NCBI GenBank assembly: GCA_022538095.1
Contig: JAKYXN010000024.1
Span: 1-64,000 of the forward strand
DNA length: 64,000 bases
DNA from: Puniceicoccaceae bacterium K14
Lineage (GTDB): Bacteria; Verrucomicrobiota; Verrucomicrobiia; Opitutales; Opitutaceae
Reading direction: 5' to 3'
Position numbers and translations under genes: made by a program. Under the pieces are notes generated by a model, which was not told where the DNA came from, made no database searches, and worked only from the letters and a program-made list of their open reading frames with translations. This document shows positions 1 through 64,000 of this stretch, one piece after another (positions within the stretch are counted from its first letter, which is position 1; the number at the start of each line of letters is the position of its first letter).

Positions 1-35
1 CGCAAATGGATTTAGAAATGTAGTCAAATGCCTCG

Positions 36-68
36 CTGACGCGAAGCGTCAGTCGACCGACAGGTCGA
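36..68 (-). promoter_or_regulatory. Two adjacent perfect hairpins downstream of the NusG paralogue
   Basis: Positions 36-42 pair with 46-52 (7 bp, 3-base loop) and 53-58 pair with 63-68 (6 bp, 4-base loop), with no base between the two hairpins. They lie between the end of the nusG-like gene and whatever gene follows to the left of the window. No T-run follows on the minus strand, so a simple intrinsic terminator is unlikely. A role as an RNA element for the co-encoded antiterminator is inference. Confidence 0.4.
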
Positions 69-226
69 GAGCTTGCTCCGGGGATCTTTTACTCCTTAAT
101 GTTATTCTGCCACCCATTCAGCCTTCAATAATTAGAGCGGACAAACTGAGCTCCCCTCTTCCATCATCAATAACAGATCGACCATTGAACAAGTAATGAT
201 GGCTATTTGCGATTTCTCGGGTAAAA

Positions 227-808
227 TTACATTGCAAGCTCATCAGGGACACTCGTATTTGGCAAAATGGCTGACTTTGGCAAATCGATCTGGCGTTCGT
301 CTCCAAGGAACTCAACCAAAATACGCACACGTTCTGTAGCGGGCATGTAATACTGAACCACAGCGCTCAAATTGGCAAAAGGTCCTTCTACAACCGATAC
401 GGCGTCCCCTTTTTTGAATGCGTCTTGGACTAAGACTTTTGGCTGGGCCTCGCAGCCAAGGTTTGCCTTCAAGGTTTCAACCAACACTCGAGGTAATGAG
501 GGAATCCGCGGGCCGTATTTAACTATTCCCGACACGCCACGAGTAGAAAGCACTCGACGCAAATTGAATGATAAGTCGCAGCGAACAAATACGTACCCCG
601 GAAAGACCGCTTCGACAAAACGTTTTTTTCCTGTCCGGGTTTTCTTGTAGTAGCTTATTTGGGGGGAATAGGCCTCCAAACTAGCTTCGAGTTTCAAGTG
701 TGCCGCAGCAATGCGTTCGCGTTTCGACTGCGTGCGAAAACAATACCACTTGAGAGCCTCCGCTTCCCCTGGGGATCCGAGGTTTGATGTTTCGTAAAAA
801 TTCTTCAT
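227..808 (-). CDS. Specialised NusG paralogue (RfaH/LoaP-like transcription antiterminator)
   Basis: The 193-residue protein has an N-terminal NGN domain (about residues 19-115, with WYCFRTQSKRE near its start and the FPGYVFVR strand) and a C-terminal KOW domain (about 130-190, KKGDAVSVVEGPF). NusG-family proteins bind RNA polymerase and promote elongation. Paralogues inside polysaccharide operons (RfaH, LoaP, UpxY) act on their own operon so that long clusters are read through. It lies 148 bases downstream of the Wzc-like gene on the same strand, which fits an operon-specific elongation factor rather than housekeeping NusG. The ATG at 808 is the natural start. The family call is firm; the antitermination role comes from context. 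Confidence 0.85.
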   Translation of the reverse strand: MKNFYETSNLGSPGEAEALKWYCFRTQSKRERIAAAHLKLEASLEAYSPQISYYKKTRTGKKRFVEAVFPGYVFVRCDLSFNLRRVLSTRGVSGIVKYGPRIPSLPRVLVETLKANLGCEAQPKVLVQDAFKKGDAVSVVEGPFANLSAVVQYYMPATERVRILVEFLGDERQIDLPKSAILPNTSVPDELAM

Positions 809-956
809 ACTTGTTTAAAGTGATTTGGCAGTTAGGCTTGTCCCTTAAATGTCATGCTGTACCCAAAAGTTCAATTCGTGTTTTTCACCGAAAAACTACA
901 AAATAAAACTTAGATTCAAAATAGATAACCAGCACCACCCCACCTCAAACAAAAGC

Positions 957-3146
957 TCAACTTTTTCTGTAATACTTCTCATAGTACTTAGAGGCGTAAT
1001 TGTAATTATACCCATAGTTACCGTCTCCATACGACCCAAACCTTCCGCCTGCCTTACGTCCATTGAGGATAATTCCGCACACGTTCGCCTGTGTTTCATC
1101 TAGCCGTTCGGTAAAGTGTTTCACCATTTTGCGGCTCACGCGGTTGTGCGAACACACATAAATTACGTCTTGTACATAGCTCGCCATGAAAGCGGCATCT
1201 GGAAAAACACCCAAAGGAGGAGTGTCCATAATTATGTGATCAAATTCGTCCGACAAACGCTCTAAAAGCTCTTTAAAACGTTGGCTTTCCACATATTCAG
1301 TCGACTTATTAGTCGCCACTCCTGCCGGCAAAAGAAATCTATTTTTATCCAACTCTTGAATGCCCAGAAGATCAAACAATTCTCTATCTCCAGCGTTTTC
1401 AAATTCCTCTTCTTTTTTTAACCAAGTTACCAAGCCTTTTTCAGGCTTAACTCCAAGATATTTTTGAATCTGAGGCTTCCGAAAATCACAGTCAATCAAC
1501 AACACTTTATTACCATGTGAAGCGCTGACTGCACTATAATTCATAGAAAATATTGTTTTCCCCTCATTAGGAATCGTACTCGTTATCAATTGTACTTTAC
1601 GATCGTTCCTAGTTGCCACCAGCTGGACACGGTTGTAAATGGACCGAAAGGTGTCCACGAGAACATTGTCTTCACCCGCCACAACGGCATCATGTAAATT
1701 AGCCTTTTTATCGTCCCCTTTTATCTGGTGAATCTCACCCAACAAAGATTTGCCGACGAACTCTTCGATATCCCAGGGCGTCTTCAGACGATCATCGATC
1801 ATATTTACAAGGATGGGCACCCCGATTAGGCTGACCATAAAGAGCATGGCGGCCGTCATAATAGATTTCTTACGATTAGGCGACGACGGAGAATAAGGTT
1901 CGACCGCCTCGTCCACCACGCGCATGTTCGCCTTCGAAAGCTGGCTTGTTATCGTCGTTTCATTTAGACGGCTTTCGATTTGGTGCAACATAGATCGGGA
2001 ATTTTCAATTTTTTGTTCCAATGAATCGTGAAGAACCGTGAGACTATCTAGCTCTTGAGCCTCTTTCTCCGCTCGAGTGATCTCCTCTCGATTCGCCTCC
2101 ACCTGCGTCTTTATATTATCGATACGAACTTGGATACTAAGCTGTCCCATTTCAATCTGCCGCCCAAGTAATTCTTGACGCTCTGCAATATACTTTTCGT
2201 TTTGTATCACTTTGGGGTGACGCTCCAGGTGCTCGACTGCGAGTGCTTCACGTTTCGCAATAGCTAAGCCAATATCACGTCTTAAAGCCTCTACCGACCC
2301 ATAACTCGCAATGTCTGATAATTGTAACAATTTGTTGTAATCATCCTCTTCAGACTTGTTGCTCTCGTCAATCACCCCCAAAACCGTTTCTAAATGTTGC
2401 AACTCCGAGCCAAGCGTGGCGTTTTCCTCGTTAAAACGTGATATCCGAGCCACGAGAATAGAGCGATTTTCACCAGGCGAGATAATTCCGTTTCGCTTGC
2501 GAAAACGCTGTAGCGATCGTTCGTCGTCTAAAATTGAGGCTTGAATCTTCTCGGCGTTATTCCGCAAAAAGCTGAGAGCCGAACGATTAGTGCTGCCGAC
2601 TTCAGTGAGGACATACTCGATGTACTCTTCGGCAAACCGATTTGCCACCATAGCTGCTATTTGAGAGTCGCGATGAGTAAATCCGATCGTGTATACGAGA
2701 TCGCGTGAATTAAGAGATATCGATAGTCCATCTCGTAAGATATCGCTGAGTTTTGGCTCCTTCAGTTCCTCTGAAATATAAGCTCGCTTTATTAACTCTA
2801 CGTCTCTCTTTGAAAGCTGTGACTCCAAATACGTTCGAAAATTCCTGCTCCGCATATCAAGCAAATGCTGCTTTAGCAGTGCGCCAGAACGCGAACTGAT
2901 CCCACTGTCGACGATCTCATCCATATCCACCACATTTTCGCGGGATTCTTCGACAACGAGATTCAAACTACTCGTGTAAAGAGGAGTCTTACTGAGTTGA
3001 GAAAACAATACAATTCCAGCAACCAGCAAACCGATCGCCGCCCCCAACAACCATCGCTCGCGGACGATTCTAAGGTAGTCTAAAACTCCCAGTGTCGGTT
3101 TGTCCTGAATATAAAATTCTTCTTCTTCCATTTCACGATTTGTCAT
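957..3146 (-). CDS. Wzc-like polysaccharide co-polymerase / BY-type tyrosine autokinase
   Basis: The 729-residue inner-membrane protein has an N-terminal Wzz domain with a first membrane segment near residues 27-48, a long periplasmic coiled-coil region, a second membrane segment near 430-450 and a C-terminal cytoplasmic kinase. The kinase shows a Walker A (STIPNEGKT), Walker A' (VLLIDCDFRKP) and Walker B (HIIMDTPPLG), followed by a Gly/Tyr-rich tail with about ten tyrosines, the usual autophosphorylation cluster. Wzc-type proteins control chain length and export of capsule or exopolysaccharide together with a Wza-type protein. That partner is encoded immediately upstream (27 bases apart). 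The kinase is fused to the co-polymerase, as in Gram-negative Wzc. Confidence 0.92.
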   Translation of the reverse strand: MTNREMEEEEFYIQDKPTLGVLDYLRIVRERWLLGAAIGLLVAGIVLFSQLSKTPLYTSSLNLVVEESRENVVDMDEIVDSGISSRSGALLKQHLLDMRSRNFRTYLESQLSKRDVELIKRAYISEELKEPKLSDILRDGLSISLNSRDLVYTIGFTHRDSQIAAMVANRFAEEYIEYVLTEVGSTNRSALSFLRNNAEKIQASILDDERSLQRFRKRNGIISPGENRSILVARISRFNEENATLGSELQHLETVLGVIDESNKSEEDDYNKLLQLSDIASYGSVEALRRDIGLAIAKREALAVEHLERHPKVIQNEKYIAERQELLGRQIEMGQLSIQVRIDNIKTQVEANREEITRAEKEAQELDSLTVLHDSLEQKIENSRSMLHQIESRLNETTITSQLSKANMRVVDEAVEPYSPSSPNRKKSIMTAAMLFMVSLIGVPILVNMIDDRLKTPWDIEEFVGKSLLGEIHQIKGDDKKANLHDAVVAGEDNVLVDTFRSIYNRVQLVATRNDRKVQLITSTIPNEGKTIFSMNYSAVSASHGNKVLLIDCDFRKPQIQKYLGVKPEKGLVTWLKKEEEFENAGDRELFDLLGIQELDKNRFLLPAGVATNKSTEYVESQRFKELLERLSDEFDHIIMDTPPLGVFPDAAFMASYVQDVIYVCSHNRVSRKMVKHFTERLDETQANVCGIILNGRKAGGRFGSYGDGNYGYNYNYASKYYEKYYRKS

Positions 3147-3173
3147 CTTGATAGCTGGGTTATATATCTAGCC

Positions 3174-3773
3174 CTAAAATACAGTCTCCAGCACATTGAT
3201 AAGGTCACCGGGAAACACTTTAAATTGACCATCTTTGTGGTCTTTGTTTTTCGCTTTTGTCCTGGAGGACAAATCGAGGGTAAATACCTCTTGCTCTCCA
3301 TTAGCGCCCTTTCGGAACAATTGAATGGCCGACTCCTTGGCAATGTTTTTAAAGCCACCTGCTAAAGCTATGACTGTTTCGATATCCAAGCCCTTGGGGT
3401 AGCGTGACAAATCGACTGTACCAGGTCTAACGACCGGACCTTTGATTGTCGCATTGCGCGGAGAATATTTAACAATACTTACGACAACGTTAGGGTCGCG
3501 TAGGAAACGTTCATCTATATACTTACTCCTGATAGCTCGCTCCGCTTCATCAACGCTCATGCCACTGATCTTCGTTCTACCAATCAGCCCTAAATTAATG
3601 GTGCCCTCTCCATCTATCTCGAGAGTTGCCGCCAAATCAGCTTGTCCATACACCCGTACTGAAACGACATCGCCATTTGACAGTTGGTAGTCAATATTTT
3701 CTTCAGCTACAATGACTTGAATTCCCGCTAGAAGGATTAAAAAGATTGGATACAGTTTTCTAAAAGCATTCAT
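3174..3773 (-). CDS. Polysaccharide export protein, short Wza-like (Poly_export + SLBB)
   Basis: The 199-residue secreted protein begins with a signal peptide (about residues 1-23, ending near VIVAEE). A polysaccharide-export domain follows (about 28-108, with the typical DVVSVRVYGQ and DPNVVVSIV segments), then one SLBB-like domain (about 110-190, IKGPVVRPGTVDL and VIALAGGF). Full Wza is about 380 residues, so this is a short form without the extra repeats and C-terminal outer-membrane helix, and it has no lipobox cysteine. The neighbouring beta-barrel 15 bases upstream may provide the outer-membrane pore. It is followed closely by the Wzc-like gene, so an export complex is likely. Confidence 0.88.
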   Translation of the reverse strand: MNAFRKLYPIFLILLAGIQVIVAEENIDYQLSNGDVVSVRVYGQADLAATLEIDGEGTINLGLIGRTKISGMSVDEAERAIRSKYIDERFLRDPNVVVSIVKYSPRNATIKGPVVRPGTVDLSRYPKGLDIETVIALAGGFKNIAKESAIQLFRKGANGEQEVFTLDLSSRTKAKNKDHKDGQFKVFPGDLINVLETVF

Positions 3774-3787
3774 GTTTCTGAGTTTAT

Positions 3788-4942
3788 TTAGTAGGTAAAA
3801 TCATAGGATAGACTGATCCGAAATCCGTCATAATCAAAAAAAACGATAGAAGACTGACTCACGTCGTAGCCGATTCTGGCGGATAAACTGGAAGAAAGGT
3901 TAAGTGCTTGAGAATAGATCAAATCCAATTCGAAACGAGTGTCTTCCCTTTCCTGTTCGTTCACAAATGTCACATCGTAACGCTCATCCGCAATCGAGAC
4001 ATTCGCTGCCAAGCTTTTGAATACGTTCAATTCATTCGTAAAGCTTAGGATTAGTGTCGTTTTATCAACAAGTTCACCCGTCGCTGCCAAACCAAAATCC
4101 TTGAGCCCTTCCAACACTACTGTCAGCTTATCGGTAGCAGACCAGCTGAGCTCTGCTGAATAATAGGGTCGAATGGAATCAGTAGTGATCCCCGATGCAC
4201 TTTCGAGAGAACTATAGTCCTGAGCTCCGATAGCAAACGAACCATCGATTTTGGGTAAAATGGAACCATCAATTTGAAAAAAAATAGCATGTCCCTCTGT
4301 TTCACCAACCACCCTCTGGCTAGATAGTAACTCTCTATACCTGTAGTTAAAACTCAAATCCGTTTTCTCAGAGTAGCGAAACAACGCCCCTCCGGTAAAT
4401 GAATAATCATCATTTCCTACAAGCAGGCTATCGGCAAATCTCTCTTGTGAATAGGATGCCGAAAATCGGAGCCCTGATTTATCGCTCAAAAGCAGTTGAT
4501 AATTCGTATCGAAATTCCAATTATCACGCTCGATCCTCGCTCCTACTGAAGAGTTCGCCAGCGTTCCTCGGTTCCAAGCTAAGCTCCCAGAGTAATACGA
4601 TTTTCGCTCCACATTATTCGGATAGCTCGCTGAGAGTTGAAAATTATAAACATCACTGCTGCCGCGATCATCACTGGTACTTTCGCTACGCCCTAAATAA
4701 AGGAGAGACTCCAAATTCACCAATGTCGCTTCTTGAACAAAGGATAAGCCTGCAACTGCATCGACAACGACCCCACTATCCGAGTTCGCGTTCCGATTAA
4801 CCGAGGAATTGTAGGTTGCAGATGTTTTTACAACCGCTACCAATTCACCGTTTCCTAAACGTTCGAATCCTTGAACTTTCAATACACCCAAAGCCACCAT
4901 AAGGATGGCGATAATTGGGAAATGTAAAGTTTTGGATGTCAT
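3788..4942 (-). CDS. Outer-membrane beta-barrel protein of the exopolysaccharide locus
   Basis: The 384-residue protein has a signal peptide (about 1-25) and then alternating hydrophobic/polar strands with many aromatic residues, ending in a Tyr/Phe-terminated last strand (SLSYDFTY), as expected for an outer-membrane barrel. It resembles the uncharacterised barrels (BBP2/OMP_b-brl families) that accompany Wza/Wzc-type export genes in Verrucomicrobiota and Proteobacteria. It is the first gene of the visible minus-strand operon. A role as outer-membrane exit pore for the polysaccharide, complementing the short Wza-like protein, is inference from position and fold; no enzymatic motif is visible. 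Confidence 0.72.
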   Translation of the reverse strand: MTSKTLHFPIIAILMVALGVLKVQGFERLGNGELVAVVKTSATYNSSVNRNANSDSGVVVDAVAGLSFVQEATLVNLESLLYLGRSESTSDDRGSSDVYNFQLSASYPNNVERKSYYSGSLAWNRGTLANSSVGARIERDNWNFDTNYQLLLSDKSGLRFSASYSQERFADSLLVGNDDYSFTGGALFRYSEKTDLSFNYRYRELLSSQRVVGETEGHAIFFQIDGSILPKIDGSFAIGAQDYSSLESASGITTDSIRPYYSAELSWSATDKLTVVLEGLKDFGLAATGELVDKTTLILSFTNELNVFKSLAANVSIADERYDVTFVNEQEREDTRFELDLIYSQALNLSSSLSARIGYDVSQSSIVFFDYDGFRISLSYDFTY

Positions 4943-5010
4943 GTTTCTAAAAGCTATCGGGGATTAGGCTAGGTATTTGAGTCTATTCGAACGTTCTTGT
5001 CCTTACATAG

Positions 5011-5047
5011 CTCAGGCACGCGTTGCCGCGTGCCTGAGTTTGTTTTT
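5011..5047 (+). terminator. Strong GC-rich hairpin with T-run, upstream of the exopolysaccharide operon
   Basis: Positions 5011-5022 pair perfectly with 5027-5038 (12 bp, 4-base loop) and are followed by a T-rich run on the plus strand (5039-5047). As a terminator it therefore points rightwards, although all flanking genes are on the minus strand. In minus-strand transcripts the hairpin would sit about 70 bases before the barrel gene start, without a T-tail. Confidence 0.65.
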
Positions 5048-5070
5048 AAATTTGCCCGTTCTATCGTTCG

Positions 5071-5697
5071 CTATTCTACGCGACTGATGATCCCATTGAT
5101 AAAATCGACGAGAAAATGGTTTGCTCCGAAGAGCGCGATAATCCGGTCTCGTAGAGCTTCGAGCTGAGCTACTAATGCTGGATTCGCAGCAATCACGCCT
5201 GTTTCATCCATTTCATTTGCGATTACCAGACTCGCATCGATAATCGACTGAAGGCGGGTCTCATCGACATAAAGGTCGCTTCCGGCTACAGCTGTTCGGT
5301 AAATATTCATCGCGTCGTAGCTGGCCGGATCCATTCCTACTGCGACCTGAGCCACCATAAGAGAGACCAGCATCGATTCCACTTGATCTTCTGAACTTGC
5401 CTCACGCACTAATGATTTTGAGATATTTTCCAGCCCCATTGCGGGCGACAAAATCATCGCTTGAAGAAAAACTGGCTCATTATAGCCAAGCCACGCAAGC
5501 CCCTCGACTCCATAGTCAGAAATCAAAGTAGACATTTCCCGACTGAATTCCTCATCAAATTCATTACCTTCGAGATTTTCGGCCATCTTGGAAATGATAG
5601 CCTTGATTTCAGCAACCCGGCTATCAGACGGAACTGATGCAGCGACTCCACAAGTGAGGAACCCTAGGAAGATTATTGAAAGTAGGTTCTTTTTCAT
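5071..5697 (-). CDS. Hypothetical secreted alpha-helical protein
   Basis: The 208-residue protein has a clear signal peptide (MKKNLLS start, cleavage near residue 20 at VAAS). The mature part is predicted by eye to be largely helical and rich in Ala, Glu, Ile and Leu, with no cysteine after the signal region and no recognisable catalytic motif. It lies upstream of the exopolysaccharide genes on the same strand, separated by the hairpin at 5011-5047, so co-transcription is uncertain. No family is recognised; it may be a periplasmic accessory to polysaccharide export or unrelated. Confidence 0.6.
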   Translation of the reverse strand: MKKNLLSIIFLGFLTCGVAASVPSDSRVAEIKAIISKMAENLEGNEFDEEFSREMSTLISDYGVEGLAWLGYNEPVFLQAMILSPAMGLENISKSLVREASSEDQVESMLVSLMVAQVAVGMDPASYDAMNIYRTAVAGSDLYVDETRLQSIIDASLVIANEMDETGVIAANPALVAQLEALRDRIIALFGANHFLVDFINGIISRVE

Positions 5698-6097
5698 AGT
5701 GGTCTAAAGAATAATAAAAATGAGTTTGATTCTTGGATTTTGGGATTCGGCTGAATACTCCTTGCCGCACAAGCGGCTTCGCCAAGCAAGACTAATGCCA
5801 AGAGATACTGCAATTTACTTAGAAGAGAGTATTAACTATACCTACCCGATTTGTTAATGCTCGTCTAATTACTGAAGGTTTTTTTCTAAATCAATCACCG
5901 ATTTACCTGAAACCTATTTATAACGTACAATCCAACTATCCACTAGGGACTACGACAAAGTTACACTAGTGATTAATGAATTCCCTACTAGCGTAATGGT
6001 TGTCATTACCCATTCCGAACGAAAACGAACGAGCTTTTGAGCTAAACTCCACCAAATTTAAACTAAGCCCGCTTGGGCATGCGCCCTCAAATGTTGC
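5698..6097. other. 400-base intergenic region
   Basis: This stretch separates two minus-strand secreted-protein genes. It holds a short GC hairpin (5764-5768 pairing with 5773-5777) without a T-run, and AT-rich sequence from about 5820 to 6000 that could contain the promoter for the 5697 gene. No convincing coding sequence is seen. Confidence 0.4.
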
Positions 6098-7048
6098 TTA
6101 CTTCGGCTGGCGGAAGGTATCGAGAAAGGAGTCTTTCTCTTCGCTTGAATCTTCAGGAGCGGTAAACTTAACCCAACTGCCTGCGTAGCGAAGTTCACTT
6201 ACGCTTTTGTTGTAAGTCTCAAAATCGACCAATCGATAGCCTTCCGCTAATAACTCCGCGTTACGCTCATAGAATGCATCGGCAAGGAGGTTGAAATCAT
6301 ATTTTGATTCTTCACCAGAGCCCATAAGCTCCCAGGAGGCAGCAAAGAGTAGCTCATCTTCATAAATGTAGCTTTCGAAGTCATTGATGCGGTACCCCAT
6401 TTTCTCCATTTTAACTGAAAGAGTACTGTATTTTTCTTCATCCAATCCTCGGAAAAACCTAACCTCAGCTCCGTCTTTCGGAATCCAGATTGCCGCGGCA
6501 AGGATTTGGCCATTGGCTTCATACGCCTCAAAATCGACTATACGATAACCGCGATCAGCCATTTCACCGTAGCGATTAGAAAAGAGCAAACGATCCATGC
6601 CCCAATAGAAAATTGTATTCGGTTGTTCCTCGCCCTTTTCCCATACGGCAGAAAACTCAAGAGACATCCCATTACGCACTGCTTCGATTTCAGTGATGAC
6701 AAAACCTTTCTTACGATTGGCTTCATGCGATTTTTTCAGCGTGGCGATCGACATGCCATCTTCGAATGCCCATTGAGCTTTCTTATCTCTTTTTGTCCAA
6801 ACCGTCGAAGTTCTTGGTGTGCGGCCTACGCGGTAATTTTCATGATCAACGATTTTAAAGCCATCTTTGCGGCGTTTTTCAAAGGATTCATTGAACTGTA
6901 TGCCACTTTGGCCGGCGTCAAAAAACGATTCTTTGGATTCAACGGTATAATCAGAGGCGTTCAGTGGCAAAATTGCTATAGAACTGAAAACGCTTACCGC
7001 CAGCGCAATGACTTTAATTGCTGAAATGTTTCGTATCGAATATGCCAT
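6098..7048 (-). CDS. Secreted tandem-repeat protein (BTRD1-like repeats)
   Basis: Starting at the ATG at 7048 gives a 316-residue protein with a signal peptide (about 1-32, ending LPLNAS). A longer reading frame from 7105 adds 19 residues before this natural signal sequence. The mature part contains about five repeats of roughly 50 residues, each marked by a GYRIVDFEAY-like segment followed by a xxAAxW strand (GFKIVDHENY, GFVITEIEAV, GYRIVDFEAY, GYRINDFESY, GYRLVDFETY). This matches the bacterial tandem repeat domain 1 pattern (PF17660), found in extracellular proteins and next to polyglycine hydrolase-type beta-lactamase folds. No catalytic domain is present, so a binding or structural role is likely. 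Confidence 0.7.
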   Translation of the reverse strand: MAYSIRNISAIKVIALAVSVFSSIAILPLNASDYTVESKESFFDAGQSGIQFNESFEKRRKDGFKIVDHENYRVGRTPRTSTVWTKRDKKAQWAFEDGMSIATLKKSHEANRKKGFVITEIEAVRNGMSLEFSAVWEKGEEQPNTIFYWGMDRLLFSNRYGEMADRGYRIVDFEAYEANGQILAAAIWIPKDGAEVRFFRGLDEEKYSTLSVKMEKMGYRINDFESYIYEDELLFAASWELMGSGEESKYDFNLLADAFYERNAELLAEGYRLVDFETYNKSVSELRYAGSWVKFTAPEDSSEEKDSFLDTFRQPK

Positions 7049-7178
7049 GGTATTTCTCAAAAATGATAGAGTTATTTCTGAGAATAGGAATCGACGAAAT
7101 GACAACGTTCCTAAGGAAGATATTTCACTTAGCGACGATTGCAGACCTAAAGACTCGTTTAATAGAGCCTACTACCTA

Positions 7179-7946
7179 TTAATCATCCTGTATTTTGTCC
7201 CACGCTACCACTTTTTTATAAGCAGTTGAGCCGCCGAAAATATCCAAAGCGCTGCCGATAGTGAGATCCACTCTACCGTTCCCTATCGATTTGACTCGTT
7301 CCAGATCCTCAAGCGATTGAGCTCCTCCCGCATAAGTCACCGGGATTGGGGAATGCTCGCCCAACAAGGCAACAAGTTCTTCTTCGATTCCAGCCATTTT
7401 GCCTTCAACATCTACCCCATGAACTAAAAATTCTGCACAATGCATTGAGAGGGATTCGAGCGTTTTTGCATCTACCACAAGTTCCGAAAACTTTTGCCAG
7501 CGATCGGTCACCACCCAGTACTTCCCGTCTCGCTTACGACAACTTAGATCGAGAACGAGCTTCTCTATGCCAATTTGAGAAACAACACCCTTGAGACGGT
7601 CTTCTTCAAGTTTGCCATCGCGAAACACATAGGACGTCATGATCACATGGCTTGCTCCAGCTTCTAAAAATTCCTTTGCATTGGTATCATTGACCCCACC
7701 GCCATACTGCATGCCGCCTTGGTAAGCAGCCAAAGCAGTCAGGGCTGCCTCTTTATTACCTTGGCCTAAAGCGATCACGTGCCCACCGACCAAAGCATCT
7801 TTCTTGTACAAGCGAGCATAATAATCTGACGGATTTTCAGCGGTGAAATTTGTATCCGTTTTTTTGTCATCGGCATCGTCTAAAGTCCCACCAACAATTT
7901 GTACGACTTTGCCGTTTTTGAGATCGATACAGGGTCTAAATCGCAT
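7179..7946 (-). CDS. hisA: Phosphoribosyl-formimino-AICAR-phosphate isomerase, eukaryote-type HisA
   Basis: The 255-residue TIM-barrel enzyme should isomerise ProFAR to PRFAR in histidine biosynthesis. It matches the yeast HIS6-type sequence pattern rather than the usual bacterial HisA: RFRPCIDLKNGKV at the N-terminus, GGHVIALG, the MQYGGGVND phosphate-binding segment, LDLSCRKRDGKYWV, HGVDVEGK and TYAGGAQSLEDL near the second phosphate site. The expected acidic residues are present in CIDLKNG and in HGVDVEG. It follows the acyltransferase gene by only 10 bases, at the end of a lipid-type operon, and no other his gene is visible nearby. Confidence 0.88.
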   Translation of the reverse strand: MRFRPCIDLKNGKVVQIVGGTLDDADDKKTDTNFTAENPSDYYARLYKKDALVGGHVIALGQGNKEAALTALAAYQGGMQYGGGVNDTNAKEFLEAGASHVIMTSYVFRDGKLEEDRLKGVVSQIGIEKLVLDLSCRKRDGKYWVVTDRWQKFSELVVDAKTLESLSMHCAEFLVHGVDVEGKMAGIEEELVALLGEHSPIPVTYAGGAQSLEDLERVKSIGNGRVDLTIGSALDIFGGSTAYKKVVAWDKIQDD

Positions 7947-7956
7947 TTTTTAATTA

Positions 7957-8646
7957 TTACTTATCTTGTTTTTCAAAGTACTCTTCCACGTTCGTCCCCA
8001 ATTGATTGAGGCGGCCCTCAATACTTAGTCTCGCATTTTCCAACTCATCATCTTGAGCATTTCGAGAAACAGAGATTTCCTCTCCTACATCAATTACAAC
8101 TTTGGAAAACGGTTTCGGAACAATCATCCGATCCCAAGAACGCACACGCCAAAATCGATTAGCGTAGCAGGACATTGGCAATACTGGAGCTTGGGTCATA
8201 CGAGAAAGCACAACTAAACCCATTTTTGCTTCGTATACCGGTCCCTTGGATCCATCTGGCAAAATCAAAATAGAACGTCCCTCCTTCGCTACGCTACGAT
8301 AAAGCCCACGCAGCCCTTGCGTGCCTCCTCGAGACGGCGAACCGCGAATCACCTTTGCTCCCAGACGCTCTCCTAGCATTGCTGCGAGGTCACCGTCTTT
8401 GGAAAAACTAATCATGATTGTAACTGGGAATTTTTGCTTCGCTAATTGCCTAATTATACGGCCCAAAAATATAATACGATTGTGCCAAAGAGCGATTATA
8501 ACGGGAGAAGATTTTTCGTCTAAACTATCAATTTTTCGTTCCCCCGAAAGCCACTTCATTCGATAAGTGGATACGAGGAGCCTAACGATTATTTCTGCGA
8601 TCAGAACAATCAGATGTTTTTTGAGCTGATCAAAACGTTTAGCCAT
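7957..8646 (-). CDS. DUF374 / lysophospholipid acyltransferase family protein
   Basis: The protein (229 residues from the ATG at 8646; a GTG at 8682 would add 12 but overlap the preceding gene) has the DUF374 hallmarks: ALWHNRI with the catalytic-type histidine, SKDGDLAA, the GSPSRGGTQGL loop, ILPDGSKGPVYEAK and the PVLPMSCYA strand. Members are related to glycerophosphate and lipid A acyltransferases and transfer acyl groups to lipid acceptors at the inner membrane. The ACP gene ends 22 bases upstream and a fatty-acyl-AMP ligase precedes that, so an ACP-linked acyl donor is plausible. The acceptor is unknown. Confidence 0.85.
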   Translation of the reverse strand: MAKRFDQLKKHLIVLIAEIIVRLLVSTYRMKWLSGERKIDSLDEKSSPVIIALWHNRIIFLGRIIRQLAKQKFPVTIMISFSKDGDLAAMLGERLGAKVIRGSPSRGGTQGLRGLYRSVAKEGRSILILPDGSKGPVYEAKMGLVVLSRMTQAPVLPMSCYANRFWRVRSWDRMIVPKPFSKVVIDVGEEISVSRNAQDDELENARLSIEGRLNQLGTNVEEYFEKQDK

Positions 8647-8668
8647 ACTCGTCAATAAACCGCGTGAA

Positions 8669-8899
8669 TCAACCCGCTTCACAGAAGCGAATCACATCAC
8701 CCACCGTGTTCATATCCTCTGCGTTTTCATCGCTAATTTCGATTCCGAGAGCGTCTTCAATTTCAACGAGAAGTTGCAATGCCTTGGGGGAATCAATTCC
8801 GAGATCTGCGACCAATTCGCTTTCCGGTTTGATTTCATCTTTCGGAATATTGGCCAATTCGCTGATAAGCCCGATTATAGAGTTTTTTATATCGCTCAT
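8669..8899 (-). CDS. Acyl carrier protein
   Basis: The 76-residue acidic four-helix protein carries the phosphopantetheine attachment serine in the motif GIDSPKALQLL (the usual ACP form is G-x-DSL). It lies between a fatty-acyl-AMP ligase (33 bases upstream) and an acyltransferase (22 bases downstream), so it is probably a dedicated carrier loaded by the ligase rather than the housekeeping AcpP. The Pro after the serine in place of Leu supports a specialised type. Confidence 0.9.
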   Translation of the reverse strand: MSDIKNSIIGLISELANIPKDEIKPESELVADLGIDSPKALQLLVEIEDALGIEISDENAEDMNTVGDVIRFCEAG

Positions 8900-8932
8900 G
8901 TCTAAATTAAAGGAGTGAGTTGCCTTGGATAC

Positions 8933-10684
8933 TTATTCGAATTCTACTCGTTCTACTTTTTGATTGAGGTAATCTTCCTTTATCTTCCCTCGTTGAATCT
9001 TACCACTGGACGTTCTCGGAATAGCTCCCCTTCGAACAAATGCTAAATCAAATACGGGCAACGACATCGCTCTACCAATTCGCGTCTTAATAGCTCGGTC
9101 GAGGCCTTTGAGAGTTTCAGCGTCCGATTCGTTTGTCTCTACAACAAGAACGATTTCTTCGCCTATATTTGGACGGTGCACCGAAAACGCAGCTATACGT
9201 TCTCCGCCGGTTCCCTGGCCCCGAGCTTCTTCAGCCAACCATTCCAATTCATGAGGCATGATATTGTCACCTCGAATTACTAAAATCTCTTTGAAACGTC
9301 CTGCTATATAAAGCTCGCCGTTTGCGGTAAATCCTAAATCACCCGTCCTTAACCACTCGCCATGCTTAGACGCTGCGGTCTCAGCAGCATTTTTATAGTA
9401 TCCTGAAAATACTGCAGGACCTTTCACGAGAATCTCCCCAAGGTCACCTTCCTGCAAGGTTTCTCCATCGTCATTAGCTATCCTCACTTCCGTATCCGGC
9501 ACAGCGATACCACAGCAAACAACTTCTTGATTTTCTAAATGATAGCCCGATTGCTGAGGAGTTAGATGTGTTCGCACACCTGCTCCGTTGCTATCAAAGG
9601 TCACTGCAAGGGTTGCTTCGGCCATCCCATAGCACGGCATGATCTTATCAGGCGTAAAGCCTGTACATTCGACCAAGTTGCAAAAGGCGTCCATAGTTTC
9701 CGGACGGATCATTTCCGAACCGGTCATAGCCACTCCCACTTTGCTAAGGTCGAGTCCAACGAGGTTTTCTTTTTTGATTCGATCTACACAAAATTGGTAC
9801 CCAAAATTTGGACCCGCCATCATCGCTTTTTTTCCACTCAAGGATTCCAGATACTTTATTGGACGAGCCAAGAAAGTAGTCGGATTCATGAGCGAGAGCT
9901 CGATTCCGTTCGCAATCGCTAAGAGTAAGCAACCGATCAACCCCATATCGTGGTGCATCGGAAGCCAAGCTGAATGCAACTCTGCCCACTCATCAGCAGG
10001 AGCGCCATATCGATCGCCGATTCCTTCATTGATGGAAAAGGCATTGTGCGTCGCCATTCGATGACTAATCATCACGGCTCGTGGCATGCCCGTGGATCCA
10101 CTCGTGAACTGTAAGAATGCAAGCTCTTCTGGCTTTGCTTCATGCAAGCGCTCTTCACCTATTTCTTGGCTCTCGATATCAGCAGTCGAGTACGAAATCG
10201 CACCCAACGTATCCCCATAGTCCTTACGCAAGTCGTTTACCATGCGATCACCTGCAATTATCCACTCAGCATCGATGACAGAACGGTATTTTTCCAAGCG
10301 CTCTGCGAAATTGGATGAAGCACTGAGCCCTCCCATTACGGACGCGATCGCAGCAGGATGGGCCCCGATACAAATAGCGCCCAACCACGCATCGATAAAA
10401 TCCCATGCCGTTGGAAGGCACAAAAGAATGCAATCTCCACTTTTTACGCCTAAAGACCTCCAACGGCCAGCTGACTCTTTTACCGCCTGTAAAAGTTCCG
10501 GGTAACTTCTCCGACCGCTGACGCGCCCAGCTCGATCCCGCATTTGGATTCCTTTTTCAGGAAATAGCTCAGCCGTTCGTCTTAGAACTTCTGGGAATGT
10601 TTCTGGAAGGTCAGTAATGACCTTTTTTCTTTCGATACCGAAAATGTGAGCTGGTTTTGATTGAGACAATGTTTCGAGGGTCAC
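8933..10684 (-). CDS. Fatty-acyl-AMP ligase (FAAL-type AMP-dependent synthetase)
   Basis: The 583-residue enzyme has the AMP-binding P-loop-like motif FLQFTSGSTGMPRAV, the FAAL-typical LPMHHDMGLIG, CYGMAEATLAV, and the C-terminal hinge LRTGDLGF with GRFKEILVIRG and the late lysine in TSSGKIQRGK. FAALs activate fatty acids as acyl-adenylates and pass them to an ACP or PKS rather than to CoA. The neighbouring ACP gene fits this. The start is a GTG at 10684; no closer ATG keeps the N-terminal domain intact. The neighbourhood suggests an acyl chain made for an ACP-dependent acyltransferase. Confidence 0.88.
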   Translation of the reverse strand: MTLETLSQSKPAHIFGIERKKVITDLPETFPEVLRRTAELFPEKGIQMRDRAGRVSGRRSYPELLQAVKESAGRWRSLGVKSGDCILLCLPTAWDFIDAWLGAICIGAHPAAIASVMGGLSASSNFAERLEKYRSVIDAEWIIAGDRMVNDLRKDYGDTLGAISYSTADIESQEIGEERLHEAKPEELAFLQFTSGSTGMPRAVMISHRMATHNAFSINEGIGDRYGAPADEWAELHSAWLPMHHDMGLIGCLLLAIANGIELSLMNPTTFLARPIKYLESLSGKKAMMAGPNFGYQFCVDRIKKENLVGLDLSKVGVAMTGSEMIRPETMDAFCNLVECTGFTPDKIMPCYGMAEATLAVTFDSNGAGVRTHLTPQQSGYHLENQEVVCCGIAVPDTEVRIANDDGETLQEGDLGEILVKGPAVFSGYYKNAAETAASKHGEWLRTGDLGFTANGELYIAGRFKEILVIRGDNIMPHELEWLAEEARGQGTGGERIAAFSVHRPNIGEEIVLVVETNESDAETLKGLDRAIKTRIGRAMSLPVFDLAFVRRGAIPRTSSGKIQRGKIKEDYLNQKVERVEFE

Positions 10685-10796
10685 AAGATGCTTTATCGAT
10701 GGAGTGGCAGAAGTTCGTACAGTTTAGGAGAAGACGACAAAACGAAGCATGCCTTGTGGATTCAAGCTCCGATTTCAAGCGAGGGCCACAGTAATT

Positions 10797-11600
10797 CTAC
10801 GAATCGAAACGCTCCAAGTCGTTGCTTCGAATTATGCGTTGAATTTTTTCGATATAGAGAAACCCTTCTTCTGAATAGCGTTCCAACCCCTCTGCGAGGT
10901 CCACTCCAACTAATTGCCCTTCATTCCTCCTGATAGCTCTTCGTATAGCACGCAGACTTCCATAATGTGGATTCGTATTCAAATTTAAGATATAACTATC
11001 AAAGCAACCTTTCGGACTCAAAAACGATTGCACTTCATAAGAACGGCCTGCTGGACGCCTCTTTGGGATCATTCCACAACCAGGCTTATAGCACCATATA
11101 CCATAGAGATTATTGCCTTCGAGGGCAAAACGAGACGTTCCCCAACCGCTCTCTAATGCTGCTTGTGACAATGCCAGCGAAGCAGGGATAATATCAATCC
11201 TAGATAGTAGATCGACAAAGGTATATTCGTCGATTTCATCCTCTTCATCAAATTTGTATGTAGCTTGCAGTGTACGAATCCGCTCAACCGTCTTCTCGGA
11301 CAATTTACCGGATTTATCGTAGGCAGCGGAGAGCTTTTTAACTTCTCTTCGAACTTTCAACGTGTGTTTGTTTGACTCTTCTATAAAAGGAAGAAGGAAG
11401 TCGAAAAACGCGTTTTTTCTCTCCTGAATATCTTTAATCTTACTAAAGTCCGGCATGACTACCGGATCCTCTTCAACGACTGGCCCGCTGCGAAAGACAA
11501 AATAAATTATAACAAGGGATAACGCAAATACCCCAGAGAGCCAAACGACCAGTTGAGCTCGATTTTGCTTATCGGGGTTTTTGTTTCTAAGAAACTTCAT
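10797..11600 (-). CDS. Membrane-anchored glucosaminidase-domain protein (Bax-like)
   Basis: From the ATG at 11600 the protein has 267 residues (a GTG at 11618 would add six). A single N-terminal membrane segment (about 17-40) is followed by a coiled linker and a C-terminal glucosaminidase fold: ALSQAALESGWGTSRFA with the catalytic-type glutamate, GNNLYGIWCYKPGCG, and the PHYGSLRAIRRA helix. Such proteins cleave N-acetylglucosaminyl bonds in peptidoglycan. It resembles E. coli Bax more than FlgJ. It is the first gene of the run leading to the fatty-acyl-AMP ligase (112-base gap), so co-transcription is possible but not certain. Confidence 0.82.
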   Translation of the reverse strand: MKFLRNKNPDKQNRAQLVVWLSGVFALSLVIIYFVFRSGPVVEEDPVVMPDFSKIKDIQERKNAFFDFLLPFIEESNKHTLKVRREVKKLSAAYDKSGKLSEKTVERIRTLQATYKFDEEDEIDEYTFVDLLSRIDIIPASLALSQAALESGWGTSRFALEGNNLYGIWCYKPGCGMIPKRRPAGRSYEVQSFLSPKGCFDSYILNLNTNPHYGSLRAIRRAIRRNEGQLVGVDLAEGLERYSEEGFLYIEKIQRIIRSNDLERFDS

Positions 11601-11660
11601 GTTAAGTTTTCTCGCCACCTCTTGAGAAGTCGAAGTTTCAACTATATAGATAATCTAGAG

Positions 11661-12074
11661 CTATCGTAATTTTAACTGAAGGTGGAGAAATATATCCCCG
11701 TCCATCCAATATTCGATGAAGTTCGCCTGCGTTTTTACCCGATCTGTCCAACCGTTGGCCGCCTTCCCATTATGTGCTGGAGAAACGAGCTCGAGCTCGC
11801 CGTGCCACCATTCCCTATAGTTCTTAAAAAGTTGGTTGGAAATCTTAACCACAATTTCCCGATCTTTAAAATCAGGATTCAGCTGGAGAAGGATATTTCC
11901 CTCTTTGTCTACCTTAACATCTTGCAGAACCTCTTCGTTAAACGTGATCGTCTCGTATGGGCCAAAACTTTTTTGAGAACCTTCAGCTCCGATCGCACTT
12001 CCAGTAAAAGAGAGTAGGCAGAAAAGAGCCGTGACAAACCGGTAACATGAACTGGGTATCTTCATCATACGCAC
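11661..12074 (-). CDS. Hypothetical small secreted protein
   Basis: The 137-residue protein has a signal peptide (about 1-30, ending SAIGAEG) and a short mature beta-rich region with several Trp residues (REWWHGE, NGWTD, EYWMDG). No known family is recognised. Its gene is divergent from the mla operon, with a 139-base shared upstream region, and lies 60 bases upstream of the glucosaminidase gene on the same strand. A cell-envelope role is suggested only by context. Confidence 0.6.
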   Translation of the reverse strand: MRMMKIPSSCYRFVTALFCLLSFTGSAIGAEGSQKSFGPYETITFNEEVLQDVKVDKEGNILLQLNPDFKDREIVVKISNQLFKNYREWWHGELELVSPAHNGKAANGWTDRVKTQANFIEYWMDGDIFLHLQLKLR

Positions 12075-12213
12075 ATTAGGAGATCATTTTGCTTCATGTC
12101 AAAATATTCAATCATGAGATTGATAGGTAAGCTACTGAACTAACCCTTGCCCATTGAATTCGAGACAGAATCAAAAATTAAATAATTTTAAGGAAACCTA
12201 ACCTTGCCTGTAA

Positions 12214-13032
12214 GTGTTTAACCGTACAGCGTTCGGCCATCTTCTTAGGATGATATACAAACTTGGAAACAACGGAATAAAACTCATCAGCGAGCTAGGA
12301 GAGCTAACCCTATTTGCCCTCTCCTCGATTAAATCTTTTTTGCCGCAGAACCATCGACTAGAAAAGATCGTTCGCGCAATTTACGAGATAGGAGTACGCT
12401 GCGTCCCCATCACTCTGATCGTTGGTCTTTTCACTGGATTGGTGCTCGGGCTGCAACTATTCTACGTGCTGACTAAGTTCAGCTCAGAAAGCTTGCTCGG
12501 ACAAGCCGTCGCTTTGTCTATCATATTGGAAATCGGCCCGGTATTCACTGCCATCATGATTGTCGGACAAGCCGGATCTGCCCTCTCCGCTGAGATAGGA
12601 ATACAGCGAAATGCAGAGCAAATCGATGCGTTGAGCACGATGAAAATAAACCCGATCGGCTTCCTTGTTTCTCCACGTGTCCTAGCAGCTCTGATTTGTT
12701 TTCCAATCTTAACAGCCGCTTTTAATATTATAGGGATCTGGGGTGGCTACCTTTCGGGGGTCGCAATGCTGGGCGTTGATAGCGGCGCTTATTGGACACG
12801 GATTTTCGAAAGCGTTAGCGGTCAAAACGTAGCCGATAGTATGCTCAAGGCATTTGTATTTGGCTTCTTGACGACTCTCGTTTGCGCGTTTCAAGGGTAC
12901 TACACTCACATCAAGGCAAGCGTTCCTGGCTCACGTGGCGTTTCCGAAACAACGACTCGAGCAGTCGTGATTTCGTCTATCGTAATCTTAGCAGCCGATT
13001 TCGTTCTAACTTCTTTCCTACTCGTAAGATGA
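12214..13032 (+). CDS. mlaE: MlaE-type ABC lipid transporter permease
   Basis: The 272-residue polytopic permease shows the conserved MlaE segment LEIGPVFTAIMIVGQAGSALSAEIG and the following QIDAL motif. MlaE is the inner-membrane component of the MlaFEDB system, which moves phospholipids between the inner and outer membrane and maintains outer-membrane asymmetry. The start is a GTG at 12214; an ATG at 12250 is possible but would remove part of the first helix. The stop overlaps the mlaF start (ATGA at 13029-13032), showing translational coupling. Confidence 0.93.
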   Translation: MFNRTAFGHLLRMIYKLGNNGIKLISELGELTLFALSSIKSFLPQNHRLEKIVRAIYEIGVRCVPITLIVGLFTGLVLGLQLFYVLTKFSSESLLGQAVALSIILEIGPVFTAIMIVGQAGSALSAEIGIQRNAEQIDALSTMKINPIGFLVSPRVLAALICFPILTAAFNIIGIWGGYLSGVAMLGVDSGAYWTRIFESVSGQNVADSMLKAFVFGFLTTLVCAFQGYYTHIKASVPGSRGVSETTTRAVVISSIVILAADFVLTSFLLVR

Positions 13033-13751
13033 GCATCAACAAGATTTTGCAGGTCAGGGGCATGAGCAAACGCTTTGGCGATTTGGTAGTCTTAGACAAT
13101 ATCGACATTGATATCCCGATTGGCAGTCACACGACCGTGATTGGGAAAAGCGGTATCGGGAAGTCAGTCTTATTAAAATGCATGGCTGGCTTGCTTGAGC
13201 CCGACGCGGGGATCGTCGAAATTGACGGAAAAAAGGGCTCCTTCCCGCATTGCAGCTACATGTTTCAGCAGAATGCTCTTTTCGACTCCTTTAATGTATT
13301 CGAAAACATCGCGCTCCCCCTTCGCGAAACACAGACGCTGAAACGAGAGGAAATCCGCGAGAAAGTTGAGCAGATCATCGAAAAACTCGACTTGAATTCC
13401 GCGACCTACAAATACCCTGCAGAAATCTCAGGTGGTATGAAAAAGCGGGTGGCGCTCGCTCGAGCACTGATCACAAACCCTGAGATCATCTTGTTCGACG
13501 AACCAACAACCGGCTTGGACCCGCTTCGCAAATACGGAGTATTCGATATGATCAGCACGTATCGGAAAAAATTTGGCTTCACCGTCCTGATGGTAAGCCA
13601 CGATGTTCCTGAAGTGTTTGAAATCACCGATCAAATTGCTTGGCTAGAGGGTGGAAAAATCGCTTTCTGGGGAACGCCCGATGAGCTCTATGCCGATACC
13701 CCAGCTCCACTAAAACCCTTTCTTAATCCAAAACTCGAAACTTCTCTTTAA
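13029..13751 (+). CDS. mlaF: MlaF-type ABC transporter ATPase
   Basis: The 240-residue ATPase starts at the ATG overlapping the mlaE stop. A longer reading frame from 12882 runs through mlaE and is not the real start. It has a Walker A (GKSGIGKSV), Q-loop (MFQQNAL), ABC signature (SGGMKKRVALARA), Walker B (ILFDEPTTGLD) and H-loop (MVSHD). It powers retrograde or anterograde lipid transfer with MlaE and MlaD. No MlaB-like STAS partner gene is present in the operon. Confidence 0.94.
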   Translation: MSINKILQVRGMSKRFGDLVVLDNIDIDIPIGSHTTVIGKSGIGKSVLLKCMAGLLEPDAGIVEIDGKKGSFPHCSYMFQQNALFDSFNVFENIALPLRETQTLKREEIREKVEQIIEKLDLNSATYKYPAEISGGMKKRVALARALITNPEIILFDEPTTGLDPLRKYGVFDMISTYRKKFGFTVLMVSHDVPEVFEITDQIAWLEGGKIAFWGTPDELYADTPAPLKPFLNPKLETSL

Positions 13752-13763
13752 TCGTCAGTCTTT

Positions 13764-14228
13764 ATGAACAGTAAGAAAATCGAATTCACGGTCGGACTCT
13801 TCGTCTTAGCTGGTCTTCTCTGTATTCTCTATTTGGCCGTCTCTATAGGCGGCAGCCGCTTCTTCGGTGGAGACGCTCGAGTTATTGAGGCTCGATTCAG
13901 TAATATTGGCGGTCTCAACCCTGGCAGCAATGTGATGATAGCAGGAGTAAAGATAGGATCCGTTCAATCGATTTCTCTCGATGAGCAATCACTCGTCGCT
14001 GTGGTGCAGATGAAATTGGATTCTACCAACATTGAAGTCTACGACGACGCAATCGCCTCGATTCGAACGAATGGATTGATTGGAGACAAATACATCGCAT
14101 TTGACCCAGGTGCCTCAGGAATTGAGCTCGAAGAAGACGAGCCAATCGTCGATACGGAATCTGCTCTCGACATTGAAAGCCTTATCAGCCGCTTCGCCTT
14201 TGGTGATATAGGTGGTGGCGAAGAATAA
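13764..14228 (+). CDS. mlaD: MlaD-type MCE-domain protein
   Basis: The 154-residue protein has an N-terminal membrane anchor (about 7-29, VGLFVLAGLLCILYLAV) followed by a single MCE domain (about 40-115: FSNIGGLNPGSNVMIAGVKIG, then IRTNGLIGDKYI). MlaD forms a hexameric ring in the periplasm that holds lipids next to the MlaFE transporter. Length and single-domain layout are normal. It follows mlaF by 12 bases. Confidence 0.93.
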   Translation: MNSKKIEFTVGLFVLAGLLCILYLAVSIGGSRFFGGDARVIEARFSNIGGLNPGSNVMIAGVKIGSVQSISLDEQSLVAVVQMKLDSTNIEVYDDAIASIRTNGLIGDKYIAFDPGASGIELEEDEPIVDTESALDIESLISRFAFGDIGGGEE

Positions 14229-14279
14229 ACAAACTTCATGCAAGTATAGCGGTCGTACGTTAATCTCAGTTAAGAAATT

Positions 14280-14891
14280 ATGAATAAGTCACTCCTCCTT
14301 AAAACCCTTGCTTTAATCGCTACTCTTTTCTGCGCAACTGCTTACACAATTGCTGAAGAAAAACCTGAAATCAAATTTCAAAATACGATTCTCGAATTGG
14401 TCGATGTTTTGTCGGATAACAATCCGGATCTTTCATTTGCAGATAAACAGCAAAATGTAATAGAGCTTTTCAAAAGCAGAAACTTCGAATTCGACACCAT
14501 CATTCGCAGAACCTTAGGCCGAAACTGGACCACTTTGACAGATGAGCAGAAGGAGCAGACCAAGCAATTGATCACGACTATGTTGCTTTTGGCTTACTCT
14601 CGCGAATTTCAAGACGGCGAAAAGCCTGAAATGAAGTTTGGAGAAGCCACTTTCTTAAATCCTAAGCAAACGAAGCTCGAGCTTCCTTCAGCTGTGAAAG
14701 TCCGTGGCTCGACCGTTACCCTATCTTATCGTTTGGTAAATTTAAAGGCAGCTGGATGGCAGGTTTACGATATTCTTGTCGAAGGCGTTAGTATGGTAAG
14801 CAACTACCGCAAACAATTCGATGACCACTTCAATTCCAGAAAGTCCGCAGACGAATTAATCGAACTACTCAAAGGAAAACTTGCTGACTAA
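14280..14891 (+). CDS. mlaC: MlaC-type periplasmic phospholipid-binding protein
   Basis: The 203-residue protein has a signal peptide (about 1-25, ending YTIAEE) and an MlaC (toluene-tolerance Ttg2) domain, seen in the FDTIIRRTLGRNW and VSMVSNYRKQFDDHF segments. The Tyr-Arg-x-x-Phe end is typical of the family. It shuttles lipid across the periplasm between MlaA at the outer membrane and MlaFED at the inner membrane. It sits between mlaD (51 bases) and mlaA (about 4 bases). Confidence 0.9.
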   Translation: MNKSLLLKTLALIATLFCATAYTIAEEKPEIKFQNTILELVDVLSDNNPDLSFADKQQNVIELFKSRNFEFDTIIRRTLGRNWTTLTDEQKEQTKQLITTMLLLAYSREFQDGEKPEMKFGEATFLNPKQTKLELPSAVKVRGSTVTLSYRLVNLKAAGWQVYDILVEGVSMVSNYRKQFDDHFNSRKSADELIELLKGKLAD

Positions 14892-14895
14892 TCAA

Positions 14896-15642
14896 ATGAT
14901 GAAATCTCTATTTGTTAAAACTACTTTTATTGCAGCCTTCGGGTTAGCATCGATTTCATCGGCTCAAGAAGTCGATGACGACGAAGATTTCTTCAATGAG
15001 GATTTAGAGGAATCAACAAGTGGTGCCAATGTGGCAGATCCATTCGAAAAAGTTAATCGAGGAATTTTTGCCTTTAACGATTTCGTTTACCTTAAACTAT
15101 TCAAGCCGGTTGCAAAAACTTATAGCAATGTAATGCCGGATCCCGCTGAAAAAGGGATCGGGAATTTTTTTAAAAACATAAAGTATCCGGTTCGTTTAAC
15201 AGGAAACGTTTTGCAACTCAAACTAGGACAAGCCAGTAAGGAAACCGGTAGCTTTTTAATAGACACAACTGTTGGCCTGGCTGGATTTATTGATGTCTCG
15301 GGAACAATTCCGGAGCTTGAAACCACCGAGGAAGATATCGGTCAGGCGTTAGCAAGCTGGGGAATTGGCAATGGCTTTTATTTCGTAATGCCCTTCATGG
15401 GACCAACCACGCTACGCGACTTTGTTGGCGGGCGGGCAGATAGTTACGTGGACCCACTAAGCGAGCCTTGGAGCCCAATCGAAAAGTGGGAAACTCGAGC
15501 TGTAGGTAACACAGTAGAGCTCATAAACAACTCGCCTCAGTTGATAGACATTTACGAACGAGTTAAAGAATCCGCCATCGACCCGTACGAAGCCTTTAAG
15601 GACGGCTATCTTCAAATTCGAACCAAGCAAATTGAAGAATAG
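14896..15642 (+). CDS. mlaA: MlaA/VacJ family protein without lipobox
   Basis: The protein (248 residues from the ATG at 14896; a TTG at 14881 is less likely) has the VacJ core: DPFEKVNRGIFAFND, the NFFKNIKYPVRL helix, DTTVGLAGFIDVS, the GNGFYFVMPFMGPTTLRD motif and YVDPLSEP. MlaA normally is an outer-membrane lipoprotein that removes mislocalised phospholipid from the outer leaflet. Here the N-terminus looks like an ordinary signal peptide (ending ISSAQE), and no cysteine is present anywhere in the protein, so lipid anchoring is not possible. Gene order with mlaE-F-D-C supports the function. Confidence 0.9.
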   Translation: MMKSLFVKTTFIAAFGLASISSAQEVDDDEDFFNEDLEESTSGANVADPFEKVNRGIFAFNDFVYLKLFKPVAKTYSNVMPDPAEKGIGNFFKNIKYPVRLTGNVLQLKLGQASKETGSFLIDTTVGLAGFIDVSGTIPELETTEEDIGQALASWGIGNGFYFVMPFMGPTTLRDFVGGRADSYVDPLSEPWSPIEKWETRAVGNTVELINNSPQLIDIYERVKESAIDPYEAFKDGYLQIRTKQIEE

Positions 15643-15660
15643 CCTAATCGAAAATTCAAC

Positions 15661-15700
15661 AAAAACGGCCACATCTCTTAATTGAGATGCGGCCGTTTTC
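15661..15700. terminator. Bidirectional intrinsic terminator between mlaA and the phosphosugar mutase
   Basis: A long inverted repeat (AAAACGGCC ... GGCCGTTTT with an inner CATCTC/GAGATG stem) has an A-run on the left and a T-run on the right. It can therefore terminate both the rightward mla operon and the leftward mutase gene. It lies 19 bases after the mlaA stop. Confidence 0.9.
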
Positions 15701-15719
15701 TATATAAACCTTATGCTTC

Positions 15720-17684
15720 TTAGCTATTAGCCCGTTGGTCAGCGTCTGCGAGGACCTCTTCTTTGAGTGCCTTCAACGCTTCGTTTGTCTTCGCTTTCAC
15801 GGTATCGAGTTCGCCAGCGCTTTCAACGTCTTCGCAGCCAAACAAGTAGAACTTGATTTTAGGCTCAGTTCCGCTACCTCGAACCGCATAACGGTATCCG
15901 TTTTCCAACTCCAAGAAATACAGATCTTGGCTTGGAATCTTCTTACCGTCTGCATCAAAGACCTCTTCACGTCCAAAGTCAGTGAACTTGAGGACCTTCG
16001 ATCCCAAGAATTCGCTAGGTGGATTCGAACGGTAGGTTTCGAGGATTCGAGCGATTTTTGCTGCACCCGCTGCGCCTTCGTAAACAAGCTGTCCAAGTCC
16101 TTCTAGGAAGAAACCATTCTCCAAGTAAATTTCGTCCAAATATTCAGGAACTGTCTTCCCTTGGGCCTTCAAGCTAGCGGCCAATTCACAGAAAATTGCA
16201 CTTGCCGCATTCGCATCCTTGTCGCGCACAGAGTCTGTTGGAAGGTACCCATAACTCTCTTCTCCCCCAAAGACATAGTAGGTGCTGTGCTTTTGAAGCA
16301 GCACGCTGCGCTCGCGCTGAGAAAGGCTATCATAGTCGAGCTCTTCGCCAGTCTCTGCCTTGTGAGCCGCTTTGGCTTGATCTTCATACGCTTTGAGTTT
16401 TTCCGCGATCCACTTGAAACCGGTGAGCGTATTTATCACCTTGATACCATGATTTTTTCCAATCGCATCTTGCAATGGCGAAGTAACGAACGTTTTGATC
16501 AAAACGATATTCGAACCGCCATTTTCCGGAATCCAGCCCAGTTCCTTGAGCTTTTTGATACGATAGTCAGCTAGCAATGCTCCGATCTGGTTGCCCGTGA
16601 TCAACTGCATATTGCCGTCTGTATCGCGCACAGAAACTCCCATGCGGTCCGCATCGGGATCGGTGCCCATCAAAATATCCGCTCCTTCCTTAATCGCAAG
16701 ATCTGTTGCCAACTGAAGGGCTTCTGCATTTTCAGGGTTGGGCGATTTCACAGTAGAAAAGTTAGAGTCTTTCTGCATTTGCTCCTCAACTGTTAGAGGA
16801 GTGAAACCGAGCCTTTTAAACGCTGGCAAACTGATGATCGCTCCAGTCCCGTGGATTGGAGTGAAAACAGCTTTAAGGTCTGCTTTCGAAAACGCGTCAC
16901 GGTCGATAACTGTTTCAACGACGGCATCTGTGTAAACTTCGTCGAGCTTAGAATCGAGGATGTTAACCTTTGAAAGGTCTGGTTTAAGGAATGGCGAAAC
17001 GTCTTCCAACGAAACGTTGTCCACTTCAGAGATGATTCCCGTGTCACTTGGCGGCACTACTTGTCCCCCATCGGCAAAGTAAACTTTGTAACCATTGTAC
17101 TGTGGCGGGTTGTGACTGGCTGTAATTACGATTCCGCAGGTAGCTCCTACTTCACGAACCGTGAAACTCAGTTGCGGTGTTGAGCGTGGCCCGTCAAAGA
17201 TAAAAGCTTCACCCCCGAGCTTTGACCATGTCGATGCTGCGAGTTCGCAGAAAAACTGAGAGAAATGTCGAACGTCGTAAGCGATTACTAGCTTCGGAGC
17301 GGATTCAATTCCGTTTTCCTTGTGATAGGCAGCAGCATAACGATAGAGACCGCAGGTCGCTCTAGCCAAAGTATATTCGTTGAGCATATTACTGCCAACT
17401 CCAGGGAAGCTCGGAGACTTTGGGTCATCGCCTTTCTCTGTTTTTGTAGAGAGCAGTCCGATTGTGCGCCCTCGCATACCACCTGTTCCAAAAGCGATCT
17501 GCTGGAAAAAACGGTTGTTCAGCTCGTCAGCCTCGTTATTCTCAATCAGCTCCCTGAGACTATTGATTGAGGATTCGCTCAGGAATTTTCCCGAGAGCCA
17601 GGTTTTGAGATTTGCTACCGTAGCTTCAAGCAATTCTCCCTTTTCAGCCAGTGTTTCGACTTTCGCTATTAATTCTGGATTCAT
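15720..17684 (-). CDS. Phospho-sugar mutase (alpha-phosphoglucomutase/phosphomannomutase family)
   Basis: The 654-residue enzyme of the alpha-D-phosphohexomutase family interconverts hexose-1- and hexose-6-phosphates. It shows the phosphoserine loop TASHNPPQYNGYKVY, the Mg-binding GTDPDADRMG, the sugar-specificity GGEESYGYL loop and the phosphate-binding VRGSGTEPKIKFY near the C-terminus. It is longer than the about 460-residue prokaryotic PMM/PGM class and matches the roughly 570-650-residue PgcA-like class, with an extra N-terminal region that includes RGRTIG. It is a single gene with the terminator at 15661-15700. Glucose-1-phosphate supply for polysaccharide synthesis is a likely use. Confidence 0.9.
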   Translation of the reverse strand: MNPELIAKVETLAEKGELLEATVANLKTWLSGKFLSESSINSLRELIENNEADELNNRFFQQIAFGTGGMRGRTIGLLSTKTEKGDDPKSPSFPGVGSNMLNEYTLARATCGLYRYAAAYHKENGIESAPKLVIAYDVRHFSQFFCELAASTWSKLGGEAFIFDGPRSTPQLSFTVREVGATCGIVITASHNPPQYNGYKVYFADGGQVVPPSDTGIISEVDNVSLEDVSPFLKPDLSKVNILDSKLDEVYTDAVVETVIDRDAFSKADLKAVFTPIHGTGAIISLPAFKRLGFTPLTVEEQMQKDSNFSTVKSPNPENAEALQLATDLAIKEGADILMGTDPDADRMGVSVRDTDGNMQLITGNQIGALLADYRIKKLKELGWIPENGGSNIVLIKTFVTSPLQDAIGKNHGIKVINTLTGFKWIAEKLKAYEDQAKAAHKAETGEELDYDSLSQRERSVLLQKHSTYYVFGGEESYGYLPTDSVRDKDANAASAIFCELAASLKAQGKTVPEYLDEIYLENGFFLEGLGQLVYEGAAGAAKIARILETYRSNPPSEFLGSKVLKFTDFGREEVFDADGKKIPSQDLYFLELENGYRYAVRGSGTEPKIKFYLFGCEDVESAGELDTVKAKTNEALKALKEEVLADADQRANS

Positions 17685-17865
17685 CGCCCTCCCTTGATGG
17701 GCAGTTTTCTGCGAGAATCAAATTCTTTCGTGAGTCTCGGTGCCTCTTTTACGAATTCGTTTCGAACAAATTACCCTATAAATAATAACTTTTATAAATT
17801 GCCAAATGTAAATAAGCGATATACCGGCTAGAACATATTTAACCCAAAGCGTATCAAGATCTAAT

Positions 17866-19548
17866 ATGTCAATCCAGACTCAAGACAACACATACATAAT
17901 CGGCCACAAGAACCCCGATGCAGACGCGATCTGTTCCGCCATCGCCTATGCAGAATTAAAAAAACAACAAGGCCATAAGGGGTTTATACCTGCGCGCTGC
18001 GGAAATACAAATGCCCGGATTGATACGATCTTAAACAAATTCAATCAACCGCTTCCAATCTTCCTAGGAGATCTCTCGCCAACGGTAAGCGACATAATGG
18101 TTCGCAACGTCGTTAAAATAAAAGAAGGCGCTACAATTTCAGAAGCATTGGAATTGATTGATCGCCATGACGTACGCTCGATCCCAGTCACCAACGAAGA
18201 CAACATATTAAAGGGCTACGTATCTGTCTTCCAGATGGGAGATTACTTCATCCCAAAGCTCAACGAGCCCAAGGCGATGAGGCAGGTTAATACGTCAATT
18301 TCCAATGTTGTGAAGGCTTTAAAGGCTGACGTTAAACACGTGGTCAAAGGCGATTCGGTTGAAGATATGTTCGTCAAAATTGGGGCGATGGATATTCGTT
18401 CTTTTGGCAAATTCACTGGCTCCTCGGCTATTCCAGCAGAACAAACAATAGTCGTTGTCGGAGATCGTTGGGATATTCAACAACGCTCAATCCAAATAGG
18501 AGTTCGCCTTCTCGTTATAACCGGAAGTCTTGGAGTCGATCCAGAAGTCATAGAAATGGCGAAAGATAATGGGGTTTCTGTCATCATCAGCCCATTCGAT
18601 TCCGCTACGACAGCTTGGACAATCCGTACCGCCTCTCAGGTTGATAAGCTTTACGAGCGAGAGTACATATCATTCGGACCAAACGAACTTCTCAAGAAGG
18701 TTAGCAAGCGTATTGCCAACACAAACGTGCCGGCATATATGGTCGTCGGAGAAGACGGTAAGCTCGTTGGGCTTTTTAGCAAAACGGACATTTTAAAGCC
18801 AACCCGGACGAACATCATTTTGGTAGATCACAATGAGCTCGGGCAAGCCGTTCAAGGAGCTGCCGATGTTAATATTACAGAGATCATTGATCACCATAGA
18901 TTGGGCAACGTCGGCACCCAACAACCTATACTTTTCATCAATGATCCAGTTGGGTCAACCTGTACCATCATAGCGGATCTATTCCGCAGAAGTGAGATAG
19001 ACCCGACCCCAGAAATCGCAGGCATAATGATGAGCGGAATCATATCCGACACATTAAACCTTACCGGACCGACAACGACGCCACGAGATGGAGAAATCCT
19101 TGCCTGGCTGGAAGGCATCTCGGGCGTGACTGCCAATGATCTCGCTCACGAAATTTTCAGCAGCGGTTCAATTATCATTTCGATGACCCCTGACGAGGTT
19201 ATCCGAGCCGACCAAAAAATCTATCAAGAAGGCGATTTTAAATACTCCGTTTCACAAATTGAAGAACTCGGATTCAACAATTTCTGGGACAAAGTAGATG
19301 AACTTTCTGCTGCATTAAATGACTTCCGAGTAGCCGAAGAGCTCACATTTGCCTGCGTTCTAGTAACGGACATCAACAAACACAATTCATTGTTGGTCGT
19401 TAGCGGTGACGAAGACTTTATCGACGCAATTACCTATCCAGCAGTGGAAAAAGGTAGAATCTATGAGCTTAAAGGCGTCGTTAGTCGTAAGAAACAACTA
19501 ATCCCGTTTATAACGAGCACAATCAAGTCAGTGGACTTGAAAGACTAA
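17866..19548 (+). CDS. ppaC: Manganese-dependent inorganic pyrophosphatase with CBS-DRTGG-CBS regulatory insert
   Basis: The 560-residue family II pyrophosphatase hydrolyses PPi to phosphate. The DHH-type core is split: GHKNPDADAICSA at the N-terminus, IIDHHRLGN and NDPVGSTCTIIAD from about residue 335, and the DHHA2 domain ending in SRKKQLIPFI. Between the first motif and the DHH motif lie a CBS half (about 65-125), a DRTGG domain (about 135-250) and a second CBS half (about 265-310). This is the CBS-PPase layout, known from Clostridium-type enzymes regulated by adenine nucleotides and diadenosine polyphosphates. The stop overlaps the convergent CheX-like gene by 4 bases. Confidence 0.93.
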   Translation: MSIQTQDNTYIIGHKNPDADAICSAIAYAELKKQQGHKGFIPARCGNTNARIDTILNKFNQPLPIFLGDLSPTVSDIMVRNVVKIKEGATISEALELIDRHDVRSIPVTNEDNILKGYVSVFQMGDYFIPKLNEPKAMRQVNTSISNVVKALKADVKHVVKGDSVEDMFVKIGAMDIRSFGKFTGSSAIPAEQTIVVVGDRWDIQQRSIQIGVRLLVITGSLGVDPEVIEMAKDNGVSVIISPFDSATTAWTIRTASQVDKLYEREYISFGPNELLKKVSKRIANTNVPAYMVVGEDGKLVGLFSKTDILKPTRTNIILVDHNELGQAVQGAADVNITEIIDHHRLGNVGTQQPILFINDPVGSTCTIIADLFRRSEIDPTPEIAGIMMSGIISDTLNLTGPTTTPRDGEILAWLEGISGVTANDLAHEIFSSGSIIISMTPDEVIRADQKIYQEGDFKYSVSQIEELGFNNFWDKVDELSAALNDFRVAEELTFACVLVTDINKHNSLLVVSGDEDFIDAITYPAVEKGRIYELKGVVSRKKQLIPFITSTIKSVDLKD

Positions 19549-20090
19549 CCTTCGGCAAGAACGAGGTCTGCGACGACGTCGCATCCATTCGATTGAAACG
19601 ATTGGCGCAGATGCTTTTCAACTCCTAGGGATGAAATATACAATTCATCCCCACTAAGCACAGTCGGAATAGTCAGAGTAGAATCATAGCCTATATCGAC
19701 CATCATATTCTTGAAGCTGCCGGAGAACATGTTTGTCAGCTCTCCGCAGACGTCGGTCACGATATCGTAGTCCAAGTCGTCGCCTTCGAGACCTGTAATC
19801 TTTGCGGCAATCGTATTGGCAAACTCTTCTTGCAGGAAAAGGTATATCACCCCACTTGCCTCTCCGACGAACCCAACTGATCCGACGAAAACTGAATTCA
19901 TATCAGAACCACCCAATTTAGGGGCTTGCGGCTTTGTGCCCGAAAAATCCTCGTTACCATTGGCAACTAGTTCGTACGACAGCATCGTATCGAAAACGCT
20001 TTTAAGTGAACTCGAAAGGGTATTTAGGAGGTCAGTATTCGGAAGCTGGGCAATACCTGTCATAACTTTAAGAAATATCGGTAAGCTCAT
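19545..20090 (-). CDS. CheX-like chemotaxis phosphatase-domain protein
   Basis: The 181-residue protein has a CheC/CheX fold from about residue 60 to 180. GSVGFVGEASGVIYL forms the first strands, and the CGELTNMFSGSFK helix carries the E-x-x-N pair that acts as active site in CheX and CheC. CheX dephosphorylates CheY-P and ends the chemosensory signal. It is encoded alone, convergent with ppaC, about 8 kb from the chemosensory cluster at 28231-40207. Being the only CheY-phosphatase candidate in the window, it is a plausible partner of those CheY proteins. Confidence 0.78.
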   Translation of the reverse strand: MSLPIFLKVMTGIAQLPNTDLLNTLSSSLKSVFDTMLSYELVANGNEDFSGTKPQAPKLGGSDMNSVFVGSVGFVGEASGVIYLFLQEEFANTIAAKITGLEGDDLDYDIVTDVCGELTNMFSGSFKNMMVDIGYDSTLTIPTVLSGDELYISSLGVEKHLRQSFQSNGCDVVADLVLAEG

Positions 20091-20274
20091 AAATTTCTTA
20101 AGAGCAAAATACTCAAACAGATTCCGTTAATAGGAAAAATGTCGTAAATCAATTCGAACTTGGTTTCGTATAACTCTAGCTAGTGTGCTGCTGACAGATG
20201 TAGGCGATCTTCCATCGCATTTAAACTTCCCTACGATTGTTCATCATCACGTCCAGACTATCATCCCATAGACT

Positions 20275-21039
20275 ATGAACGAAAATTTTTACGAAACAGA
20301 TAAAGCAGTGTCAGAGTATCTGCTTTTTCATTACGGAACCGAAAACGAATTTTACGAACAAGGCATTGGAGCCAAGGAAGCCCTCGACTTCGCATCGCGT
20401 TGTGGACTGCTCCACTCAAAAATCCCCCACGGGAACCAAAAACAAAGAGCTTTAGACCTAGGATGCGCGGTCGGTAGAGCAACCTTTGAGCTGAGCGAAG
20501 CATTCGAAGAAGTCGTAGGAATAGACTATGCCCATGCACTCATAGATTCAGCGAAAAAAGTTGCTAGCAAAGAGCCTATAACCATCCAAGTTACAGTTGA
20601 AGGCGACGTCACAAAAGAGACGACAATTCAGGCTCCATTTTCAAGCCAGCCGGAAAAAATCACCTTCCAACAGGGTGACGCGATGTCCCTACCAAGTTCT
20701 ATAGGAACCTTTGATTTCGTGCTAATGGCGAATTTGATCGACCGACTGCCTGACCCTACAAAGTGCCTGGGAGATATCCACAAATTGCTAAACGCAAATG
20801 GAGTTTTAGCGATAACTTCTCCCTACACTTGGATGGAAGAGTACACTCCAAAAGAAAAATGGTTAGGAGGGTTCTATAAAGACGGGGAGGCAATACTAAG
20901 TTTCGATTCTCTAAAAGAGATACTATCTCCAAACTTTCAATTGCTCGAGGATTTCAATATGCCATTCTTAATAAGAGAACACGTTCGTAAAAACCAATTC
21001 ACAGTCGCTCATACGACCATCTGGCAAAAGAAAAAATGA
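20275..21039 (+). CDS. OvoA C-terminal-type SAM methyltransferase (putative 4-mercaptohistidine N1-methyltransferase)
   Basis: The 254-residue class I methyltransferase opens with NFYETDKAVSEYLLFHYG, has the SAM-binding motif ALDLGCAVGRATFEL, the NLIDRLPDP segment, and SPYTWMEEYTPKEKWLGG near the C-terminus. These are the signatures of the C-terminal methyltransferase of the ovothiol enzyme OvoA, which methylates the imidazole N of thiol-histidine. Here it is free-standing, with no sulfoxide synthase domain in the window. Its stop overlaps the start of an amino-acid ABC transporter binding protein (ATGA at 21036-21039), so it belongs to that operon. Confidence 0.82.
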   Translation: MNENFYETDKAVSEYLLFHYGTENEFYEQGIGAKEALDFASRCGLLHSKIPHGNQKQRALDLGCAVGRATFELSEAFEEVVGIDYAHALIDSAKKVASKEPITIQVTVEGDVTKETTIQAPFSSQPEKITFQQGDAMSLPSSIGTFDFVLMANLIDRLPDPTKCLGDIHKLLNANGVLAITSPYTWMEEYTPKEKWLGGFYKDGEAILSFDSLKEILSPNFQLLEDFNMPFLIREHVRKNQFTVAHTTIWQKKK

Positions 21040-21857
21040 AAACGCCAAGCCACGCACGACTTCAATTCAGCAAGCAAGTCATTGGCTCGCTTCTGGGGCT
21101 GCTAACCATTCTGTTCATTTCAGCCTGCTCCACCCCAAAGGATGATTCTACACTTGTTGTTGGCATGGAGCTAGCCTATCCGCCGTTCGAAATGACGGAT
21201 GAACAAAATAACCCGACTGGCGTGAGCGTAGAGATGGCTCAAGCTCTCGCTAAACATTTAGGACGAGAGCTAAGGATCGAAAACATTCCATTTGCGGGGC
21301 TAATTCCAGCCCTTAGAACAGGAAAAATTGATGTTATCATTTCCTCAATGACCGCTACCGATGAACGAAGAGAATCAATCGATTTTTCTGATGCGTACTT
21401 ATCAACCGGTTTATGTTTACTTGTATCCAAAAACTCTGCAATAACTAGCATTGATGAATTAGATAAGGCAGGTGTGTCGATCGCGGTAAAGCAAGGAACA
21501 ACCGGTCATGTATACGCTGCTTCGAGCATCAAACACGCAAACGTACTTCTATTCGACAAAGAGTCAGCTGCTGTACTCGAAGTGAGCCAAGAAAAGGCCG
21601 ATGCCTTCATCTACGACCAAATGTCGACTTTCATGAATTGGAAACGCAACCAAGAAACCACCACAGCGCTTCTCAATCCATTAAAAAAAGAATCCTGGGC
21701 GATAGGGATCGCAAAATCAAACGAAGCCCTTCTGTCTGAAATCAACGATTTTCTGGCTACCTTTTCCCAAAGCGGTGGATTCGATTCCTTGGGAGAGAAA
21801 TACTTGAAAGAACAAAAAGAAGAATTTGAGAAACTTGGAATTCCATTCTACTTTTAA
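21036..21857 (+). CDS. Polar amino-acid ABC transporter substrate-binding lipoprotein
   Basis: The 273-residue protein has a lipoprotein signal with lipobox LFISAC (Cys about residue 31) and an SBP_bac_3 fold: VGMELAYPPFEMTDEQ, then GVSVEMAQALAKHLGR, IPALRTGKIDVIISSMTAT, and the late SWAIGIAKSNEALL segment. Members bind amino acids such as His, Arg, Gln or cystine in the periplasm. The tight coupling to the OvoA-C-type methyltransferase upstream suggests a histidine-related ligand, which is inference. Confidence 0.9.
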   Translation: MKTPSHARLQFSKQVIGSLLGLLTILFISACSTPKDDSTLVVGMELAYPPFEMTDEQNNPTGVSVEMAQALAKHLGRELRIENIPFAGLIPALRTGKIDVIISSMTATDERRESIDFSDAYLSTGLCLLVSKNSAITSIDELDKAGVSIAVKQGTTGHVYAASSIKHANVLLFDKESAAVLEVSQEKADAFIYDQMSTFMNWKRNQETTTALLNPLKKESWAIGIAKSNEALLSEINDFLATFSQSGGFDSLGEKYLKEQKEEFEKLGIPFYF

Positions 21858-21866
21858 AGGCAATTG

Positions 21867-22652
21867 ATGAGTTTCTTTTTTGAAGACAGCCCAAGCTCTC
21901 CAAGTAGCCCCAAACAGGCAAAGCACTTTGTGTCCTTCGGGTGTGCATTTCTCTTTCTGTCTTTTTTTGTCTTTCTTGCATTCACCGCTATCGATTACAA
22001 TTGGAACTGGTCATCTGTATTTCAATACAAGAAAAAATTCATCGATGGATGGCTCATAAGTGTCGGCATATCATTTGTCACACTCTTCTTTAGCCTTATT
22101 GTTGGGTTCTTAGCTGCCATGGGAAAACGTTCCACTTTGCTACCCATCAAATATGTAGCATCTATCTATATCGAATTAGTGAGAGGGACTCCGCTCCTCG
22201 TTCAGATCTACCTCTTCTATTATGTGATAGCGGATGCGGCTGGCGTAGACAATCGCTATGTCATGGGAGTCGTCATCATGTCCCTTTTCAGCGGAGCATA
22301 TATCGCGGAAATCTTCAGAGCTGGAATTGAAAGCGTCGGGAAGTCGCAACTCCTCTCTGCTAAAGCGATAGGCCTGAGTTCAAAACAAACTTATCGCTTC
22401 GTCATTATCCCCCAGGCTCTACGTAATAGCCTTCCTGCCTTAGCGGGTCAATTTGCCAATTTGATTAAAGACTCATCTCTACTTTCGACGATAGCCATCC
22501 GTGAATTCACTCTGAACGCCCAAGAAGTAAATTCCATTACCTACAGCTCTTTCGAAAGCTATTTCCCCTTAGCAATTGGATACCTCGCTATCACTTTGCC
22601 CGTAATGCAACTGTCTCGCGTCATAGAAAATAAAATACGCTTCGAAACGTGA
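21867..22652 (+). CDS. Amino-acid ABC transporter permease (HisMQ family)
   Basis: The 261-residue membrane protein starts at the ATG at 21867, with AAAGG six bases upstream. It has an N-terminal membrane segment near 27-50 and a permease core with ELVRGTPLLVQIYLFYY, GAYIAEIFRAGIESV and the EAA-type coupling loop AKAIGLSSKQTYRFVIIPQALR. It forms the channel for the binding protein upstream, with the ATPase gene overlapping its stop. Confidence 0.93.
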   Translation: MSFFFEDSPSSPSSPKQAKHFVSFGCAFLFLSFFVFLAFTAIDYNWNWSSVFQYKKKFIDGWLISVGISFVTLFFSLIVGFLAAMGKRSTLLPIKYVASIYIELVRGTPLLVQIYLFYYVIADAAGVDNRYVMGVVIMSLFSGAYIAEIFRAGIESVGKSQLLSAKAIGLSSKQTYRFVIIPQALRNSLPALAGQFANLIKDSSLLSTIAIREFTLNAQEVNSITYSSFESYFPLAIGYLAITLPVMQLSRVIENKIRFET

Positions 22653-23380
22653 ATTTAGCAGTAAACAAAATTACGAAACGCTACGGCGATCAAAGGGCTC
22701 TAGACGGATTCACTCTACAGGCCAATGATTTTAGCTGTCTCGCCTTTATTGGTCCATCGGGTGGTGGGAAATCTACGGCATTACGACATTTATGCGGATT
22801 GGAAATTCCCGATTCTGGAGAAATTAGATTAAACGATTCGATTCTTCCGGCACAGGAAAACGAATTGCTCAATTTTCGAAAATCGATTGGAATCGTTTTC
22901 CAGTCCTATAATCTTTTCCCTCATTTTACAGCTCTAGAAAACGTGACGCTACCCCTTGTTCAAGTTCACGCAATGGATGCGAAAAATGCAAACTCGCGGG
23001 CAATGGAATTGCTAGGTCGTTTTGGCTTAAGTAATCACGCCAATAAGAGACCCGCCGAGCTTTCCGGCGGGCAGTCGCAGCGCGTCGCAATCGCACGAGC
23101 TCTAGCTCCCGACCCGAGTATCCTGTTTTTGGATGAACCGACATCTGCCCTCGATCCAGAGATGACAGCCGAAGTATTGGAAGCAATCGAATCACTTGTA
23201 GCTGACGGTAAGAAGATCGTTCTAGTAACCCACGAAATGGGATTTGCTCAGAAAGCTGCGGACCAAGTCGCTTTTATCGCTAACGGCAAAGTCATTGAGC
23301 ATTCCACTTCGACGGACCTCTTCAATAGACCACAATCTCAGACCTGCGAAAAATTTTTGAGTAGAGTATTAAAGTATTAG
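22649..23380 (+). CDS. Amino-acid ABC transporter ATPase (GlnQ/HisP family)
   Basis: The 243-residue ATPase starts at a GTG overlapping the permease stop (GTGA). It carries Walker A (GPSGGGKST), Q-loop (VFQSYNLFPH), signature (LSGGQSQRVAIARA), Walker B (ILFLDEPTSALDP) and H-loop (VTHEMGFA). It energises the uptake system encoded by the two preceding genes and is the last gene of the four-gene operon. Confidence 0.94.
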   Translation: MNLAVNKITKRYGDQRALDGFTLQANDFSCLAFIGPSGGGKSTALRHLCGLEIPDSGEIRLNDSILPAQENELLNFRKSIGIVFQSYNLFPHFTALENVTLPLVQVHAMDAKNANSRAMELLGRFGLSNHANKRPAELSGGQSQRVAIARALAPDPSILFLDEPTSALDPEMTAEVLEAIESLVADGKKIVLVTHEMGFAQKAADQVAFIANGKVIEHSTSTDLFNRPQSQTCEKFLSRVLKY

Positions 23381-23445
23381 GAAGATTACGAAGTACTATA
23401 TAATTGCAGAGTCCCCGCTTCGGCTGGTATCTTCCCAACACATTT

Positions 23446-23952
23446 ATGGCAAAGAAATATTGGCTTATTAAAAGCGAACCCGATGTGTTTTCGCTTGATC
23501 ACTTAAAAAACTGCCCCGATCAAACAGAACATTGGGATGGCATTCGAAACTATCAGGCTCGCAATCTCATGCGCGATGAAATGCAAGAAGGAGACGAGGC
23601 CATATTCTATCACTCCAACGCAGGCAAAGAAACAGGAGCCGTAGGCCTCTCCCGCGTGGTTAGCGAAAGCGCATATCCAGACTATACTTCATGGGACCCG
23701 AAATCGAAATACTACGACGAAAAATCATCGGAAGAAAATCCGCGTTGGGTCATGGTCGATTTTAAGTGGCGAGCTGAATTCCCCAAATTGGTGAGCCTCC
23801 AAGATATGAAAAAGGCGGATAACCTAGACGGAATGCTGGTGATCAAACAAGGACAACGCCTTTCCATTCAACCGGTCGAAAAGAAGCACTTTGTCGAAGT
23901 TTGCAAGATGGGTGGCCTAAAGGCTTCCGAGATAAAGGCCCTTGGCCTGTAA
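23446..23952 (+). CDS. EVE domain protein
   Basis: The protein (168 residues from the ATG at 23446, after discarding an upstream TTG extension) begins YWLIKSEPDVFS and shows GIRNYQARNLMRDEMQEGDEAIFYHSN and later AEFPKLVSLQDMK. These define the EVE/thymocyte nuclear protein 1 fold, related to PUA and YTH. EVE domains bind modified bases in DNA or RNA. It stands alone here, without an adjacent restriction gene, so a housekeeping role is more likely than defence. Confidence 0.9.
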   Translation: MAKKYWLIKSEPDVFSLDHLKNCPDQTEHWDGIRNYQARNLMRDEMQEGDEAIFYHSNAGKETGAVGLSRVVSESAYPDYTSWDPKSKYYDEKSSEENPRWVMVDFKWRAEFPKLVSLQDMKKADNLDGMLVIKQGQRLSIQPVEKKHFVEVCKMGGLKASEIKALGL

Positions 23953-24083
23953 ACTGCTATTCACCAATGCCTTTGCAACAATAAGGTGAAAGAACGTTAC
24001 ACTCAGGAAAATTTAGTCGCGTTCCCCTTTTCCGAATTTCTAAAAAATGCCGTCCCATTCATCATCGGGACACTTACTATTCT

Positions 24084-25043
24084 ATGTCTACAGTAGAGGA
24101 TACATTCAAATTCGATCCCAGTTATGGTTACACTCCTGAGGAGCTACTTCAGGTTGGGGCCCCGGAAGGGCCGGGTGACTTTGATTCATTTTGGCAAAAA
24201 CGCTATAAACGAGCTCTCGTGGTAAGTCCACGTCCCCGAATAAAGGATACTGGGGAAACAATAAATGGAGCCAGAATCTTTAAAATAACCCACAGATCAA
24301 CGGAGGCAGCAGTTATCGGAGGTTGGCTTACTCTGCCAGAAAACGGTGTGATAAATCGCGGATTTGTAGTGGGCCATGGCTACGGTGGCCGTGAAGGGCC
24401 AGACCTCCACCTTCCCTTCAAAGATGCCGCCATTCTATTTCCTTGCGCTCGTGGCATTTCAAGAAGCCCCTACCCAAATGTTTCCCCAGATCCTGGTTGG
24501 CACGTCATCCACGACCTGGCTGACCCCAATCGTTACATTATTGGCCACTGCGTTGAGGACATTTGGCTAGCTGCTTCAACATTGATTCGGCTTTTCCCAC
24601 AGGTGCAAGGCCACCTAGGTTATTTAGGAATCAGTTTTGGTGGTGGGATCGGAGCCATGGCGATGGCCTTTGACGATCGCTATCAAAAAGCGCATTTCAA
24701 TGTCCCCACTTTTGGCAATCAACCTCTTCGCCTAGAATTACCCACAACTGGAAGTGGAGCCGCTGTTCAGGTGTTTCACAAGCGCTATCCAGAGCAAACC
24801 CAAAACACCTTGAAGTACTACGATGCAGCAATTTCAGCGAGCCGTATGAAAATCCCAACACACTATGCCTGTGCATTGTACGACCCAATGGTAGCCCCTC
24901 CAGGTCAATTTGCTATCTACAACCAGACTCAATCACCCAAACAGCTCTATACCCTAACCGCGGGGCACTACGAATACGAAGATCAAGCGAAGGAAGACGC
25001 CGAATTACTGAGCGAATTAGACGTCTTCTTTTCGGATCTGTAG
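24084..25043 (+). CDS. Acetyl-xylan-esterase-like alpha/beta hydrolase (AXE1/CE7-like)
   Basis: The 319-residue protein lacks a signal peptide. It shows the alpha/beta-hydrolase triad: nucleophile Ser about 184 in LGISFGGGIG, Asp about 267 in ALYDPMVAP and His about 295 in TAGHYEYE. The N-terminal FDSFWQKRYKRAL and the middle CARGISRSPYPN match the acetyl xylan esterase/cephalosporin deacetylase layout, though diverged. It probably removes acyl groups from imported carbohydrates. The next gene is another esterase on the same strand 37 bases on. Confidence 0.75.
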   Translation: MSTVEDTFKFDPSYGYTPEELLQVGAPEGPGDFDSFWQKRYKRALVVSPRPRIKDTGETINGARIFKITHRSTEAAVIGGWLTLPENGVINRGFVVGHGYGGREGPDLHLPFKDAAILFPCARGISRSPYPNVSPDPGWHVIHDLADPNRYIIGHCVEDIWLAASTLIRLFPQVQGHLGYLGISFGGGIGAMAMAFDDRYQKAHFNVPTFGNQPLRLELPTTGSGAAVQVFHKRYPEQTQNTLKYYDAAISASRMKIPTHYACALYDPMVAPPGQFAIYNQTQSPKQLYTLTAGHYEYEDQAKEDAELLSELDVFFSDL

Positions 25044-25080
25044 ATTATAAGTACATAAGGACACCCGCTAACTAGATAGG

Positions 25081-25809
25081 ATGAATCGAGAATATCATAA
25101 ATGGTGGAGTCCTTATCTAAGGCGAGAAATGGAACTTCTCGTACATGGTCATGCGGGGGCCAAAGTATTGGTTTTTCCAACACGGGGGGGACGTTTTTAC
25201 GAGTACGAGAACCTGCGAATGGTCAAGGTACTCCAAGATAAAATTAGAGCCGGGCATATCCAATTATTCTGCGTGGATAGTATCGACTCGGAGAGCTTTT
25301 ATTGTTGGTGGGCACACCCCTCTGGGCGCATAGAACGGCACAAGGAATACGAAAATTACGTTATCAATGAAGTGATTCCTTTTATGAACGAGAAGAACTC
25401 AAATCCTTGCACAATATCGCATGGCATGAGTCTCGGAGCCTTCCATGCCGGAAATATTGCGTTCCGTCATCCAAGTAAATTCCAAAAACTTGTGGCTCTC
25501 TCGGGGCGCTTTGATCTGACGCTACAAGTAGAGTATTTTGGCGACCTATTTAACGGGTATTACAACGACGATATATATTTCAATACACCGACTCACTTCC
25601 TCCCTTCCCTCGATTGTCCCGTTCGAATGCAAGACCTTAAGGATATGGAAATCACGCTAGTGATTGGCGAGGATGATCCATTCAAAGAGAATAACAAACA
25701 CCTTAGTCAAATCCTCCAAGCAAAAGGAATTGATCATAATCTCCACTTCTGGGAGCACCGGGCTCATCGCGGCTACTACTGGCGACGAATGGCCCCACAG
25801 TTCCTTTAA
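25081..25809 (+). CDS. Esterase D-like alpha/beta hydrolase
   Basis: The 242-residue cytoplasmic protein resembles the putative esterase (PF00756) family: nucleophile Ser about 117 in HGMSLGAFHAGN, an acid residue in VIGEDDPF (about 208) and a His in EHRAHRGYYW (about 230). Most relatives hydrolyse small acyl esters. It follows the AXE1-like gene with little gap and may form an operon with it. The natural substrate is unknown. Confidence 0.78.
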   Translation: MNREYHKWWSPYLRREMELLVHGHAGAKVLVFPTRGGRFYEYENLRMVKVLQDKIRAGHIQLFCVDSIDSESFYCWWAHPSGRIERHKEYENYVINEVIPFMNEKNSNPCTISHGMSLGAFHAGNIAFRHPSKFQKLVALSGRFDLTLQVEYFGDLFNGYYNDDIYFNTPTHFLPSLDCPVRMQDLKDMEITLVIGEDDPFKENNKHLSQILQAKGIDHNLHFWEHRAHRGYYWRRMAPQFL

Positions 25810-25827
25810 AAAAGTAGAAAATACAAT

Positions 25828-26838
25828 CTAGCTAGATTGATTTCTCTCCATAGTACGGCGACGATCTTCTTCACGGCGCTTCATTTTCTCCTCACGCCAC
25901 ATCTTGCGCTGCTCTGGGGTCGATCCAATGTGAGGTCGGTTTTGCTCACGGCTAATTTCAACTTGTCGTTGTCGCGACTTCATGCGCTCGCGCTGTTCCT
26001 CAGTCATCGTATCAAAGCAATGGGGACAACTAATTCCTTCAACATATTTTTCGGATGCCATATCCAATTCCGTAATTGCATGACGACAAGCATGGCACTG
26101 GTCGAAATCCCCTTCTTCAAGGTTGTGATTTACCGTGACTCGATTATCAAAAACGAAACAATCGCCCTTCCACATACTTTCTTCGGGGTCTACCTTTTCT
26201 AGGTAATTTAAAATACCTCCGTCTAGATGGTACACCTTCTTGAATCCTTCTTTTAGAAGGTAAGATGTTGATTTCTCACAACGGATTCCGCCGGTGCAAA
26301 ACATGGCGATTGGCTTGTCTTTTTTGTCAGCTAGTTCTTTTTCGACATACTCAGGAAATTCGCGAAAACTCTTTGTGTTAGGGTCTATAGCCCCTTTAAA
26401 GGTACCAATTTCTACTTCGTAATCATTACGTGTATCGACGAGTACCACATCAGGATCGGATATTAGTTTGTTCCACGCTTCCGGAGCGACATACTCTCCA
26501 ACCTGATCATTCGGGTTTACTTCCGGAAGTCCTAGGCGAACAATCTCCTCCTTCAATTTCACTTTCATACGATAAAATGGTGGCTCATCAGTGAAAGACC
26601 GTTTAACTGTCAATTCGCCTATGGCTGGATTGGATTGCAAATAATCAAGCACTGCAGCAACCCCCTCTTCAGGACCTGCCATAGTCGAGTTAATACCTTC
26701 AGCCGCCAACAGGATAGTTCCCTTAACACCATTTTGCTCGCAAACATCAAGAAGAGGATAACGAAGTTCCCTGAAATCCGGTAAAGAGACGAATTTGTAA
26801 TACGCAACAACAAGGGTTTTGGCAGATGAAGTACTCAT
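25828..26838 (-). CDS. trhO: tRNA uridine(34) hydroxylase TrhO (rhodanese family)
   Basis: From the ATG at 26838 the protein has 336 residues; a longer frame from 26886 adds an unlikely N-terminus. It has an N-terminal ferredoxin-like domain (YYKFVSLPDF, AAEGINSTMAG), a rhodanese domain with the active-site Cys about 181 in MFCTGGIRCEKS, and a C-terminal Cys-rich zinc-type segment (CHACRHAI, SCPHCFD). TrhO/YceA hydroxylates U34 of certain tRNAs. The C-terminal tail is Arg-rich. It is convergent with the esterase and divergent from the LacI-type gene. Confidence 0.93.
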   Translation of the reverse strand: MSTSSAKTLVVAYYKFVSLPDFRELRYPLLDVCEQNGVKGTILLAAEGINSTMAGPEEGVAAVLDYLQSNPAIGELTVKRSFTDEPPFYRMKVKLKEEIVRLGLPEVNPNDQVGEYVAPEAWNKLISDPDVVLVDTRNDYEVEIGTFKGAIDPNTKSFREFPEYVEKELADKKDKPIAMFCTGGIRCEKSTSYLLKEGFKKVYHLDGGILNYLEKVDPEESMWKGDCFVFDNRVTVNHNLEEGDFDQCHACRHAITELDMASEKYVEGISCPHCFDTMTEEQRERMKSRQRQVEISREQNRPHIGSTPEQRKMWREEKMKRREEDRRRTMERNQSS

Positions 26839-26997
26839 GGTATAAATTGTGACAGCCTCATTTAATGAAATCCAAAAAATCGGCAAGCAAAAGACTACGC
26901 AAAGGTGGCCCCAAATCGAAGAGTCGATCCAATGATAGAACTAAATTTGACAGAACAGGCTATTCCGGCAGAAATCCCTTCTCTAATCTAAGTCCAC

Positions 26998-28044
26998 ATG
27001 AAAAACACTCCCAACAAGCCAGTAACCCTACGAACAATTGCAAAGGCACTTGGGGTTTCTCATGCGACTGTTTCCCTTGCCCTTCGAGATAGTCCACAGA
27101 TTTCTGCGACACGACGGGCAGAGATAAAACAAGCCGCCAAGGAAATGGGTTACAAGCCAGACCCAATTTTACGCCAACTGGCTAGCTACCGAAAAGGTTC
27201 AACAGATGTTAGCATCAAATCAACGATAGCCTGGATTAACGACTGGGCAAAACCTGAGGGGTTTTTCAAACAGTCTGAATTTCAAAAATATTACGGAGGG
27301 GCCAAGGAAATGGCCAATAAACTCGGCTATAATCTGGAGCCATTCAACACACGGGAGCAAAATATTACCAAGCGTCGATTGACGAGTATCCTTTCTAGTC
27401 GCGGAATCCGTGGAATAATAGTCCCTCCTCATCCGGACCTGTACGATATCCCCGACTCGCTTTGGAACGATTTCGCAATTCTCCGAATTGGATTTAACAA
27501 CCCTAATTCTAAACGCCACATCGTTTGTCCAGACCAATATGAGGGTGGACGCATTGCCGCCCAAAACATGCTGGCCGCTGGCTACAAACGCATTGGATAT
27601 ATTGGTTACCTCGGAAAAGAGGAGCGAATACGGCACCATTTCGTAGCTGCTTTTCAAACAACCCGCGACCTCGCAATAGCTGAGGAAAATCGGGTTCCTC
27701 CACTCTTCCTTGATTCGCCAAATCCTGTCGACGGCAAAGAGATTTACCGGAAGTGGCTAACCAAATACAAAATTGACGCCGTTTTCGTTTCCGCGCCTAA
27801 GGTTGAACAATGGACGCGTGAACTTGGCTTAAGGTTTGGAAGGGATCTGGGGCTAGCAGGAAGTAGTATATTCGATTCTGGCTTTGATTCTGGGGTTGAT
27901 CAACGCCCATTCGAAATCGGATCAGTCGCAGTGCAATTTCTGACTCGGTTGATAGAACACAACGAGTTTGGAATTCCAGACATTCCCCAACATGTTCTGG
28001 TCTCACCGAAATGGGTAAGCGGTACTAGTTTGCGAGATTCCTAG
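26998..28044 (+). CDS. LacI-family transcriptional regulator
   Basis: The 348-residue protein has an N-terminal helix-turn-helix (about 9-32, TLRTIAKALGVSHATVSLAL) with the hinge RRAEIKQAAKEMGYKPD, and a periplasmic-binding-protein-like sensor domain (about 65-345). The IAWINDWAKPEG segment and the FDSGFDSGVDQRPFEIG end match the Verrucomicrobiota subset of LacI regulators linked to sugar metabolism. It sits divergent to trhO. The target genes are not clear; the esterases at 24084-25809 are candidates. Confidence 0.9.
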   Translation: MKNTPNKPVTLRTIAKALGVSHATVSLALRDSPQISATRRAEIKQAAKEMGYKPDPILRQLASYRKGSTDVSIKSTIAWINDWAKPEGFFKQSEFQKYYGGAKEMANKLGYNLEPFNTREQNITKRRLTSILSSRGIRGIIVPPHPDLYDIPDSLWNDFAILRIGFNNPNSKRHIVCPDQYEGGRIAAQNMLAAGYKRIGYIGYLGKEERIRHHFVAAFQTTRDLAIAEENRVPPLFLDSPNPVDGKEIYRKWLTKYKIDAVFVSAPKVEQWTRELGLRFGRDLGLAGSSIFDSGFDSGVDQRPFEIGSVAVQFLTRLIEHNEFGIPDIPQHVLVSPKWVSGTSLRDS

Positions 28045-28230
28045 AAAACATAACTGCCAAACTCGTCACAGTGGGTTTCGCAAATAGGATGGAATTTCGA
28101 ATATTTCTCGGCGGCAACAGAGTGGTTGATACCTAAGGCTCTCAACAATTTCGCTAAATTATCGCTAAAGAGAAACCCTTACATGGGTTCCACTCTAACG
28201 TTTTGGGGAGAGACACCGATATCGATTCTC

Positions 28231-29781
28231 ATGACGAACCCCCCACTTGACCCCTGGAGTATATTGGTCGTAGACGACAACAATGTAGTACGAAGGCTTA
28301 TAAGCAGCATTCTTGCTAAAGCAGGGTTAAAAGTTGTACAATCCTCCTCCGCCCCCGAAGCGATAGAAGAACTCGAATCTAGGGGATTTAATTCATTCGA
28401 CATGGTACTAAGCGACTACTGGATGCCTGGAGGAAACGGCATGGATCTTCTGAAACAAATCAGAAGCAACGATCCAACCCTTTCAGTAGTACTGTTAACC
28501 GCAGACGGCGAGAAAGCAATTCTTGAAAAGCTTATGCTAAACGGAGGATGTGCCTACCTTCAGAAACCAGTCGAGCCCGAGAATTTGCTTCAATGTATCA
28601 AGAATGCGGTGAAGAAAACCCACTTGCAAAGGAAACTTCAAACCACCGCAAATCAAGCCAATGAAGTTGGCAAAAACCAGCGAGCTCTTCTCGAAAAACA
28701 ACTCCACAAGACCTGGCCAGATATCGACTTTTTCTTCACTTCGCAATCACAGGCGAGCGGAGACTTTATTTCCGCAATCGATATTAGTCCTACCCAACGT
28801 TTCCTACTAGCATCCGATAGTTCCGGCCACGAACTTTCGTCAGCTTTTCAATCAAGCTACTTCCACGGCCTCGCTCGAGGCATGCTTCACCAAGGCGCTA
28901 GCATGACAGAGCTTTTAGAGCTATCCAACGACCTTATTCTCTCCGAATGGAATGGAGAATCGTCCATCGGATTATCTCTCGCTGCGTGTTCAATCCATTT
29001 GAATTTGGAAACGAATATACTCTCGTACATAAACGCAGGCTTCCCCCGACCTGTCGTAGCTAACAGCCACGGATTTGCGAATTGGATCGGCTCCGAACGA
29101 TGCCAAGGCCCGCTTGGATGGTTTCCAGAAAATTATAAGGAAGTGTCCTGCCCTATCCCTGAAGGTTATCTCTACCTCTGGACAGATGGGTTATCGGATT
29201 TAGCAGAAGTTATAAACGTAGACCCTTTAGCCCTCGCGCATCGTTTCTTGGACAATAGTCGCGACTACGAAAAACTGATTACACAAGCAAAAGACGACAT
29301 CGCTGTAGCCCGCCTAAATATACTAAACACTCCTTCACCTGCTTTCCCTGTGATTTCAGTCAAAATCAACGGAGACCAGGCGGCCAATATCGACCTGTGG
29401 CAATCCTACTTTGAAGAAAGCCTTCGTATTGCTTTTTCAGAGACAATCGATGCGTGCTTACCAAACGTCTTAATGTGTATTCGAGAAGGACTTATCAATG
29501 CACTTGCACACGGTTGCAACGGAGATCGAGATAAGCAGGCCCATGTCCAGGTATCCGCTGCTCCCGACGAAACCTCTGTTAATGTGCTCATTTCTGACCC
29601 AGGAACCGGTCATTCTTTCGACATAGCAGAACACTCTCAATTAGCAGCTGATCAACTTATTCCTGAACATCGAGGGTTGATCATGATGCAATCGCTTCCC
29701 AAGCACTTCGAAGCAAAAAACAACGGATCAACAATTCAAATGCAATTCGACATCCCCAACAATATAGTCGCAAACCTCTAG
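28231..29781 (+). CDS. REC-PP2C-HATPase partner-switching response regulator (HsbR/CrsR-like)
   Basis: From the ATG at 28231 the protein has 516 residues; the in-frame TTG at 28126 is a less likely start. A receiver domain (about 9-125) has its phospho-acceptor Asp about 62 in MVLSDYWMPGG. A short coil leads to a SpoIIE/PP2C-type phosphatase (about 160-350, SGDFISAID and SDSSGHE motifs). A C-terminal RsbW-type HATPase follows (about 390-510, IREGLINALAHGC N-box and SDPGTGHSF G-box). This three-domain layout is that of Pseudomonas HsbR and Shewanella CrsR, which both dephosphorylate and phosphorylate a STAS antagonist. The STAS gene follows 13 bases downstream. Confidence 0.88.
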   Translation: MTNPPLDPWSILVVDDNNVVRRLISSILAKAGLKVVQSSSAPEAIEELESRGFNSFDMVLSDYWMPGGNGMDLLKQIRSNDPTLSVVLLTADGEKAILEKLMLNGGCAYLQKPVEPENLLQCIKNAVKKTHLQRKLQTTANQANEVGKNQRALLEKQLHKTWPDIDFFFTSQSQASGDFISAIDISPTQRFLLASDSSGHELSSAFQSSYFHGLARGMLHQGASMTELLELSNDLILSEWNGESSIGLSLAACSIHLNLETNILSYINAGFPRPVVANSHGFANWIGSERCQGPLGWFPENYKEVSCPIPEGYLYLWTDGLSDLAEVINVDPLALAHRFLDNSRDYEKLITQAKDDIAVARLNILNTPSPAFPVISVKINGDQAANIDLWQSYFEESLRIAFSETIDACLPNVLMCIREGLINALAHGCNGDRDKQAHVQVSAAPDETSVNVLISDPGTGHSFDIAEHSQLAADQLIPEHRGLIMMQSLPKHFEAKNNGSTIQMQFDIPNNIVANL

Positions 29782-29794
29782 TCACCAAATTCTA

Positions 29795-30091
29795 ATGACT
29801 CAAAAAATTCACACTTACACCGCTTCAGGAGATATCTTAAGCACCACGGCCGGTACTTTTTGGGACGAAGTTTCCAAAATCATTGATACTCTTTCATCCT
29901 CGGAGGTCCTAAGACTAGACCTAAGAGCCTCTACAATGGTTGATTCAGTAGGTCTAAACGCAGTCGTCAAAATCATCCGGGCAGTCAGCGATCTAGGTAG
30001 CAAGGTACAGATCCTGATCGCCTCCGATTACCTTAAAAAACTCTGTGCGTTCACCCGACTAGACGAAAAAGCTGAAATCATCGGCCCATAA
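29795..30091 (+). CDS. STAS-domain anti-anti-sigma factor (HsbA/CrsA-like)
   Basis: The 98-residue protein is a single STAS domain with the phosphorylatable Ser about 51 in TMVDSVGLNAVV. In partner switching its phosphorylation state, set by the kinase and phosphatase domains of the REC-PP2C-HATPase protein, decides whether it binds an anti-sigma factor or another partner. It lies between that gene and a degenerate receptor-like gene (11 bases), in the same direction, so a functional set is likely. The final partner is not visible. Confidence 0.88.
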   Translation: MTQKIHTYTASGDILSTTAGTFWDEVSKIIDTLSSSEVLRLDLRASTMVDSVGLNAVVKIIRAVSDLGSKVQILIASDYLKKLCAFTRLDEKAEIIGP

Positions 30092-30102
30092 GAAAAAACA
30101 GA

Positions 30103-31860
30103 ATGGGACTCGCCAAATTCATCGCAAAACTCCCTTGGCTGGGAGCAAAGAAAACGACTGCGCTACTTTTCGACGAAGCACAGGTCCGAAGTCAATTACG
30201 TGAGGCTACAGCCACTCTCGAGTCCGTATTCGGAAACCTAAGCGAGAATATAATCGAAATCGATTCGAGAACAGAATCGTTGAAAAACCACTGCCATACT
30301 CTTCTAGAATTAGCAGGCGGTCACAACAACGGAACGACTATTATATTGGAAGCCGCACAAGCGCTTGAAGATCCAATGCAATATATCGAAGAATCACTCG
30401 ATAAAAGAAGAGATCTAAAAAATCTCATGAGTGTTTGTGAAAAAATAACAAATACACTACTCCACCGCCAAAACGAAATGATTGAGAAGCTCAAGCCTCT
30501 CAAATTCATGTTGGTCTTCTACAAGATCGAAGCTGCCAATTTAACGGCAGAGCACCAGAGCACATTCATAACAGTATCTGATGAATTCCTACGTCTACAT
30601 ACGATGGTAGACAAAACATTTCGTGAAAATATCGAAAAGTTGACCGATGCTAAAAGTAGAATTTCAAGAGCTGTCGACAATTTTGTTCAAGAGCACAATA
30701 ATCACACGAGACAGGTCAAAAGACACCGAAATATAATTTCAGATACAATATCGAGTCTTAATCGCCAATTGAGCGAAAATTCTCTCCAGAACACCGATCT
30801 TCATTACGCTACCGAACATTTTCAATCAGCATTAGAAAAGCTAGTCATCGCTTTGCAAACGGAAGACATATTCCGCCAGAGATGCCAACACATAGAAGAT
30901 TCTCTCGATAACAAACCCAATCATCTATCGAACCTTGCTTGGGCCCTTCTCAATTCCCGAAAAATTGATGCAGCCGCAAGGGAAATGCGAGAGGCCTCCA
31001 AGCAAGTGGACGAAAGCCTAAAAGCAATCCTGACGCAGGCCAACGAATTAAACGATATATCGGTCTCGATGAAACAGTTTAAGCACATGACCGCTTCGGC
31101 TGACGGTATGATTCAAATACTTCTCGATTCCTTCGATGGCATGTACGGGATATTCAAACATTCCGAAAAACTATCTTCCGACGCTCAAGAAGCAGTATCC
31201 CCAGTTAAATCTCTCGTTAGCGGTCTGTCCGTCATAGTTAACCGAGTTTCTATCAATATTCAATTTATCGCTCTCAACGCCCAAGTAAAATCTATCCAAG
31301 TTGGAGAAGGCAGCGGCTTAGAAGTTCTAGCAGCGCGAACCGCAGAGATTTCCACCGAGTTGAAAGAGCTCGGTGATGAAACTGAAAAAGATATCGAAAA
31401 AATGCAATTAACGGTAGAAAAAATCGCTCAATTGATCGATGAAGACCGTAAATCCAGCGCTAACTTAGCGGGAAATCTAGGAGAGCATGACAATTCGAAC
31501 ACCCAAAATCTCCACAACCTTCGTAACGATACTTTCAATACGCTAAATCATATTTCTGAAACACTCAATTTCGTTAAGAATTTCCTAGAAAAAGACCGCG
31601 ACAAACTTGATGAGTTTCCACTCGTGGCATCCAGCCTTGAAGGCATAGCGCAGTCTATTCTAGAAGTATCAGGTATTTCGAAATTGGATGCAACTGAGCT
31701 AGCGCTCTTAGAAGAAGAAATCGTTGACGAATTGATAGAAGCAGAAAAGACATCCCACACGAGTTTGAATGCCCATAAAGAAACATCCCTCGAAGTGTTC
31801 GATAGAAATGCTGACGATTCGGAAATAGTTAATACGACTGGCGATGTCGAATTGTTCTAA
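30103..31860 (+). CDS. Soluble coiled-coil protein with degenerate chemoreceptor signalling tip
   Basis: The 585-residue protein has no signal peptide or membrane segment and is almost entirely helical with heptad patterns. Around residues 380-425 the segment RVSINIQFIALNAQVKSIQVGEGSG corresponds to the receptor tip (canonical [23 protein letters not shown]), but with the E-A-A-R stretch changed to V-K-S-I. The C-terminal 60 residues are acidic. It may be a cytoplasmic signalling scaffold that contacts CheA/CheW or the STAS partner. The family is recognised only by this degenerate tip, so function is inference. Confidence 0.65.
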   Translation: MGLAKFIAKLPWLGAKKTTALLFDEAQVRSQLREATATLESVFGNLSENIIEIDSRTESLKNHCHTLLELAGGHNNGTTIILEAAQALEDPMQYIEESLDKRRDLKNLMSVCEKITNTLLHRQNEMIEKLKPLKFMLVFYKIEAANLTAEHQSTFITVSDEFLRLHTMVDKTFRENIEKLTDAKSRISRAVDNFVQEHNNHTRQVKRHRNIISDTISSLNRQLSENSLQNTDLHYATEHFQSALEKLVIALQTEDIFRQRCQHIEDSLDNKPNHLSNLAWALLNSRKIDAAAREMREASKQVDESLKAILTQANELNDISVSMKQFKHMTASADGMIQILLDSFDGMYGIFKHSEKLSSDAQEAVSPVKSLVSGLSVIVNRVSINIQFIALNAQVKSIQVGEGSGLEVLAARTAEISTELKELGDETEKDIEKMQLTVEKIAQLIDEDRKSSANLAGNLGEHDNSNTQNLHNLRNDTFNTLNHISETLNFVKNFLEKDRDKLDEFPLVASSLEGIAQSILEVSGISKLDATELALLEEEIVDELIEAEKTSHTSLNAHKETSLEVFDRNADDSEIVNTTGDVELF

Positions 31861-32117
31861 CAAATCTGGTTTCCCTAGGGCTGTTTAAGAGAAGATGGCT
31901 TTGAGCCCAATTTAGTAATACATAGCGAATATCGCCTTGTTTGTGCCTAATTTTTTATAACTAGGTACCTCATACAGAAACCAATATTAACCCTCTATCA
32001 ACAGCTAGTATATCTTCGCACTTTTTTAACCTATAACTACATCTTAACACCTAAAGTTATCCACTCATCACTCGATCAAATAGAGACCACTTAGTTCCAA
32101 AATAATCTTCAAATAAG

Positions 32118-32486
32118 ATGAGCCATACGATACTTACAGTCGACGACGCCGCAACCATACGCAAAATGGTTGTCTTTACCCTTAAGGGTGCAGGACACCG
32201 GATAGTCGAAGCAACAGATGGATTAGATGCCCTGAGCACTCTTCAATCCAATCCCGTCGATTTAATAATAACCGACGTAAACATGCCTCGAATGGATGGC
32301 ATTGAGCTAACAAAAAAGATCCGTTCGATGCCAGCGCATTCACGGACTCCAGTCATTCTTCTCACTACAGAATCTGACCCTGCAAAAAAACAACAAGGTC
32401 GTGCCGCCGGAGCTACCGGTTGGATAGTGAAACCTTTCAATCAACAGCAGCTACTAGCGGTCATCGCAAAAGTACTGCCAAACTAA
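32118..32486 (+). CDS. CheY-type single-domain response regulator
   Basis: The 122-residue receiver domain has the acidic pair VDDAA, phospho-acceptor Asp in IITDVNMPRMDG, Thr in LLTTES and Lys in IVKPFNQ. No output domain is present. It is separated from the upstream gene by a 257-base gap and starts the CheA gene block (6 bases before CheA). As one of two CheY proteins in the cluster it probably receives phosphate from CheA. Confidence 0.93.
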   Translation: MSHTILTVDDAATIRKMVVFTLKGAGHRIVEATDGLDALSTLQSNPVDLIITDVNMPRMDGIELTKKIRSMPAHSRTPVILLTTESDPAKKQQGRAAGATGWIVKPFNQQQLLAVIAKVLPN

Positions 32487-32492
32487 AGAGAT

Positions 32493-34856
32493 ATGCCCGA
32501 CGAAGATCTTCAAAAAGAACTCATTCGCGATCTCATCATTGAAAGCGTAGAAGGGCTAGATCGCTACGACCAAGAACTCCTCGAATTCGAAAACGACCAC
32601 GACGCGGAAAGGATGAATGTCATTTTCCGTGTGATACACACGATCAAAGGTACAGCAGGTTGCCTCGGCCTTGGCCGCATTGAAAAAGTCGCCCACGTTG
32701 GAGAGAACCTTCTAAGTCTTTTAAGAGACGATAAGTTGAAAGTTCATGAAGGCATGATCTCTGTTCTTCTCTCTCTATCTGATGCACTAAAGGAAATGTT
32801 GGATACACTAGAGAACACAGAGTCAGAAGGAGACAAAGATTACGGAGAACTTATCGCTAAGCTTGATGCTCTCCAAAATGAAGATGCAGAACCGCAAGCA
32901 GAAACTCCTGAAACTGATGACTCTCAATCGTTTGGACTTTTTGAAGACGAAGAAGAAGCAGATGAAGTAAGTGCATCAGCGGATGAAGAAGGCACTGCAT
33001 TTGGCTTTTTCGATGACGAGGAAGAACCCCAGACAGAAGACACCCCAGAGTCAGTTCAAATTGAAGAGGCCCCGGTTAATCAAAGTGAGCCAACTCCAAC
33101 CAAAGCAGAGACCCCAAAGGCTAAAAAGCCAACGAAACCAAATTGTAGCGGTTCCAGCAATGTCGCAGATAGTTCTATTCGAGTAGACGTAAATCACCTC
33201 GATCGAATGATGAATATGGTAGGAGAACTCGTACTCGCACGAAACCAAATCATCGTAAATTCTACCAACTACGACGAAAACGCTCTCATAAAGGCGTCGC
33301 AGCGACTGAACCTTATTACTACCGAATTACAAGAAAGCGTTATGAAAACGCGCATGCAACCAATCGGGAATGTTTGGTCCAAATTTCCACGCATCGTCCG
33401 AGATGTATCCTCCGAAATCGGAAAGAAAGTTAACCTCATTATGGAGGGCAAAGAGACGGATTTGGATCGCACAATAATCGAAGCGATAAAAGACCCGCTC
33501 ACACACATTATACGTAATTCGATCGACCACGGTATCGAGACGCCCGAAAAACGTATTCAAGAAGGAAAACCCGAAGAAGGAATGCTCTCGCTTAGAGCAT
33601 ACCATGAAGGTGGGCAGGTCATCATCGAAATTATGGACGACGGAGCCGGGATCGACATCGAACGAGTCAAGTCTAAGGCTATAGAGAAAAACCTCATAAC
33701 GTCTTCTCAAGGCTCAAACATGACAGAGCGCGAAGCGATGAATCTCATTTTCTCCCCTGGCTTTTCGACTGCTGCTAAAGTATCAAATGTGTCTGGACGC
33801 GGCGTTGGCATGGACGTCGTAAAAACCAATATCGAAAAAATTGGCGGATCTATCGATCTACAAACACAGATAGGTCAAGGAACCACACTCAACATTAAGA
33901 TCCCCCTCACCCTAGCGATTATCCCTGCTCTCATTGTTAACAGCAGTGGCGAACGCTACGCAATTCCGCAAGTAAGTCTACTTGAACTCGTTCGACTCGA
34001 AGGGCCACAAGCTAAGAGCGAGATAGAAGACCTTTACGGTTCTCCTGTCTACCGCTTACGAGGCAAGCTACTACCAATAGTCTTCCTAGACCAGCAGCTA
34101 AAAACCCGATTGGAAGATACAAACGATGGATTTAGCGATGAAGATATTGTAATGAATATTATAGTACTTCAGGCTGATGGACGCCCGTTTGGCTTAGTCG
34201 TAGACCAAATCAATGATACCGAAGAAATCGTCGTTAAACCTCTAGGAAAACAGCTCAAAGGCATCTCATGCTTTGCTGGCTCAACCATTATGGGCGATGG
34301 GAAACTCGCTTTGATTCTCGATGTCCTCGGACTTGCTCAGCATTCGGGTGTTATCACCGATTCCGATAATAGAGCACTCCTCGACGACGATAAATCGGAA
34401 TCCGACATTGAATCGCGGAAACAATCGATGCTCCTCTTCAATATAGGAGAAGACCGGAGAATGGCATTGCCATTATCTCTTGCCGCTCGCTTGGAAGAAT
34501 TTAGCGAGGACCAAATCGAAAACACAGGAAGTCAGCAAGTTGTTCAATACAGAGGTCAAATCTTACCGTTGATCAGAGTTGCTGATCATATCCAAGGGAT
34601 AAATACCTCCAATGAATACGAAGGAAAAACTCCTAACACCTTACAAGTAATCGTGTATACGGAGAATGACAGAAGTATCGGCTTGGTCGTAGATAATATC
34701 AGAGATATCGTAGACGAAGAAATCGTCATCCAACGCGAGTCTTCAACCGCTGGGATCAAAGGATGCGCCGTGATACAGAACAAGGTTTCAGAGCTACTGG
34801 ATGCCCCAGAAATCATTAAATCCGCTGATCCTGGGTTCTACGCCAGCGCCTGCTAA
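32493..34856 (+). CDS. cheA: CheA histidine kinase with two C-terminal CheW-like domains
   Basis: The 787-residue kinase has an N-terminal Hpt domain with the phosphorylated His about 49 in RVIHTIKGTAG. An acidic linker (about 130-225) replaces P2 and carries two related short motifs (FGLFEDEEE near 147, FGFFDDEEE near 170). Then come the P3 dimerisation helix pair (DHLDRMM-type, about 230-300) and the HATPase (HIIRNSIDHGIE, DDGAGID, SGRGVGMDVV). A CheW-like P5 domain lies at about 475-610. A second CheW-like domain (about 640-775, ESRKQSMLLFNIGEDRRMALP to DNIRDIVDEEIVI) follows. Doubled P5 is uncommon and suggests extra coupling surface. Confidence 0.92.
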   Translation: MPDEDLQKELIRDLIIESVEGLDRYDQELLEFENDHDAERMNVIFRVIHTIKGTAGCLGLGRIEKVAHVGENLLSLLRDDKLKVHEGMISVLLSLSDALKEMLDTLENTESEGDKDYGELIAKLDALQNEDAEPQAETPETDDSQSFGLFEDEEEADEVSASADEEGTAFGFFDDEEEPQTEDTPESVQIEEAPVNQSEPTPTKAETPKAKKPTKPNCSGSSNVADSSIRVDVNHLDRMMNMVGELVLARNQIIVNSTNYDENALIKASQRLNLITTELQESVMKTRMQPIGNVWSKFPRIVRDVSSEIGKKVNLIMEGKETDLDRTIIEAIKDPLTHIIRNSIDHGIETPEKRIQEGKPEEGMLSLRAYHEGGQVIIEIMDDGAGIDIERVKSKAIEKNLITSSQGSNMTEREAMNLIFSPGFSTAAKVSNVSGRGVGMDVVKTNIEKIGGSIDLQTQIGQGTTLNIKIPLTLAIIPALIVNSSGERYAIPQVSLLELVRLEGPQAKSEIEDLYGSPVYRLRGKLLPIVFLDQQLKTRLEDTNDGFSDEDIVMNIIVLQADGRPFGLVVDQINDTEEIVVKPLGKQLKGISCFAGSTIMGDGKLALILDVLGLAQHSGVITDSDNRALLDDDKSESDIESRKQSMLLFNIGEDRRMALPLSLAARLEEFSEDQIENTGSQQVVQYRGQILPLIRVADHIQGINTSNEYEGKTPNTLQVIVYTENDRSIGLVVDNIRDIVDEEIVIQRESSTAGIKGCAVIQNKVSELLDAPEIIKSADPGFYASAC

Positions 34857-34875
34857 TTTGAAATTACGTTATACA

Positions 34876-35316
34876 ATGAACGAGCAAAAACAATATTGCA
34901 CTTTCTACCTGGGAAACCTCTTCTTCGGAGTCGACGTTCTCAAAGTCCAGGAAGTTATACTCTTCCAAGACATGACCCACGTGCCACTCAGTTCTCCCTC
35001 AGTCAGTGGATTGATTAACCTCAGAGGCGAAACAGTAACTGCTATAGATCTTCGTCAACGTCTTGAACTTCCCTCTGTCGAACTACCCGAACCCCCAAAG
35101 AATGTGATCATTAGCGCCGAAGGCGGTACCGTCAGTCTACTCGTAGACGAGATTGGAGATGTGATCGAACCCAGCGAGGAACTTCTCGAAGCCCCACCGG
35201 AGAATCTAAGCGGAATCGCAAAAGACCTAATTACAGGCGTATACAAGCTCAACAACAATTTGATGCTAGTATTGGATACAGAACGTACCGTCGAATTCGA
35301 CGCAGCAATATCATAA
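34876..35316 (+). CDS. cheW: CheW adaptor protein
   Basis: From the ATG at 34876 the protein has 146 residues. A frame beginning at 34801 overlaps cheA and is not used. It shows the CheW beta-barrel pattern: YCTFYLGNLFFGVDVLKVQEV, SGLINLRGETVTAIDLRQRL and VSLLVDEIGDVIE. It couples receptors to CheA. The next gene is a soluble PAS-type receptor, its probable partner. Confidence 0.94.
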   Translation: MNEQKQYCTFYLGNLFFGVDVLKVQEVILFQDMTHVPLSSPSVSGLINLRGETVTAIDLRQRLELPSVELPEPPKNVIISAEGGTVSLLVDEIGDVIEPSEELLEAPPENLSGIAKDLITGVYKLNNNLMLVLDTERTVEFDAAIS

Positions 35317-35351
35317 AATAGAATTAAACTTCAAATACACACACGACCAGA

Positions 35352-37730
35352 ATGACTACTCAAACAAAAACACGACGCGTAACAAAGACGCAAAGCAATG
35401 GAGGCGTAAAAGCCAATACTCTCCTCTCGGATATGGACCTTACTGACCTCCTCGGAAAAATCGACGCTATCAATAAAGTACAAGCTGTAATTGAGTTCGA
35501 TCTCGATGGTAATATATTAACCGCTAACGATAATTTCTTAGGAGCTGTGGGATACACTCTCGAAGAAATCGTTGGAAACCACCATCAAATGTTTGTCGAC
35601 GAAGCCTATTCTAAAAGTGACGAATACAAGCAGTTCTGGGCTGATCTTAGATCTGGAAAATTCCAAACAGCAGAATACAAACGATTTGGGAAAGGAGGAA
35701 AAGAAATTTGGATACAAGCTTCTTATAATCCTATTTTCGACAAAACGGGAAAACCAATCAAAATCGTAAAGTTCGCATCCGATATTACAGCTTCAAAGCT
35801 CGAATCTGCAAACGCCCGTGGACAAATTTCAGCTATCAGCAAATCTCAGGCAGTAATCGAATTTCACCTTGATGGGACAATTATTACTGCCAACGATAAT
35901 TTCATAGGGGCGATCGGATACTCCCTCGAAGAAATCCAAGGACAACATCACGGGATGTTCGTCGACGACGAGTACCGTAGAAGCCCGGAGTACAAGCAAT
36001 TCTGGAAAGACCTTGCAGCTGGAAAGTTTCAGTCAGGCGAATACAAGCGCCTCGCAAATGGCGGAAAAGAAATCTGGATACAAGCTTCTTACAACCCGAT
36101 TCACGACCAAAATGGTGAGCCCTTCAAGGTAGTAAAATTTGCCACAGACATCACAGCAGAAAAGCTCCAATCCGCGGACTTCAAAGGACAAATCGAAGCT
36201 GTTGGCAAGGCACAAGCTGTCATCGAATTCAACCTTGACGGGGCAATTATTACTGCCAACGAAAACTTCACTGCGACAGTTGGCTACTCCCTTGAAGAAA
36301 TTCAAGGTCAACACCATAGTATCTTCGTAGAGCCCGAATATCGAGATAGCATAGAATACAAACAATTCTGGAACAACTTGAATCAAGGCAAACACGATTC
36401 AGGCCGCTACAAACGAATCGGAAAAGACGGATCGGAAATTTGGATTGAAGCCTCATACAACCCAGTACTCGACCTCAATGGACGTCCATTTAAGGTAGTC
36501 AAATTCGCAACCAATATCACTGAAGCTGTAGAACAGGAAATAATTAACCAGCGGTATCAGTCCATTACAGAAAACTCACCTGTAAACATTATCTTCTCAG
36601 ATACGGAGTTAAATATCCAATACATAAACCCAGCTGCAAAAAAGGGTTTGAGCGAATATAGTTCAATTTTCCCTAAAAGCAGCGATGCGCTACTAGGCAA
36701 GTCGGTAGAATTCTTCCACCAAGACGAGGAATTGCAACAGCACCTGCTTCGTGGTGAATCAGCCTTGCCTCATAAGGCAACTCTTGAGTTAGGTAGCGAA
36801 ACAGTAGAAATCAATGCGACTGCTACATATGACTCTTCTGGAAACTATCTCGGCCCAATGATTGGTTGGGAAGTCATTACAGAAAAACTCGCAGCTGAAA
36901 AGCGTGAGCGAGAAATGAATGATAATTTGACTCAAACCTTACAGTCGGTTGAGCAGAGTGCTGAAGCCTTGGCTGCTTCATCAGAAGAACTATCAGCGAT
37001 ATCACAACAAATGAGCGTTTCTTCTGAAGAAACAGCAAACCAGTCGGGAGTTGTTGCCGCCGCTTCTGAAGAAGTCAGTAAGAACGTTGAAACAGTCGCT
37101 ACAAGCGCAGAAGAGATGAGCGCTACTGTAATCGAGATTGCCAACAATGCAGGTGAAGCCGCGAAGATTGCTAGCAAGGCAGTTACGGTGGCTAACGAAA
37201 CAAACGAAACCGTATCTCAACTAGGCGAAAGTTCAGTAGAAATTGGTAAGGTCATCAAAGTCATCACTTCTATTGCTCAACAAACAAACCTCCTCGCCCT
37301 CAATGCAACCATCGAAGCAGCTCGTGCCGGCGAAGCAGGAAAAGGTTTTGCCGTTGTTGCAAATGAAGTGAAAGAATTGGCAAAGCAAACCGCCACAGCA
37401 ACAGAAGATATTGGGCAGAAAATCGATGCGATTCAAAGTGATACAACCGAAGCGGTTGATGCTATCAGCGAAATAAGCGGAATCATCAACCAAATCAGCG
37501 ACATACAAACGACTATCGCCAGCTCAGTGGAAGAACAGTCTGCGACTACTAGCGAAATCGCTCGCAATGCGTCTGAAGCTTCTACCGGAAGCATGGATAT
37601 CGCAAAGAACATCTCTACAGTATCCACCTCTGCGAAGACAACTGCCGAAGGCGCATCCAATACGCTTGTCGCCTCTCAAGAATTAGCTCGACTCGCTGCA
37701 GATCTAAAATCCGTAGTGGAAAACGCATAA
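35352..37730 (+). CDS. Soluble methyl-accepting chemotaxis protein with tandem PAS domains
   Basis: The 792-residue receptor has no membrane segment. Three near-identical PAS repeats of about 123 residues (about 33-155, 156-278, 279-400) share [25 protein letters not shown] and [11 protein letters not shown] fourth diverged PAS region follows (about 400-520). The C-terminal signalling hairpin is canonical at the tip: [30 protein letters not shown]. The PAS copies resemble those in soluble proteobacterial receptors of the BdlA kind, where internal redox or ligand signals are sensed. Adjacent cheB and cheR suggest adaptation by methylation. Confidence 0.93.
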
Positions 37731-37755
37731 CAGTTACTAACTGTCTATATTTATT

Positions 37756-37786
37756 AGCCGTCGTTCTCGATGGACGACGGCTTTTA
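37756..37786 (+). terminator. Intrinsic terminator after the PAS-type receptor
   Basis: GCCGTCGT (37757-37764) pairs with ACGACGGC (37774-37781), followed by TTTT. It lies 27 bases after the receptor stop and before the second cheY, so it probably separates or attenuates transcription between cheA-cheW-mcp and cheY-cheB-cheR. Confidence 0.8.
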
Positions 37787-37850
37787 GAATCTAAAAAGCA
37801 CGATCACGGTAAAACGAGATCAGCAAACAAATAACCAAAGCAAGATACCT

Positions 37851-38219
37851 ATGAAATCACTAGTAATTGACGATTCTATGACTATGCGTAGAATACTAAG
37901 GTCTTACATCGAGGCAAACGACATAGAAGTAGTTGAAGCAAAGGACGGGTGTGATGCTCTAGAGAAACTCGAAGAAGGAAACGATTTTACCTTCGCTCTA
38001 ATAGATTGGGACATGCCACGCATGAATGGGTTCGAGTTCGTGAAAGCTGTGCGAGCGAAACCCGAATACAACGACCTAACTTTAATGATGGTCACATCTC
38101 ATAATTCTATGGACGACATCGCTGCAGCTATAGAAGAAGGCAGCAATGACTTTCTTATGAAACCATTCACGGAAGAAATGGTAACCGATAAATTAAGAAT
38201 GCTCGGTTTTGTAAACTAA
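37851..38219 (+). CDS. CheY-type response regulator
   Basis: The 122-residue receiver has the acidic pair IDDSMTMRR, phospho-acceptor Asp in ALIDWDMPRMNG, Thr in MVTSHN and Lys in LMKPFTEEM. It is the first gene after the terminator at 37756-37786 and precedes cheB by 30 bases. It is likely the second CheA phosphorylation target. Confidence 0.94.
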   Translation: MKSLVIDDSMTMRRILRSYIEANDIEVVEAKDGCDALEKLEEGNDFTFALIDWDMPRMNGFEFVKAVRAKPEYNDLTLMMVTSHNSMDDIAAAIEEGSNDFLMKPFTEEMVTDKLRMLGFVN

Positions 38220-38249
38220 TAGCCCTCCCTACTGCTACCAAACAACAAA

Positions 38250-39335
38250 ATGGCAAAAACGAGAATACTAATTGTTGATGACTCCGTCGTAATTCGACGA
38301 ATGATCTCGAAAGTGATCGAGTCCGACGCTAATATGGAAGTCGCAGGTGTTGCTGCGAATGGTCGTATAGCATTGCAAAAGATATCTCAGATAAATCCAG
38401 ATGCCATTACATTGGACATTGAAATGCCAATAATGAACGGCATTGAAACGGTTAAAGAGATTCGGAAGTCGCACCCAAAAATTCCGGTAATAATGTTCAG
38501 TACACTCTCGACCCAAGGAGCAGTTGCCACATTGGAAGCTCTTGCTGCGGGTGCCACTGACTACGTCGCTAAACCAGCAAACGTGGGCAATGTTACAGAA
38601 GGAATCGGCACGCTCAAAAACGACCTCTTGCCGAAAATAAAAGCACACTTTCGACCGAAAGCCATTCGTCCCTCTCCTCCCACCACAAATGCTGGACCAA
38701 CTAAACCAGCTAAGCGTACTTTTACGCCACAATTGAGCGGAAAATTTCCACCGGCAGTTTTCTGCATCGGTTCCTCTACCGGAGGCCCCAATGCCCTCTC
38801 AGATCTTTTCGGGGCAATTAAAAACAAATTGCCCGTACCCACTTTTATAGTACAACATATGCCACCACTTTTTACGAAGATGTTGGCAGACAGACTCGAT
38901 AAGAGTTCACCGAACCGTTTCTATGAGGCTGAAGATGGCCAAATCGCTAATCCTGGCTGCGTGTACATCGCCCCAGGAGGTAAACACATGGAGATTTCAA
39001 AAGATGGGAACAAAATAAAGATTCATCTCCATAAAGGCCCTCCAGAAAACTCATGTCGTCCCGCCGTAGACGTGTTGTTTCGCAGCGTCGCTTCTGTCTA
39101 TGGAAGCTCTACACTGGCAGCAATACTCACAGGAATGGGAAGCGATGGTAAACGAGGATGCGATGTTATAAAATCAAAAGGCGGCCAAATAATTGCCCAA
39201 GACGAAGAGTCTTGCGTGGTTTGGGGTATGCCACGGGCAATCGCTGACAATGACCTGGCTGATGAGATCCTCCCATTAGACCAAATAGCTCCAACAATAC
39301 TTCGACGAATGGGTAACCAAAAAATCGTCGCATAA
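38250..39335 (+). CDS. cheB: CheB chemoreceptor methylesterase
   Basis: The 361-residue protein has a receiver domain (about 1-120, phospho-acceptor Asp in AITLDIEMPIMNG) and a methylesterase domain (about 165-355). The latter has the catalytic Ser in CIGSSTGGPNAL, His in VQHMPPLFTKML and Asp in TGMGSDGKRG. It removes methyl groups from receptor glutamates and is activated by phosphorylation from CheA. It lies 11 bases before cheR. Confidence 0.95.
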   Translation: MAKTRILIVDDSVVIRRMISKVIESDANMEVAGVAANGRIALQKISQINPDAITLDIEMPIMNGIETVKEIRKSHPKIPVIMFSTLSTQGAVATLEALAAGATDYVAKPANVGNVTEGIGTLKNDLLPKIKAHFRPKAIRPSPPTTNAGPTKPAKRTFTPQLSGKFPPAVFCIGSSTGGPNALSDLFGAIKNKLPVPTFIVQHMPPLFTKMLADRLDKSSPNRFYEAEDGQIANPGCVYIAPGGKHMEISKDGNKIKIHLHKGPPENSCRPAVDVLFRSVASVYGSSTLAAILTGMGSDGKRGCDVIKSKGGQIIAQDEESCVVWGMPRAIADNDLADEILPLDQIAPTILRRMGNQKIVA

Positions 39336-39346
39336 AATTTATAAAT

Positions 39347-40207
39347 ATGAATACAAACATTTCAGAAACCGACTTCAAATTTGTTTGTGACTTCACCTCA
39401 CAAAACTCAGCAATCGTAATCAACGATTCTAAACGCTACCTCGTTGAAACTCGACTAGAGCCAGTTGCGCGAAATAATGGATACGAAACTTTGTCCGACT
39501 TTGTTCAAGCGCTAAGGAGCCAAGGAAAATCCGGAAACCTCAGTGAAGAGACAATCGACGCTTTAACGACGAATGAAACCTATTTTTTTAGGGACTTCCA
39601 TCCATTTAACGCCCTCAAAAAATTCGTCATTCCAGAACTCATTGAGCGAAACAAGGCCACAAAATCTCTATCCATTTGGTCTGCAGCTTGCTCATCCGGC
39701 CAAGAGGCATATAGTATCGCAATGATGCTAAGAGACAGTTTTCCAGTGCTCAATGATTGGAAAATAAAAATAATGGGCACAGACTTGTCCCCTACCGTAC
39801 TCGAAAAAGCGAGAAAAGGGAGATACAATCAAATCGAGGTAAACCGCGGTTTGCCAGCCAGCATGTTAGTAAAGTATTTTCAGAAGGATGGCTTAGAATG
39901 GGTTATCAAAGATGACCTAAAAGCCAATACCGAATTCCGAGCGATGAATCTTATCGAACCATGGCCAATAATGCAGCCCTTCGATATCATTATGATACGA
40001 AATGTCCTTATCTACTTTGACGTAGAAGTAAAACGGACGATCCTCAAAAAAATGGCTTCTTGTCTTCGAAATACCGGCTATCTCTTCCTCGGGACTTCCG
40101 AAAGCGCTTCAAGCATCGAGGATTCCTGGAACGACATAACCTTAGACAAAACCGTCGCCTATACGAAATCAACCTTTCCAAAACCAGATTCGGCGGGACT
40201 CAATTAA
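39347..40207 (+). CDS. cheR: CheR chemoreceptor methyltransferase
   Basis: The 286-residue SAM-dependent enzyme has the N-terminal CheR domain, the TTNETYFFRDFHPF segment, the SAM motif WSAACSSGQEAYSIAM and the MIRNVLIYFD motif. It methylates receptor glutamates, opposing CheB. It closes the chemosensory operon, with an intrinsic terminator about 35 bases after its stop. Confidence 0.95.
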   Translation: MNTNISETDFKFVCDFTSQNSAIVINDSKRYLVETRLEPVARNNGYETLSDFVQALRSQGKSGNLSEETIDALTTNETYFFRDFHPFNALKKFVIPELIERNKATKSLSIWSAACSSGQEAYSIAMMLRDSFPVLNDWKIKIMGTDLSPTVLEKARKGRYNQIEVNRGLPASMLVKYFQKDGLEWVIKDDLKANTEFRAMNLIEPWPIMQPFDIIMIRNVLIYFDVEVKRTILKKMASCLRNTGYLFLGTSESASSIEDSWNDITLDKTVAYTKSTFPKPDSAGLN

Positions 40208-40241
40208 AGGGTAAAAACTATTTTCATTCCAACATATCAAC

Positions 40242-40277
40242 AAAAGAGCAGAGGAAACCCTCTGCTCTTTTATTTTT
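40242..40277 (+). terminator. Intrinsic terminator after cheR
   Basis: AAAGAGCAGAGG pairs with CCTCTGCTCTTT across a short loop and is followed by a T-rich run. It ends the cheY-cheB-cheR transcript. Confidence 0.92.
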
Positions 40278-40558
40278 CAGTAGAAGAGCTCTGCCGCCCA
40301 AAGTGCGAAACAAGAACACAACTGAATGAATGAAAATTGATTCTACCGAGAATCTTCCGGCTCATCTTCTTAAGCCCCTCACGTGCCTTCGCCCCCATTT
40401 CCACAATTGCGTAAAAAGTATTCTGTTCAAGCCCCTCTTTGGGAGGCTAAGATCGTACGCCACTATCAATCTCCATTTATTTAGATCGTTTGAATCACTT
40501 CTTGCACTAAATAGCGTACAAGGGCAAAACTAGTTTAAACATACCAACTCAAGTCATA
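40278..40558. other. Intergenic region after the chemosensory cluster
   Basis: About 280 bases lie between the cheR terminator and the next gene. A 67-codon open frame at 40330-40533 has no family resemblance or ribosome-binding site and is not counted as a gene. The region probably carries the promoter for the 40559 gene. Confidence 0.4.
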
Positions 40559-41842
40559 GTGAAGGCCCTACTTAATCTCATCCTTTTACTTATTTTCGGT
40601 TACACGCTAGCCAACGGCCAAACCTCAACAACTGGTGGGGCCGTTAACTTTTCTCTAAGAACAGAACTCAACGAAAAGCCACTCATCCACGGCCTCGTCG
40701 TCGATGGAACTCAACATGTGCTTTTCCGAGCAATTGGAAAAAGCCTGGAACAATTCGATGTAGATACATCGATCGATGACCCTTGTCTGAATTTGTACGA
40801 CGCAGATGGCAATCAAATCGCCCAGTCAATCCCGGTTGCACTTCTCAATCCAGTTGAGTTCGGCATACTCGAAGACGTTACTGAGGCAACAGGAGCGTTC
40901 TCCATTTCCGAAGATTCCACCGAAGCAGTTTTAATTTACCCAGTGTCAGGACCAACAACGCTGCATGCAAAAAGTATTTCTGGAAAAATAGGCGAATTAC
41001 TTATCGAGAGCTACGTCATTCCAGCCGACATCTTAGAGCCCACATTGCAAATAGGTGGCAACAACTCTAAACAATACAGAACCATCCAAAAACTGGATTC
41101 CGACTTCCCGACCGGTACCGAACGTCCCTTTCAAATTCTAGAGTCAGCACGGGATGGAAATATTTTGAAATTGGAAGTGCAATACATTAGTGGATGCAAC
41201 CTCGACGAGTTTGACCTATATTTCAGTGAAGACTTCATTGAAACCAACCCACCACAAGCAGACATCTACCTTGTAGATAGAGGCCACAACAACGATTGCC
41301 CCAATGAACAGCTCGTCATTACTGACAATCTTATATTCAATATCGAGCCTCTTATAAAAAACTTTAAAGAAGTGTATCCAGAAAGTTCAATCGATTTTCA
41401 AATCCGCCTAAATACAAGAACCGATGGGATCAACACGTACAATACGACTTTAGAATATGAAGGTCCTCAGGAGATAACTTGGCTAGAGGATGGCTTTCCC
41501 GAAGGACCAGAGGATCCAATTACAATCAATAGTTATAATCTAGAAGGAGACGTCCTATCAATATCAACAAGCTTTGGTGGCGGGTGTAGAGATCACGAGT
41601 TCAAATCACTTGCCGACCCCTCCAAATTAGCCAATGACGATTACACGGTTGCTCTTTATCTTGTCCATGATTCCAAAAATGATCCTTGCTTCGCCAACCC
41701 CACAGAAACAATACAATTTGATTTTTCGAGTTTCACAACTCATCCAGCAGTTGTCATTGAACAGGACTATACACTAGAACTATACACCAGAATTAATGGC
41801 ATAAACGAACTCTTCGACACCTTCTCAACATCAACTGATTGA
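40559..41842 (+). CDS. Secreted protein with Verrucomicrobiota 'FRAIGxSL' segment and two Cys/His repeats
   Basis: The 427-residue protein (GTG start) has a signal peptide (about 1-20, ending LANGQT). Residues about 25-150 carry HGLVVDGTQHVLFRAIGKSL and DDPCLNLYDADGNQIA, a module common in secreted Verrucomicrobiota proteins. Two C-terminal repeats share a pattern of a Gly-Cys (ISGCNLDEF, GGGCRDHEF), then Tyr-Leu-Val-x-x with His and a downstream Cys in a D-C-P/F sequence (RGHNNDCPNE, HDSKNDPCFAN). These Cys and His could form disulfides or a metal site. No enzyme is recognised. Confidence 0.7.
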   Translation: MKALLNLILLLIFGYTLANGQTSTTGGAVNFSLRTELNEKPLIHGLVVDGTQHVLFRAIGKSLEQFDVDTSIDDPCLNLYDADGNQIAQSIPVALLNPVEFGILEDVTEATGAFSISEDSTEAVLIYPVSGPTTLHAKSISGKIGELLIESYVIPADILEPTLQIGGNNSKQYRTIQKLDSDFPTGTERPFQILESARDGNILKLEVQYISGCNLDEFDLYFSEDFIETNPPQADIYLVDRGHNNDCPNEQLVITDNLIFNIEPLIKNFKEVYPESSIDFQIRLNTRTDGINTYNTTLEYEGPQEITWLEDGFPEGPEDPITINSYNLEGDVLSISTSFGGGCRDHEFKSLADPSKLANDDYTVALYLVHDSKNDPCFANPTETIQFDFSSFTTHPAVVIEQDYTLELYTRINGINELFDTFSTSTD

Positions 41843-41936
41843 TAGAGGCTAAGTGCCAACCGCTTTAACTTCTCATCGGAGAACTCAGTTTTCAAAAAAC
41901 TTCGTGAATCTTCCTGTATTTTGCAGGCGACAATTC

Positions 41937-44300
41937 CTACTGAAACCAAAGTTTCACCTCGCCATTAATCACCTTGAGCTTCGCCGAGAAAGGTTTACCC
42001 GCTTTCGATACAAAGCCCTCAAGCTCCGCTGTTTCCTGTCTTTCGAGAATTTCAGTAGCTAACTCCACTGAGATCTCCTTGCGGGCAATCTGTTTCCAAA
42101 TAACGAACTTACAGCCTTTTCGCCAATTAACGCAACCGTATCCCTTCGTCCCCGCCACAATATTTCCACTACAAACCGGGCACTTTCCTATCGAATTTTG
42201 ATTGTTCGACTCAGGCTCGGTTTCGCTCTCAGCGGCCTCGTAGGATATTTCACCCTTATTACTTAGTGAAAGGGTAGCAAAGAGCTTTGCTTCCCCATCA
42301 ATTACGAAATGAGGAGTAAGCGTACGCTTATGCAACAAGAACTCCGCCACAAGCTCAGGAGTGAAATTCACCCCAAACGTTTTTCCATCCCAAATTACAA
42401 ACCGACAACCATTCTTCCATGCCGAGCACCCGTATCCAGTTTTTCCACGTATCACTGGAGAATCACAACACGGACAAGGTCCCAAGTTTTTCAAATTAAC
42501 TGAACTTCGAGCAGTTACGCTAAGGATTTCTCGCGTATAAGCCTCCACTTCATCCATGAATTTCTTCGGATCGTATTCACCGCGCTCCATCTGCTTTAGC
42601 CTAAATTCCCAATCTCCGGTAAGTTCAGGTGACTTCAAGCGTTCATCCTTTATCAAGCTAATCAAACGCTTCCCGTCATCGGTACTGATTAGATTCTTTT
42701 TCTTTCGCTCGATATACTTCCGTTGGATAAGCACCTCAATTATCGATGCTCGAGTTGCGGGCGTTCCGACCCCCTTATCCTTCAATGCCTCTTTCAAAGC
42801 TTCATCCGTCACGATCTTACCTGCTGTTTCCATCAACTGCAGCAGACTCGCCTCAGTAAACCGCTTTGGAGCGCTGGTCTTGAACTTTTCAACACTTACC
42901 TCGTGCGGGTTGCTTTCTCCTTCTTTGAAATCAGGCAGGATCTGCGGGCCTATGCTGAACTTCGCTTTCTTTTTAACCGCCTTCTTCGCTGCCGTTGACT
43001 CACTCTTCTTTTCGTAAAGCGCCTGCCAGCCAGAATCGACTAAGACCGTACCACGAGCTTTAAACGGTTCGCTATTTGCCTTTGCTTCAACCGTAGTGAC
43101 AGCGTTGATGCAGGGAGGATAGAACGCCGCTATCAGACGAAGAGCCACCGCCTTGTACACCAATTTTTCATTTTCAGGCAAGTCTGAGCTCGGTATAGTA
43201 TCAGTTGGAATAATCGCATGGTGATCCGAAACCTTAGCATCGTCGATGATTCGCTTGCTAAATTTGAGGTTTTCCAAATCAAGCCCAGCGATTGCCTTTG
43301 GCAAAATTTTCCGAAGCTTCTCCAGTAAGGGGGCAATCGTAGGTTTGATATCCGTCGACAGATAACGGCTATCCGTTCTTGGATACGTCAGAAATTTCTT
43401 TTCGTAAAGATTCTGAGCTAGTTTGAGAGTTTGATCGGCGGTGAACCCGTTACGCGTATTCATATCACGCTGTAGATCAGTGAGATCGTACAGAAGCAAC
43501 GGGTTCGTTTTTTCTTTCTTCTTCTCTACTTTTGTAATGACAAGTTCGTGACCAGCCGCCCGTTCTTTAATTTGCTCTGCCTCTTCGAGCTTTTGGATCT
43601 TGCCTTTGGAATGCTTAAACTTCGCATCGCGACACAGTGTGTGTACTTCCCAAAAATTTTCCGGCACGAATTTATCAATCTCAGTATCCCGCCCCACGAT
43701 CATCGCCAAGATCGGCGTCTGCACTCGCCCAATACTCAAAAGCAAATTGCGCTTTCCGTATTCAACGGTAAAAAATCGCGTAGAATTCAGCCCCACCACC
43801 CAATCAGCTTCACTGCGGCATTTCGCAGCATGGTAAAGGTTATCAAAGCTCTGCCCCTCTTGAAGATTCTTAAACCCTTTTGCTATGGCTGAAGCCGTCA
43901 ATGAGCTAATCCAAAGTCGCTTGAACGGTTTGCTCTCGCACCCCGACCACGATTGGATGTAGCGAAAAATCAGCTCTCCTTCTCGCCCCGCGTCCGTCGC
44001 GCACACAAGTTCCTCGGCTTCATTAAAAAGGCGTTTGATCGTTTCCAACTGCTCGCGAGCAGAATTTTCACCACGAGCCCGAAGCTGAAATTCCGGTGGA
44101 ATCATCGGCAACGAACTCAAACGCCACGATTTCCATTCCGGATTGTACTCTTCTGGTTCCTTCAGTTCAACCAAATGACCGAAGGCCCAGGTAACCACCC
44201 AACCTTCCCCTTCTAAAAAGCCACTGCCTTTCTTGTTCGCCCCCAAATGCTTGGCAATGTCACGGGCTACGGATGGCTTCTCTGCTAATATAACCTTCAT
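41937..44300 (-). CDS. topB: DNA topoisomerase III (TopB-like)
   Basis: From the ATG at 44300 the protein has 787 residues; a frame from 44345 adds 15. It begins MKVILAEKPSVARDIA with the TOPRIM domain (CATDAGREGELIFRY) and has the active-site Tyr in FLTYPRTDSRYLS. Two C-terminal Cys-rich modules follow (CPCCDSPVIRGKTGYGCSAW, CPVCSGNIVAGTKGYGCVNW). Type IA enzymes relax negatively supercoiled or decatenate DNA. Length and ordering are normal for TopB; the duplicated C-terminal modules fit plasmid/ICE-like and chromosomal variants alike. Confidence 0.93.
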   Translation of the reverse strand: MKVILAEKPSVARDIAKHLGANKKGSGFLEGEGWVVTWAFGHLVELKEPEEYNPEWKSWRLSSLPMIPPEFQLRARGENSAREQLETIKRLFNEAEELVCATDAGREGELIFRYIQSWSGCESKPFKRLWISSLTASAIAKGFKNLQEGQSFDNLYHAAKCRSEADWVVGLNSTRFFTVEYGKRNLLLSIGRVQTPILAMIVGRDTEIDKFVPENFWEVHTLCRDAKFKHSKGKIQKLEEAEQIKERAAGHELVITKVEKKKEKTNPLLLYDLTDLQRDMNTRNGFTADQTLKLAQNLYEKKFLTYPRTDSRYLSTDIKPTIAPLLEKLRKILPKAIAGLDLENLKFSKRIIDDAKVSDHHAIIPTDTIPSSDLPENEKLVYKAVALRLIAAFYPPCINAVTTVEAKANSEPFKARGTVLVDSGWQALYEKKSESTAAKKAVKKKAKFSIGPQILPDFKEGESNPHEVSVEKFKTSAPKRFTEASLLQLMETAGKIVTDEALKEALKDKGVGTPATRASIIEVLIQRKYIERKKKNLISTDDGKRLISLIKDERLKSPELTGDWEFRLKQMERGEYDPKKFMDEVEAYTREILSVTARSSVNLKNLGPCPCCDSPVIRGKTGYGCSAWKNGCRFVIWDGKTFGVNFTPELVAEFLLHKRTLTPHFVIDGEAKLFATLSLSNKGEISYEAAESETEPESNNQNSIGKCPVCSGNIVAGTKGYGCVNWRKGCKFVIWKQIARKEISVELATEILERQETAELEGFVSKAGKPFSAKLKVINGEVKLWFQ

Positions 44301-44431
44301 GGAATAAAAGCGGATCAAAGAGCAGCAATAGTTCAGCCGGGTCAAGGTTTGTTCGAAGCGCTGTGGACACTTACGATTTTCTAGAAAATAGGTTTCCCTC
44401 TTTCAATAAACCTGTGTATGAGTCCTCGTGC

Positions 44432-45202
44432 ATGGAAAGCAAAAAAGAGATCGTGCAGAATTGGCTGCCGCGCTACACTGGTCTTCCTCTCGAAGGTTTT
44501 GGTAAGTATATTCTACTGACCAACTTCAAGAATTATGTGAGGAAGTTCGCCGAAATCAACAATGTCGACGTCCCAGATAATGACGTCCCGATGGAAGCCG
44601 TCACCGCCGGCGATATCACTATGATCAATTTCGGAATGGGCAGTGCCATGGCCGCAACGATCATGGATCTCCTGAAAGCAATCAAACCCAAGGCAGCCCT
44701 CTTCCTTGGTAAGTGCGGCGGATTGAAGAAGCGTAACGCTTTAGGCGATCTTATCCTCCCGATTGCAGCTGTGCGTGGTGAAGGAACGTCCAATGACTAC
44801 TTTCCGCCAGAAATCCCAGCTCTCCCTTCATTCGCTCTCCAAAAAGCGCTCTCCCGTACCATTCGCGAAAATGCTCGCGATTACTGGACCGGCACCGTCT
44901 ACACAACAAACAGGCGAATCTGGGAACACGACAAAAAATTCAAACGCTACTTGGAAGACAACCGTATCATGGCCGTCGATATGGAAACTGCTACGATCTT
45001 TACAGTCGGCTTCTACAACCAAGTTCCCACCGGTGCATTGTTATTAGTAAGCGATCAACCCATGATACCAGATGGAGTAAAGACCGCAGAAAGCGATAAA
45101 AAGGTAACCACCCAATTCGTCGACCAACACATCCGCATCGGCATATCCTCACTAGAACAATTGATCAACAACGGAGAAACCGTACGTCACCTACATTTTT
45201 GA
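44432..45202 (+). CDS. amn: AMP nucleosidase (short form)
   Basis: From the ATG at 44432 the protein has 256 residues; a GTG at 44363 would add 23. It carries KEEIV-type N-terminus (KKEIVQNWLPRYTG), INFGMGSAMAATIMDLL, LGKCGGLKKRNALGDLILP, the GEGTSNDY loop, TVYTTNRRIWEHD, VDMETATIF and LVSDQPMIPDGVK. These are the phosphorylase-fold motifs of AMP nucleosidase, which splits AMP into adenine and ribose-5-phosphate. It lacks the N-terminal regulatory half of E. coli Amn (about 480 residues) and matches the short forms of Bacteroidota and Verrucomicrobiota. Confidence 0.9.
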   Translation: MESKKEIVQNWLPRYTGLPLEGFGKYILLTNFKNYVRKFAEINNVDVPDNDVPMEAVTAGDITMINFGMGSAMAATIMDLLKAIKPKAALFLGKCGGLKKRNALGDLILPIAAVRGEGTSNDYFPPEIPALPSFALQKALSRTIRENARDYWTGTVYTTNRRIWEHDKKFKRYLEDNRIMAVDMETATIFTVGFYNQVPTGALLLVSDQPMIPDGVKTAESDKKVTTQFVDQHIRIGISSLEQLINNGETVRHLHF

Positions 45203-45264
45203 ATACAACGCCCCCTCAGCAAAGGACACCGTGTAAGATCCTAAAATGTAAGACCAATCATTGA

Positions 45265-46884
45265 TCAAAGCCCTTTAAAATAGCTGTCCAACAAAGAAAC
45301 CTTTTTCTTAGAACGCTTAATACTGCCAGTCTTCGATGTAGCATCACTTGCCTTCTTAGTCTTTTTCTTTCCTGGCGAATTCTTTTTCAAAACCCGCTTT
45401 GGCTTGGTTTTCGGGACCTTTTCTACGGCGATAAATTTTTCTACCTGATCCTCGACATCTTCATAAGAAATGTCCGAGCACACGTCCAAAGCATCTTCTC
45501 CAATGAGGTCTTCCTCTTTCTTGGTTTCCGCGATTACTTCACTCACTGTTTCGACGGCTTCATTGACAGGCGTCACTTCATCCGTATTCGCGATACCATC
45601 CTCAGAATCGACTGCTTCAAGTTCTCGCTCTTTCAAAAGATCTGGCTCTTCCAAGGCGCCAAAAGGATGGTCTAACACCGGCTCAGAAACTTGTGACTCC
45701 TCTGAAATAAGTAGCTCTTCTTCGCCTTGTGGAAGAGTATCCAGCGGTTCAGCTTCCTCAATTAGAGTGGAGCTTGGCTCTAGCTCCTCAATCACTTGAT
45801 CAGTTGATTCTTCCGCAACACTAAGAATGTTATCTGGTTCAGAGAGTTGCCGCCCGTCTTCTGACAATTCAAATTGCTCCTCCGTAATAGGTTCTTCGCA
45901 CAATTCATCCACCTGGGGCTCATCTATCGTTTCGTCCAAGGAAACGGGCGCCAATTCTTCTTCAGAATCGCCTTCAACAATAGAAGGAGGGTCTAATTTT
46001 GCCGGATCAGATTCTTCAATAATTTCCTCAAATTGAAATTCCTGCCCGCTCTCCAAAAACGAACCATCTTCTTGCCCCTCCTGCTCAATCAGAATGGACG
46101 TCGATTCAGGCCCCTCAGCTGTTTGGTCGGTCGCTGCTTCTGCATTATCGAAAGTCTTATCCTCCTCAGTGCTTTGGCAATCACCTTCAGACAAAGCAGT
46201 TTGATCCACAGCTATAGGTCCGTCTATCAACTCTCCCACTTCAGGATCAGAGATCGCTTCCTTTTCAAAGGGTACAACCGCATCCTCTACAGAGCTTGCC
46301 TCTACTTTGGCTGATTCTGCTAGCTCAAATGAATCCTGTTCGATTACAGCCGGCGATTCTTCTATTGGCGGCTCAGTAGGTAGAACCTCAGCATTTGGTT
46401 CTTCATTTAGATTCAATTCTTCAGAACACTCTTCCTCTGTATCAGAGACCTCATCCGTTCGCTCACGATTCAAGGTTCCAAAAAAATTATTGTGTATGTC
46501 TTCTATGGATACTTCTTCCTCCTCGGTTTGAGGCGCTTCCTCGCTGATTGAAAGATGATCATCTAAAACGGGCTCAGAATCACTCTCCTCCTCGTCAAAC
46601 CCAGCAAAGTAATTCACCTCTTCATTCTGCTTGTCTTCTTTTTCAAGCTCTGATGGCTCACTCTGGTTATCAGCTTCTGTTACGGCATCTTGAACTGACA
46701 GTTGGTCTAAAGGCTCCGAATCGCCTTCGTCTAGGCCTAGCTGATTACATGAATCATCAATTCCGGGAGCCTGCTCATCAATATCGGTTATTGAATCCTC
46801 AGCCAATTCGCACAAGCGGTTTGAGCGTTGGCGACGCTTTTTAACTACGGCGTAAATAGAATTGTCTTCGGAGCTAGGATACAT
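45265..46884 (-). CDS. Large acidic repeat protein with basic C-terminal tail
   Basis: From the ATG at 46884 the protein has 539 residues; a frame from 46944 adds 20. Residues about 30-480 are dominated by Glu, Asp and Ser. A roughly 75-residue segment is repeated (about 214-290, VGELIDGPIAVDQTALSEG; about 323-395, VDELCEEPITEEQFELSED). The last 50 residues are strongly basic (KTKPKRVLKK, GKKKTKK, KRSKKKVS), and the N-terminus also has a basic patch (KKRRQRSNR). No family is recognised. It is divergent from an orphan parA gene. Charge layout suggests binding to nucleic acid or another polyanion through the tail, which is inference. Confidence 0.65.
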   Translation of the reverse strand: MYPSSEDNSIYAVVKKRRQRSNRLCELAEDSITDIDEQAPGIDDSCNQLGLDEGDSEPLDQLSVQDAVTEADNQSEPSELEKEDKQNEEVNYFAGFDEEESDSEPVLDDHLSISEEAPQTEEEEVSIEDIHNNFFGTLNRERTDEVSDTEEECSEELNLNEEPNAEVLPTEPPIEESPAVIEQDSFELAESAKVEASSVEDAVVPFEKEAISDPEVGELIDGPIAVDQTALSEGDCQSTEEDKTFDNAEAATDQTAEGPESTSILIEQEGQEDGSFLESGQEFQFEEIIEESDPAKLDPPSIVEGDSEEELAPVSLDETIDEPQVDELCEEPITEEQFELSEDGRQLSEPDNILSVAEESTDQVIEELEPSSTLIEEAEPLDTLPQGEEELLISEESQVSEPVLDHPFGALEEPDLLKERELEAVDSEDGIANTDEVTPVNEAVETVSEVIAETKKEEDLIGEDALDVCSDISYEDVEDQVEKFIAVEKVPKTKPKRVLKKNSPGKKKTKKASDATSKTGSIKRSKKKVSLLDSYFKGL

Positions 46885-47085
46885 GCCTTTCAAAAATAGT
46901 GATAATCTAGTTAGCCTTATTAAGCGCCTTAGGCAACAACGCAAATAATGAGTTTCTTCAAAGATTTGTTAATACTTCGCTATTTCTAGGTTTTCTTTGA
47001 TAAAAACTAAAGAATTCCGCTAGATTCTCACCACAAAAGCGTATTCATTCAGGCGTGTTCTGGTGAATTTTCTTACAGATCTCAT

Positions 47086-47976
47086 ATGGCAATAAAAATA
47101 AGTTTTCTCAATCTAAAGGGAGGTGTTGGAAAAACGTCCATGATCGTAAACGTAGGCGCATGTCTCGCCTACATGGGAAAACGAGTCCTCATTGTCGATT
47201 TAGACGCGCAAAGCAATTCTAGCATTTGGCTTATGCGCCTGGATCGTTGGAATGCCCAAAATCGCTACCCCGAAAAATTCGCTCTTAACCTTTTTAAGAA
47301 CCCAGACGCCAAGATCACCGACTGCATCCACAAATCGCCCGTCCGTGACCTGGAAGGCGAAGTAGCCCTTGAAAGCTTGGACCTAATTCCGGCGAGCTTC
47401 AGTCTGCTCGACCTAGAACACGACGTAGAAAACAAGACCGATGTCCCTTTTTACATCCAATTCTACGAGCACATGGCTGATATCGAAATGCTCTACGATT
47501 TCATACTATTCGATTGCCCGCCGAGCTTTTATTACGCCCCACAAGCAGCCATTTTCAATAGTGATTGGGTAATCGTTCCGGCCAATGCCGATGCTCTAAG
47601 CATTATCGGATTTCACCTTCTTACAGAAAAGCTCAATAAATTTAAGGAAAAGACTGAAGATCATCGCAACGAACTTCATTCGCCAACACCCGAAATTATG
47701 GGAGTTTCCTTAAACGCAATCAAACCCGGCGTCCGTATAGACGTCCCAGTTGAGCGATTTGAGAATCAAATCGAACGCTTTATCGAGCAGCGAAAAGTAC
47801 CCACCAAAACGGAACTATTCCCCACGCGCATCCGTCACTCCATAACAGTTGGCAGGGCTGTCATGCAGGGCCAGCCAATGGTACTCATGCCAAAGAACGA
47901 AGGCTCTATGAGTGTGGCCAAGGACTATATCAAGACCTCGCAATACATCCTCGAGCGCTGTGGCATCACGCTTTGA
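47086..47976 (+). CDS. ParA-family ATPase (orphan)
   Basis: The 296-residue protein has the deviant Walker A LKGGVGKTS, Walker A' IVDLDAQSNSS and Walker B FILFDCPPSFYY. ParA/MinD ATPases position DNA or protein complexes. No ParB, parS-like repeats or partner gene is nearby. The only neighbour is the divergent acidic repeat protein. A role in positioning a protein cluster is as likely as plasmid-type partition. Confidence 0.88.
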   Translation: MAIKISFLNLKGGVGKTSMIVNVGACLAYMGKRVLIVDLDAQSNSSIWLMRLDRWNAQNRYPEKFALNLFKNPDAKITDCIHKSPVRDLEGEVALESLDLIPASFSLLDLEHDVENKTDVPFYIQFYEHMADIEMLYDFILFDCPPSFYYAPQAAIFNSDWVIVPANADALSIIGFHLLTEKLNKFKEKTEDHRNELHSPTPEIMGVSLNAIKPGVRIDVPVERFENQIERFIEQRKVPTKTELFPTRIRHSITVGRAVMQGQPMVLMPKNEGSMSVAKDYIKTSQYILERCGITL

Positions 47977-48015
47977 GCCAGAAAAACCGATTCCGCAATT
48001 CGGCGATAATACGCT

Positions 48016-48043
48016 TTGACAAACCAAAAACTTCACACATAAA
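48016..48043 (+). promoter_or_regulatory. Probable promoter of tRNA-Arg
   Basis: TTGACA (48016-48021) is followed after 16 bases by CATAAA (48038-48043), a -35/-10 pair upstream of the tRNA that starts at 48076. The -35 is a perfect consensus. Confidence 0.55.
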
Positions 48044-48075
48044 GGCCGTTCTTATGATGCCTAAGGCATCCGGTT

Positions 48076-48152
48076 GGGGCAGTAGCTCAGTTGGATAGAG
48101 CACTTGATTTCTAATCCAGTGGTCGGGGGTTCGAATCCCTCCTGCCCTACCA
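48076..48152 (+). tRNA. tRNA-Arg(TCT)
   Basis: The 77-base cloverleaf includes an encoded CCA. The acceptor stem is GGGGCAG/CTGCCCT (one G-T at the end), the D stem is GCTC/GAGC and the T-loop is TTCGAAT. The anticodon loop TTTCTAA (48108-48114) has anticodon TCT at 48110-48112, reading AGA arginine codons. The anticodon stem CTTGA/TCCAG has a T-C mismatch in its middle (48105 and 48117). Confidence 0.92.
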
Positions 48153-49107
48153 TTATATGCACAAGACCTTGATTATCAAATCCTTATAAAAGAAAATGGG
48201 AGATACAAACCCTCCTGCATCAATCGTTTATAAGTGCATCCGAACTTCTTATCATTTTGTTCTTCAATAACTTATGTTAAATCGGTTATTTTCAATTAAT
48301 TTGAGACAACTCATGATAAAGCCTACCCTGAGTCTAAATTTTGTGAGTCTATTTGTGCGCAATTAAGATGTTGCAAGAAAGCTCCTCCGAACGAACAGCA
48401 AAAGTAACAGAATTTTAAATACATGCCCGACTACTTTTTACCTAAAGATGATACTCCAATTTAACTGTAGGTTCGTCAGCTAAAAACCTCAAACCGCACA
48501 TCTTCGCAATATACGAAGTAAAATGTCTAGCTACCTTTTCTGCTCTTACTGAAAGCTTTCCGAATTCCTCGCTTCATCTAACTAAAGGTCCCCAATTCCA
48601 ACCGCCAATCGAGCTCTTCACATGTTGTGGAAGCTTATCCCAACTTGCCGACCACGCGAGTCAAATCGGGATCGAGTGCGGCAAAATTTTGTGAGTCTAT
48701 TTACCCAAAGAACCATAAAAACGAATGCATTGATCATGAAGCATGTTGGGGCTCAATAATGAATAACCCCAATCTAACACGCGTTGTTCACGGTCTAGTA
48801 GCTTGTAAATATCACATGTTTTCATATTTCTACCAAAGGGTCGGGCGCGAGAATACCCTCTCTCATAAAAGGATATATCAAAAGCTCTAAAATTCATATC
48901 GATCGCCCTATTTCGAGGCGTTTTGACGAGGGTGACCTCTAAACCAAGGTTTACTAAAGTTCGATATTTGAAACTTTGCTTCATTTAAGAAAGGTGCTTT
49001 GACATGGGCAACCGTAAGCGCCGAACTTGTTAACATGTCGCTCTTTCAGAGCGTCGACTTTAACCCTACCCACTCTCTACTCATCCTACCGACATCGAGG
49101 CCGACGT
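48153..49107. other. 955-base gene-poor region after tRNA-Arg
   Basis: No convincing gene is found between the tRNA and the hybrid two-component regulator. An 87-codon frame at 48627-48890 and a 95-codon frame on the other strand overlap each other and show no known family. An exact 19-bp direct repeat lies inside (see separate entry). The position behind a tRNA gene and the lack of coding sequence fit a decayed integration site, which is inference. Confidence 0.5.
48336..48702. repeat. Exact 19-bp direct repeat flanking 329 bases
   Basis: The sequence aaattttgtgagtctattt occurs at 48336-48354 and again at 48684-48702, in direct orientation, 348 bases apart. Flanking bases differ. It is not part of the tRNA. 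It could be a target-site or attachment-type remnant of a lost element, or a recombination footprint. Confidence 0.75.
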
Positions 49108-52100
49108 ATGCTCCTAAAATCGCTTAAATTCAAACGAAAGTCAAACCTATGGCCTCTCTTGGCGGTTTTGCTCGTTGCCGCAATACATCCCACTCGTCTT
49201 TCGGCGAAAAAGGCCTATCAGCCCCAGTCCAAGCCACCAATCCTTGAAGAGTGGCGCTGGAACCTGCTAGAAGAACTCAGTAACGTCTCTGCCTTCTATG
49301 CGACACAAGGACCAAACGGAACGATCTACCTCCCAAGCCATAACGGCATTTCAATCTACGATGGGGTCGAATTGAAACCCTACCCGTACCCCAAACACAT
49401 GCCGGGTTCCTTTCCAAACGGGTCGCATGTATCCAATACCGGAACAACATTCGTATCCACCGAAGACGGACTGAGAATACTCAAGGAGGGACGCTGGAAG
49501 ACTATATTCGAATACGAGCGTCGAATGGATCTTCGCAGAGTCACGTTTGCCGAGACGGCCTCAGGCGTTCTCTTCGCACGCTCGCCAGCTGGACTTCTCA
49601 GGATCGAAAACGAAAAAGTTTCTCAAATCAAATCAACACCGGATGGAATCATATCTATAACGCTGCATGAAGGTGATCTCTGGTTCACCAATATCTACGA
49701 TAAAAACGTTTATAGGTTGCAGCTTGACGAAAACGATCATCCCTTGAACAACACATTGCGTTCGTATCGCATAGAGAGCAATAGCGACCCCCACCGAACC
49801 GTCCTCCTAAACTCTCGACTGTACGGACTGATACTTGGAAACACGAGTACATCCACAGGCGTGTTAAGATATTCAGCGGATACCGACACCTGGCTGCCGT
49901 TAGGAAGCAACAGCCCACCCGACAACTATCACGATATGATCGCCGAGTCATCCGACGGCTCTATCGTAGCATATACACAATCCAAAATCATCGTTTATAA
50001 AAACGAGCGATGGTTCACAGTCCAAACCGACTTTCGGCTACCGACAAGTTTCCCCTTCGTCATTTCTTTAACTGACGGGTTGCTAGTCGGCGGATACCGA
50101 GAGCCGATCTACTTTGTAGACACATCACCCAAAACCTGGGGTTCGTACGAAAATATCGTTTTCCAAGGCGAAGATCAATTCAGGCGACAATGGTACCTTG
50201 ACTCAAATGGATACGTAATCGTGCGAAATCCTTCCTCCGGCACGTGGACAGCCTACGAGGAATCAGATGGTCTAATTGATTCGCCAAACAGAATCTATTG
50301 CTCTCAAAATAACATTGTTTGGGTCTCTGGGAGCCACCAGGGCGTTGCCGCCATTTCTCGATTTGTAGAAGGTCACTGGATTACCGATTTACACCCCGAG
50401 ACGGGGTCATTAATAAATGCTAGATCAGTGTTCGAATCCAAAGAGGGGGACTTAATCTTTGGCTGTGGGGACACTCGGCCGTTGATAGAAAACGACCGCG
50501 GAGGATTGGTCATCTATCAACCAATCGATGGAGGCTACGAAACCCGCCATATCCAACCTCCTGAGTCTCCCTCAACAATCCGGGGCATCGTAAAAACCGA
50601 AGATGCGATTTGGCTCGGTGGGAGACGATTAACAAATTTGCCCATCGCTGAGAGCAACCCTCCAACGCCCGATGAACAATACGGCTCGGATCGGCGTTGG
50701 ATCGAAAACCTGAACCTAGCAAGCAATGGCGACATCTGGTGCACCCAATGGGGCGAAGGCATATTGCGCAAGTCAAAGGGTTCCGATTGGCAAAGGTTCT
50801 CAACGCAAGACGGACTGCCAAGCAACCATATCGCATCCCTATTCGTAAACGGCGATGAATCGATCCGAACCGCTTACGCTGTCTCCGAAGAAGGTCTATA
50901 TTATTTCGATAACCAAGTTTGGTCTCCGTGCATACTGTCTCTCCCCTTTGAAGTCACGAGAAACAATGTCTCGATAATGCACTCTCGTGATGGATCGATA
51001 TGGATAAACCATATCCCCGTTTTTTGGCAAGTGAGACGCAATTATCCAAATGGGGATACGGAAGCCGATTGGCCCAAGCTCCAGACAATACGTTGGACAC
51101 CCCAAACCTCGACTCCTGAAACAAGATTCAATCATTCCGACCAACGTTTATTCGAACCTGCCAATATAATAGTAAAATGGGACGGGAATACCCCTTGGTC
51201 AAACACACCCAAATCAAAACTGACATACTCTTTCCGCATCAATCAAGGCCAATGGTCACCTTTCACTACGGACAATCAACAGATCCTGTTCAACTTGAAA
51301 GCGGGAACCTACGAACTGGAGGTTCGCTCGCGCGGCATTCACGGAAACATCGACCCTACTCCTGCAAAGCAAATCATTTCCGTCATCCCTCCAATCTGGA
51401 AACGAGCATGGTTTCTCAGCACGATGCTAATAGTATTTTCATTAATATTTTTTTTGATTTATATGATAATAAAGCTGCGTATCAGAAACATTATAGAAAT
51501 TGAGGAATTCAAGCTCAGGTTCTTCACCAATATATCACATGAACTACGCAGCCCCCTCACAATAATCTTAGGTCCCTTGGAATCGCTACTGGAACGAGTG
51601 ACTGATCCCTGGATTACGGAGCGACTGAAAACTGCCCACAAAAACGCCAGTCGAATGCTCAAGCTAGTAAATCAGCTGCTTGAATTCAGGAAGCTTGAAG
51701 TATCCGATATCATAAGCGATCCTACGCAGTACGATCTCATTCAATGCATTAAAGAAGAAATCGATATGATCCGCCCTCTTTGCCAAGAGAAGGAGCAGGA
51801 AATCACATTTTCAACCAATGTAGATGCTTTTCCAGTACAACTCGACTTCGATAAGTTCCGAATGATTCTCGACAACTTGCTTACCAATGCGGTCAAATAC
51901 ACCGGTAAACATGGAAAGATCGCTCTAAGCCTAGTCATAACTCAAGAAGAGCGAACAATGGCTACACTAAAAGTTCAGGATAACGGGACTGGAATTGAAG
52001 AAGATTCTCTTCCTCACATTTTTGACGAGTTCTATAGGGTGCCCAACACAAAGGAGCCTCCTCAAAAAGGCACCGGGATTGGACTTGCTATCACAAAGCG

Positions 52101-53055
52101 TCTCGCGGATGCCATAAATGGAGAAATCAGCGTACAAAGTTCCACCACGCCAAATGCTTCTGGATCATGCTTCACGCTTCAATTATCTATAGAGCCGCCA
52201 CAAACGTTGAATCCCATCCTTACCCCAACAGTAAACGAAAAGACTGAAGACGGTGCCACCGCACTTGAAGGGCAAGAAAATGACGATTATATCCTGTTGA
52301 TCGTGGAAGACGATGAGGAAATCTGCAGTTTTCTCAAATCAGAATTAGAAAATGATTTTAGCGTGCGAATCGCACGCGACGGCAAAGAAGGCTTGGCACT
52401 CTCGAAATCCCTACTACCAGACCTGATCGTCACAGATGTGATAATGCCTAACATGGACGGAAAGGAAATGTGTCGGCATATTAAAGAGAACGAGCTCACT
52501 GCCCACATCCCCATCGTTATGCTCACTGCGTTAAAGTCGGACGAACATGAACTCAAAGCCCTTGGGGTAGGGGCCAACGAGTATCTACACAAACCTATCA
52601 AGGTCAATGCCCTCAAAAAACGCCTACAAAACCTGATGCACCTGCGTCAAAAGCTGCACGAACGCTTCTCGCATGAACTCCGCACATCCCTCGAGTCTAA
52701 ATCAAGGCTTGCACAGGAATCCCCGAATGAAAGATTTTTGAACAGAATCGAAGATACGGTCTACTCGGAAATCGACAACTCAGAGTTCGACGTAGAACTC
52801 TTCGCTAGAAAACTAAACATGAGCAAAATAAGCCTTCACCGAAAGCTAAAAGCGCTTACGGGCCTTTCGCCTGCAGCCTTCATTCGAAATACCCGCCTAA
52901 GAGAAGCGGCCAAGCTGCTCAGAACAGGCGAATATAATGTATCTGAAGTTATCCACCTTGTTGGTTTCAACGATCTCAGTCACTTCGGCTCCCTATTCAA
53001 AAGGCAATTTGATGCGACACCCTCTCAATACATCGAGCAGCATCGATCCACATAA
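49108..53055 (+). CDS. Hybrid two-component system regulator (HTCS)
   Basis: From the ATG at 49108 the protein has 1315 residues. A signal/anchor (about 12-30) is followed by a periplasmic sensor with two-component-regulator propeller repeats (ISIYDGVEL, WISG-type WVSGSHQG, EGILRKSKG, EEGLYYF) and a Y_Y_Y-type domain (about 700-760). Then come a membrane segment (about 765-790), HisKA (FFTNISHELRSPLT, His about 812), HATPase (NLLTNAVKYT, GTGIGLAITKRL), a receiver (about 1058-1178, Asp in LIVTDVIMPNMDG) and an AraC-type HTH (about 1220-1314). HTCS proteins sense oligosaccharides and switch on glycan-utilisation genes, here probably the sulfatase locus that follows. Confidence 0.94.
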   Translation: MLLKSLKFKRKSNLWPLLAVLLVAAIHPTRLSAKKAYQPQSKPPILEEWRWNLLEELSNVSAFYATQGPNGTIYLPSHNGISIYDGVELKPYPYPKHMPGSFPNGSHVSNTGTTFVSTEDGLRILKEGRWKTIFEYERRMDLRRVTFAETASGVLFARSPAGLLRIENEKVSQIKSTPDGIISITLHEGDLWFTNIYDKNVYRLQLDENDHPLNNTLRSYRIESNSDPHRTVLLNSRLYGLILGNTSTSTGVLRYSADTDTWLPLGSNSPPDNYHDMIAESSDGSIVAYTQSKIIVYKNERWFTVQTDFRLPTSFPFVISLTDGLLVGGYREPIYFVDTSPKTWGSYENIVFQGEDQFRRQWYLDSNGYVIVRNPSSGTWTAYEESDGLIDSPNRIYCSQNNIVWVSGSHQGVAAISRFVEGHWITDLHPETGSLINARSVFESKEGDLIFGCGDTRPLIENDRGGLVIYQPIDGGYETRHIQPPESPSTIRGIVKTEDAIWLGGRRLTNLPIAESNPPTPDEQYGSDRRWIENLNLASNGDIWCTQWGEGILRKSKGSDWQRFSTQDGLPSNHIASLFVNGDESIRTAYAVSEEGLYYFDNQVWSPCILSLPFEVTRNNVSIMHSRDGSIWINHIPVFWQVRRNYPNGDTEADWPKLQTIRWTPQTSTPETRFNHSDQRLFEPANIIVKWDGNTPWSNTPKSKLTYSFRINQGQWSPFTTDNQQILFNLKAGTYELEVRSRGIHGNIDPTPAKQIISVIPPIWKRAWFLSTMLIVFSLIFFLIYMIIKLRIRNIIEIEEFKLRFFTNISHELRSPLTIILGPLESLLERVTDPWITERLKTAHKNASRMLKLVNQLLEFRKLEVSDIISDPTQYDLIQCIKEEIDMIRPLCQEKEQEITFSTNVDAFPVQLDFDKFRMILDNLLTNAVKYTGKHGKIALSLVITQEERTMATLKVQDNGTGIEEDSLPHIFDEFYRVPNTKEPPQKGTGIGLAITKRLADAINGEISVQSSTTPNASGSCFTLQLSIEPPQTLNPILTPTVNEKTEDGATALEGQENDDYILLIVEDDEEICSFLKSELENDFSVRIARDGKEGLALSKSLLPDLIVTDVIMPNMDGKEMCRHIKENELTAHIPIVMLTALKSDEHELKALGVGANEYLHKPIKVNALKKRLQNLMHLRQKLHERFSHELRTSLESKSRLAQESPNERFLNRIEDTVYSEIDNSEFDVELFARKLNMSKISLHRKLKALTGLSPAAFIRNTRLREAAKLLRTGEYNVSEVIHLVGFNDLSHFGSLFKRQFDATPSQYIEQHRST

Positions 53056-53146
53056 TAACAGTAATAGGTAAACAAACTGGTCGTAGTTCTATCTTGGAGT
53101 CATAGCGAGCTTGTACGCATAGGAATTGACCACGTTGGCTAATCGC

Positions 53147-54529
53147 TTAGTCATCCTCCGATGACCCAGAATCAACATCTGTTGAGGCGCTACCCTCATC
53201 GCCGGAAAAAAATCTCCGTCCGTAAATAAGAAGACAAAGAACGATCCCTACAGCAAACCCCCAAGCCGCACCCTTGGTAGCGAGAACAGCTCCAACTACG
53301 CCGGCGATTCCAAGATCTTTCTGGCTTCGAGCTTCCATCACGCCAATTCGAAAGCTAATATAACCTTGGATCAACAGTGTAAGGGCGAGCGCTATCCCCA
53401 GTACTGGCTTGAGCAACGAGACTACGGGAAGCAGCAACAAACCAAAGTTGGTTCCCCATCGAAAACACCCCGATCCTCCAAAAAGCGAATACATTGCTTT
53501 CCCTCCGTCCTTAAATCGCTCCACAACCACGACCTGCATAGCCGCCCACATGGGCCCACACATCGTCACGTCGGGACCGATCACGCTCATCAATGCGTTG
53601 CGACCTCCGAAGATAAGGTGCGAGCGACCTGGGTTGTAATCGATCTTCTCGTCACTACGGATAACGTCCGCTTCTGCAACGATCGCTTTGCTTTGCAGAA
53701 CATCTCCAAACAGGATAATATAGGCAGCCACCGCAGTGGGCAAAGCCTTTACGAAAACCTCAAGCGGTGGAATGCCAACACCAAAAACCGTATATTCTGT
53801 CCACAGTGTCTTGAAATCGGGTCGACTGAATCCCCATTCGATCGTCGGCCATGACACCTCTCCTACCAATGGAGCAAGCAAGAGGGCCAGCAACATGACG
53901 GGGACAATTCCCAGTTTTCCCAGCATCGCGAGGCCCCTACGCCTCGCTTTCAACGACTGAAAATGAGTCGAAAAAACAAGGTAGAAAGCAAGACCGACGC
54001 AAATAGATATACTCCATGGAAACATATCGAAACGCCCCCCTTTTTGGAAAACAGACATGACTGCGGCTAATCCTGAACCAAGAATAATTCCAGATTTTAT
54101 AGACGACGGGATCAGCCCAACAACCCGCCCTACCTGACCTGTCATACCTAACCCAATACAAAATACGCCTAGCAGGAATTGAAAAGCGACAAGGGATTGC
54201 ACCCGTTCAGGTCCCTCTTCATATTGAGAGCAATAAGCAATTACCAAAGGAATCGCTGGCGTGATCCAGCCCGGGATCACTGGATCGCCCAGAATATGGT
54301 GCGTCAAATAAAGAAGTCCGTTCAACATAACGACCGCGAGAGCCGCTTCGAAAGGCATACCAAGTAACTCTATCATGAGAGGGATTGCCGCCAGGTCGAC
54401 CGCGCACATGAGAAGACCTTGAGCAAAATCAGGCCATTCAAAGCGGTAATGCCAAAAAGGCAGTCGTATACTAAATATGCCTAATTTAATATAGGGAGTC
54501 TCTTCACCCGATTTTCTACGATGTTTCAC
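53147..54529 (-). CDS. Polytopic permease, SulP/NCS2-like
   Basis: The 460-residue protein (GTG start) has about 11-12 hydrophobic segments. The pattern GDPVIPGWITPAIPL, a GSGLAAVMS helix and FGDVLQSKAIVAEADVI resembles the UraA/SulP (NCS2, SLC26) fold of anion and nucleobase transporters. The C-terminus is a short acidic Ser/Asp tail. It lies among sulfatase genes, so sulfate or an organic sulfate/sugar anion is a possible substrate, but the substrate cannot be assigned. A hairpin at 54566-54592 precedes it. Confidence 0.65.
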   Translation of the reverse strand: MKHRRKSGEETPYIKLGIFSIRLPFWHYRFEWPDFAQGLLMCAVDLAAIPLMIELLGMPFEAALAVVMLNGLLYLTHHILGDPVIPGWITPAIPLVIAYCSQYEEGPERVQSLVAFQFLLGVFCIGLGMTGQVGRVVGLIPSSIKSGIILGSGLAAVMSVFQKGGRFDMFPWSISICVGLAFYLVFSTHFQSLKARRRGLAMLGKLGIVPVMLLALLLAPLVGEVSWPTIEWGFSRPDFKTLWTEYTVFGVGIPPLEVFVKALPTAVAAYIILFGDVLQSKAIVAEADVIRSDEKIDYNPGRSHLIFGGRNALMSVIGPDVTMCGPMWAAMQVVVVERFKDGGKAMYSLFGGSGCFRWGTNFGLLLLPVVSLLKPVLGIALALTLLIQGYISFRIGVMEARSQKDLGIAGVVGAVLATKGAAWGFAVGIVLCLLIYGRRFFSGDEGSASTDVDSGSSEDD

Positions 54530-54565
54530 AATTTTTGTTGGTTTAGGCTCCTAGATCTGCACAAT

Positions 54566-54592
54566 AAATGGTCTCTTCCGATGGGACCATTT
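54566..54592 (-). promoter_or_regulatory. 10-bp inverted repeat upstream of the permease gene
   Basis: AAATGGTCTC (54566-54575) pairs with GGGACCATTT (54583-54592), with one G-T, across a 7-base loop. It lies 37 bases upstream of the permease start and about 120 bases after the Fe-ADH stop on the minus strand. It could be an operator or an RNA leader hairpin. Confidence 0.5.
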
Positions 54593-54710
54593 CAATGTTG
54601 AGAAATATGAAGAGTTCCAGGTCTGCTCAACCGGCATTCCCGCAGCAGTGAATAGACTTTAAACTCTATTTGAGTAATAAAAAGTTGGTTTGATCAGATC
54701 AGAGATTCTC

Positions 54711-55853
54711 TCAGTATGCTTCCCGATATATAGCTTCAATATCTTCCCGAGTCAGTTTCCTCGGATTGTTCTTCAGAAGCCTCTCGATTTTAATAGCATC
54801 AACAGCCATGCTCGGAATTGCGGTCTCGGGTACGCCAAAAGCCCTCAGTCCCCCTTGGATTCCGACCGTTCGGCAGAGTTTTCTCATCGCATCAACTGAA
54901 GCAGAAGCCGCACCACGATACGATTCCCCGACTATGTCTATGCCCATAGCATTCGCGATTTCTCTAAAGCGATCTGGCTGGCTTTCTTTATTCCATTCCA
55001 TGACATAAGGCAGCAATAAAGCGTTACTAACTCCGTGCGCTACCTTGAAACGACCACCCAATGGATAAGCCAAGGCATGCACCGCTCCCACTCCAGCGTT
55101 TCCAAATGCCATCCCCGCCATCAAGCTCGCCGTTGCCATTTGCTCCCTCGCCACCAAGTTTTCCGGTTCCCTATAGGCTCTCGGCAAATTGCGAACGATC
55201 ATACTCATCGCCTTCAGGGCCAAACCATCTGTAACCGGTGTACTGTTAACCGAGAGAAATGCTTCGATTGCATGTACGAAGGCATCGATCCCACTGGCTG
55301 CAGTGACGGACTTGGGCATCGACACCGTCATTTCAGGAGAAACGATAGCAACGTCAGGGAGAAGATAATCGCTCACGACTCCACGCTTCAACTGCGCCTT
55401 TTCATCTGACAAAATCGCAATGTTAGTGACTTCAGAACCAGTCCCCGCCGTCGTAGGAATCGCGATCAAAGGACTAGCCTTGCCGGGCGCCGCATTCACC
55501 TCGAACAACACCTCCAGCGGCTCGATCATACCCGCATAGACAGAAACCACTTTCGCTATATCGATCGAGCTCCCTCCCCCAACCGCAATCAGTCCGTCGT
55601 GACGGCCCTCCACAAATGCTGCCGAACAAGCTTTGGCAGCCGCAACGTCCGGCTCCGGCGCAAAATCGGAGAAAATGTCGAACGTTACATGCCCTAGTTG
55701 GCCCGCAATGCGATCGCTAATCCCGATTTCCCTTAAAGCCTTGTCGATCACCAAAAGCGGGCGACGCATTCCCAAGCGAGCAGTCTCCTCCTCCAACACG
55801 CGGAGGCAACCTGCTCCCGTATGCAAACGATTTGCTATTTTAAAGACCGCCAT
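54711..55853 (-). CDS. Iron-containing alcohol dehydrogenase
   Basis: The 380-residue enzyme has the NAD-binding GGGSSIDIAK, the metal-site region AIPTTAGTGSEVTNIA, DAFVHAIEAFLS and GAVHALAYPLGGRFKVAHG with the ligand histidines. A good ribosome-binding site (AAGGGAAG) precedes the ATG. Fe-ADHs reduce or oxidise small alcohols and aldehydes; lactaldehyde reductase (FucO) in deoxysugar breakdown belongs here. In a sulfated-glycan locus, processing of a fucose- or rhamnose-derived aldehyde is plausible but inferred. Confidence 0.9.
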   Translation of the reverse strand: MAVFKIANRLHTGAGCLRVLEEETARLGMRRPLLVIDKALREIGISDRIAGQLGHVTFDIFSDFAPEPDVAAAKACSAAFVEGRHDGLIAVGGGSSIDIAKVVSVYAGMIEPLEVLFEVNAAPGKASPLIAIPTTAGTGSEVTNIAILSDEKAQLKRGVVSDYLLPDVAIVSPEMTVSMPKSVTAASGIDAFVHAIEAFLSVNSTPVTDGLALKAMSMIVRNLPRAYREPENLVAREQMATASLMAGMAFGNAGVGAVHALAYPLGGRFKVAHGVSNALLLPYVMEWNKESQPDRFREIANAMGIDIVGESYRGAASASVDAMRKLCRTVGIQGGLRAFGVPETAIPSMAVDAIKIERLLKNNPRKLTREDIEAIYREAY

Positions 55854-55952
55854 GAATCAACTTCCCTTAGCATCTTTAAAGTCATCTTGCGACAGCTTTC
55901 CTCTATTGTCATCATAATTCAGATACAAAAACCTTTAAACATATTCCCAAAC

Positions 55953-55966
55953 ACCGCTCGAGCGGT
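55953..55966. repeat. 14-bp perfect palindrome between sulfatase and alcohol dehydrogenase genes
   Basis: ACCGCTCGAGCGGT reads the same on both strands and lies in the 137-base gap between the sulfatase stop (55991) and the dehydrogenase start (55853). It may be an operator for a dimeric regulator. Confidence 0.45.
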
Positions 55967-55990
55967 CGCCCCTCAAAAGCGGCCTACTCT

Positions 55991-62040
<6,050 letters not shown>

Positions 62041-62056
62041 CTCAAAACCTTCATTA

Positions 62057-63451
62057 TTACTTCGTAGGCCCCTCTGAGGGAACACCGCCCCATGGAAAAT
62101 TGCTGCTGTCATCATACTCCCGATACATTAGCTGTCCCAACCGCGCTCCCAACGCTCGATGAGATGCCACTATATTACGACTCTCGCTTGGGTCCTCCGA
62201 GAGATTGTACAGTTCGATCGGATTCGCGATGCCATAGCGAACCGCCTTCCAATCACCTTGGCGTACGGCTTGGCGAAATCCTCCATTCCTCATGTCGTTC
62301 CAGCGCCCATCGAGCTGAATGCCCCAATAGAGATGGTCGTGGACAGGTTGTTCCTCTCCCAAAAGAGCGGGCAAAAACGACAATCCATCCGCCTCCGGCA
62401 AAGCCTCCAAACCAACCACATCACGAATCGTCGCCATGACGTCCCAAAAAGCCGAAACGTGGATCGATACGCTCCCCTCCTTTATTTTCCTCGGCCACGA
62501 GGCAATCAACGGTACTCGAATGCCGCCTTCGTAAACATCTCGCTTGTGTCCGCGAAACTTACCATTGCTATCGAAAAACTCGTGGTCATGGCCCTTTTCT
62601 CGGTGGGGTCCGTTATCGCTGGTGAAGAGGACTAGCGTGTTCTCAAGTTCTCCCATTTCCTCCAATCGTTCAAGCAGACGACCGACCTGCTCGTCCAGCA
62701 TAGTGATACGCGCAGCGTGCACTCGTTCACTCTCTGGCCAACCACGATCTGAATACATCGATCTGTCACGAATTTCCTGCTCGCGAGGATGCGGGCTACG
62801 GTAGGACATCACTAGAAAAAGCGGACGCTCCCAAGTTCGATCATCGAGATAGTCCAATGCGATATCGGTCCTAAAGGAATCGATACAATCATTATCTTTC
62901 CATTCATAGCGAAACGTTTCCAGCCGATTCCCCACATAGTGTACGTTCTCCTCGAAGCCCTCGCCAGATTGCGGCTGCACTGCGAAGTCGAATCCTCGAG
63001 CAAAGGCCCATGTGGATGGATCATCCGGCACATCAAGGTGCCACTTTCCGATAAACGCTGTTTCATAGCCAGCCCCTCGCAAAACGTCTCCGAGCGTTCT
63101 CTCGTCGTGACGCAACGGAACGCGTGCCCATCGATCAGAGGGCCAGATACCACGGTTTCCTCGAATAGTCGTATGCCCAAGATGCTTGCCTGTCTGCAGG
63201 GACGCCCGCGAAGGGGAACAGACCGAGGTGCCCGCGTAAAAATCAGTGAATCGTATGCCATTTTGCGCAAGCTTGTCTATATTTGGCGTTTTGATCATTT
63301 GCTGTCCATAACAACCAAGCTCACCGTATCCCATATCGTCTGCAAGCAGCAGCAGAATGTTTGGTCGCTCTTCAGCGACGCATGATTGCGCACAGGCAAA
63401 CCACATAGCGATAAAGAGAGCCAAGCTTTGCCTTAATTCCCGAATATTCAT
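62057..63451 (-). CDS. Sulfatase (S1 family)
   Basis: The 464-residue protein has a signal peptide (about 1-26, ending QSCVAEE), metal Asp pair in LLADDMGYGELG, formylglycine Cys about 78 in TSVCSPSRAS, GKWHLDVPDD and FTSDNGPHREKG. It resembles arylsulfatase A-type enzymes. It is the first sulfatase after the TonB-dependent receptor on this strand, with a 102-base gap that carries a hairpin (63508-63530). Confidence 0.93.
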   Translation of the reverse strand: MNIRELRQSLALFIAMWFACAQSCVAEERPNILLLLADDMGYGELGCYGQQMIKTPNIDKLAQNGIRFTDFYAGTSVCSPSRASLQTGKHLGHTTIRGNRGIWPSDRWARVPLRHDERTLGDVLRGAGYETAFIGKWHLDVPDDPSTWAFARGFDFAVQPQSGEGFEENVHYVGNRLETFRYEWKDNDCIDSFRTDIALDYLDDRTWERPLFLVMSYRSPHPREQEIRDRSMYSDRGWPESERVHAARITMLDEQVGRLLERLEEMGELENTLVLFTSDNGPHREKGHDHEFFDSNGKFRGHKRDVYEGGIRVPLIASWPRKIKEGSVSIHVSAFWDVMATIRDVVGLEALPEADGLSFLPALLGEEQPVHDHLYWGIQLDGRWNDMRNGGFRQAVRQGDWKAVRYGIANPIELYNLSEDPSESRNIVASHRALGARLGQLMYREYDDSSNFPWGGVPSEGPTK

Positions 63452-63507
63452 ACGATTGGATTTAACAAAAATAATTCCTTTAAATAGATTAGATCAATAT
63501 TCGATGA

Positions 63508-63530
63508 GGGCACCGCATTACGCGGCACCC
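63508..63530 (-). promoter_or_regulatory. Minus-strand RNA hairpin between the TonB receptor and the sulfatases
   Basis: In the minus-strand transcript GGGUGCCGC pairs with GCGGUGCCC over a 5-base loop, including two G-U pairs that make the stem specific to that strand. There is no U-run. It may stabilise or separate the receptor mRNA from the sulfatase mRNA. Confidence 0.5.
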
Positions 63531-63553
63531 TTCAATATCTAGCAAATACTCCG

Positions 63554-64000
63554 TCAAAATTCGAATGTATTGCGAATGGACCAAACCCTATTATCGGGCG
63601 AGATGCGTACCGTTCCAGGTGTACCATCTGCGTTCGCCATGATGGTGTACAACTCGTCGTCTCCAAATACATTGTCGACTTGCAAACGGATTGACCAATC
63701 AACATCCCGATTCAATAAATTCAACGACTTCCTATACCCGAAGTTGAGATCGACTCGTGTTTGGGCATCGTCAAAATAGGGATTACTGATATCCGCAACT
63801 TGATCGCCATTACTATTTGTTATGAATGGAAATCCCACCGCCGCTTCGTCCATCCAACGCATTGCTCCGCCAAAGCTTAACCCTTGCAGAAGGCCATCGG
63901 TAAAGGAGTAATTCGTCAAAATGTTATAGCGCCATTCACGAATTTCCGGAGTAGGTGAGCCAGACAATGCCGCCTGCGTCTCGTTTGTAGCAACATGTTC
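63554..64000 (-). CDS. TonB-dependent receptor, C-terminal part (partial)
   Basis: The frame is open to the right window edge, so only the last about 148 residues are seen. They show barrel strands (YNILTNYSFTDG, RVDLNFGYRKSL, WSIRLQVDNVFGDDE) and the terminal IRNTFEF ending in Phe, typical for an outer-membrane receptor. Such receptors import oligosaccharides in glycan-utilisation loci. It is the most upstream visible gene of the sulfatase operon. Confidence 0.88.
   Translation of the reverse strand, partial: EHVATNETQAALSGSPTPEIREWRYNILTNYSFTDGLLQGLSFGGAMRWMDEAAVGFPFITNSNGDQVADISNPYFDDAQTRVDLNFGYRKSLNLLNRDVDWSIRLQVDNVFGDDELYTIMANADGTPGTVRISPDNRVWSIRNTFEF

Follow-up and report, generated by a model that had tools for sequence, protein, structure and literature searches.

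The closest described relatives of the enzyme analysed here are OvoM and OvsM, free-standing N-methyltransferases acting on 5-thiohistidine and 5-selenohistidine (PDB 9bxl and 9bxh), and the methyltransferase half of bifunctional OvoA, represented by OvoA-Th2 (PDB 8khq), which is homologous to it. An alternative handling of 5-thiohistidine is found in the N-acetyltransferase systems of Proteiniphilum, and some of the OvoA proteins of those systems lack the methyltransferase module (PMC12631010). We found no literature on free-standing proteins of the OvoA C-terminal type in Verrucomicrobiota.

Here we describe such a protein from Puniceicoccaceae bacterium K14, encoded in a stretch of 64,000 nucleotides (contig JAKYXN010000024.1) that we refer to as the window. 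Like OvoM and OvsM, the window enzyme is free-standing, belongs to the same family and carries the same eight residues that these proteins share with OvoA-Th2. Unlike them, it falls into a separate Verrucomicrobiota clade, is tied in an operon to an amino-acid importer, and is of a type that occurs either beside a full-length OvoA with a degenerate methyltransferase domain or beside an unnamed protein, which we call U1. In comparison with bifunctional OvoA, the synthase and the working methyltransferase are here apparently two genes, with OvoA keeping a non-canonical leftover domain. This arrangement also differs from that of Proteiniphilum, where the domain is absent and acetylation is used instead, whereas here the domain is kept in degenerate form and methylation would be provided in trans.

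A free-standing OvoA-C-type methyltransferase heads an amino-acid importer operon

The first gene of the operon (20275..21039, plus strand) encodes a 254-aa, OvoM-like SAM methyltransferase that matches the complete NCBIfam model TIGR04345, ovoA_Cterm (positions 1-242 of 242), with 240.9 bits against a curated cut-off of 170 bits, while the next-best family reached 40 bits. Its nearest PDB chains were OvsM (9bxh, 6.6e-57), OvoA-Th2 (8khq, 3.7e-56) and OvoM (9bxl, 6.6e-50), and the profile search detected no sulfoxide synthase fused to it. The TGA stop codon of this gene (21037-21039) shares a 4-bp overlap with the ATG (21036-21038) of the following gene, which confirms the original prediction of an ovothiol-type methyltransferase domain, devoid of the synthase, overlapping the start of a polar amino-acid ABC importer operon. 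The region 21036-23380 is a complete importer of this type (PAAT) within one operon. It consists of a family-3 amino-acid binding lipoprotein (21036..21857, plus strand; SBP_bac_3, 8.3e-37) with a lipoprotein-type signal ending in ...FISAC, a HEQRo-type permease (21864..22652, plus strand, starting with TTG at 21864 or ATG at 21867; BPD_transp_1 and HEQRo_perm_3TM, both over cut-off) and an ATPase with a GTG start (22649..23380, plus strand; ABC_tran, 2.1e-32), the genes for the last two again overlapping by 4 bp.

The methyltransferase domain of OvoA in the same genome is degenerate

A search of the genome for the 5-histidylcysteine sulfoxide synthase on which the original prediction depended recovered a 713-aa OvoA, located on a different contig from the operon (G000:C302:24109-26196). 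Its N-terminal synthase domain scored 681 bits against TIGR04344 (cut-off 400) and has kept the HERIH motif, as in other OvoA of the phylum; in the neighbourhoods of OvoA, judged from cluster examples, we saw no conserved lyase gene that could represent OvoB. The proposal of a split ovothiol pathway therefore holds insofar as the methyltransferase is a separate gene in a genome that also encodes the synthase, but the division is an unusual one, because the synthase still bears a C-terminal methyltransferase domain of its own.

To compare the two kinds of domain, we used eight diagnostic residues, namely those common to OvsM (9bxh), OvoM (9bxl) and OvoA-Th2 (8khq) in the alignment (D61, N153, D156, P183, T185, E235, K239 and Q241 in the numbering of the window enzyme). 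All eight are kept by the window methyltransferase and by 20/20 free-standing copies of its family (f1), and free-standing copies at distant loci keep seven or eight. The C domain of OvoA from the window's genome has none of them left, the family as a whole accounts for 19 fused domains, which have 0-1/8, and the 11 fused domains of the sister families f20 and f14 have 0-4/8; fused OvoA from five genera of other phyla have the full set. The loss is progressive, with f14 at 4/8 and the others at 0-1/8. D156 is replaced by Cys in the nine free-standing copies from f20 and the one from f14, as well as in most free-standing copies of the order from genomes devoid of OvoA, and some f20 copies also carry Ser at T185 or Glu at D61, so that the eight positions are unequally strict.

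After this comparison we predicted that genomes devoid of the free-standing enzyme should have intact fused domains, as expected if that enzyme has assumed the reaction elsewhere. The phylum scan yielded nine Verrucomicrobiota genomes from five families with a fused OvoA and no free-standing copy, and all nine domains retain 8/8 residues. Conversely, the free-standing enzyme is present in all but one of the genomes that contribute the 30 fused OvoA with 0-4/8 residues from the three related families, although these degenerate domains form one clade (support 100/100) and therefore represent one decay event, not 30 independent ones. With a dN/dS of about 0.03-0.16, similar to that of the N domain, the degenerate domain is under strong purifying selection, and hence has some role, such as scaffolding, regulation or a changed reaction, and is not mere debris. 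Apart from these families, a Streptomyces plasmid encodes an OvoA whose C domain is very divergent (L207:2818-5211, 5/8 residues) and whose gene is followed by another SAM methyltransferase gene, possibly a further case of shared methylation duties.

The same association is seen at the level of genome content. Among 200 genomes of the window's family, a fused OvoA occurs in 19, and the free-standing gene is found in 19/19 of these; two further family genomes, G041 and the fragmentary G166, contain the free-standing gene with no OvoA detected. The ovoA_Cterm domain is present in 124 of 273 sampled genomes from the order and the OvoA N domain in 16, of which 15 have the free-standing gene, and 108/124 genomes with the enzyme are OvoA-less. 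As a separate observation, in one f20 genome (G218, assembly 98% complete) the free-standing methyltransferase is missing and OvoA is spread over two frames (561 + 428 aa) with its N domain partly repeated (L291, G218:C1:2888500-2894500); intact OvoA and the free-standing enzyme seem to have been lost together.

Because the synthase's own C domain has lost the conserved residues, we read the window gene as its replacement in trans. We infer both catalysis and substrate, and give a probability of roughly 60% to the view that its product performs the 5-thiohistidine N-methylation step of an ovothiol-type pathway in place of the decayed OvoA domain. In such a pathway, the N-terminal domain of OvoA would make the histidine-cysteine sulfoxide, which a C-S lyase would convert to 5-thiohistidine; the C-terminal domain, presumably dead in this respect, would no longer methylate this product, and the free-standing enzyme would do so instead. 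The co-transcribed importer could supply an amino acid to the pathway, with histidine, cystine and external thiohistidine as candidates. A degenerate OvoA half together with a persisting, older free-standing enzyme offers a clean test of the function of that half, and also warns that 'full-length OvoA' need not mean that ovothiol A is made by OvoA alone.

The methyltransferase is an old resident of the phylum and is otherwise partnered by U1

In a tree of 128 domains, a single clade (100/99) unites the fused OvoA-C domains with OvoM and OvsM and excludes the free-standing proteins of Verrucomicrobiota, that of the window among them. The tree rules out a recent origin of the free-standing gene from the fused domain by duplication; given its position, the gene belongs to an old resident Verrucomicrobiota family and did not arise as a copy of that domain. 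The same position outside the clade of the characterised thiohistidine methyltransferases means that the substrate could differ.

Of 63 distant loci, about half have directly upstream of the methyltransferase a gene for U1, an unnamed protein of ~385 aa (for example L107:1765-2922, plus strand; L092:571-1710; G041:C67:22553-23674). U1 is present in 101/273 genomes of the order, comprising 97 of the 108 that have the methyltransferase and are OvoA-less, four devoid of the methyltransferase and 0/16 with OvoA. Likewise, among 327 genomes of the phylum (completeness 85% or more, U1 counted by strong hits), the distribution of U1 coincides with that of the OvoA-less free-standing methyltransferase, both being present in the same 48 genomes from 13 families, none of which has OvoA. 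In the window's family, U1 was not found in the seven tested out of 19 genomes with OvoA. Mapped on the tree, the partner 'OvoA' requires four changes (four across the bootstrap range), at least two of which are forced by well-supported branches; the mutual exclusion of OvoA and U1 therefore does not stem only from one ancestral event.

We also considered a hidden OvoA in U1 genomes, but 35 such genomes gave weak matches, the best with 126 bits and all others under 60, against a cut-off of 400. The best match is itself a distant OvoA-N-like protein (L259, G237:C13:242238-243200) that may be an EgtB- or SenA-like sulfoxide or selenoxide synthase.

Within the window's own family, G041 has no OvoA and encodes in a row U1 (C67:22553-23674), the methyltransferase (23713-24438) and the binding protein (24493-25254), a gene order that matches Pedosphaera-type loci. 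The G041 methyltransferase is sister to the OvoA-partnered group of the family (100/95), and the window operon looks like a U1-methyltransferase-importer operon minus U1, in a lineage with OvoA. The methyltransferase would thus be the resident enzyme that is normally partnered by U1, and lineages that acquired OvoA would have lost U1 and kept the methyltransferase. The most interesting lead of this analysis, U1 as an alternative partner that is never seen with OvoA, lies outside the window; this strict either-or, with the methyltransferase common to both states, suggests a second pathway that can be tested for across the whole phylum.

U1 combines the M29/NicX fold with M29-type metal ligands

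U1 has no Pfam match at E 0.01, Peptidase_M29 (PF02073) included, and no NCBIfam match, and PDB sequence searches with U1 and with a U1 profile returned nothing useful. Its AlphaFold2 model (pLDDT 84.9, pTM 0.81) is closest among solved folds to NicX (7cn3, Z 25.6), followed by the M29 aminopeptidases PepS, AmpT and AmpS (Z about 19). NicX is a dioxygenase with non-heme Fe(II) that acts on a nitrogen heterocycle. Weak sequence similarity connects U1 to M29-like 'aminopeptidases' (best 1e-11), and E228, E290, E308, H315, H341 and D343 of U1 are conserved and align with these M29-like proteins. On the strength of this similarity and of the conserved ligands, we favour an M29-type metal site in U1. 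The metal ligands of NicX are H265, S302, H318 and D320 (PMC7910607), and U1 does not share them as a set; we therefore did not retain U1 as a NicX-like dioxygenase, since its ligand set is that of the M29 enzymes even though NicX is the top fold match. U1 hence shares the fold with both groups and the metal ligands with the M29 aminopeptidases, from which it differs in having no PF02073 match and in being genetically bound to a methyltransferase.

A tentative idea, which we would not yet back, is that U1 stands in for OvoA without being homologous to it. A metalloenzyme of the M29/NicX fold and a free-standing methyltransferase would then constitute a new route, found across Verrucomicrobiota, to 5-thiohistidine, ovothiol or a closely similar compound, and in the lineage of the window OvoA would have displaced this route. 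For an unannotated family, this would be a first functional hypothesis. The 108 OvoA-less genomes, the position of the enzyme outside the ovothiol methyltransferase clade and the hydrolase-type metal ligands of U1, which do not suggest C-S bond formation, would also fit a different explanation. Here the free-standing enzyme would methylate a substrate other than 5-thiohistidine in a U1-centred amino-acid pathway unrelated to ovothiol, and would be found together with OvoA only as a consequence of how the lineages evolved. We consider this explanation unlikely, since the enzyme has kept the residues shared by OvoM, OvsM and OvoA, the window's family retains it solely alongside OvoA or, in the case of G041, alongside U1, and it is difficult to see why the fused domain decayed if no other enzyme had assumed its step.

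The importer is linked to the methyltransferase and is accessory to its pairing with OvoA

Orthologues of the binding protein (60-66% identity) are found in exactly the 21 methyltransferase-bearing genomes among the 200 of the family, and the gene adjoins the free-standing methyltransferase in the family loci examined. Because of this exact coincidence, the linkage between methyltransferase and importer is beyond chance. Orthologues (56-64%) also occur in eight distant loci, most of them with U1. In f20, which has both OvoA and the free-standing methyltransferase, no such importer lies alongside in nine of the nine loci examined, and the importer is therefore accessory and not essential to the pairing of OvoA with the methyltransferase.

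In an alignment with solved family-3 relatives, the binding protein keeps the Arg of the alpha-carboxylate site and a later Asp, which we take to be the residues that contact the alpha-amino acid in this protein family. As judged from these positions, the ligand is probably an alpha-amino acid, with a side-chain specificity that is not readable from sequence, and the profile search gave no equivalog model over cut-off for the importer genes. Uptake of a thiol-histidine, as in the original prediction, would be compatible with these contacts, which are not specific to it.

The retained contacts, the perfect linkage in the family and its recurrence in the eight distant loci, along with the M29-type ligands of U1, could also be accommodated by salvage, whereby the importer would take up thiohistidine, or in U1 genomes a conjugate that U1 hydrolyses, for conversion to ovothiol A by the methyltransferase, and OvoA would be a second source. 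This scenario is rather unlikely, since no such importer adjoins many of the U1-methyltransferase pairs or any of the nine loci examined in f20. Finally, each OvoA genome of the family has two homologous methyltransferases and the N-alpha enzyme for ovothiols B and C is listed as unknown (PMC12631010), yet it is very improbable that the free-standing enzyme methylates the alpha-amino group to give ovothiol B or C while the fused domain makes ovothiol A, because the conserved residues are missing from the fused domain and not from the free-standing group, which has those of the N-pi enzymes, and because most genomes with the free-standing enzyme have no OvoA.

On the opposite side of the 5-thiohistidine methyltransferase candidate, and outside its operon, lies a CheX-like gene (19545..20090, minus strand; PF13690) that is its neighbour in most loci of the family. 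It closes a group of genes at 15720-20090 of the window, for a phosphoglucomutase, a CBS/DRTGG manganese pyrophosphatase and the CheX-like protein, the order of which is kept at the flank of the operon in most family loci.
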